Positions 1-42,944 of a stretch of DNA of 42,944 nucleotides are shown in pieces (the stretch's first letter is position 1; every line of letters begins with the position of its first letter). The stretch comes from Gammaproteobacteria bacterium (GTDB lineage Bacteria > Pseudomonadota > Gammaproteobacteria > Xanthomonadales > Marinicellaceae). Below the pieces are notes generated by a model that did no database searches, was not told the origin of the DNA, and saw only the letters and a list, made by a program, of their open reading frames with translations. The stretch spans positions 1 through 42,944 of the forward strand of contig JAUIGR010000021.1 in NCBI GenBank assembly GCA_030430025.1. Direction: 5' to 3'. The position numbers and the translations under genes are program-made.

Positions 1-127
1 ATTTTGTTGATGATTTCGACCAGAAAGTAACAATAATTTTAACATCGCCGGTCGAAATATAACAGGTATAACAACAACATTGTATTTAATATCAATCTCT
101 TATTTGTTTTTCAGGACTGACTAATTA
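1..127 (-). repeat. Terminal repeat, left copy (related to the dispersed family)
   Basis: This stretch is the exact reverse complement of 42818-42944. The identity stops at base 127, which is also the outer edge of a TAATTA-ended element terminus (TAATTAGTCAGTCCTGAAAA when read on the minus strand). The same terminus is found on the internal repeats near 31 kb, 38.7 kb and 41.8 kb, and an inner motif TTTCTGGTCGAAA is also shared. The rest of the sequence differs, so this looks like a related subfamily. Only the outer part of the element is present, because the window begins inside it. Confidence 0.9.
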
Positions 128-197
128 TCTGACTTTAGTCATATTAAATATATGATCAGTAAATTAGAACTTGAATCTCAGTCAATTGTTTGAAGGA

Positions 198-595
198 CAT
201 CATATACATTCATTGCACATTCTGACCGATAGAGTCATTGAGTATTGCGGCAAAATGGAAACACAGAATTACCAGCTGTTCCTGGCCATCAATGACATTG
301 ATATCACACCAAAACCAAAGTGAAATCGCCACAAACCAATGATATTCGTGAGCTATCCCATAAAATTGTTTTGAACAAATTCAATCAAGTTGCCCCCGGA
401 AAAAGATTTACAAAGCTATTGATTAAGTTACAAATCGATCTGAACAATTGGATTGATTACTAAAACAATTAACCAGCTCATCAGGATGAGATATGTTGTG
501 GCAGAACTCCAACGGAGACTTTCATCGACGGGTTAACCATGTTGAAAGGGAAAATGGGGGCATAAACCCTTGCTGACAGAGTCTTAATCTAAACC
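198..595 (+). pseudogene. Decayed IS481-type transposase, C-terminal part
   Basis: Translation in two frames gives a clear C-terminal half of an IS481-type DDE integrase. From about 219 the frame reads ILTDR..EYCGKMETQNYQL followed by FLAINDID. After a frameshift near 310-322 it continues as KSPQTNDIRE..HKIVLNKFNQV. Beyond a TAA near 463 it resumes as HQDEICCGRTPTETFIDG. The acidic catalytic residues in LTDR and in NDIRE remain. In-frame stops, the frameshift and the missing N-terminal half show it is dead. It begins about 70 bases inside the end of the terminal repeat, so deletion or insertion of that repeat may have removed the 5' half. Family assignment is from memory of conserved IS481 motifs. 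Confidence 0.8.
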
Positions 596-630
596 AAGTG
601 ATCTGTCGGATCAATTCCGGCTACTACACT

Positions 631-2052
631 TTATTCATCAATAAATTTGCTGTTAATTTTTTGCTGTAATTCCTCTACAGCTTTGGAATCTCCTATTGCT
701 TCAAGCACTTCTAACAGATGATCATACAATAAACGATCATTAGGATCATTTTTCGTAGCACTCATTAGATAAGTTCGGGCTTTCTCCAAATTACCAAGTC
801 GATAGTGCACCCAACCCAAAGAGTCTAAAATAGGCATACTATCAGGACTTAGTGCGTTGGCTTTTTCAATATACTCTAACGCTTGAGTTAACTTAATATT
901 ACGGTCTGCCCAAGAGTAACCCAAAGCATTAAGAGCATCATAATGTGTTTTATCATGGCTGATAATATAGGTTAAATCTTTTTCCATCTCTACCAAGCTA
1001 TCATCCATTTCAAATAACATAGCCCTGCTATAACGTAAATCACTGTGTTCTGGAAATAGCTGTAACGCTTGATTTAAAGTTCTCATTGCCACATGCGTTT
1101 CATCCAATTCTCTATGAGCCTGTGCCTCTAACAGATAAGCCATAGCAGCCTGTTCTGCTGAGCCATTTTGGGCCTGACGATATAATGCGATTGCCCGATC
1201 ATAATGTTCAAGTGACATCTGAACATTTCCCATAATGAGCTGAGCCTGGCTGATTTTATCTCCTGATTTAATTTCAGACAATAACATCATGCTGTACTCA
1301 GGGTCTTGAAGCCAATAGGCTAACTCCCCTATTTCAAGTCTTTTCTGATCATCTAAATCACTTGTCTCAGATAAGATGCTTTTTAATTGAGTATACTGAT
1401 TTTGCGCCTCTGATTCCTGCTCCTGTCTTAACGCCAGAATGATACTTTTATAAAGCAAATCGGGATTATTGATATGCCGCTCTAGTAATTGTTGTGCCTC
1501 TTCTGGCCGTTCCAGATAATTAAGTAAGGTGGCATATTGAGAAATATATTCTTCTTTTTCACTATTTTTTACTAATAACCACTGATAATCTAATTCTGCA
1601 AGGGCATGCTTTTTAAGCATTAGCAACAACCTCGCACGCCAGAAAACATAATTTTCTTCTTTTTTAATATCAATAGCTTGGTTAACAATATCTAAAGCTT
1701 TTTCTAATTTTTTGAAATGGGTATAAACTTTACTAAAGCCAAACAGTTGTTGATCAGATTTCTTGATGCTTTTGATGCCAAGGGCGTCATCTGCAAGAGG
1801 CATAGCTAAATCTGATGGCATCGATACCAATGCCATTCTAATGTACTCCCAACGATTAAACTCATCGCCAGCAATGGTCATCATTTCTTTGATACTCATT
1901 TCTGCTGATCCAAAGTTTTTTTGTTTTAATTGCTCGATTGTTTGACTCTGTAGATCTAACCATGCTGTGGTTGACTGCGGTTTTAGGGCCTGTTGTGTTT
2001 GGCAAGCAGTCAATATCAAAAGTGAAAGAATAGGCAAAGCGAACTTTATCAT
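631..2052 (-). CDS. TPR-repeat lipoprotein
   Basis: A 473-residue protein with a lipoprotein signal: a hydrophobic start and the lipobox LTAC with Cys17, so it is probably anchored in the outer membrane. The rest is helical TPR repeats; the clearest units are in the second half (for example [10 protein letters not shown] and [20 protein letters not shown]). Such proteins usually scaffold complexes; no enzymatic motif is visible. It overlaps the prfA stop by an ATGA junction and is the last gene of the long minus-strand run. From family knowledge, a comparable TPR lipoprotein gene lies beside hemA-prfA in Pseudomonas, which supports a conserved neighbourhood but not a function. I see no strong terminator after its stop. 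Confidence 0.85.
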
Positions 2053-3134
2053 GATGTTTGGCTCAATTTTGTCAGCAACTCGGCTTGTGATGCTTGCATC
2101 AAAGGTTCAATCAGTTGATCTAGATCACCATCAATGATTTCACCAAGTTTATATAATGTCAAGTTAATTCGATGATCAGATATTCGACCTTGAGGATAGT
2201 TATAAGTTCTTATTCTTTGTGAACGATCTCCACTACCAACTTGCAACTTGCGTTCTTCCGACTGTTCTGACTTTATTTTAGCCTGTTCAGCATCTAATAT
2301 ACGGGCAGAAAGTAAAGCCATCGCTTTGGCTTTATTTTTATGCTGTGACCTTTCATCCTGACATTCAACCACTGTGTTGGTGGGTATATGAGTAATTCTT
2401 ACTGCTGAATCAGTGGTGTTAACATGTTGTCCACCTGCTCCAGAAGAACGAAATGTATCGATACGTAAATCTGCCGGGTTAATATCAACTGATTCTATAT
2501 TTTTTACTTCAGCTAACACAGCAACTGTACAAGCTGAAGTATGTAATCTACCTTGAGACTCTGTTTCAGGAACACGTTGTACACGATGCGTTCCCGACTC
2601 AAACTTAAAACGAGAATAAGCACCAGTTCCTTGAATCAATGCAATAATTTCTTTATACCCCCCGTGCTCACCTTCATTTCTACTAATGAGGCTAACATGC
2701 CAACGTTGCCTCTCCGCATAACGAGTATACATTCTGAACAAATCACCAGCAAAAATAGCTGCTTCATCTCCACCTGTTCCAGCCCTGATTTCCAGATAGA
2801 TATTATTATCATCATTAGGGTCAGTAGGTAACAGTAACATTTTTAATTCTTCTTCTAGTCGTTGAATTTGAGATTCTGTTTCGAATAAAGTTTCCTTAGC
2901 CAATTCCTTAAGCTCATTATCCTGTAACATTTCTTGAGCTTCTTGTCTCTCCTGCTGGATTTGCTGATATTGTTGATAATTTTGAACTAATGGTTCTAAT
3001 TGAGCATATTCTTTATTCAAACTACGAAATTGGTCTTGATTAGAAATAACATTAGGATCAGAAAGCAATAAAGTAATTTCTTCATGCCGATCTATTGCCT
3101 GTTCAAGTTTTTGTGCAATTTCTGGAGTCATCAT
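2049..3134 (-). CDS. prfA: Peptide chain release factor 1
   Basis: A 361-residue class I release factor that hydrolyses peptidyl-tRNA at UAA and UAG codons in the ribosomal A site. The peptidyl-transferase motif GGQ lies in [18 protein letters not shown] at about residue 235. The stop-codon-reading region is [18 protein letters not shown], where PxT is the RF1 signature as opposed to the SPF of RF2. Length matches the family (E. coli about 360). The start is one of two consecutive ATG codons overlapping the hemA stop, so translation is probably coupled. The hemA-prfA pairing is the standard gammaproteobacterial arrangement; the usual prmC (hemK) partner is not next to it and is replaced by the TPR lipoprotein gene. 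Confidence 0.97.
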
Positions 3135-4378
3135 TTATCATCATTCCATTCTAAATCAAATACTTCTGCCATAAATTTAATATATTCATCATTTCCTAAT
3201 TCTATCACTTTTCTGAAAGCTGTAATGCTTTGATGGCTGAGTTTCTGGGTCAATTGATGCACCAAAACATTAATTTTTTCTCTTTGTTGATCATTCAAAT
3301 CTTTAGGAACTTGTCTATTGAGTAAAACGTCTTTATCAGCTTGAAAACGGTTTTGAAGTTGCTTTAATAAACCATGATGACGTTGCCTTTTTTGCCATTG
3401 TGAGAATAGCTCAGCTTCTGCTTTAATAATCCGCATCGCTGCATCAACAGTACTTTGCCTTTTTTGCATATTTTCTGTTATGACCTGTTGTAAATCATCA
3501 ATCGCATATAAAAACACATCATCTAAATCTTTTATGGCACCACCTACATTTCTGGGAACAGAAAGATCAATAATCACCATAGGTCTGTGTTTGCGCCGCC
3601 TAATAGCTTCTTGAATCATTCTTAAATCAATCAAAACAGTAGGGCTGGCTGTTGCTGCAAACACTAAATCAAAATCAGCAATCTGATAAGAAAGTTCAGA
3701 CAGTTGAAAAGATTCTTTATCAAAGACTTGTGCCAATTTTTCCGCCTTACTATATGTCCTATTAGTAATGGCAATATAATTTGCCCCATGATTAACCAAA
3801 TAGCGTAGAATAAGTTCAGATGTTTTACCAGCACCAATGATCAAAACTTTCTGATCACATAATTGACCAAATATCTGACGACTCAATTGAACAGCACAAT
3901 GTGCAACTGATACAGGATTTTTACCAATCTCTGTATCTGAACGCACTGCTTTGGCTGTTTTGAATGCCATCTGGAACAGTTGACTGAGCTCACTATTAAA
4001 AACAACTTCTAAACTGGCCTCATAAGCCCTCTTTACTTGACCTTGTATTTGTGTCTCGCCAAGCACTAAAGAGTCGATACCTGCTGTGACTGAAAATAAA
4101 TGTGCAGCACAATCAACATTCAAACTATGATAAAAATATTGACGCTCTGTATCAAAATCAAGTACTTCATTAACGGTATCTTCCCAATTATCTTGATCTT
4201 CCAAGGCTAAATAAAATTCTGTTCGATTACAGGTACTAATGATACATGCAGCATTGATATTCGGGTGTTGGCAAAATAACTCAATATGACTCGAATAATC
4301 TTTTTCAGCTATTGTAAAACGCTCACGAATCGCCGTGCTTGCAGTTTTATGATTAATACCGATAACACAAATAGACAT
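3131..4378 (-). CDS. hemA: Glutamyl-tRNA reductase
   Basis: The first committed enzyme of the C5 tetrapyrrole pathway; it reduces glutamyl-tRNA(Glu) to glutamate-1-semialdehyde using NADPH. It has 415 residues, close to the family length. The N-terminal catalytic domain carries the nucleophile Cys50 in [11 protein letters not shown], and GINHKTAS is at the start. The NADPH domain has [17 protein letters not shown] followed by [12 protein letters not shown]. The C-terminal part is the helical dimerisation domain. It lies 30 bases behind purK and overlaps prfA by an ATGA junction. It therefore appears to be expressed together with complex I, whose partners need haem, though this link is only positional. 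Confidence 0.97.
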
Positions 4379-4408
4379 GTGTTTTATTCAGACCCCTACT
4401 TTTTAAAG

Positions 4409-5512
4409 CTACAATTGTACGCCAAGCTTCCTGACCAGATTGACAATGCGATCATGTAATTTCTGTGGGTCAGATGCTAAAATGGTCGAATGTCCAATTT
4501 TACGTCCTTCTTTGGGCTCTTTTCCGTATATATGCCAGTACAAATGTTCTTCGCTGATTGACAGTACATTATCAGGAAATGCACCAATCCAATTCAACAT
4601 AGCTGCCATACCACCATTCATTGCCGTAGAACCCAAAGGTAGTCCAAGACCAGCACGCAAGTGATTCTCAAATTGGGATGTATGTGCGCCTTCAATACTC
4701 CAATGACCTGAATTATGAACCCTTGGAGCCATTTCATTGACCATAACTCTGCTATCAGTTTGAAAAAATTCCACAACGAGTACACCAACATAATTCAAAA
4801 CATGCGAAAGAGTGACGGCATGTGCTTCTGTTTCTTTGTCTAAAGGACCTTGTTTAGCAGGAACAATAGTCGTTGTTAAAATACCATTTTTATGCTTATT
4901 TTCACATAATGGCCAAGTTTTAACTTCACCTTGAGCATTACGCACAACTACTACAGAAACTTCTCGATCAAAGTTAACTTTTTGCTCCAGAATCAAGGGT
5001 GAATGAAATATTTCATCCGGTATCTGATTAATCGACTCGGCTTTATTTATTTGATATTGACCCTTACCATCGTACCCCATCCTTCTTGTTTTTAATATAC
5101 CTTCGTAGCCAAATTTCTTAGCAGCGAACATCAACTCTGAACGGCTGTTGACCAATTCGAAAGCCGTGGTTGGTATCCCATGTTTTGAACAAAATGATTT
5201 TTCTAAATACCGGTCTTGGGCTACTTCTAATATATCAGGTTCAGGAAAAACGGGTTTTCGTTTTTTGATATAGCGCAAAGACGCTACAGGCACATTTTCA
5301 AAATCCAGCGTAACCACATCAACTCGCTTACAAAATTCTTCCAATGCCAGTTCATTATGATAATCAGCAACCATCAATTCACCAACTTGACCAGCACATG
5401 CCGAAGCTGAGGGATCAAAAAAAACAAACTCTAACCCTAAGGGATATCCAGCTAAAGCCATCATTCTGGCTAATTGTCCACCACCCAAAATACCTATACA
5501 TACGTTTTTCAT
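4409..5512 (-). CDS. purK: N5-carboxyaminoimidazole ribonucleotide synthase
   Basis: An ATP-grasp enzyme of de novo purine synthesis. It converts AIR, bicarbonate and ATP to N5-CAIR, the substrate of PurE. The 367-residue length is normal. The N-terminal domain opens with [20 protein letters not shown]. The ATP-grasp core shows [13 protein letters not shown] and, later, [17 protein letters not shown] with the metal-binding and substrate-binding residues of the family. The ATG overlaps the purE stop (ATGA), the usual purEK coupling. No PurR-type operator is obvious nearby, and the pair lies inside the nuo-hemA run rather than in a separate operon. Confidence 0.97.
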
Positions 5513-6006
5513 GTAGAAGGATTAGAACTGTTTATGATATTTTGTGTTTGGCTTATTCGATAGGCATCTAAATTTGACGCAATCATTTCATCATGATTAG
5601 CCAAAATGGCTGCAGCAGAGAGTGCAGCATTCTTTGCGCCAGCCTCGCCAATGCTCATTGTTAACACCGGTATACCAGCTGGCATTTGTACAATTGAAAG
5701 CAATGAATCTATGCCATTCAGTATCCGTGATTGAACAGGCACACCGATCACAGGTAAGGCTGTTTTTGAAGCAATCATTCCAGGTAAATGTGCAGCACCA
5801 CCTGCGGCAGCTATGATAACTTCAATGCCTCTTGGTTTCGCGCCTTCAGCATAAGAGAACATTAAATCTGGTGTGCGATGTGCCGATATCACTCGTTTTT
5901 CAAAAGGTATCGCTAATTGTTCTAATAGATCAGCACAACACCTCATGGTCGTCCAATCAGACTTAGACCCCATGATTAACCCAACTTTAATACATTCACT
6001 ATTCAT
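5509..6006 (-). CDS. purE: N5-CAIR mutase (class I PurE)
   Basis: A cytoplasmic 165-residue mutase that moves the carboxylate of N5-CAIR to give CAIR in purine synthesis. Family signatures are IMGSKSDW at the N terminus, the catalytic-histidine motif SAHRTPDLM, and [13 protein letters not shown] followed by PVIGVPVQS. The presence of purK immediately downstream with an overlapping start fits the class I (bacterial N5-CAIR) type. It starts 12 bases after the nuoN stop, which suggests read-through from the complex I operon. The C-terminal tail after about residue 150 is variable. Confidence 0.97.
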
Positions 6007-6018
6007 TTGATGAGTCTA

Positions 6019-7464
6019 TCAAATTGCTTTAGTAACTTGAATACAATAATTAAACAATGCAGGTAAAATGAATAATAAGCCTAGCTGTGCCAAAGCATTA
6101 ATACTCAATATAGTTTGGACATCAACATTGGCATCAATGTCTTGATCTGTTTCTGATTCATCAAAATACATCACTTTGATGATACGCAGATAATAAAAAG
6201 CACCGATAACTGCGAAAATAACAGCGATCACTGCAAGCCAAACATAACCTTGATCAACCACTGCTTTCAACACATATAATTTAGAAAAGAATCCAATTAA
6301 AGGAGGAAATCCTGCCATAGAAGCTACCAGCAACAACATCATAAACGCATGCCAACCATTACGTTGATTCAGACCTTTGAAATCGCTGATTTTATCTGTT
6401 TCATAACCTCTGTGAGATAGCAGCACAATCATACCGAACCCACCCACTGACATGACTGTATATACAATCACATAAAACATTGATGCTGCATAACCTTCTT
6501 GACCACCAACCAAGCCCAGTAACATGAAACCAATGTGGGAAATAGTTGAATAAGCAAATAGTCTTTTCAAATTGGTTTGCTGTAAAGCAAAAAGGTTTCC
6601 AATAATAATAGAAACTATAGCCAGTGTTGCAAGCATTGATTGCCAATGGATCATCAACACATCCATACCTTGCCCTAAAATACGGACAGCTAAAGCAAAA
6701 GCGGCGATTTTAGGCGCAGAAGCAATAAATAAAGCAGACGCTGTTGGTGCCCCCTCATACACATCAGGTACCCACATATGAAAAGGTGCTGCACCAAGTT
6801 TGAAAGCAATACCAACAATAATAAATATTAAACCCAATGTGAGGAATAGATCATTATCTTGACTAGCTATCGTTTGAGAAATTTCATTTAACTGTAAAGA
6901 ACCAACCGTACCATATACTAATGACATACCATACAACAACATCCCAGATGCTAACGCACCTAGAATAAAATATTTCATCGCTGCTTCATTACTTTTAGCA
7001 TCATTCCGATGATAAGCAACCAAAGCATATGAAGTCAGTGCAAGTAATTCAAGACCAAGATATAAAGCAATAAAGTTATATCCTGAAATCATAATCATGA
7101 TGCCTAAAGTACCAAATAAAAGCAGTGAAAAATACTCACCTTTTAGAGTATTATGCCGTCTGAGGTATTGTTTAGAGTAAAAAAACACAGGAATCATCAG
7201 CAAATAAACCGTCAATTTAAGTACATCACCAAAACCATCTCTAATGAACGTTTCATTAAATAATAGCTGACTGGTAAGTTGCGCACCCCCAGCATGATCT
7301 TTGACTGTTAGCACTGCTGAAAAAATAACAGTCAATACTGATAAAAACATCAAAAATCCACCTTTTGACTGTTCAACAAACAAACCAGTAATCAAGACAA
7401 CACAGGCCATTGTCAACATTAAAATTTCGGGAAAAACCGGAATCAATTCGGACCAAGAAAACAT
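6019..7464 (-). CDS. nuoN: NADH-quinone oxidoreductase subunit N
   Basis: One of three antiporter-like proton-pumping subunits in the membrane arm of complex I. It has 481 residues with about 14 hydrophobic helices. The conserved channel region reads AAPFHMWVPDVYEGAPTASA, followed by helices containing SAPKIAAFAL with a buried lysine. The sequence SHIGFMLLGLVGG is also typical. It is the last of the nuo genes and follows nuoM after one base. E. coli NuoN is about 485 residues, so the gene is complete. Confidence 0.97.
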   Translation of the reverse strand: MFSWSELIPVFPEILMLTMACVVLITGLFVEQSKGGFLMFLSVLTVIFSAVLTVKDHAGGAQLTSQLLFNETFIRDGFGDVLKLTVYLLMIPVFFYSKQYLRRHNTLKGEYFSLLLFGTLGIMIMISGYNFIALYLGLELLALTSYALVAYHRNDAKSNEAAMKYFILGALASGMLLYGMSLVYGTVGSLQLNEISQTIASQDNDLFLTLGLIFIIVGIAFKLGAAPFHMWVPDVYEGAPTASALFIASAPKIAAFALAVRILGQGMDVLMIHWQSMLATLAIVSIIIGNLFALQQTNLKRLFAYSTISHIGFMLLGLVGGQEGYAASMFYVIVYTVMSVGGFGMIVLLSHRGYETDKISDFKGLNQRNGWHAFMMLLLVASMAGFPPLIGFFSKLYVLKAVVDQGYVWLAVIAVIFAVIGAFYYLRIIKVMYFDESETDQDIDANVDVQTILSINALAQLGLLFILPALFNYCIQVTKAI

Positions 7465-7465
7465 C

Positions 7466-8971
7466 TCATATCACCTTACTTACTGAAATATGTTCGATTA
7501 TTTGTTGTACTGAAGCCCGCATGACTTCAATCAATGGTTCAGGCCATACGCCAACCAATAACACCATCAAAGCTAACACAGCCAAAATAAAAAACTCGCG
7601 ACTGGTTACATCTGTCAAATTAGCAACCGCATCATTGCTAATACTACCAAAAACCACACGCTTAACCATCCATAATGAATAAGCTGCACCAACTATCAAA
7701 GTAATAGCAGCAAGGAAAGCAACCCAAAAACTAGCCTGGAAACTAGCCAAAATCACCATAAATTCACCAACAAATCCAGAAGTGCCTGGCAAACCAGAGT
7801 TAGACATGGCAAAGAAGACAAAAAATGCACCAAACCAAGGCATGGTATTAATGACTCCGCCATAATCTCTGATCATTCGTGAATGTAGCCTATCATATAG
7901 CACACCTACACAAAGAAACATAGCAGCAGATATAAAACCATGAGAAATCATCTGTACCATAGCACCTTCAGTAGCCATTTGGCCATTCCCGCCTGATTGG
8001 ATCAACCAAAACACCAGAAATAGCCCTAATGTCACAAATCCCATGTGAGAAATAGATGAATAAGCAATCAACTTCTTCATGTCCTTTTGAACCATTGCTA
8101 CCAAACCTATATATACTACAGCGATTAGCGACAATGTCACTAATAACCATGTAAATTCACCGCTGGCATCTGGAGTAATCGGCAATGAAAAACGCAAAAA
8201 CCCATAACCACCTATTTTTAACATAATGGCAGCCAGTACTACAGATCCACCTGTTGGTGCTTCTACGTGAGCATCTGGTAACCATGTGTGCACCGGAAAC
8301 ATGGGTATTTTGACGGCAAAAGCGGCTAGGAAAGCGAAAAACAACCAAGTTTGCTCTGTTATGTTCAAAGGCAAGTTAGCCAATTCGGTCAAATTCCAAC
8401 TATCCGCCTTCATATACAGATAAATCAAACCAATGAGCATGAATACCGAACCCAAAAAGGTATATAAGAAGAATTTAATTGTTGCGTAAACTCGATTAGG
8501 CCCTCCCCAAATACCTATAATAACGAACATGGGAATCAACATTGCTTCAAAGAATATATAGAACATCATGGCATCCTGAGCAGTGAACACACCAATCATC
8601 ATGCCCTCAAGAATAAGAAAAGCTGCCATATACTGATGGATATTCTTTTGAATGACCTGCCAACCTGCCAAAACAATCAATACTGTAATGAATGTGGTCA
8701 AAATTACCAAAGGCAGCGCAATGCCATCAACTCCTAAGTGATAATAAATATTAAGTGCATCAACCCATAATGTATTTTCAACAAACTGCAATGCCGCGGT
8801 CCCTCTCTCAAAGTGAGTCCATAGTGGAATACTTAATCCAAATGTTAAAGTTGAGAGCAATAAAGCACTTATTTTTACTAGTTGAGATCGGCCCTGACCG
8901 AATGGCAATAATAATAAGCCACCTATCATCGGCAGCCAAATTAAGATACTTAATAAAGTTCCTTCAAACAT
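7466..8971 (-). CDS. nuoM: NADH-quinone oxidoreductase subunit M
   Basis: Antiporter-like membrane subunit of complex I, 501 residues (E. coli about 509). The channel signature is FPVHTWLPDAHVEAPTGGSV followed by LAAIMLKIGGYGFLRF. The early helix FYIFFEAMLIPMFVIIG carries the conserved glutamate of the lateral proton path. SSISHMGFVTLGLF is another antiporter motif. It starts 12 bases after nuoL, within the same transcript. Confidence 0.97.
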   Translation of the reverse strand: MFEGTLLSILIWLPMIGGLLLLPFGQGRSQLVKISALLLSTLTFGLSIPLWTHFERGTAALQFVENTLWVDALNIYYHLGVDGIALPLVILTTFITVLIVLAGWQVIQKNIHQYMAAFLILEGMMIGVFTAQDAMMFYIFFEAMLIPMFVIIGIWGGPNRVYATIKFFLYTFLGSVFMLIGLIYLYMKADSWNLTELANLPLNITEQTWLFFAFLAAFAVKIPMFPVHTWLPDAHVEAPTGGSVVLAAIMLKIGGYGFLRFSLPITPDASGEFTWLLVTLSLIAVVYIGLVAMVQKDMKKLIAYSSISHMGFVTLGLFLVFWLIQSGGNGQMATEGAMVQMISHGFISAAMFLCVGVLYDRLHSRMIRDYGGVINTMPWFGAFFVFFAMSNSGLPGTSGFVGEFMVILASFQASFWVAFLAAITLIVGAAYSLWMVKRVVFGSISNDAVANLTDVTSREFFILAVLALMVLLVGVWPEPLIEVMRASVQQIIEHISVSKVI

Positions 8972-8983
8972 ATTTACTGCCCT

Positions 8984-10942
8984 TTAAAAGATGTATAAAC
9001 CAATGAATACAATCACACTGACCACCATCACCAAAGCATAGTGATAAACATAACCAGATTGGAGCGAACGGAACATCCGTGATACAAAATTCACTAACTT
9101 TGCAGAACCATTTACAATCAATCCATCAATCAATTTAGAATCTGACCACTTCCAAAGCCACTGACCTAATCTAACGCTACCTCCAGCAATAAATTTTTGG
9201 TTGAATGCATCGAAACCATATTTGTTTTCTAAAACATGAACCACTGGTTTGAGCTGTTTTTTAACTTTCGATGCCAACTCAATATTTTTAAGATAAATAT
9301 ATGTAGCTACAACAAATCCGGCAAAAGCCAACCAAAAAGCGGGCGTCATTAAACCATGAAGCGCAAAGGCAGCAGGCCCCTTAAACTCATACAAACCAAT
9401 TTCTTTGATCACATCATTATTCGGGTTGACATAAATGGCTTCTGCTAAGAAATCACCGAATAACATGGGTTCAATAGCAATCCAACCAATAATAACTGAA
9501 GGGATAGCTAACAAAATCAGCGGCAAGGTAACAACCCATGGAGATTCATGCAAATGTTCTTTAGTATGAATGTCCATACGCTCTTTCCCATGGAATGTCA
9601 GATACAAAAGCCGATAACTATACAAAGCAGTCACAAACACACCTAACAACACAGCAACATACGCAACACCGGAGCCCCATCGACTCGACATATGAGCCGC
9701 CTCAATAATGATATCTTTCGAGAAAAAGCCTGAAAACCCTGGAAAACCAGTCAGCGCCAAAGTGCCAATCCAAGCGGTAATGAATGTAATGGGCATATAT
9801 TTACGCAAACCACCCATTTCTCTCATATCCTGCTTATGGTGCATGGCAATAATTACTGAACCTGCCCCTAAAAATAACAAGGCCTTGAAAAAAGCGTGTG
9901 TCATCAAGTGAAAAATCGCCGCTGAATAAGCTGAAACACCCAAAGCCACAGTCATATAACCCAACTGAGATAGTGTAGAATAGGCAATCACACGTTTGAT
10001 ATCATTTTGTACAATACCTATCAATCCCATAAAAAAGGCTGTGAAAGCACCTATCAACATCACAAAGCTCAAAGCGGTATCTGACATCTCAAATAATGGT
10101 GACATACGCGACACCATAAAAATACCGGCCGTAACCATGGTTGCTGCGTGGATTAATGCTGATATTGGCGTTGGGCCTTCCATTGAATCAGGTAACCACA
10201 CATGTAAAGGTGCTTGTGCTGACTTACCCATGGCACCAATGAATAAACAAATACAAATAAATGTCATTACTGACCATTCAGCATCACCAAAAATGCTGAT
10301 GGTTTGATCGGCAGCTAAAGGCAGAGCATTGAACACTTCAACATAGTCTAAAGTACCAAAGGTCATCAGGATCGCACCAATTCCAAGCAAAAACCCAAAA
10401 TCACCTACTCTATTGACTAAAAACGCTTTCATATTGGCAAAAATAGCGGTTTCTTTCTTATACCAAAAGCCAATAAGTAAGTAAGAAACTAACCCAACAG
10501 CTTCCCAACCAAAAAATAGCTGCATGAAATTGTTGGACATTACTAACATCAGCATTGCAAAAGTAAACAGAGAAATGTAACTGAAAAATCGCTGATAACC
10601 TAAATCATCTTTCATATAGCCAATGGTATAAATATGAACCATCAAAGAAACAAAAGTAACGACTGTCATCATGGTTGCTGTCAGTGAATCTACCATGAAC
10701 CCAACATGTAACGATAAATCTCCTGTCATCATCCATGTATAAATATTTTCATTGAATGCAGATACCTCACCATTAACAAATAACAGCAATGTTTTAATTG
10801 ATAAGATACAAGAAATTGTTACAGCTAAGATCGTTAATGTGTGGGCGCCTATGCGACCAATTTTTCGACCAAACAGACCTGCGACTGCTGCTGCCATCAA
10901 AGGAGCAAATGCAATCACCATCAAATTTGTTTTCATGTCCAT
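8984..10942 (-). CDS. nuoL: NADH-quinone oxidoreductase subunit L
   Basis: The largest, distal antiporter-like subunit of complex I, 652 residues (E. coli 613). The core has LFFGWEAVGLVSYLLIGFWY with the conserved glutamate, then PLHVWLPDSMEGPTPISALI and HAATMVTAGIFMVSR. The C-terminal part continues into the long lateral helix and a final transmembrane helix, which explains the extra length compared with NuoM and NuoN. It begins two bases after the nuoK stop. An upstream in-frame GTG is not needed; the ATG used here reads MDMKTNL. Confidence 0.97.
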   Translation of the reverse strand: MDMKTNLMVIAFAPLMAAAVAGLFGRKIGRIGAHTLTILAVTISCILSIKTLLLFVNGEVSAFNENIYTWMMTGDLSLHVGFMVDSLTATMMTVVTFVSLMVHIYTIGYMKDDLGYQRFFSYISLFTFAMLMLVMSNNFMQLFFGWEAVGLVSYLLIGFWYKKETAIFANMKAFLVNRVGDFGFLLGIGAILMTFGTLDYVEVFNALPLAADQTISIFGDAEWSVMTFICICLFIGAMGKSAQAPLHVWLPDSMEGPTPISALIHAATMVTAGIFMVSRMSPLFEMSDTALSFVMLIGAFTAFFMGLIGIVQNDIKRVIAYSTLSQLGYMTVALGVSAYSAAIFHLMTHAFFKALLFLGAGSVIIAMHHKQDMREMGGLRKYMPITFITAWIGTLALTGFPGFSGFFSKDIIIEAAHMSSRWGSGVAYVAVLLGVFVTALYSYRLLYLTFHGKERMDIHTKEHLHESPWVVTLPLILLAIPSVIIGWIAIEPMLFGDFLAEAIYVNPNNDVIKEIGLYEFKGPAAFALHGLMTPAFWLAFAGFVVATYIYLKNIELASKVKKQLKPVVHVLENKYGFDAFNQKFIAGGSVRLGQWLWKWSDSKLIDGLIVNGSAKLVNFVSRMFRSLQSGYVYHYALVMVVSVIVFIGLYIF

Positions 10943-10944
10943 GA

Positions 10945-11247
10945 TTAGCCTTCCAGATCGTTGATTTCTTGAAGCTCAAGTGTTTTCTTATTACGGAATA
11001 ACACCACCAAAATAGCCAAACCAATCGCAGCCTCCGCCGCTGCTACGGTAAGAATAAAGAATACAAATACCTGCCCTTCAACATTCCCTAAAAACTTTGA
11101 AAACGCAATCAAATTGGTATTAACAGCCAACAACATTAATTCAAGGGACATCAAAACCACCAAAACATTTCGGCGATTAACAAATATACCAGCCATGCTA
11201 ATAACAAACAATACAGCAGAAACAATCAGATAATGTTGTAAAGTCAT
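10945..11247 (-). CDS. nuoK: NADH-quinone oxidoreductase subunit K
   Basis: A small membrane subunit of complex I, 100 residues with three helices. It corresponds to mitochondrial ND4[19 protein letters not shown] and [17 protein letters not shown] contain the two conserved membrane glutamates of the proton path. It overlaps nuoJ by an ATGA junction. Confidence 0.97.
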
Positions 11248-11870
11248 GATTTACTCCCACCACCTTTTTCAGCCTTCATTGATACCACACGCATACGTTC
11301 AGCTGGATTGATATTGATTTGTTTTGAAGCATCTATGGTTTTATTTTCAAGACGTTTTCTTAACGTCAAACAAATGGCCGCAATGATAGCAACTAATAAA
11401 ATAACAGCCGCTATTTCAAACGGATAAACATAATGCGTGAATAGTTCAAGGCCGATCTCTTCAACATTTGAATACCCTTCTGGCATACGTATTAATTCAC
11501 TCTGGGGCAATTGATCTTGCATTTTGTAGCCAAACAGCATCATTAATTCAACTAACATAGCTAAAACAATTAATAAAGCTGCTTTGGTATAAGACTGTTT
11601 AAGAATAGCTGCCTTCGGTTTTTTGATATCTAACATCATCACCACAAACAAAAATAACACCATCACTGCACCGACATAGACTAACACCAGTGTAATGGCC
11701 AAAAATTCGGCTTCAATCAGCATCCATAAAATAGCTGTATTAAAAAAACAAAGCACCAAAAACAGCGCCGCATAAACTGTATTTTTGACACTGACCACAG
11801 CCATGGCTGAACCCACGGTTATGGTGGCAAACACATAAAATAGTAACTGTTGAAATAGCTCTGGATTCAT
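11244..11870 (-). CDS. nuoJ: NADH-quinone oxidoreductase subunit J
   Basis: A membrane subunit of complex I (ND6 equivalent), 208 residues with five predicted helices. The family motif lies in [20 protein letters not shown], followed by VMMLDI. The helix with [10 protein letters not shown] is the one that changes shape during coupling in solved structures. The C-terminal tail after the last helix is charged and variable, ending in a lysine/glycine-rich stretch. Its ATG shares one base with the nuoI stop. Confidence 0.96.
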
Positions 11871-12358
11871 TATCTGTACTTCGCATCTTGTTGTTTTGTT
11901 TCAGCAATTTTTTCTTCATACATATCACCAATAGCCAGTAATTGTTCTTTAGTGATGATATTTTTGCCCTTCGATTCAAAATGATATTCATGAATGTCAG
12001 TTTCAACAATGGAGTCTACTGGACATGATTCTTCACAAAAACCACAATAAATACACTTGAATAAATCAATTTCGTATTTTGTTGTTCTACGAGATCCATC
12101 TTCTCGAACATCAGAATCAATGGTAATGGCAGCTGCAGGACAAACAGCTTCACAAAGTTTACAAGCGATGCAACGCTCTTCTCCATTTGGATAACGCCTC
12201 AAAGCGTGTAAACCTCGAAACCTAGGGGACTTTGGTGTTTTCTCTTCAGGATAACGAACAGTAAACTTTCGTTTGAAGAAATACTTCAAAGTCAGTCCCA
12301 TACCTCTGCGCAACTCTTTCAACGTGAGGCTTTTTAAATAGTTGACTACTTTACTCAT
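11870..12358 (-). CDS. nuoI: NADH-quinone oxidoreductase subunit I (2x[4Fe-4S])
   Basis: A peripheral-arm ferredoxin-like subunit that holds clusters N6a and N6b and passes electrons toward NuoB. The two ligand sets are Cys63/66/69/73 in [12 protein letters not shown] and Cys102/105/108/112 in [12 protein letters not shown]. It has 162 residues, with an amphipathic N terminus that lies on the membrane. It starts 19 bases after nuoH. Confidence 0.97.
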
Positions 12359-12377
12359 AGTTTGACTCGTTCAGGCT

Positions 12378-13403
12378 TCAAAACCAAGGACCCAGGTGAT
12401 AAACCTTCATAATGGCAACCACCATAATCCAGACTATGGTGATGGGTATAAATACTTTCCAACCCAATCTCATGATTTGATCATATCGATAGCGTGGAAA
12501 TGACGCCCTGAACCAAAAATACAGATACATAAACACACAGGTTTTAACAAAAAACCAAAAAACACTGGGTGTTGCTAATATAGAATCTCCACCAATAGGA
12601 GAGTACCAGCCACCAAGAAACATAATGGCAGCCAAAGCTGAAATAATAATCATGTTGGCATACTCAGCCAAAAAGAACACAGCAAACGCCGAGCCCGAAT
12701 ATTCAACATGAAAGCCAGCCACAATTTCCGACTCACCTTCAGCTACATCAAATGGCGCCCTGTTAGTTTCAGCAACGCCTGCAATAAAATAGATAACAAA
12801 TAATGGGAATAACGGTATGAAGTACCAATTTTGGATACCACCTTGCTGTCCATGAACAATTTCAGTCAAATTCAGTGACCCCGCGGCCACCAACACACCT
12901 ACCAACGCAAAGCCCATAGCAATCTCATAAGAGACAATCTGTGCAGCAGAACGAAGTGCTCCGAGTAAAGCATATTTAGAATTAGATGCCCAGCCTGCAA
13001 TAATAACACCATAAACACCCAATGATGTCATCGCTAAAATATAAACCAAACCTGCATTGATGTTTGCTAACACCAACCCATCTTCAAATGGCACAACAGC
13101 CCACGCAGCAAAAGCAGTTGCCAGTGTAATCACTGGTGCTATTAAAAACAAAAATTTATTGGCATTACTTGGAAAAATAATTTCTTTGGTTAAAAGTTTA
13201 ATAACATCAGCAAATGGCTGCATCAATCCTCGCAATCTAAAGCCGAATAACCCAACACGATTGGGTCCCATTCTTGTATGCATGAAGGCAATGACTTTTC
13301 GCTCAAAATAAGTGGCGTATGCCACACATAAAATCAAAGGCAACATAATGGCGACGATTTTTAGCAGCGTCCAAACAATCATCCAAATTTGTTCTAAAAT
13401 CAC
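12378..13403 (-). CDS. nuoH: NADH-quinone oxidoreductase subunit H
   Basis: The membrane subunit (ND1 equivalent) that joins the two arms of complex I and forms part of the quinone chamber, 341 residues with eight or more helices. Signature segments are [18 protein letters not shown] and [20 protein letters not shown]. The start is GTG, overlapping the nuoG stop as GTGA. A TGGAG sequence seven bases upstream supports this choice. Confidence 0.97.
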
Positions 13404-15730
13404 GATTGCACTCCAGTAATGCTAACACTCAAGTCATTGGCATTCAAATTTAATGTACTGTCTCTCCCCATAGAAACCTGAATGGAACCAGGTGCAACAG
13501 ATTTGCATGTAGATAAAGTCAATTCAGCATATCTGCCACACTGCACGACTGAAACCAAATCCCCCGGATTAAACCCTATGGAGGGTAAGTCGTCTGGGTT
13601 CACATATACCGTGTCACTACTTCCATGTACAGTTTGTTGTAGTGGAATCGAACGGCGCGTTAAAGGATCAACATCATAAATAGATGTATCAGCTAACATC
13701 ACCAACCCCTCGTTTTCGATATTCTTCACTTTAACATTCTGACTAATAATCGCATCGATGGTTTTCAATTGAACGGTAGTAGCCATCACATCATTAACAT
13801 CTTGATAGTCAAAACCAGAAAACTCAAGCAGATTACCTAAAACTCTCAACACACGCCAACCTGCTTTTGTTTGACCTGGAGATTTTTGCGCTACCAGAGA
13901 AATTTGCCTATCACCTAAATTATTATAAATTGATCCGCTGATTTCAGGTAATAATGCAATAGGCAGCAACATATCAACATGTGCTCTCAAATTCTCATCT
14001 GCAAAGGCATTCATCGCCACAGAAAACTGACTATTAATCAAAGACAGCTTAGCCAATTCAGGGTTAGCAAAATCTTGTAACTCTGCTTGATAAAAAATAT
14101 TAATCTGGTGTTCTTTTTGTAGCAAATCTCCATCAAAGGATAAACCAGATAAAGTAGCGCCCACAGAATTGGCTCCACGAACTATTTCATAAATTTTTCC
14201 ATTTGTGACTTGTGCCAGCCAAGCTGTTATCGACTTGATTAAACTGGATTGTGGATGCGAAGCAGCTGTTTGACCAAGAATGAATAGGGCATTATCTTCC
14301 TGTATCAATAATTTGGCAAGATGATTCAAGTCTTCATCAGTGTTTTGAGCCATTACCCATTCACCTATTGCTCCTGCAGGTTGTTCCCCTTTGATGTCAG
14401 CAACACAGTGAGCCAAAGCCCCTAATGCCTTAACCCAAGCCAGTTGATTGCCTATATACTCATGGAATATATCAAAATTATGAATATGTTTTTTTGCGCC
14501 TAATGATGAAATCTGAGCACCATTCAACCATGCTTGCCTTAGTTTATGATTCAAAATAGGCTGTTCATGTCTTGGGTAAGCACCGATCAATACAACTTTA
14601 TTTTGTTTACTTACTTCTGGTAAAGTGATATCTACACGTGGTATTCGATCATGTTGAGATAAATCGGTATCATGAATGCGGTGTTCATGATTTTTAGAAC
14701 CCAATCCTTCAAATAGCTTTTTCAATAAAAAATATTCTTCAGTGGTACTATGATTACCAGCAAACAATGCCAAATCGTCACCAGTGAAAGTTTTTAATTT
14801 ATCAGCCAAAGTTGCTAATGCGTCTGTCCAAGAAATATCTTGCCATTGACCATCGATTTTAATTTGCGGATTGACGATTCGATCTTGATCATTTTTGAGT
14901 CCATGGATACCATATCGATCCCTATCAGACAACCATGCTTCATTCAACGACTCATTATCTTGGGGAACAGCACGCAAAATATCACCATTTCGAGTATGGT
15001 AATATAAATTTGAACCAATGGCATCATGCATCGATATGCTACTGGTTGCCATCAGCTCCCAGGCGCGCGCTTTATAGCGAAATGGTTTATTAGTTAAAGC
15101 ACCCACTGGACATAAGTCAATGATATTACCAGACATTTCTGAGTCAACAGAACGACCAATCGCTGTACTGATATTGGTACGATCTCCGCGTCCGATGCCA
15201 CCTAGCTCATCAGTACCTGCAATTTCGTTTAAAAACCGAACACAACGCGTGCACAAAATACAACGAGTCATATCTGTTGAAACCAGTGAACCCAAGTTTT
15301 CATCTTTAACCACACGCTTAGTGTCAACATATCGGGAAACATCCCGACCGTAACCCATCGACACATCTTGCAATTCACACTCACCACCTTGATCACAAAT
15401 CGGACAATCCAGTGGATGATTGATCAATAAAAACTCCATGACATTACGCTGGGCATCAGTGGCTCTTTTCGATTGCGTATATATTTTCATGTCTGGCATC
15501 ACTGGTGTTGCGCAAGCTGGTAAAGGTTTGGGTGCTTTTTCCACATCCACCATACACATGCGGCAATTGGCTGCCACCGAGAGTTTCTTATGATAACAGA
15601 ATCGAGGTATTTTGATGCCCGCCTTATCAGCTGCTTCGATGATCATCGAACCTTTTTCAGCTTGTAAAATTTGTCCATCAATTTCAATATTAATCATATT
15701 GTCAGCTGCTTGTTTTACGCCATCAGTCAT
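13400..15730 (-). CDS. nuoG: NADH-quinone oxidoreductase subunit G
   Basis: The 776-residue iron-sulphur subunit of the NADH module. The N-terminal [2Fe-2S] ligands are in [18 protein letters not shown] and ACATPV. The following sites are [18 protein letters not shown] and [17 protein letters not shown], then [13 protein letters not shown]. After that comes a molybdopterin-oxidoreductase-like domain without cofactor ligands. The position where the E. coli protein binds the extra cluster N7 reads [13 protein letters not shown] without cysteines, so N7 is absent. The ATG overlaps the nuoF stop; an internal Met12 is a possible alternative start. Confidence 0.96.
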
Positions 15731-17007
15731 GCGGTCAGCCTCTTATTCATAGATTTTTTATTCTCAACAAAATATTCAAACTCATCCCAGTAATATTTGA
15801 GAATACCTTGTACCGGCCAAGCTGCTGCTTCTCCAAAAGCACAGATTGTATGTCCTTCAATTTGTCCTGCGGCTTGTTTTAGCATTTCGATGTCTTTTTG
15901 TTCTGCACGACCTTCAAGTATCCGTGTCAAGACACGATACATCCAACCTGTTCCTTCACGACAAGGCGTACACTGGCCACAAGATTCCATGTAGTAGAAT
16001 CTTGATAAACGCCAACAAACTTCAACCATACAAGTGTCTTCAGCCATGACAATAACAGCACCAGAACCCAAACCAGAGCCGGCAGCACTAATGGCATCAA
16101 AATCCATGGTCAATCCCATCATCACTTCTGCAGGCAATACTTTCATTGACGATCCACCAGGGATAACTGCTTTTAATTTTTTGCCATCCAACACGCCACC
16201 AGCCATTTCTAATAAATCAGCAAAAGGTGTTCCCAACGACACCTCATAATTACCTGGCTTATTAACATGACCTGAAACAGAAAATATTTTGACGCCACCA
16301 TTATTAGGTTTACCTAAATTTAAAAACCATTCCGCACCATGACGCATGATGGCAGGAACAGAAGCAAAAGACTCTGTATTATTAATGGTTGTTGGTTTAC
16401 CGTAGATACCAAAATTAGCAGGAAAAGGTGGTTTAAATCTGGGTTGGCCTTTTTTACCTTCGAGTGATTCCATCAATGCGGTTTCTTCACCACAAATATA
16501 AGCCCCTGCGCCATGAACAGCATATAGGTCAAAATCCACTCCAGAATCATTGATATTGCGGCCCAACAATCCTGCATCATAAGCTTCTTTTAAGGCTGCT
16601 TCAAAATTTTCAAATGGTTCGTGATGAAATTCTCCACGAAGATAGTTATAACCAACTGTAGCCCCCATCGCATAGCCACCGATCGCCATACCTTCAATCA
16701 CTGCATGCGGATTAAAACGTAAGATATCACGATCATGGCATGTACCAGGCTCTGATTCATCGGAGTTGCACAGTACATATTTTTGACCCGGCGCATCTTT
16801 AGGCATGAAGCTCCACTTCAGACCTGTAGGAAAACCTGCACCACCACGACCACGCAAAGCGGATGCTTTGACGGTATCAATAATCTCATTTTGATCTGTT
16901 TTTTCAGCCAGAATTTTTTTCCACGCCTGATATCCTCCTTTCGACAAATAGTTAGCTAAACTATAGTCTTTATCAGGGTTTAAACAAACATTTTGAGTGT
17001 CGCTCAT
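15727..17007 (-). CDS. nuoF: NADH-quinone oxidoreductase subunit F
   Basis: Subunit that binds NADH and FMN and carries cluster N3, 426 residues. The glycine-rich nucleotide site [14 protein letters not shown] begins near residue 52. The second part, [20 protein letters not shown], is the FMN region. The [4Fe-4S] ligands are in [13 protein letters not shown] and [13 protein letters not shown]. It overlaps nuoE by an ATGA junction. Confidence 0.97.
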
Positions 17008-17531
17008 GATTGCAAACCTCCCAAAATTTCATCAACCTTTTCATTGGTAAGATTTTCATGATAATGACCATCTACGATCATTAACGGCGCACCAACACAA
17101 CCAGCAACACATTCTTCTTCTCTAACCAAAGTAATGCGACCATCAGGTGTAGTCTCACCTAATTTAATGCCCAGTTTATTTTCAGCATATTGAACCACTT
17201 CGTTGGCACCACGCAGCATACATGAAATATTAGTACAAATGACCACTTTGTGTTCACCCGCAGGTTCAGTAAAAAACATTGAATAAAAACTGGCTGCTTC
17301 AAACACCCAAGATGGAGGTATTTCAAGATATTGAGCTACAGCTTCCATGATTTCTTTACTCAACCACCCTTTATTTTGTCCCTGTGCAGCATGCAATGCA
17401 CCAATTACGGCAGAACGTCGCTGATCTTGAGGGTACTTAGCCAGCCAATAATCAATATGACCGCGGGTTTCATCAGTCAACAAACTGGTAGCCAATGTTT
17501 TGTCCTGATTTTGTGGGTTGACTTGATACAT
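17004..17531 (-). CDS. nuoE: NADH-quinone oxidoreductase subunit E
   Basis: A thioredoxin-fold subunit carrying [2Fe-2S] cluster N1a, 175 residues. The four ligands are Cys99 and Cys104 in [13 protein letters not shown] and Cys141 and Cys145 in [12 protein letters not shown]. The N-terminal helical part matches the family. The ATG shares a base with the nuoD stop (TAATG). Confidence 0.97.
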
Positions 17532-18784
17532 TACCGGTCGATCTCCCCAAATACAATATCCATAGTTCCTATCACGGCCACAACATCCGCTAACATGTGG
17601 CCTTTAACCATATCATTCATAGCTGACAAGTGTGCAAACCCAGGTGCACGCACTTTCATTCTAAAAGGTTTATTTGAATCATCTGAAATCAAAAATATAC
17701 CAAACTCACCTTTAGGAGCCTCGACTGCGCTATACACCTCACCAGCGGGAACCACATATCCTTCTGTGAACAATTTAAAATGGTGAATCATTGATTCCAT
17801 ATCTTCTTTCATCATTTCCCTATTTGGAGGCGCGACTTTATAATCATCTGTCATAACCGGACCTGGGTTCCCTTTGAGCCACTTAACACACTGTTTGATG
17901 ATTCTGTTTGATTGTGTCATTTCTTCCATTCGTACTAAATAACGGTCATAACAATCACCATTAACACCCACGGGTATATCGAAGTCGACCTTATCATAGG
18001 CAGCATAGGTTTGTTTTTTACGCAAATCCCATTCAATACCTGAGCCACGTAACATTGGACCAGAAAAACCCCAAGCTTTCGCTTGCTCAGGAGAGACCAC
18101 CCCAATACCGACAGTACGCTGTTTCCATATTCTATTATCCTGCAGCAAGGTCCTATATTCAGCAATTTTACTATCGAAATCATCAGCAAAAGCTTCGATA
18201 AAATCTAACAAAGAGCCTTCACGCCATTCATTCACTTTTCTCAAATCTTTTCCTTTGGTCCATTGAGACTCTTGATGTTTTGGCATTTGATCAGGTAAAT
18301 CGCGATACACTCCACCCGGTCGATAATAAGTGGCATGCATACGAGCTCCAGATACAGCTTCATACATATCCATCAACATCTCACGTTCACGAAAAGCATA
18401 TAGGAACAATGCCATAGCACCTAAATCTAAACCATGAGTACCAATCCACATCAAGTGGTTTCTCAACCGAGTTAACTCATCAAAAAGTGTTCTAATATAC
18501 TGTGCACGTAAAGGTGCCCGAACCCCTAATAATTTTTCAATTGCCCGAACATAAGCGTGCTCATTACACATCATGGACACATAGTCCAAACGATCCATGT
18601 AGCCAATTGACTGATTAAAGGGTTTAGATTCTGCCAGTTTTTCTGTGGCTCTATGTAACAAACCAACATGAGGGTCAGCATGTTCAACAAGCTCACCATC
18701 CATTTCCAAAATCAAACGCAACACACCATGGGCCGCAGGGTGCTGCGGGCCAAAATTCATAGTGTAGTTTTTAATTTCCGACAT
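17531..18784 (-). CDS. nuoD: NADH-quinone oxidoreductase subunit D
   Basis: The 417-residue subunit that, with NuoB, forms the quinone-reduction site at the foot of the peripheral arm. It derives from the large subunit of [NiFe] hydrogenases. The N terminus has [16 protein letters not shown] with the loop histidine; the C terminus ends FGEIDR as usual. It is a separate gene, unlike the fused nuoCD of E. coli. It starts two bases after the nuoC stop. Confidence 0.97.
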
Positions 18785-18786
18785 AT

Positions 18787-19500
18787 TTACGAAGCCTCCT
18801 GATCTTTCATGCTATCTACATAGCGAGAGTCTCTGCGGATGGTTTTGGGAACCAGTACACGTGGTTCAATAGAAACAGGCTGGTAGACAACCCTTTTTTG
18901 ATCTTCATCATATTTGACTTCAACATTACCGACCAATGGAAAATCTTTTCTGAACGGATGTCCTATAAAACCATAATCAGTCAAAATTCTCCGTAAATCA
19001 GGATGTCCTTTAAAAACAATACCATATAAGTCAAAAGCTTCACGTTCGAACCAATTAACACCAGGCCATACATCAATCAGGGAAGGAACTGATAAAACAC
19101 CTTCATTCGGCGCAAAACATTTAATAGTCAATCGTCGGTTATGTTTAAACGACAATAACTGAACGATCACAGCAAACCTGTTAGCTACCGACTCTTCACG
19201 CCTTTCATCCCATGAAAAGCGCCCTGGTCCTTTACGGTAGATGCCACGAGAAAAGCCAGTTGATGAAACGCCCTCTGTTTGCCACTCAGCTTGACCATAC
19301 GTCAAGTAATCAACACCACATAAATCAACCAACTGCTCAAACATCAAAGCTTTATTATCTTTCAACTCCCGAGCGACATCAGCCCAAGAGTCAACCGGAA
19401 CAACTAATGTCACACCATGTCGTGTTTCTTCAATTTTAATGACATCATTTCCAAATGTTGCGATTAAATCTTTACTCAATTCGTATTTCAAATTACTCAT
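18787..19500 (-). CDS. nuoC: NADH-quinone oxidoreductase subunit C
   Basis: The 30-kDa subunit of the connecting module, 237 residues. The signature is [18 protein letters not shown] followed by [20 protein letters not shown]. An inserted loop around residues 75-105, rich in Gly, Arg and Ser, lies between the two halves of the domain. The start overlaps the nuoB stop. It is not fused to nuoD. Confidence 0.96.
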
Positions 19501-20009
19501 GATGTTCTGGCAATCGTGTTGGTACGCTTGATTTTCTTTTGTAGCTGTAAAATACCATAAATGAGGGCTTCAGCAGTGGGTGGACAACCTGGAACATAAA
19601 CATCAACAGGGACAACACGATCACACCCACGAACTACCGAATAAGAATAATGATAATAGCCACCACCATTTGCACAGGAACCCATCGAAATAACGTACTT
19701 AGGCTCCGGCATTTGATCATAAACCTTACGCAAAGCTGGCGCCATTTTATTCACTAAAGTACCAGCCACAATCATGACATCAGACTGTCTAGGAGAAGGT
19801 CTAAAAATAACTCCAAATCGATCCAAATCATAACGAGCAGCACCTGCATGCATCATCTCAACAGCACAACAAGCCAACCCAAAAGTCATTGGCCAAAGTG
19901 AACCGGTACGAGCCCAATGTAACAAATCATCTATTTTCGCTGTAGCAAAACCCTTTTCCTGTAAGCCATGGTCAACAATCGGATCAATAACGTTATCAAC
20001 TACTCCCAT
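19497..20009 (-). CDS. nuoB: NADH-quinone oxidoreductase subunit B
   Basis: Carries cluster N2, the last electron carrier before quinone. The adjacent cysteines Cys47-Cys48 are in [14 protein letters not shown]; the other two ligands are in [10 protein letters not shown] and [13 protein letters not shown] start it at the ATG at 20009 (MGVVDNVID, 170 residues) because an AAAGGAG lies seven bases upstream. The frame is open to a GTG at 20030, but that would begin inside the ribosome-binding site. The chosen start overlaps the end of nuoA by ten bases. Confidence 0.95.
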
Positions 20010-20356
20010 TCCAATGCTCCTTTCTTCCACTCATATATGAAGCCAATAACCAGCAAAAATAAAAACAAAAACATGGAAACCAAACCAAAAGCACCTAACT
20101 TATCCAAAACCACAGCCCAAGGAAATAAGAAAGCAATTTCCAAATCAAAAATAATAAAAAGGATAGCCACTAAATAAAAACGCACATCAAATTTCATATG
20201 AGCATCATCAAATGCCTCAAAGCCACATTCATACGCAGACATTTTTTCATCATTTGGACGCTTAGTGCCAAATAAATAGCCTAACGACAACAACACCACA
20301 CCGAGTCCAGTTGATACACCTAAAAACAGTAAAATCGGAAAATAGTCAGTAATCAT
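20000..20356 (-). CDS. nuoA: NADH-quinone oxidoreductase subunit A
   Basis: A small membrane subunit (ND3 equivalent), 118 residues and three helices. The conserved loop [20 protein letters not shown] follows the first helix and includes the switch cysteine known from ND3; [20 protein letters not shown] is the second helix. It is the first nuo gene and follows tRNA-Leu and a candidate small ORF. Confidence 0.97.
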
Positions 20357-20411
20357 TCAGACATCCTCTATATATAAGCTTCACCGCAACTATAAAACTT
20401 TATAAAATAGC

Positions 20412-20516
20412 TCAGCAAGTTAAAAGAACAGCGACCAATGTCATTAAACCACCAGCAAAATTGATAACGGAAACATGCTGTTTTCCAGAACTGCCACGTT
20501 CAACAGTATTGGTCAT
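20412..20516 (-). CDS. Candidate 34-residue membrane peptide
   Basis: A short frame between tRNA-Leu and nuoA, with ATG at 20516 and TGA at 20412. It encodes a polar, charged N terminus (MTNTVERGSSGKQ) followed by one hydrophobic helix ending at a terminal cysteine. An AAAGAG lies about 13 bases upstream, a poor ribosome-binding site. It is on the same strand as nuoA and about 55 bases ahead of it, so it would be the first gene of the operon transcript. I do not recognise it. The layout fits a single-helix peptide or a translated leader. A chance frame of this length cannot be excluded. Confidence 0.45.
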   Translation of the reverse strand: MTNTVERGSSGKQHVSVINFAGGLMTLVAVLLTC

Positions 20517-20552
20517 AATTATTAAAATTTCTCTTTAATCTATATCTAAATT

Positions 20553-20639
20553 TGGTGCCGAAGGCCGGACTTGAACCGGCACGACCAAATGGTCACCACC
20601 CCCTCAAGATGGCGTGTCTACCAATTCCACCACTTCGGC
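20553..20639 (-). tRNA. tRNA-Leu (anticodon GAG)
   Basis: On the minus strand the acceptor stem GCCGAAG pairs with CTTCGGC, followed by A and an encoded CCA end. The D-loop region GGAATTGGTAGACAC, the anticodon stem-loop CCATC-TTGAGGG-GGTGG, the long variable arm typical of type II tRNAs and the GGTTCAAGTCC T-arm are all present. The loop gives anticodon GAG, reading CUU/CUC. It lies between secG and the nuo operon, a common gammaproteobacterial neighbourhood. Confidence 0.97.
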
Positions 20640-20726
20640 ATATTAAACTCTTTCCAAAAAACGACAAGCTCACCAAGTATCAAAACGCACCTTCTTAAAA
20701 CTACCAAAATAGCAATAAACGGCTAA

Positions 20727-21227
20727 TTATTGATCACTGTCACCTTCGATCACTGACTGGTCATCATCAATCACTTGATTTTCTGTGACTGGCTCATCAG
20801 CGATATTTTCTACAGTTTCAGTCTTGTCATCATTGACTTCTGTCAATTTTTCAAATGATTCTTTAACAACTGCATCGACAGCAGCACTTGAGTTTACTTC
20901 ATCTCCAGGAACAACTACGGCCTCAGTCTCATTTTCTATACTACCTATAACACCTAAATCTTGTTCAGTAATAACACCCTGCCCATCAGCATATATATTA
21001 CGTGAATCAATAGCGATCAACATGGTTACGATAAAAAATGCTGTAGCCAATATGGCTGTTGACTTAGTCAAAAATGAGCCTGAACCTTTGGCACCAAAAA
21101 CAGTACCAGAAGCACCTCCACCAAAAGCTGAACCGGCAGTCGCACCGGGGCCTCGCTGAATCAGAATAAAACCAATCAAAGCGATGCCAACAAGCACTTG
21201 AATGATATTTAAAAAATTAATGGTCAT
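20727..21227 (-). CDS. secG: Preprotein translocase subunit SecG, long acidic tail
   Basis: A small membrane partner of SecYE that helps protein export. The N-terminal part (residues about 1-75) has two helices with the conserved LIQRGPGATAGSAFGGGASG and TVFGAKGSGSFLTKSTA between them. The following tail of roughly 90 residues is rich in Asp, Glu and Val, which makes the protein 166 residues compared with about 110 in E. coli. The start is four bases after tpiA, with AGGAG nine bases upstream. The tail is on the cytoplasmic or periplasmic side depending on topology; the sequence does not decide this. Confidence 0.93.
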   Translation of the reverse strand: MTINFLNIIQVLVGIALIGFILIQRGPGATAGSAFGGGASGTVFGAKGSGSFLTKSTAILATAFFIVTMLIAIDSRNIYADGQGVITEQDLGVIGSIENETEAVVVPGDEVNSSAAVDAVVKESFEKLTEVNDDKTETVENIADEPVTENQVIDDDQSVIEGDSDQ

Positions 21228-21231
21228 TTCA

Positions 21232-22008
21232 TTATTCTCCTTTCGACAATTTGTCAGCTTTTTGACAAACTGCCATAAAATCTTCTACGGTCAATGAAGC
21301 CCCGCCAATCAAGCCACCATCAACGTCAGGCATAGAAAACAAAGCCTCAGCATTGCTGCCATTACAGCTGCCACCATAGAGCAACCTCATGCGGCGCGCA
21401 ATTATATCATCTTTCACTGCCAAATGAGAACGGATAAATTGGTGAACTTCCTGTGCCTGTTCTGCAGTAGCTGTCAATCCAGTGCCAATAGCCCAAACTG
21501 GCTCGTAGGCAATAACACCCTGACCTAAACCAGCCACACCAACTTCCGTTAAAACAGCGTCGATTTGTGACCATATAATCGCCTCAGTTTCAGCTGACTC
21601 TCGCTGTTCATATGTTTCTCCCACACATAAAACCGGCATTAACCCTTGACCCAACGCTTGAGCGAATTTTTTTGCTACCAATTCGTTACTTTCTTGGCCG
21701 TAGTGACGACATTCAGAATGACCTGCCAACACCCACTGACAGCCCAGTTCCTTGAGCATTCCAGCACTGATTTCTGAAGTAAAAGCGCCTTTGCTATGAG
21801 CTGAAACATTTTGTCCTCCCCACTGTAAGTGACTCCCTTGTAATCGATGAGCAACCATAGGAAGATGGACAAAAGGAGGGAAAACCACTACATCATAACC
21901 AATCCCGTCGCGAATTGCAGATAATAGACCTGATGCCAAAGAGCTTGCTGACTGAATCGAGCCGTTCATTTTCCAATTACCAGCCACCAGCAATTTACGC
22001 ACCAGCAT
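21232..22008 (-). CDS. tpiA: Triosephosphate isomerase
   Basis: A glycolytic enzyme interconverting glyceraldehyde-3-phosphate and dihydroxyacetone phosphate. Catalytic residues are the Lys in AGNWKMNGS, the His in [11 protein letters not shown] and the Glu in [13 protein letters not shown]; the phosphate loop is [10 protein letters not shown]. The frame is open further upstream, but homologues begin at this point. The ATG at 22008 has AAGGAG only three bases upstream, while the GTG at 22002 has it at nine bases and gives [10 protein letters not shown], which aligns exactly with E. coli. GTG may be the true start. The gene overlaps the gyrA end by about ten bases. Confidence 0.95.
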
Positions 22009-24580
22009 CAACTCCTTCCGAGGTAGAATCAGCATCACCCTCTTCTACTCCATCATCATCGATAACTACTACCTTAGCTAAACCGACCAGTCTTTCTTTA
22101 TCACCCAAACGAATTAATGTCACACCTTGAGTGTTGCGCCCAACGACAGAAATACCATTGACTGCAGTACGAACCAAAGTACCTCCATCGCTGATCAGCA
22201 TAATCTGATCTCCTTCAAGTACTTGACAAGCACCAACCACTTCTCCATTACGTTCAGTGGTTTGAATAGCGATTACACCCTGTCCTGAACGCTTGATTCG
22301 TGAAAATTCTTCTGGTTTGGTTTGCTTGCCATAACCATTTTCGGTACAAACCAAAACATTACCCTCTGCAGCAACAAACATCGAAACAACTTGAGCATCA
22401 CCTTTCATAGTGATACCTCGCACACCACGAGCAGTTCGCCCCATGCTTCTGACATCGGACTCATGAAAACGAATAGACTTACCTGCAGAAGTAAACAAAA
22501 AGACATCTTGATCACCATTAGTCAATTCTACATTCACTAAATGATCACCATCCAACAGCCCCAGACCAATGATACCATTGGCCCTGGGTCTAGAAAAATT
22601 ACTTAATGGTGTTTTCTTAACCACACCTTTCGCTGTCGCAAAAAATACAAACTTATCTTCATCATACTCACGAACAGGCAAAATAGCATTGATTTTTTCT
22701 CCCTTATCTAGCGGCAAGAGATTAACCAATGGCTTGCCTCTGGCTGTCCTCGACGCCATTGGCAATTCGTAGACTTTCAGCCAATAAACCTGACCCTGGT
22801 TTGAAAAGCACAACAATGTATCGTGGGTATTGGCAATCCACAGTTTCTCGATAAAATCTTCATCTTTCATCGAAGTCGCTGACTTACCTTTACCACCACG
22901 CGTCTGAGAGCGATAAACATCAAGTTGCTGCATTTTGGCATAACCTTCATGGGAAAGAGTGACAACCACATCCTCTTCGATGATCAAATCTTCCATTGTT
23001 AAGTGACGCTGATGCTCCATAATGTAAGTTCTGCGTTCATCACTGTACTGTTCCCTAATAGCTTCCAGTTCTTCTCTTACCACCCCCATCAAGCGATCGG
23101 GATTGGTTAAAATTTCAAGGTACTCTTTGATTTTTATGATGATCTCTTTGAACTCATCAGTAATTTTATCTTGCTCTAGACCTGTCAGACGATGTAATTG
23201 TAGATCCAAAATAGCTTTTGCTTGTACAGGAGACAACTGATAACCACCTTCAAAAAAACCACAGCTATCATCCAACCCTTCTGGGCGACACAAATGTGAA
23301 TCATCATTAAGCATCGCTGCAATTAAAGAGAAATTCCATTTCCTTGCCAACAAACCCTCTTTAGCGTCCGTTGGGTTTTTAGAAGATTTAATTAGCTCAA
23401 TGACTTCTTCAATGTTGGCCAAAGCCACAGCCAATCCTTCAAGGATATGGGCACGATCTCTGGCTTTACCTAATTCATAAATCGTTCGCCTCACCACCAC
23501 TTCACGGCGATGTTTAAGAAACTCATGGAGAATTTCAATCAGTGTCAAAGTCCTTGGCTGGCCATTAACCAGTGCCACCATATTGATACCAAAAACAGTT
23601 TGCAACTGGGTCAGTTGATACAACTGGTTAAGAATGACTTCTGCCACTTCTCCGCGGCGTAACTCAACGACAATGCGCATACCATCTTTGTCTGACTCAT
23701 CACGCAAAGCAGAAATACCATCTAATTTTTTCAGCTTAATTAATTCAGCAATTTTTTCAATCAGTCTTGCTTTATTAACCTGATAAGGAATTTCAGTGAC
23801 TACGATGGTTTGCTTCCCTGTCACATCATCGGTCTCAATTTCACTGCGGGCACGCATATAAATCTTGCCACGACCAGTTTCATAAGCTTCGCGAATGCCA
23901 GCCGACCCATTGATAAATGCTGCTGTAGGAAAATCTGGACCTGGTAAATAAGTCATCAATTCATCCAATGAAATATCTTGTTTATACGACAGCGCAATGA
24001 CAGCATTGATCACTTCTGATAAATTATGGGGTGGTATATTCGTCGCCATACCAACAGCAATACCCGATGAGCCATTAACCAACAAAGCAGGTACGCGTGT
24101 GGGCAACACTTCCGGTTCAGCATCTGTTTCATCGTAATTGGGAACAAAATCAACAGTCTCCTTGTCAATGTCAGCCAACATTTCATGAGAAATTCTCGCC
24201 ATCCGTACTTCAGTGTATCGCATCGCTGCAGGTGAATCACCATCCACTGAACCAAAGTTACCCTGACCATCAACTAACAGGTAACGCATGGAAAAGGGTT
24301 GTGCCATTCTAACAATGGTGTCATAAACAGCTGAGTCTCCGTGCGGATGGTATTTACCAATCACATCACCAACCACACGAGCCGACTTTTTATGTGCTTT
24401 GTTCCAACTCACATTGAGCTCGTTCATGGCATACAAAACCCTTCTATGGACAGGTTTCAAACCATCTCTCACGTCCGGCAATGCCCGCCCCACAATCACA
24501 CTCATCGAATAATCGAGGTATGATTTTTGCATTTCATCTTCGATGTTAATTTTTACAATATCGGTTGAATTCTCAGCCAT
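21995..24580 (-). CDS. gyrA: DNA gyrase subunit A
   Basis: The DNA cleavage and rejoining subunit of gyrase, 861 residues (E. coli 875). The active-site tyrosine is Tyr122 in [10 protein letters not shown]. The quinolone-resistance region has Ser83 and Asp87 in [11 protein letters not shown], the wild-type sensitive residues. The C-terminal beta-pinwheel opens with the GyrA box QTRGGKG, needed for wrapping DNA. The tail is acidic and is followed by the overlapping tpiA start. A weak extended -10 promoter lies 38-46 bases upstream of the ATG. Confidence 0.98.
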
Positions 24581-24617
24581 ATTTAAACGAAGTCCCTAAT
24601 CAATACAAAAGAGCGAA

Positions 24618-24626
24618 ATTGTAACA
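24618..24626 (-). promoter_or_regulatory. Candidate extended -10 promoter of gyrA
   Basis: On the minus strand the sequence is TGTTACAAT, a TGn extended -10 with a TACAAT hexamer. No good -35 is present at 17 bases. It would give a leader of roughly 30 bases before the gyrA ATG. Confidence 0.4.
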
Positions 24627-24772
24627 CATGTGATGCATTTAAAGACCAAATAAATCAGCCAGAAACGATTTACAGGGATGATAACAAATAATTATTCAAA
24701 ACCCATGCATAAACAGCACTTTCAAAAAATAACTCGCCCAAGCGGCTCAGGGATAAGAAATAGTATTTTTAA

Positions 24773-25873
<1,101 letters not shown>

Positions 25874-25896
25874 TCAATCAAACAAAAAACGACACA

Positions 25897-26373
25897 TTAT
25901 ACATGCGATTGAATATGTTTTATTAACCCCAAACAAGCACTCTCAAGTAAATCCAAAACCAATTCAAAACCATCTCCGTCACCATAATAAGGATCTGGAA
26001 CTTCATCATACTCAGAATCAATGAATGACATCATCAAATGTGCTTTGTGTTTATTTGATGGATCAGCCAATCTTAGCATCCCTGACAAATTGGCCCGGTC
26101 CATCGCGATCAAATAATCAAAGCGTTGAAAATCTTTGGATTCAATTTGTCTGGCCCTTTGTAATGACATATCTATACCACGTTTCATAGCAGTTTTTTGC
26201 GATCTTGGATCAGGTGGTTCACCTATATGATAAGCATGTGTGCCAGCCGAATCGACAACAAAATTTTGCTTTAACCCTTGCGATTTGACGACTTTTCTGA
26301 AGACTGCTTCAGCCGAAGGAGACCTACAAATATTGCCCATACAAACAAAAAGAACTGATACTTTTTCTATCAT
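25897..26373 (-). CDS. Low-molecular-weight protein-tyrosine phosphatase
   Basis: A 158-residue enzyme of the LMW-PTP family. The P-loop CX5R is Cys11 to Arg17 in VLFVCMGNICRSPSAEA and the general-acid Asp is in VPDPYYGDGDGF. I start at the ATG at 26373; the longer frame begins only with TTG. Family members dephosphorylate tyrosine-phosphorylated proteins, often autokinases of polysaccharide export, but no kinase or capsule gene is nearby, so the target is unknown. It is transcribed toward tgt. Confidence 0.93.
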   Translation of the reverse strand: MIEKVSVLFVCMGNICRSPSAEAVFRKVVKSQGLKQNFVVDSAGTHAYHIGEPPDPRSQKTAMKRGIDMSLQRARQIESKDFQRFDYLIAMDRANLSGMLRLADPSNKHKAHLMMSFIDSEYDEVPDPYYGDGDGFELVLDLLESACLGLIKHIQSHV

Positions 26374-26601
26374 ACTCAAAAATTTAAAAAATTATTTAAC
26401 GCTATTCAAACTATAGTATTTTCTGCGCTGCCACCCTCAAATTGCATAATACACAGAAACTACTAAAAGTAGCATTTTTCTATCGCCATATTTTTCAGTA
26501 AAAATAATGAAGGCTATAATAACTTATTCTATGCTAATGCAATACATGTAACTTCAATGAGTGAATTGATGCTTGTCTTTATTTTAGAGATATGCGATGT
26601 G

Positions 26602-28707
26602 TCATTTTCCACCTTCTTCATCTCTATTTTTATCATCCTTGTCCCCTCCTAACAAACCTTTCAATAACGCCTGTTTGAGACGATCTTTTTCACGCTTTTT
26701 CTTCTCTTTTTCAGTGAGTGGTTTGTTTGGATCTTCCTTTTCATCTTCACCTAAAAGCTTATCCAGCAGACGGTCTTTTTGGGTATCAATGATCAAAGAC
26801 TTTAAATCAATGGTGATTGAAGGGGATAATAATGACCCTGTTAGTTTCACAGGAATTTTGACATTCAACAATTTCTTAAACTCAGGGCCCAAAACAGCTT
26901 CTGGTATGTTGGTTAACACTGGCCTAATCTGACCGTCTATGGATTGTTGGTCCAAATCGATCTTGATGTTACCCCTGACTTTAAAATAAGGTGAATTCAA
27001 AAATAATTCTTCTGAATGTAAAACCCCTTGATTAATCTTTGCCTTGAACAAAAGTGAACCAAATTCAGTCTTGAGGTTTTCATCCTGTAACTGTACTTCA
27101 CTCTGACCCGTCAATGAAAGTGATTTTTGAATGATATCAAAAACATCAATACCCTTGATATCACCATCTCTCACGCTCAGATCAATCATTCCATTGGCTG
27201 TTTTAAAAGGCCTTTCCGAGAAAGGCTCATCTATGCTCAAAGAAGCCTCCATTGCTGCTTTACCTGTGATGTATTCAGAGTCCATCAAAGCTTGTAACAT
27301 GCTGCCTGCTTCGATGTCTTTCATACTGTGACTGAGTGTCACTTTCTTGTCTTGATTGGCTGCATTCAGGTGTAATTGAGATCTGATTAAACCTTGGTAA
27401 AAATTCGCGTTCAAAGGTTCAATATCAAGCCGCTGACCATTAGTATTAACCTTAAGAGATATATCACTTAACTCCAACCCAGCAGCAATCAATTGACCTA
27501 TATTAATTTGACCATGCAGCTGACCAAGATTTAAGTGAGACTGAGAGCCTGTAGTACTCACTTCTCCTTCATTTTGCGGCAAATATTGATCCAAATTAAA
27601 AGAGTCCATATTCAAATTAAACTGACCTTTTATAGCTGATAAATCTGTTATTTTCAGATCACCACCCATAACATAATCATCTAGTTTCAGCTGAAGTTCA
27701 GAAACCTCCAATTGATTATTAACCATAGACCATTTAGCTGTACCATTGATGATATTATCAGCATCATTCACTAATGGCGCTTGCATGGCTTTCAGTAATC
27801 GCGCCATATGGAAGTCCTTTATGCTCACCTCACCATGTAAATTCATCACTTTACTGATTTGGTTACCAGAAACCTGGGCCATAATGTGTTCATCACCGAG
27901 TTGAATAGAAAGTGGATTGAATCGCAAAGTATCAGCAACCAAATCCACTTCACCAGCATCCGCATTCACTATCAATGGTACACTTGCATCTGCAGACCAT
28001 TGACCGTCAAGGCGCAATCGATGAAATGACATCTTGATACCAGTATCAGCAACCAAACCACTGATGGACAGTTTAGCATCAAGCTGTGCATCAAGGCCCG
28101 TGTCAGGCATCAGCAACTGGCCAATAATTGAAATTTCACTGGCTTTATCGGTTGCCACCTCATCAATGTCAAAATTCAAATCCTTAAGCTGAATATGAGA
28201 TGGCCCCTGTTCATCTACATAGGATAAGGTACCTGAATTAATTGCTATACCACGAACTTGTAGATCAATATTCGAATTCGCTTCAGTTGTATTTGTTGAA
28301 GCCTGACCTTCTAGTAGATCATCCCAATTATTAACACCAAATTTGTTTGTTTGTAGATTGATAACCGGTTTGATCAATGTCACCTGCCCCACTTGAATGT
28401 TTTTCTTCAATAAAGGTAACAAACGGACACTGGCAGCAAGTTGATCAGCTTCAAACATATCACCTTTAAATCCACTAGCATTTGATAAAGAAACATCTTC
28501 AAACTTCAAGGCAACACTAGGGAAAAGCGACCAACTGATCTTGCCGTCCAATCGAATATCACGACCAGTAGCAGATGTTACAGCTTCGCTGATTTCTGAC
28601 TTATAATCATTAGGATCAATGACCATAGGTAAGATAATAATTAACCCCACCAGTAACACCACTAACACAAACACTGTTTTTAATAAAAATCTAAAAAACT
28701 TTTTCAT
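26602..28707 (-). CDS. AsmA family protein
   Basis: A 701-residue inner-membrane-anchored periplasmic protein. One transmembrane helix at about residues 7-29 is followed by the AsmA N-terminal block (MVIDPNDYKSEISEAV, then TGRDIRLDGKISWSLFPSVA). The rest is beta-rich, with the AsmA C-terminal domain around residues 470-650. The tail of about 50 residues is rich in Lys, Asp and Glu. The family is linked to outer-membrane assembly and to lipid transfer between membranes. It diverges from the ferredoxin reductase gene. The weak hairpin downstream is not a convincing terminator. Confidence 0.9.
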   Translation of the reverse strand: MKKFFRFLLKTVFVLVVLLVGLIIILPMVIDPNDYKSEISEAVTSATGRDIRLDGKISWSLFPSVALKFEDVSLSNASGFKGDMFEADQLAASVRLLPLLKKNIQVGQVTLIKPVINLQTNKFGVNNWDDLLEGQASTNTTEANSNIDLQVRGIAINSGTLSYVDEQGPSHIQLKDLNFDIDEVATDKASEISIIGQLLMPDTGLDAQLDAKLSISGLVADTGIKMSFHRLRLDGQWSADASVPLIVNADAGEVDLVADTLRFNPLSIQLGDEHIMAQVSGNQISKVMNLHGEVSIKDFHMARLLKAMQAPLVNDADNIINGTAKWSMVNNQLEVSELQLKLDDYVMGGDLKITDLSAIKGQFNLNMDSFNLDQYLPQNEGEVSTTGSQSHLNLGQLHGQINIGQLIAAGLELSDISLKVNTNGQRLDIEPLNANFYQGLIRSQLHLNAANQDKKVTLSHSMKDIEAGSMLQALMDSEYITGKAAMEASLSIDEPFSERPFKTANGMIDLSVRDGDIKGIDVFDIIQKSLSLTGQSEVQLQDENLKTEFGSLLFKAKINQGVLHSEELFLNSPYFKVRGNIKIDLDQQSIDGQIRPVLTNIPEAVLGPEFKKLLNVKIPVKLTGSLLSPSITIDLKSLIIDTQKDRLLDKLLGEDEKEDPNKPLTEKEKKKREKDRLKQALLKGLLGGDKDDKNRDEEGGK

Positions 28708-28784
28708 GAATACCTATAGCATTGTTTTAAAAGTGTTGAGAATAACACATTAAGAGACAACATTCTGTTAACCTCAATGAGATC

Positions 28785-28812
28785 TTGAAATTATGGTCAC
28801 CGATACTATAAT
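28785..28812 (+). promoter_or_regulatory. Sigma-70 type promoter of the ferredoxin reductase gene
   Basis: TTGAAA at 28785-28790 and a perfect TATAAT at 28807-28812 are separated by 16 bases. The predicted transcript start is near 28819, giving a leader of about 30 bases to the ATG at 28852. Confidence 0.7.
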
Positions 28813-28851
28813 GCCTGCGACTAAAAAAGATCATTTAACGATAATCAGCTG

Positions 28852-29628
28852 ATGAAAAATATCAACACAGAGACTGTCATCGAAGTCAACCACTGGAACG
28901 ACACATTATTTTCATTCAAAACCACACGTGACAAAGGATTTCGTTTTGAAAATGGTCAGTTCGTGATGATGGGTATTGAAGTTAATGACAAACCGCTGAT
29001 GAGGGCCTACTCAATTGCCAGTCCCAATTATGAAGATCATTTGGAATTCTTTTCTATCAAAGTGGCTGATGGCGCATTAACCTCTCAATTACAAAACATC
29101 AATGTAGGTGATCAGGTTCTGGTCAACAAAAAACCAACCGGCACTTTACTATTAGATGACGTCTATGAAGGCAAAAACCTTTATTTATTATCTACAGGCA
29201 CTGGACTCGCACCGTTCCTCTCGTTAATTCGTGATCCGCAAGTTTATGAACGTTTTGAAAAAGTAATTCTGGTCCATGGTGTTCGGCATGTCTCTGATTT
29301 AGCCTATAAAACCTTTATTGAAGAAACACTACATGAACATGAATATCTTGGAGAGTTGATCAAAAAACAATTGATATATTATCCCACTGTTACTCGAGAA
29401 TCTTTTAAAAATCAGGGGCGTATCACCCAACTAATCAGCAATGGCGAATTAGCAAAGAACCTGAATTTATCTCAAATAAATCCAGCAACTGATCGTGCCA
29501 TGGTATGTGGTGGTCCAGATATGTTAAATGAAATATCTGAACTATTAGAAGAGCATGAATTCACTCTATCACCTCGTATCGGCTATCAAGGTGGTTATGT
29601 GATTGAACGAGCTTTTGTCGAGAAGTAA
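28852..29628 (+). CDS. fpr: Ferredoxin--NADP(+) reductase
   Basis: A 258-residue FAD enzyme that moves electrons between NADPH and ferredoxin or flavodoxin, often in oxidative stress and Fe-S repair. The FAD-binding motif is LMRAYSIASPNYEDHLEFF; the NADP-binding motif is LLSTGTGLAPFLSLIRDP, with VHGVRHVSDLAY after it. AMVCGGPDMLNEI precedes the C-terminal end YVIERAFVEK, which matches the bacterial subclass I type of Azotobacter and Pseudomonas. It has its own promoter, and diverges from the asmA-like gene. The ribosome-binding site is weak. Confidence 0.93.
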   Translation: MKNINTETVIEVNHWNDTLFSFKTTRDKGFRFENGQFVMMGIEVNDKPLMRAYSIASPNYEDHLEFFSIKVADGALTSQLQNINVGDQVLVNKKPTGTLLLDDVYEGKNLYLLSTGTGLAPFLSLIRDPQVYERFEKVILVHGVRHVSDLAYKTFIEETLHEHEYLGELIKKQLIYYPTVTRESFKNQGRITQLISNGELAKNLNLSQINPATDRAMVCGGPDMLNEISELLEEHEFTLSPRIGYQGGYVIERAFVEK

Positions 29629-29723
29629 ATATGAACCTTATTTCAAGCAAGAAAACACAGTATTAACGGATGTGTCGCCTTTTGCTCATATAATAACAAA
29701 ATCATCAAACACAAAGAGGAAAT

Positions 29724-31001
29724 ATGAACCCTTTTAAAACACTGCTTTTAACAGTATTCTTAGTCATCGGGACCAGCCAAGCTGAAACCACATACATCCA
29801 CGCAGGTACTCTTCTAGCTATTCCAGGGAGTCAACCAAGTCAAGAACAAACTGTCATTATTAAAAACGGCATGATCCAAGATATCGTCGGTGGTTATCAA
29901 GTCAGTGATGATCCTGAGATTAAACACATCGACTTAAAACATGCTTTTGTCATGCCTGGAATGATGGACATGCATGTTCACCTGACCCATGAACGCGGTC
30001 CAAATAGATTCAAAGACAGTATGCAAATGTCTGATCAATTACAAGGTATGCGCATCATACATTATGGTATGAAAACATTGAAAGCTGGCTTCACCACTGT
30101 TCGTGATGTTGGTTCAAAAGAACAATATATGTTTGCATACCGAGATGCCATCAACAACGGATGGGTCGATGGCCCTCGCGTTATTGCAGCAGGCGGAGTA
30201 GGTATCACGGGAGGCCACGCTGATGTCAGTGGAATCAAGCCTGACTTGATGGAATTTTACACAGATGCAAGCATCTGTGATGGCCCTTACGACTGTCGTC
30301 GAGCTGCCAGAAATACCATCAAATATGGAGCAGATCTAATCAAAATTACTTCTACAGGTGGCGTTTTGACAGATCGAGCCACTGGCACAGGACAACAAAT
30401 GGAAAGTGATGAGTTAAAAGAAATTGTCCGGGCTGCAGAACGTATGGGCAAAAAAGTAGCATCACATGCTCATGCAGAAGCTGGAATCATCGCTGCCCTT
30501 GAAGCAGGTGTTCACAGCATAGAGCATGGTTCTTACGCAGGCCCCAAATCCCACAAATTATTTAAAAAAACTGGCGCCTACCTGGTACCTACTTTATTAG
30601 CAGGAGAAACAGTTGTCCGGCTAGCTAAAGAAACCGATTTATTTTCACCTGCCATTAAAGAGAAGGCCATTCGTGTGGGAACAGATATGAAGAATAACTT
30701 TGGGAATGCTGTTAAGGCCGGTGTTAAAATCGCATTCGGAACCGACTCTGGTGTCTCTATTCATGGCACCAATATGGAAGAAGCTTTATTGATGTATAAA
30801 GGTGGCATGGCACCCATGGACATATTGGTTTCTGCTACAGTCAGTGCCGCTGATTTAATTGGAATGAGTGACCAACTTGGAACACTAGAAAATGGAAAAT
30901 ATGCCGACATCATCGCCATGCCCGCTTCCCCATTAGATAACATTGAGGAATTAATGCACATTAACTTTGTCATGAAAGAAGGAAAAATTTACAAACAGTA
31001 A
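29724..31001 (+). CDS. Exported amidohydrolase, prolidase-like
   Basis: A 425-residue enzyme of the amidohydrolase superfamily with a signal peptide (residues 1-20, cleavage after SQA), so it acts in the periplasm or outside. Metal ligands are His84 and His86 in MMDMHVHLTHERG, further histidines in VASHAHAEAG and GVHSIEHGSYAG, and the Asp in AFGTDSGVSIHG. Family members near it hydrolyse Xaa-Pro or Xaa-Arg dipeptides or their acylated forms; the substrate here is not determined. A good ribosome-binding site (AGAGG) and a TATAAT at 29689-29694 lie upstream, so it may have its own promoter. Confidence 0.9.
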   Translation: MNPFKTLLLTVFLVIGTSQAETTYIHAGTLLAIPGSQPSQEQTVIIKNGMIQDIVGGYQVSDDPEIKHIDLKHAFVMPGMMDMHVHLTHERGPNRFKDSMQMSDQLQGMRIIHYGMKTLKAGFTTVRDVGSKEQYMFAYRDAINNGWVDGPRVIAAGGVGITGGHADVSGIKPDLMEFYTDASICDGPYDCRRAARNTIKYGADLIKITSTGGVLTDRATGTGQQMESDELKEIVRAAERMGKKVASHAHAEAGIIAALEAGVHSIEHGSYAGPKSHKLFKKTGAYLVPTLLAGETVVRLAKETDLFSPAIKEKAIRVGTDMKNNFGNAVKAGVKIAFGTDSGVSIHGTNMEEALLMYKGGMAPMDILVSATVSAADLIGMSDQLGTLENGKYADIIAMPASPLDNIEELMHINFVMKEGKIYKQ

Positions 31002-31016
31002 GCTCAATGTTTTAAG

Positions 31017-31328
31017 TAGTCGAACCTGAAAAATACATAACGTATTGTTAAATATCAAGAGTTACTTCAATTTTGCACATTTTTTCGACCAGGAAACAGG
31101 TGTCACAATGCATTTTTATTCGCCGCTTCCATGCGGCTCTCAGGCTACGTGAAAAAGTTTTCCAGAAACTTTTTTATGGTCGATGGCGTGGCACAGGGAC
31201 GTGCCACCTTGGGCCATCAGGCTCAAGTAGATAGTGTCAAAAAACAGCAGCAAAATCAGACTTTTGCGCTTAAGTGTTTTTTTGACCGATGCTGGAAAAG
31301 GCCAGGAAGGACTTTTTCAGGACTGACA
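31017..31328 (+). repeat. Dispersed structured repeat, copy A (forward)
   Basis: A non-coding element about 312 bases long in the gap between two convergent genes. It starts TAGTCGAACCTGAAAAA and ends TTTTTCAGGACTGACA, an imperfect terminal inverted repeat. Inside are hairpins: GCCGC/GCGGC at 31122-31137, AAAAAGTTT/AAACTTTTT at 31152-31174, GTGGCAC/GTGCCAC at 31188-31207 and TTGGGCC/GGCTCAA at 31209-31226. A long AT-rich stem of GTCAAAAAAC with GTTTTTTTGAC lies near the right end. The core at 31149-31175 is identical in the three internal copies. It looks like a MITE-type or REP-like repeat; no transposase is present. Confidence 0.9.
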
Positions 31329-31329
31329 A

Positions 31330-31357
31330 AGTAGAGACACGCCCTTGTGTCTCTACT
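31330..31357. terminator. Perfect 11-bp hairpin between convergent genes
   Basis: AGTAGAGACAC and GTGTCTCTACT pair completely around the loop GCCCTT. It sits between the amidohydrolase (plus) and the adaptor gene (minus), so it may be a bidirectional terminator. Neither side has a proper T-run, so a structured target next to the repeat is also possible. Confidence 0.45.
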
Positions 31358-31365
31358 ATATAAGA

Positions 31366-32400
31366 CTAACCCTGCTGGGCTTGTATTAAGACACCTGTAC
31401 GTAATCCATCAGCACCACGAATGACAACTTGATCGCCATCTTCTAATTCGGCTTGAATGGCTATCATTTCACCAATATTTTCATTGGCTTTTACCAATAC
31501 CTGCTCTACTGTTTTATCTGCTTTGACCTTAAAGACAAAAGTACCGTTCTCACGCAATACAAGTGCATCTTGGTTCACTACCAAAGACGATTGAATAGCA
31601 TTCACTGGTACAGCCACGCTGACTAATTGACCAATAGACATCCGATTCAGGTTTTCGAATGCCAAACGCATCTCATAAGCATGTTGCCGCGACTGGCCAC
31701 TAGGAACCAATGATTGGACTATTGCTGATTGCTCAATACCAAAAGCGTGAATTGTTAACTGCTGACCTATATGGATGTGATTAACATATTTAAGCGGCAC
31801 TTGTGCTCTAATTTCTAAGTGAGTCAAATCTGTTAGGCTACCTAGTGCTGTACCAGCAACAACAGTTTCCCCAATACTTCGCAATCGTGAAGAAACAACA
31901 CCATCAAAAGGTGCTGTGATTGTTGAACGATCAAGCTGCTCTTCAATTTGTTGCAAGCGAATTTTCGCAACAGCCAGATCACTGGCAGCCACATCTCGTT
32001 GAGATTGTGTTTGATCAACCGTATTGGCTGAAACTGTTTTCGCTTTCACCAAATCTTGCTGACGCTTCAGATTAGTCTCAAGGTATTTAAGTTGTGCTTC
32101 CGCGCGTGCAATCAATGCCTGTTGCTCTAATTGTTGCAACTGCAATGCTGCCGTATCTATAGATACAACCACATCACCTTGCTTAACGATTGTCCCTGGT
32201 TCCGCAATGAAAACCAATTGTCCACTCACAGCTGCTGTTACTTGAGTATCATTTTGACTATATACATTACCTGTCACAGGCATAGTTGCCACGACCTCCG
32301 TTCTTTTCACTGTATCAAGCACTACTGGTATTGCTGGGGTTTGTTGCTTAGCAACAACAACATTTGATATCAGCATAAGCATTATCCAAAACTTTTTCAT
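31366..32400 (-). CDS. RND efflux periplasmic adaptor subunit
   Basis: A membrane-fusion protein that links the inner-membrane RND pump to an outer-membrane channel. The 344 residues start with a signal peptide (MKKFWIMLMLISNVVVA). The lipoyl half-motifs are near GTIVKQGDVVVSIDT and TITAPFDGVVSSRLRSIGE; the hairpin between them is a coiled coil rich in Gln and Ala. I chose the ATG at 32400: AGGAG lies seven bases upstream and it overlaps the permease stop (ATGA). The longer frame is not needed. The gene follows the permease, which reverses the common adaptor-permease order. No TolC-type channel gene is in the window. Confidence 0.93.
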   Translation of the reverse strand: MKKFWIMLMLISNVVVAKQQTPAIPVVLDTVKRTEVVATMPVTGNVYSQNDTQVTAAVSGQLVFIAEPGTIVKQGDVVVSIDTAALQLQQLEQQALIARAEAQLKYLETNLKRQQDLVKAKTVSANTVDQTQSQRDVAASDLAVAKIRLQQIEEQLDRSTITAPFDGVVSSRLRSIGETVVAGTALGSLTDLTHLEIRAQVPLKYVNHIHIGQQLTIHAFGIEQSAIVQSLVPSGQSRQHAYEMRLAFENLNRMSIGQLVSVAVPVNAIQSSLVVNQDALVLRENGTFVFKVKADKTVEQVLVKANENIGEMIAIQAELEDGDQVVIRGADGLRTGVLIQAQQG

Positions 32401-35400
32401 GATTGAACTCCTGATTTTGATAGTAATATACTGCTGCGATGCCATACACGGGGCAAAGACAGCTTCAGTAAACTCGGCATCAAAATTAAAGTAAATAACA
32501 AACTAAAAACCATGCCACCAATGATGACCGTTGCAAGACCACGATAAATATCAGACCCCACACCTGGTATCACTAATAAAGGCAGCATACCCAAAATACT
32601 GGTCAACGTACTCATATAAACAGGCCGTGCTCGAATACGAACCGCTTCCATCACAGCATCTGACTTACTGCGACCCAAAAGCTGAAATTCTCTGGTTTGA
32701 CTTACCAATAAGATGGCATTATTAACTACTAATCCAAGTAAGATAATAAAACCAATCATAGTCAACATGTCCAATGATTGGTAAGTCACTATATTCAATA
32801 GCTTCAATGCCAATAACCCTCCAGCCAAAGCCAAAGGCATTACTGCCAATACCAAAAGAGCATCTCTCATGGACTTAAAGATAGCTGCCATAATTAAAAA
32901 AAGTATCATAATGGCGAGCATGAAATTTTTCAGCATATCAAACAATGCCGATTCCAGTCGATCTGCACTGCCTTTGTATTGGATAGCCGCTCCGTCTGGT
33001 AACAAATCTCTTAATACAGGACCAACTTCTTCGCGTAATGTTAAAAGCGCTTCTTCCACAGTCATTTCGGTAACTGGCAGTACCTGTATGCTGATGGTTT
33101 TCTGCCCATCTACTCGTTGAATATTGCTCGGCCCTACAGTTCTTTGAATGATTGCCAAGGAGCCAATTGTTTGCGCTCCAGCCAACGGTGTAGCAACAGG
33201 TAAAGCCGCTAACTGATCAGGGTTAGACCAACCTGGTGAACGCAAAATCATGTTATAACGATTATTACCATCAAAGTATTCACCAACAAACAACCCGCCT
33301 GTAAAGGCACGAATAGCACTGGCCAAAGTCGCTGGTGTTAAGCCAACCTCATTGATTCTGTGCTCATTAGGTATGATCTGTAGTTCTGGCTCTGATAATG
33401 ACAACCCAGAAAGTGGTCTAACCATCGCTCCAGGTAGTTTTTCTTGAATCACTGGCATGGCATTACGTGCCGCTTCCATCAAGCCCGACAGGTCGGGTCC
33501 CTGGATATTGACATTAATTGACCTCCCACCATTGTTACCCACACCCAACAACGACGCCCTACTTGGAAAGGCTTGGGTATCTGGAATCCCTTGTAGCAAT
33601 TCACCACTGAGTATTTCTACAAAAGTATCGGTTTCCTCTGGATTCAGTGGATACAAATAAAGGATGCTATTAGTGCCAAACATGGACAAATTGTAGCCCT
33701 TAATAAACGGTGCCTTTTCATGCTCCATATAAGGACGCAATCGCTCAACAATAGTTCTAGCTATTTCATTCTCATATACTGAAGTCGTTACACCCGGCGG
33801 TGCATTAAAAAAAACCTGCACAGCATCAGCTTTGGCAGGTGGCAAAAAATCAGCTTTAGGCATCAGCAAAAACACCATGGCAACCGAAGACCCTAACAAA
33901 CCAAGGACCCAGAACCATTGCATTTTAGCTGAATGCGTGAGTTTTGATACCCAACGAGTGATACCATTCCACCAGTGCTCACATGGATCTTTTTGTTTCA
34001 TCTCCTTCAACCATAACCGACTGGCAACTGGAATAATAGTGATAGCTGCCAGAAAAGAAGCCATAACACTGACGGATAAAGTGATGGCCAAATCAGAAAA
34101 CATCTGACCCTCCATACCTTCAAGAAAGAGAATAGGCAAAAAAATGGCTATCGTGGTCACAGTCGACGCAAACAGTGCACCTTTAACCTGCTCAGCACCT
34201 TTAATCACAGCTTCTTTTAAAGATTCTCCCTGTTGCCTAAACCTAACAATATTTTCCTGTACGATGATAGCAGCATCTAATATTAACCCAACGGCAAATG
34301 CCAAACCGGCCAGTGAAATCACATTTAGGGATAAATCAAATACCTTCAATGCCATAAATGATACCAATAACGACACAGGTATTGAGGTAGCTATAATCAA
34401 TGTCGATCGTCTATCTCTTAAAAAGAACCACAATGTTGCTACAGCCAACAACACACCTAAACCAAGATTATTTTTAACCAAATCAATCGCTCGCCGAATA
34501 TAAACAGAGGCATCATAACTCAGTTCAATGATTAACCCTGCTTCATTCAATGGTCCGGCATTCAATTCATCAATCGCCACATTGACTTCATCCAATATAG
34601 AAACCGTGTTAGAGTCACTGCCACTTTGTAAGGTAATATAATAGGAAGGATAGCCATTGCGCTTATTGACACCAAAACCATCGACTGGCACTTTTTCTAC
34701 TGTCGCCATTTCATTGAGTTGAATAGGTCGACCATCTACCCAGGCAACAATCATCGATTCAATTTGATCGAAGTTATGTTGACCCAAAAATCGTACCGTA
34801 TACTGACGACGCCCGACGTCTGCAAAACCCGCAGACACATCAGTAGCCGAAGCGATGCTTTGAGTGATGTTACTGATCGGAACACCCAAGGCAGCAGCCT
34901 GATATGGGTCGAAGTTAATTCTCACTTCTAAGGGGCGGCGAGAATTCATATTAACCCGACTGACTCCTGGAATACGTGCCAGTCTGGGTTCTATCACTTC
35001 ATCAAAAATATACTCATATTGTTCTGAAGTATAATCGGCATCCAAATTGTCTTTTTGTGTGTACACCTGAATAGAAGCCACATTGGGTTGCCCCTGTCCT
35101 CCTACAGCGACAAAAGGTTCACCCGCATCAACAGGTAATGCAGGCGCCTGATTGAGGTTATTGATGACATTAATGAATGCTTGTTGCATGTCTGTATCGT
35201 GATCAAAAGTCAGGGTAGTATTGGTAAATCCTCGATTGATGTTTGATGTGATTTCTTTCAAACCTGGTGTACGTCGTAAAACCGTCTCCTGTGGTTCTAT
35301 AATATTGGACTCCATTTCAGCTGGCGCTGCTGCTCTCCAGTTGTTAAAAATGGAAATCTGTGGTTGTGAAAGATTCGGTAATAATTGTATAGGACGGTCT

Positions 35401-35489
35401 TTAATGGCTAAGTAGCCAAAAAGAGTAATCATAGCCAGTATGACAGCTATACTGGCAGGGTTTTTCAAACTGAAACGAGTCAAATTCAT
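32397..35489 (-). CDS. RND efflux permease
   Basis: A proton-driven inner-membrane exporter of about 1030 residues with 12 helices and two large periplasmic loops. Conserved landmarks are PNLSQPQISI near the start, and in the fourth helix FAVGLILDAAIIVQENI, followed by GTAxT-type FASTVTTIAIFLPI. AcrB has Asp-Asp in helix 4 and Lys in helix 10; here only one Asp is seen (LDAA), and helix 10 reads GLVVNNAILLV with Asn in place of Lys. The Arg of helix 11 (RIRARP) is kept. The substrate is not defined. The start is ATG at 35489, since the longer frame opens with TTG. No regulator gene adjoins. Confidence 0.92.
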   Translation of the reverse strand: MNLTRFSLKNPASIAVILAMITLFGYLAIKDRPIQLLPNLSQPQISIFNNWRAAAPAEMESNIIEPQETVLRRTPGLKEITSNINRGFTNTTLTFDHDTDMQQAFINVINNLNQAPALPVDAGEPFVAVGGQGQPNVASIQVYTQKDNLDADYTSEQYEYIFDEVIEPRLARIPGVSRVNMNSRRPLEVRINFDPYQAAALGVPISNITQSIASATDVSAGFADVGRRQYTVRFLGQHNFDQIESMIVAWVDGRPIQLNEMATVEKVPVDGFGVNKRNGYPSYYITLQSGSDSNTVSILDEVNVAIDELNAGPLNEAGLIIELSYDASVYIRRAIDLVKNNLGLGVLLAVATLWFFLRDRRSTLIIATSIPVSLLVSFMALKVFDLSLNVISLAGLAFAVGLILDAAIIVQENIVRFRQQGESLKEAVIKGAEQVKGALFASTVTTIAIFLPILFLEGMEGQMFSDLAITLSVSVMASFLAAITIIPVASRLWLKEMKQKDPCEHWWNGITRWVSKLTHSAKMQWFWVLGLLGSSVAMVFLLMPKADFLPPAKADAVQVFFNAPPGVTTSVYENEIARTIVERLRPYMEHEKAPFIKGYNLSMFGTNSILYLYPLNPEETDTFVEILSGELLQGIPDTQAFPSRASLLGVGNNGGRSINVNIQGPDLSGLMEAARNAMPVIQEKLPGAMVRPLSGLSLSEPELQIIPNEHRINEVGLTPATLASAIRAFTGGLFVGEYFDGNNRYNMILRSPGWSNPDQLAALPVATPLAGAQTIGSLAIIQRTVGPSNIQRVDGQKTISIQVLPVTEMTVEEALLTLREEVGPVLRDLLPDGAAIQYKGSADRLESALFDMLKNFMLAIMILFLIMAAIFKSMRDALLVLAVMPLALAGGLLALKLLNIVTYQSLDMLTMIGFIILLGLVVNNAILLVSQTREFQLLGRSKSDAVMEAVRIRARPVYMSTLTSILGMLPLLVIPGVGSDIYRGLATVIIGGMVFSLLFTLILMPSLLKLSLPRVWHRSSILLSKSGVQS

Positions 35490-35542
35490 GGTCACACCCA
35501 ATTACTTTTCTGAACAGTTTAGCAGTCAAGTACCAGCTTGAT

Positions 35543-35562
35543 AATAGGCCGAACGACCTATT
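35543..35562. promoter_or_regulatory. Palindrome upstream of the RND permease, possible operator
   Basis: AATAGGCCGAACGACCTATT is an imperfect 20-base palindrome, with 16 of 20 positions symmetric, centred about 64 bases before the permease ATG. On the minus strand the promoter-like TATTAT lies at its downstream edge. Placement suits a repressor of the TetR or MarR type controlling the efflux genes, but no regulator gene is visible. Confidence 0.4.
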
Positions 35563-35707
35563 TACGATGGCTGACATAGGTTAAAAGTCACGATTTTGTC
35601 CAGTCAATATCCGATTGATACTTACCAGAGTAATATAATGGAGAATCTTAGATAAAGAAGTTAGTGACTTAGCTCATCGGTACGAATAGTGGAACATACA
35701 TTACCAG

Positions 35708-35745
35708 AGGCAATAAAATTCAAAACGCCCGTTTTCACGAGCGTT
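35708..35745 (-). terminator. Rho-independent terminator of the M16 gene
   Basis: Read on the minus strand, AACGCTCGT pairs with ACGGGCGTT across a GAAA tetraloop (nine base pairs, one G-T pair), and TTGAATTTTATT follows. It is 12 bases beyond the stop of the M16 gene, so it ends that transcript before the RND pair. Confidence 0.8.
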
Positions 35746-35756
35746 GATCTGTTGCA

Positions 35757-38633
35757 TTAATGAAATACTTGATTAATTGGAACTACTTTTACCTGATCAG
35801 CTTTGAGTTTTAAATCATAGTCTTGAATGACTTGATCTTCTGCTAACAAAGCAGCAGGTTTCTCTGAATTGTAGGTCATTTCGGATGTACTGCCATTAAC
35901 CAGTCGTTCTTTCATATCTTTGGCATCTTTGGTGATAAAAACAAAGTGTACATTATCGGTTTGCAAATGTTCTTTTATCACTTCATTTACTTGCTCAACC
36001 GTTAGATCTGCCAAGCCTTTTTTTACCATCTCAACGAAGTTGGCTGTACCATAATACTCGCTGTCTAAATGATAGCCCAACACCCTATCCTGCCCCTTTA
36101 AAAGCAGACCCACATATTTTGATAAGAATAATCTTGTATTCTCAAACGCTGTGATGGTCATACCTTCGTCAATCAGTTTTTCCAATTCATACATCGCGGT
36201 CCGTGTGGCAAAATGAGCATCAGTATTGGTTCGCAAAGGCCTCAACCACACTTGAAAAATTTGCTCTGAACGACCTAAATTGGCATTTGGTTGTGTTCTA
36301 TACATACCTCGTGGAAAATACTCTATATAAGCATAATCGCCATAATTCATACCACGCGCTTCCCGAATTCGTTGATACAAAAAACTGTTTGAGTTACGGT
36401 GTTCCCCTAAATATGATCTGACTAACCACAAAGCCACCCAGTCATCATGAGAACGGTTCACATCGATTGGAAAACCAAATGATACCGCTGTGGGCATAGT
36501 CTCTTTCTCTACAATAGTCACATGCCGACCTTTTAACCCAGGTGCATCACCGATATTGACCATATCTCCACCTGTTTGAGGCAAACTTTTGGCTAAGCGT
36601 TGTTTCAGCTCATATGTCAATTCATTTGATAATTGACCGGTGATACCTAAAGTTAATTTATCTTGGGTCAGCTGTTGTCGATAAAAACTCTTAACATCAT
36701 TAAGGGTCATGTTTTGTAAGTCTGAAACATGTCCTAAATTGAGTGAACCATAAGGGTGTCCAAGATAAAGCGCCTCATACAAGACCTCCTTACCCAGCTC
36801 TTCATCATTATTACCTTTTAGGTCTGTCTCTATGGCATTGATGGCTTGAGTTTTCAAACGAGTAAAGTCATCTTCTTTAAATCCAGGGTTCAATAAATTA
36901 TCTAACACCAAGTCCAGCCATTGTCCTGCTTTTTCCTTGTGCACTCGTCCAGACAATGACATCATTTCTTTATCGACTTGTGAACCAAAATACGCAGCCA
37001 ATGGCAGCATGGCCTTTTGAATTTCTTGATATGTCTTACTTGTTGAACCAGCATCAGTCAACATCGCAGCTGTTAAATTCGCCAAACCCTTTTTACCCGG
37101 TGGATCTTGTGCTGAACCGGTATTGAATAAGAAATTGATATCAATGATATCACTACTATTTCTCAAATCAGCTACTTCAAAATTAATAGCAACTTCTTCT
37201 TTAGCATCAGCAACCAATTTTGATAGTTCAAAATCATCATCTAAATCATCTATTGATTGAGCTTGTGCCAATGTCACCATAATACGGCCATCATCAACTA
37301 AGTATTGGTTAGCAGCCCACTTCACATCAGCTGTCGTGATTTCATCTAAACGCTGATATTGCAAATTAACAAACTCTGGATCACGATTAAATTGAACAAC
37401 TGAAGCCAACATATCGCCGATGGCTTCTGAGTTATCTAAACTGTTGGTAAATCCATAGCGAGCAGCAGATCTAATATCATTCAGCGCTTTATCATCTACT
37501 GTTTCAGTCCTTGCCTTAACAATAGTGTTGACCAAAGCATCTTTTACACTACTGTAATGGCTTGGATCGGTTAATCGCACCAACAAATAGATCAATCCGG
37601 GATCTTTATTATCAGGCGAATAAAAGAACAAAGAATCTGCCAGTTGACGTTTCACTACAATATCTTGATAAAGGTCTGAATTACCTCCAAAGTATAGTTC
37701 ACCCATCATGTCAATAGCGGCTTTGTCTTTAACTGTTGGGTCACCTGAGGCACCACGAAAAACTAAACCAAATAATGGCAACGTTTTAGATGACCATTCG
37801 ATGTGCTCATATGTATGTCCCTGTGCAGGTGGCTCTTCTGGTATATCAACTTGATAATCACCTTTTTCCCAATCACCAAAATACTGTTTTACTAAAGCAT
37901 GTGTTTCATTTACATCAACATCACCAACGACAATCACTGCTGTTTTCTCAGGTCTGTACCATCTATCAAAAAATGTAAGCGCATAATCCATTTGATTAGG
38001 CATATCTTCAATATCCTTCAAGAAACCCATCGTAGTATGTCGGTATGTGTGGTTCTTATATGCAGTTTTTCTGACTGTCTCAAACAATTGATTAAATGGG
38101 CTGGCAGAGTTTTTCAAATACTCTCCCTTGACTGCCAAAGCCTCTGTTCGAAACTGTGCTTCAGAAAATTTCAAATTTTTGAACCGATCTGATTCCAACA
38201 TGAGCATTTCTTCCAAGTCTTCCTTAACAAAAGTGACATGGTAGTTGGTGTAGTCATCTGTGGTATAGGCATTTTGATCAGCACCCATCTTTTTCAGCAT
38301 TTCACCATATTCTTCTTGGGAATAGTTATCGGTACCTCTGAACATCATGTGTTCAAAAAAGTGAGCAAAACCTGACTTTCCGGGCTCTACCTCATTACGT
38401 GATCCTGTTTGCACAGGAATCTGTAAAGAAACCACATCAGGAAAATCAGTTTTAACAACAATAACTTTCAAACCATTATTCAAAGTTCTCATATCGTAGT
38501 TTTGAGTGAAAACTTTGCTTTCAACTACCTGAGCGACCTTTTTTTGATGCGGTTTGATATGTGTTTGACGTGGTCCACATGCCAACAATATCATGGTTCC
38601 TATAACCAGTAACCCAGCTTTAAATTTGTTCAT
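35757..38633 (-). CDS. M16 family zinc metallopeptidase, lipoprotein
   Basis: A pitrilysin-like protease with two M16 halves, 958 residues. The inverted zinc motif HXXEH is HFFEH at about residues 91-95 in GFAHFFEHMMFRGT, and the third ligand follows in TEALAVKGEYLKN. The second half, from about residue 500, is the non-catalytic M16 domain with the FPIDV..WLVRSYLGEH region. The N terminus is a lipoprotein signal, MNKFKAGLLVIGTMILLAC with Cys19, which places it on a membrane facing the periplasm. I start at 38633 because the longer frame opens only with TTG and the signal begins here. Substrate peptides are unknown. Confidence 0.93.
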   Translation of the reverse strand: MNKFKAGLLVIGTMILLACGPRQTHIKPHQKKVAQVVESKVFTQNYDMRTLNNGLKVIVVKTDFPDVVSLQIPVQTGSRNEVEPGKSGFAHFFEHMMFRGTDNYSQEEYGEMLKKMGADQNAYTTDDYTNYHVTFVKEDLEEMLMLESDRFKNLKFSEAQFRTEALAVKGEYLKNSASPFNQLFETVRKTAYKNHTYRHTTMGFLKDIEDMPNQMDYALTFFDRWYRPEKTAVIVVGDVDVNETHALVKQYFGDWEKGDYQVDIPEEPPAQGHTYEHIEWSSKTLPLFGLVFRGASGDPTVKDKAAIDMMGELYFGGNSDLYQDIVVKRQLADSLFFYSPDNKDPGLIYLLVRLTDPSHYSSVKDALVNTIVKARTETVDDKALNDIRSAARYGFTNSLDNSEAIGDMLASVVQFNRDPEFVNLQYQRLDEITTADVKWAANQYLVDDGRIMVTLAQAQSIDDLDDDFELSKLVADAKEEVAINFEVADLRNSSDIIDINFLFNTGSAQDPPGKKGLANLTAAMLTDAGSTSKTYQEIQKAMLPLAAYFGSQVDKEMMSLSGRVHKEKAGQWLDLVLDNLLNPGFKEDDFTRLKTQAINAIETDLKGNNDEELGKEVLYEALYLGHPYGSLNLGHVSDLQNMTLNDVKSFYRQQLTQDKLTLGITGQLSNELTYELKQRLAKSLPQTGGDMVNIGDAPGLKGRHVTIVEKETMPTAVSFGFPIDVNRSHDDWVALWLVRSYLGEHRNSNSFLYQRIREARGMNYGDYAYIEYFPRGMYRTQPNANLGRSEQIFQVWLRPLRTNTDAHFATRTAMYELEKLIDEGMTITAFENTRLFLSKYVGLLLKGQDRVLGYHLDSEYYGTANFVEMVKKGLADLTVEQVNEVIKEHLQTDNVHFVFITKDAKDMKERLVNGSTSEMTYNSEKPAALLAEDQVIQDYDLKLKADQVKVVPINQVFH

Positions 38634-38700
38634 ACAAAAATCCAGAGTAAAACCACGCATTTTTACACAAATCTTTTTCAGCAACCTGTGTCAAAAGTAT

Positions 38701-39018
38701 TAATTAGTCAACCCTGAAAAAGTCCATTCTGGCCGTTTCCAGATTCGGTCAAACAACACTTAACCGCAAAAGTGCGATTTTACTGCAGTTTTTTTGACCT
38801 CACTTGAATCTGACGGCTCAAGGTGGCACTTTCATGTGCCACACCATCAACCAGAAAAAAGTTTCTGGAAAACTTTTTCACGCCAGCCTGAGAGCCACAT
38901 GGAAGCGGCGAATAAAAATACATTGTAATACCTGTTTTCTGGTCGAAAAAATATGCGAAATTTAAGTAAATCTTTATGTTTAACTATAAGTTGTGCATTT
39001 TTTAGGCTCGACTAATTA
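38701..39018 (-). repeat. Dispersed structured repeat, copy B (reverse)
   Basis: The reverse-oriented copy, about 318 bases long and filling most of the gap between the M16 and UPF0149 genes. Its outer ends are TAATTAGTCAACCCTGAAAA on the left and GGCTCGACTAATTA on the right, so both termini share TAATTAGTC. The core at 38855-38881 is the exact reverse complement of copies A and C. The hairpin GTGGCAC/GTGCCAC at 38823-38842 keeps its stem while its loop differs fully from copy A. The end at 39012 provides the stop codon of the UPF0149 gene. Confidence 0.9.
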
Positions 39019-39560
39019 ACAATATTACTTTCTGGATGAAACTGATTTAGCTCATCATGAAGAATCATAACACCCGTTCTGACATACTCGACAATTTCTA
39101 TAAAATCCAGCTCTTCACCTTCTGTATCTTCTGCTGTTTGCTCCACTCGAACAATCTTATCTAAGTCTTCGATAAACTCCATTGCATCCTTAGTTAATTT
39201 TTCTTTTCCTGTAAAGCCAGCCAAGCCCATAGAAGCCAAAAAAGTACTGACCCAATCAACTAATACAGAAAGTTTAGTTGTCATATTCGGTTCTTTTTCA
39301 GGCAGTAACAATTGAAACGAATAATCCTCTTGCTCCAATTGCTCTTTAGTCATATCAAAAACAGCCATTAACACAGTATCCAAACCAGACCCAATACCTT
39401 CATCGACACAATATTCACTTCGTATCCAGTCAACCCATGTTTCATAGGCTATTTCATGGTTAACAACTAACATGGCCGTAACATGGGCTTGTAGCTCACT
39501 GGGTGATGCCAATACATTCAATGCCTGTAAATGTTCTGAAAATGCTTGATAGGGAATCAT
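39012..39560 (-). CDS. UPF0149 (YgfB-like) family protein
   Basis: A 182-residue all-helical protein of the YecA/YgfB (UPF0149) family, whose function is not firmly known. Family features are the segment with TAMLVVNHEIAYETWVDWI and the later LSVLVDWVSTFLASMGLAGF. The start is ATG at 39560; a longer frame opens with TTG. A TATAAT at 39589-39594 supports this start. Its TAG stop is formed by the terminus of repeat copy B (AATTAGTCGA), so the C terminus may be slightly changed. It diverges from the zapA operon, as ygfB-type genes do in other gammaproteobacteria. Confidence 0.85.
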   Translation of the reverse strand: MIPYQAFSEHLQALNVLASPSELQAHVTAMLVVNHEIAYETWVDWIRSEYCVDEGIGSGLDTVLMAVFDMTKEQLEQEDYSFQLLLPEKEPNMTTKLSVLVDWVSTFLASMGLAGFTGKEKLTKDAMEFIEDLDKIVRVEQTAEDTEGEELDFIEIVEYVRTGVMILHDELNQFHPESNIVN

Positions 39561-39588
39561 CAATAAACCAATCAAAGTTTAAAAACGC

Positions 39589-39594
39589 ATTATA
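39589..39594 (-). promoter_or_regulatory. Candidate -10 of the UPF0149 gene
   Basis: A perfect TATAAT on the minus strand, 29 bases before the ATG at 39560. The -35 region (around TTTCAG at 17-18 bases) is poor. Confidence 0.4.
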
Positions 39595-39731
39595 GAACAT
39601 CTCATTCGAATCTGAAAAATAAGAACAACCAATAATGACCGACATGACTTCATTTATCATCGCATCAATGGCATTTTCTGTGACTTTCTCGATATTTTTC
39701 ATAAACTTGAACTTTATACTTCATCTATTGA

Positions 39732-39760
39732 TTGACCTTGTTTTAATAAAACCCTATAGT
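39732..39760 (+). promoter_or_regulatory. Sigma-70 promoter of the zapA operon
   Basis: TTGACC at 39732-39737, 17-base spacer, TATAGT at 39755-39760. The predicted transcript start near 39767 lies after the first in-frame ATG at 39765, so translation should begin at the ATG at 39789. Confidence 0.7.
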
Positions 39761-39788
39761 ATTTATGCCCGTACAGCAAATAAGAATC

Positions 39789-39992
39789 ATGAAAGACATC
39801 CAACGATTAGAAACTTCTGTAAATCAGCTGCTGGAAGCATTCCAAAAATGCCAAGCAGAAAACGAATTGCTTAAAGATAAGCTGTTAACGTTAAATTCTG
39901 AAAAATTACAGTTGATGCAAAAAAATGACCAAGCGAAAAACCGCTTGGAATCGATGATTTCAAGACTAAAAACTTTAGAGCAAAGCGCATGA
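39789..39992 (+). CDS. ZapB-like coiled-coil protein (TIGR02449 type)
   Basis: A 67-residue protein that is one long coiled coil: MKDIQRLETSVNQLLEAF and then heptads rich in Leu, Lys, Glu and Gln. Small coiled-coil genes of the TIGR02449 type stand directly before zapA in many gammaproteobacteria, which supports a role in FtsZ-ring organisation, although that is inferred. The frame extends to an ATG at 39765, but the strong promoter puts the transcript start at about 39767, so I use 39789. The stop overlaps zapA (ATGA). Confidence 0.75.
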   Translation: MKDIQRLETSVNQLLEAFQKCQAENELLKDKLLTLNSEKLQLMQKNDQAKNRLESMISRLKTLEQSA

Positions 39993-40285
39993 GCCAACAT
40001 AAAGTCAGCGTCCGCATACTCAATAAAGAGTATCAATTTTCTTGTGAGGAGCATGAACGCGCTTCACTACTGAGTGCCGCAGATTACCTGAATCAAACCA
40101 TGCAGGAAATCAAACAGCGAAATAGCACCCTCAGCTCTGATAAAGTCACATTAATGGCTGCCATGAATATTGCCCATGAACTGATCAAAGCTCAGGAATT
40201 AAACCAACAATTTGATAGTGAAGTTTTAACTACTGTCAAAAAACTAAACGACAAACTTGAACACTCTTTAAACCAAAGCATATAA
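39989..40285 (+). CDS. zapA: Cell division protein ZapA
   Basis: A 98-residue FtsZ-associated protein that bundles FtsZ filaments at the division site. The globular N-terminal domain is VSVRILNKEYQFSCEEHER, followed by LLSAADYLNQTMQEIKQRN. The C-terminal coiled coil mediates tetramer formation. Its ATG overlaps the preceding stop. The -10 of the 6S RNA promoter overlaps its own stop codon (TATAATGA). The zapA-6S-fau order matches E. coli. Confidence 0.92.
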   Translation: MSQHKVSVRILNKEYQFSCEEHERASLLSAADYLNQTMQEIKQRNSTLSSDKVTLMAAMNIAHELIKAQELNQQFDSEVLTTVKKLNDKLEHSLNQSI

Positions 40286-40286
40286 T
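40257..40286 (+). promoter_or_regulatory. 6S RNA promoter inside the end of zapA
   Basis: TTGAAC at 40257-40262, 18-base spacer, perfect TATAAT at 40281-40286. Transcription would start near 40293, right before the closing stem of 6S RNA. It lies within the last zapA codons and stop. Confidence 0.75.
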
Positions 40287-40293
40287 GACCAGA

Positions 40294-40489
40294 ATGATGT
40301 TAACTGCAGTGTTCGAGGTGCGTTTGCATATGCCTTGGCCCTAATGAATCACTACAGGAAACCTCTTTCATATGTCGGTGTGCATGCTCACCATTGCAGT
40401 GAGACGCCTTAGATATTGAAGGGTTTCCGCCTTGTACCTCTGGTACCAAGGACGCCAGCACACTACGGCACAAGCGGTTAACATCTTTT
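40294..40489 (+). ncRNA. ssrS: 6S RNA
   Basis: A roughly 195-base RNA that binds the sigma-70 RNA polymerase holoenzyme as an open-complex mimic and stores it in stationary phase. The ends form a 12-bp stem, GATGTTAACTGC at 40296-40307 with GCGGTTAACATC at 40474-40485, followed by a T-run. The inside resembles E. coli 6S, with GTGTGCATGCTCACC and GAGACGCCTTAGA at corresponding places. The location between zapA and fau is the conserved one, so the call is well supported. Confidence 0.93.
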
Positions 40490-40496
40490 ATCTATT

Positions 40497-41036
40497 ATGG
40501 CTTCTAAATCAACCCTCAGAAAAATACTTTCTTCACGAAGAAAATCACTAACAACACCTCAAGTACTGGAAAACAGTTGTAAAATAAATAACACGATCAG
40601 TACCCAATTTCTTTGCACTACTTTGCGATATGCTATATATCTTCCGTTTGGTAATGAAGTCAATCTAACTCCTCTGTTACAAAAGCATCCAAGCGGACAT
40701 ATTCCTTCAGTCATGGATAACCAAATGCAGTTCCAAAAGTGGTTGCCCAATCTACCGATCGAACAATATAAGTTGGGTATATCTCAACCAAAATTTCAAT
40801 CAAATTTATCACCAGTACAGTTAGATATTTGTTTTCTGCCACTATTAGGCTTTGATATCTATGGCACCCGATTAGGCATGGGTGGTGGCTTTTACGATCG
40901 CTACTTTGCGAATAATACCAGTACCCGTTTGGTTGGTGTAGCACATGGGTGTCAACAGGTTAACTCATTGCCGAGAGATAACTGGGATGTTAAACTGCAT
41001 GCCATTATCACTGAATCAAAAATCATCACACCATGA
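40497..41036 (+). CDS. fau: 5-formyltetrahydrofolate cyclo-ligase
   Basis: A 179-residue enzyme (MTHFS, YgfA) that converts 5-formyl-THF to 5,10-methenyl-THF using ATP. The signature [11 protein letters not shown] is at residues 127-137, and the nucleotide-binding basic residues are in [14 protein letters not shown]. It starts only eight bases after the 6S T-run, so it is probably expressed by read-through, as known for the E. coli ssrS-ygfA pair. The stop overlaps the rpiA start (ATGA). Confidence 0.93.
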
Positions 41037-41695
41037 ATCAAGATCAACTCAAAAATAAAGTGGCAGAGGCTGCGCTTGAATACATTAATCAAAAAGACGA
41101 CCTGATTATAGGAATTGGCACTGGTTCTACAGTTAATGCATTCATTGAACTACTACCCACAGTAAGAAATAAAATCCGTGGTTGTGTTTCAAGTTCAAAA
41201 ACCTCTACTGAAAAATTATTAACACTTGGCTTTGATGTGCTGGAACTAAACCATGTCAATGAATTACCACTGTATATTGATGGTGCTGATGAATGCGATG
41301 CTCACAATCGACTAATTAAAGGTGGTGGTGGCGCACTAACCCAAGAAAAAATCATTGCTGAAGCAGCATCAAAGTTCATTTGTATTGTTGATGAAAGTAA
41401 AATAGTACCTCTATTAGGCACATTTCCACTACCCATTGAAGTCATTCCTATGGCTCGCAGTATGGTTGCTCGGAAAATGGTGGCGTTGGGTGGACAACCG
41501 ATTTACCGGGAAAATTTTATAACTGACAATGGTAACATGATTATTGATGTCCATAATTTAAAAATCATTGACCCTATAGCCTTAGAACAAAAAATCAACC
41601 AAATACCTGGCATCGTTACTAATGGACTGTTTGCACGTCGTGGCGCCAACACCACCTTAATCGCCACATCATCTGGTAAAATCATAAAACAGTAA
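41033..41695 (+). CDS. rpiA: Ribose-5-phosphate isomerase A
   Basis: A 220-residue pentose-phosphate enzyme interconverting ribose-5-phosphate and ribulose-5-phosphate. Motifs are [10 protein letters not shown] at residues 26-35, DGADECD from 83 and [11 protein letters not shown] at 96-106 with the catalytic Glu. The length equals E. coli RpiA. It is coupled to fau by the ATGA overlap. The following 55 bases have a GGGAGG stretch but no clear terminator before repeat copy C. Confidence 0.96.
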
Positions 41696-41750
41696 AACTT
41701 AATCCCGGGAGGCATATTAAATGAATCGCATTAGTTAATATATCTATAAA

Positions 41751-42030
41751 TACTCAAACCTAAAAAATGCATAAGCTATTGTTAAATATAAGAAATTATT
41801 TCCATTTTACACATTTTTATTCGCCGTTTCTATGCAGCTCTCAGGCTAACGTGAAAAAGTTTTCCAGAAACTTTTTTCTGGTCGATGGCATGACACACGA
41901 ATGTGCCGCATTGAGCCATCAGGCTCAAGTGAGGTCAAAAAACACCAGCAAAATCATACTTTTGTGGTTAATTGTTGTTTGACCGAATCTGAAAAAAGCC
42001 AGAATGGACTTTTTCAGGATTGACTACTTA
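41751..42030 (+). repeat. Dispersed structured repeat, copy C (forward, shorter)
   Basis: A forward copy of about 280 bases between rpiA and the beta-helix remnant. The ends are TACTCAAACCTAAAAAATG and TTTTTCAGGATTGACTACTTA. It lacks about 35 bases found in copies A and B (the part with TCGACCAGGAAACAGGTG). The core at 41851-41877 is identical to the other copies; TTGAGCC/GGCTCAA at 41911-41928 is a perfect stem. The GTGGCAC stem has decayed by substitutions. The last bases (TTA on this strand) give the TAA stop of the next gene. Confidence 0.88.
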
Positions 42031-42817
42031 AAAACCATCTTTAAAGATAAGATCATCATTTTCACTATCAAACTCGTAAGCACCAATGTCATATGGACCA
42101 TAAAAGTTGGTCACACCTGAATGGTCCACACCTCGACTTTTACCATCTAAATCTTTATCAACAGTACTGCCTTCAATATCATAACAATAGTCAATGGCAG
42201 ATGAACCCACAGCCAAATGATAATCACCTTGAGTTGTATCAACAAATATCTGATCCAATTCATCATTGACTACAACCACCGTACCATCTGCAACAATATT
42301 GGCATCATCACGCACCATCACACATTCAAAATGAGCATTTGCTATGTTACCTTGATAAACAGGCCCCACTTCATTCAACATGACGGAAGAATGAGCTTGA
42401 ATCTGACCATTTGTAGAATTTTTAATCAATGACGATGAATCATTTATTAATAGGTTATTGGCAATTGTTACGTATTCTAAAGCCAATTTTCCTGCTTGGA
42501 AAGTATCAAATAAACTACGACTAGTTCCATCTTGACCATTGTTGTGAATTATTGAATTGCTAATTTTCGCTTCCCCATCTTCTAGCGATCCAATAATGGC
42601 TTTATGAGCATTATTTTTTGTCATTACAGAACCACTGAGATCAATTATTGAGCCATTCAAGGACCTAAAAACACTTCCTCGATATGCATAATTATTATTA
42701 AATTGCAAACAAGCACCGGGAGACCAACACATTTGCTCATTTTCACCGCCTCCAGAACTACCAATTGCAATGACAACGGATTCGTTCTCTGCAGTGAGCG
42801 CACCACCTCCAATACTG
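42028..42817 (-). pseudogene. Parallel beta-helix surface protein, 5' part lost
   Basis: A beta-helix protein remnant with the choice-of-anchor Q type end: DYHLAVGSSAIDYCYDIEG, then DIGAYEFDSENDD and the last residues LIFKDGF. The first ATG in frame is at 42732, but the coding character continues upstream (SIGGGALTAENESVVIAIG) to the edge of the terminal repeat, and a stop lies inside that repeat. So the start has probably been removed by the repeat. At the 3' end the stop TAA belongs to the edge of repeat copy C. It is therefore a fragment between two repeats; whether any product is made is unknown. Confidence 0.75.
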
Positions 42818-42944
42818 TAATTAGTCAGTCCTGAAAAACAAATAAGAGATTGATATTAAATACAATGTTGTTGTTATACCTGTTATATTTCGACCGGCGA
42901 TGTTAAAATTATTGTTACTTTCTGGTCGAAATCATCAACAAAAT
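42818..42944 (+). repeat. Terminal repeat, right copy
   Basis: Begins TAATTAGTCAGTCCTGAAAA at the end of the beta-helix remnant and runs to the end of the window. It is the exact reverse complement of 1-127. It shares the terminal bases with the internal repeats and the motif TTTCTGGTCGAAA, but the remainder differs. The element is cut by the window end. Confidence 0.9.

Follow-up and report, generated by a model that had tools for sequence, protein, structure and literature searches.

A type-II MITE family and a probably separate triple-hairpin palindromic module nested within it in a gammaproteobacterial genome

Type-II MITEs such as Chunjie of Geobacter uraniireducens and QMITE1/2 of Coxiella are, in the available portions of PMC10969869, non-coding elements of less than 500 bp with short TIRs and target duplications, located between genes, similar to an autonomous IS at their ends only and ranging in size down to about 40 bp. 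Another kind of dispersed palindrome, the REP element, falls into superfamilies defined by GTAG or CGTC tags in the accessible part of PMC3733652. The repeats studied here are likewise short, non-coding and intergenic, with the same arrangement of ends and target duplications, and many of them contain a palindromic module in one hairpin. We consider that they represent two nested mobile elements, a type-II MITE and a separate palindromic module inside it, with a probability of about 0.85.

The window, that is, the whole stretch of 42,944 nucleotides analysed here, is contig C90 of a 3.08 Mb genome assembled in 114 contigs. Three copies of the repeat had been located in it by a sequence-only reading, and when we re-derived the boundaries from the window sequence, counting each element from GTC to GAC, they lay within a few bases of the positions proposed. 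Copy 1 (31019-31327, plus strand, 309 bp) ends in the TIRs GTCGAACCTGAAAAA and GTCAGTCCTGAAAAA, and comparison of its flanks identified a left target-site repeat TAAGTA at 31013-31018 and a right one, AAAGTA, at 31328-31333 (both read on the plus strand), which match at 5 of 6 positions. Copy 2 (38707-39012, minus strand, 306 bp) is enclosed by TAATTA at 38701-38706 and 39013-39018. Copy 3 (41753-42024, plus strand, 272 bp) has an internal deletion in its left arm and CTC in place of GTC at its left end; its flanks are TAAATA (41747-41752) and TACTTA (42025-42030). All three belong to the long form of the element (see below). The copies do have common ends, as had been claimed, but the terminal motifs were differently composed: TAATTAGTC is the target repeat plus the start of the TIR, and CCTGAAAAA is the remainder of the TIR. 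A 6S RNA gene at 40298-40484 (plus strand) adjoins copies 2 and 3, with a UPF0149 gene on one side and the 5-FTHF cyclo-ligase and rpiA genes on the other. In an attempted empty-site comparison for these two copies, the flanking genes in same-genus genomes were either not adjacent or gave no match.

The family extends well beyond the window, in agreement with the earlier expectation of many genomic copies. A 23-base core pattern with up to 2 mismatches found 88 sites in the own genome (68 exact, 17 with one mismatch and 3 with two) and none with the reversed control pattern, which excludes chance. Allowing 1 mismatch, the TIR pattern matched 362 times (182 + 180) against 178 for its control, so that about half of the TIR matches are background. 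With copy 2 as the query, at least 40 matches of 83-100% identity were obtained (the best 40 of 210 candidates, its own site included), and nearly all the matches listed run from end to end. The TIR consists of 15 bp inverted ends, GTC NNN CCTGAAAAA, and the paired ends in the fetched stretches gave modal lengths of 305-307 and 245-249 bp, corresponding to two forms of the element: one of about 305 bp with the core and one of about 246 bp without it. Among the 72 end pairs detected in the fetched own-genome stretches, 66 had the core and 6 lacked it; 11 of the 66 measure 180-183 bp and result from false or truncated pairing, and the sample is biased towards core-bearing copies since most loci were picked by their core. 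For the same reason we set aside the low divergence of the core within 52 copies (1.8% versus 8.2% overall) as a sign of selection.

The sequences flanking the element indicated a preferred target. In 60 full-length copies the left and right hexamers were identical in 33 cases and differed at one position in 23, at two in 3 and at three in 1, whereas random re-pairing of the flanks gave 15% identical hexamers; TANNTA was present on the left flank of 57 and on the right flank of 50. Target duplications, which the sequence-only reading had recommended looking for, are thus duplicated TANNTA sites, although, with outer TA pairs that hardly vary, duplications of 2, 4 or 6 bp are indistinguishable. 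An empty site was also found. Contig C49 has an IS remnant with a single TATTTA (...AACAACTATTTAAACATTT...), and in the same remnant on contig C2, which is 96-99% identical in two aligned parts, a 246-bp MITE lies between two TATTTA. No ORF of at least 90 aa contained any of the 60 full-length copies, so the proposed location between genes held. For the 54 copies with an ORF on both sides, the neighbours were convergent in 15, divergent in 4 and tandem in 35, and the median distance was 41 bp to a stop codon (65 sides) and 147 bp to a start codon (43 sides), with ORFs found mechanically in this core-biased sample. Derivatives of the MITE are as small as 43 bp. Mini-elements of about 40-45 bp with little beyond the two TIRs were seen at L044 (C39:27121-27175), L026 and L039, and the one on C39 has matching TIRs and TAAGTA on both sides.

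The same genome contains IS with corresponding ends. On contig C45 (9519-10971), an IS of 1453 bp with the TIRs GTCGAACCTGAAgAATCC and GTCGAACCTGAAAAATCA is flanked on both sides by TAATTA; its TIR and its target are the same as those of the MITE. Its two ORFs matched the NCBIfam IS5 model NF033578 with 240.5 and 242.7 bits, over profile positions 190-419 and 2-184, respectively. Each is under the cut-off of 275 bits, which is set for one whole protein, because the transposase gene is split. A second, decayed IS on C2 (10856-12462) retains pieces of DUF772 and DDE_Tnp_1, and its ends are one X-like (75% identity) and one Y-like (82%), X and Y being two high-identity end sequences of the own genome. 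The X end was found at 15 sites and the Y end at 13, in both cases with 99-100% identity; 27 of these 28 are at contig ends, and none of these recent copies has its interior assembled. X and Y are probably the opposite ends of a single IS that was amplified recently, as the X-like and Y-like ends of the C2 IS suggest. The window has a Y end of this multi-copy element, taken for a parental-type IS, at 4-123 on the minus strand, where the contig breaks inside it, and a second one of the same kind at 42822-42941 on the plus strand, at the opposite end of the contig. Window positions 1-123 and 42822-42944 are both inside Y, and the contig seems to be bounded by two IS copies.

The MITE and the IS share little outside their ends, which identifies the repeats as type-II MITEs. 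With a length below 500 bp, TIRs within 4-30 bp, a target-site duplication, no transposase and a related IS, they are MITEs, a new family of a kind already known, and in itself the MITE is ordinary. The MITE-like character suggested from the sequence is therefore borne out by the shared TIRs, the TANNTA duplications, the empty site and the matching IS5-family elements. As for the suggested transposase elsewhere in the genome, there are IS5-family elements that share the MITE's ends and target. Their transposase was nowhere found intact in the assembly, the copy on C45 being split and the one on C2 decayed, and it is the shared ends and targets that suggest mobilisation. Most likely, the MITE would be mobilised in trans by an IS5-type transposase. 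That no intact IS5 copy is assembled might instead point to a transposase of another family which by coincidence shares the ends, but we regard this as very improbable, for an IS5-family element flanked by the same TIR and a TANNTA duplication resides in the same genome.

The sequence-only reading had also described a chain of hairpins. This description applies differently to the two parts of the repeat: the stems of the internal module covary strongly (see below), but in the hairpins of the MITE itself most pairs are invariant, and only 6 of 67 show any double change (RNAalifold covariation term -0.17). Fold z-scores were -8.45 for a short MITE copy and -3.5 for copy 2 folded as DNA, but with so little covariation the MITE hairpins were rejected as a functional RNA.

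The 27-base core GTGAAAAAGTTTTCCAGAAACTTTTTT is present in 3 of 3 window copies, as had been noted. However, comparison of the element between genomes indicates that it is foreign to the original MITE, being the last hairpin of an inserted, separate triple-hairpin palindrome of 60-75 bp. The same-genus genomes G010 and G013 gave 32 and 30 matching pieces of the MITE in which query positions of about 106-159 are absent, and the 12 copies aligned from these genomes show nothing of the core at the place of insertion: their junction reads GCA-TTTTT-CTGG, versus GCA-TTTTT-ATTCG[...]GAAAC-TTTTT-TCTGG in the own genome. The core-free form of about 246 bp also occurs among the own-genome copies. In other genomes the module is found alone, outside MITE ends. 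The own genome has 71 distinct core contexts, 54 of them in a complete MITE and the other 17 mostly in cut or diverged MITEs; three contexts (on C2, C38 and C26) are outside any MITE. The predominance of the long form in the own genome, 66 versus 6 of 72 in a core-biased set with 11 spurious long pairs, would suit an explanation in which the whole 305-bp unit including the core is one MITE and the short form its deletion derivative. Such a derivation is highly unlikely, as the deletion would have had to excise exactly the module in several lineages, the copies of G010 and G013 have the short form without core remains, and the core with its two upstream hairpins exists in other genomes without MITE ends.

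We therefore describe the module as an entity of its own. Its layout is TTATTCG-H1-CTCACC-H2-GGCTTACGTG-H3, with the last stem ending in a T-run. In the window it occupies 31116-31175 of copy 1 (plus strand, H2 shortened; covariance model (CM) score 71.5 bits), 38855-38915 of copy 2 (minus strand, 73.3 bits) and 41817-41877 of copy 3 (plus strand, 64.4 bits); the covariance model R1 found these three, and its other hits, above E 0.03, were all on their opposite strands. In 17 aligned instances, 98.7% of the cells of stems H1, H2 and H3 were paired, and double-change cells numbered 57 versus 15.2 in shuffled alignments, with much lower numbers in slid controls; the structure tested had been drawn from those same sequences. 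A further model-fitted alignment gave 98 double-change cells versus 23.4 shuffled, and 52 distinct class-level instances gave 164 versus 41.8 with 98.3% of cells pairing; both of these alignments were fitted to the earlier structure, and the class-level one leans towards the model. Even in the absence of selection, stems could stay complementary if palindromes were repaired by template switching.

The module is spread over many families of the Gammaproteobacteria. R1 matched 30 of 33 family genomes at E <= 0.01, with weak matches only in G016, G030 and G032 and none in G001, G004 and G031. In a sample of the class, at least 62 of 369 genomes, the own genome included, had matches at E <= 1e-4, under stricter filters and with the best 13 candidates per genome scored. 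Another genome of the class has four head-to-tail modules with a spacing of about 68 bp (L307, G157:C1:1407155-1407427). At L183, L184, L169, L175, L141 and L182, modules in opposite orientation share one A/T-rich hairpin, and these arrays add a second hairpin type, ACCATTCAC..GTGAATGGCCCTTCGGGTTACATG. Searches of mobile and reference DNA, made by blastn or exact patterns and so weak for variable stems, found 0 stretches of the exact module consensus in viral contigs, no match of one module instance with phages or with E. coli genomes, no match of a GC-rich instance with plasmids, and two Proteus records when one instance was compared with plasmids. In Proteus mirabilis H110, the spacer between the 23S and 5S rRNA genes contains a module whose H1 and H2 are nearly the same (L287:1501-1577). 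Although classed as a plasmid, this record has a length of 4.09 Mb and is apparently a chromosome.

Five sites could be compared with module-free counterparts, which were different copies, species or paralogues and not one strain before and after insertion; their targets were T-runs, reduced in one case to two Ts. The first is the left hairpin of the MITE, with the target TTTTT. The second, in G010:C44, is at the right end of the MITE (GGCCTTTTTCAG), a different place where the module has the opposite orientation. The third is an A-run that follows VQEK in an IS5 transposase gene; on C2 and C38 the module sits there and shifts the frame, and the module-free relatives on C45 and in G019 read VQEKNIT. 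The other two are in one family of Y1-type transposase genes: after ...SWFMK in L199, L200 and L214, where the target is two Ts only, and further on, at GGTTTTTCAG, in L201, L203 and L213; L237 is empty at both positions. Read antisense, the module specifies a recurrent peptide (KSSGTIFHASPEGVSLMDETNK-like). This reading is in frame in L200, a Y1-transposase ORF that is cut short at a later point, and in L221, where the module falls inside the HipA_C domain of an ORF of 459 aa. The latter, hipA-like ORF (L221:897-2273, minus strand) has an apparent second insertion of about 16 residues near the module. An open frame of at least 150 codons crosses the module at 14 of the 52 class-level sites, several of them probably by chance, and of the four such frames compared with Pfam, the hipA-like one alone has its module flanked on either side by a known domain. 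We rejected in-frame insertion as a general rule, since 38 of the 52 sites lack such a frame.

The strong covariation of the stems and the T-run that terminates the last hairpin would also be expected of a conserved structured RNA, a terminator-like sRNA or an mRNA 3' element, that is not mobile DNA at all. We find this explanation unlikely in view of the antisense copies in transposase and hipA-like genes and of the several copies per genome, with nested and inverted arrays; moreover, in a scan of the window and 14 loci, no Rfam covariance model matched any part of the MITE or the module.

If the module is mobile DNA, its resemblance to REP elements raises the question of RAYT/Y1 transposases as its movers. 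It is palindromic and dispersed, most of the class-level sites read have no long open frame running through it, it occurs in inverted pairs and arrays, and six of the fetched module loci are inside Y1-type transposase genes. Nevertheless, we hold it improbable that the module is a REP element moved by such enzymes. It has three hairpins in about 68 bp versus one of 20-40 bp, and neither GTAG, GTGG nor CGTC stands beside the outer stems in the consensus, as read by eye (ACGTG precedes H3). PF01797 was detected at E <= 1e-5 in 21 of the 33 family genomes, and neither the own genome nor G013, with its 31 module matches, was among them. Modules were present in 10 of the 12 genomes without PF01797 (weakly in G030 and G032), absent in 1 of the 21 with it, and near 1 of the 30 Y1 loci scanned. 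A link with RAYT was thus set aside as not consistent: across the 33 family genomes and 30 Y1 loci, Y1 transposases do not track the module. Note that G003, counted among the genomes without PF01797, holds a fragment of a Y1 gene.

Returning to the two nested elements, we propose the following course of events. An IS5-family transposase acting in trans would copy the non-coding MITE, of about 246 bp (305 bp when filled), into TANNTA sites, in many cases shortly after the end of a gene. The module would have entered the T-run of a hairpin in a MITE ancestor of the own genome, probably once, and the MITE would then have carried it to about 80 places. Its spread as a passenger of the MITE is suggested because its position is identical across copies. 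The module is, or was, probably mobile through an enzyme acting on folded single-stranded DNA. A broader generalisation is tentative, and we give it slightly less than an even chance: the modules may be undescribed, class-wide gammaproteobacterial mobile palindromes with a fixed three-hairpin chain, variable stems that are almost always complementary, insertion into T-runs by an enzyme acting on folded single strands, antisense in-frame entry into genes and high copy number via MITEs. Neither the MITE nor the module is described in the literature searched, which consisted mostly of titles and abstract openings with few subscription journals and hence speaks only weakly for novelty. The new point is the module, a palindrome that appears to be separate, widespread and structurally conserved and to ride on the MITE. 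The natural filled and empty sites of the module offer material for deducing its target rule and its enzyme. If the proposal is right, one non-autonomous element has here served as the vehicle of another, and the conserved core of a repeat family can be a late intruder and not its functional heart.

Compared with known systems, the MITE is set apart from Chunjie and QMITE1/2, as far as their descriptions in the available text go, by its TIR GTCNNNCCTGAAAAA, its TANNTA target and the palindrome in one hairpin. The transposase pieces of the own-genome IS whose ends match belong to the IS5 family (NF033578); this IS is set apart by its TANNTA target, with a duplication of 2 to 6 bp, and by having no intact transposase assembled. 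The module resembles the REP/REPIN elements, as the accessible parts of PMC3733652 and PMC3116915 present them, in being a dispersed palindrome with compensatory stem changes and often in inverted pairs; it differs from them in having no tag, three hairpins per unit and no consistent RAYT association. By description it is also similar to the Rickettsia palindromic elements (RPE) in being palindromic and in its antisense recurrent peptide, and perhaps in having some copies in frame within coding genes. Unlike the RPE, which measure about 150 bp in the available portion of PMC10969869, the module measures about 66 bp, is gammaproteobacterial, is made of three separate hairpins and lies mostly outside long frames.
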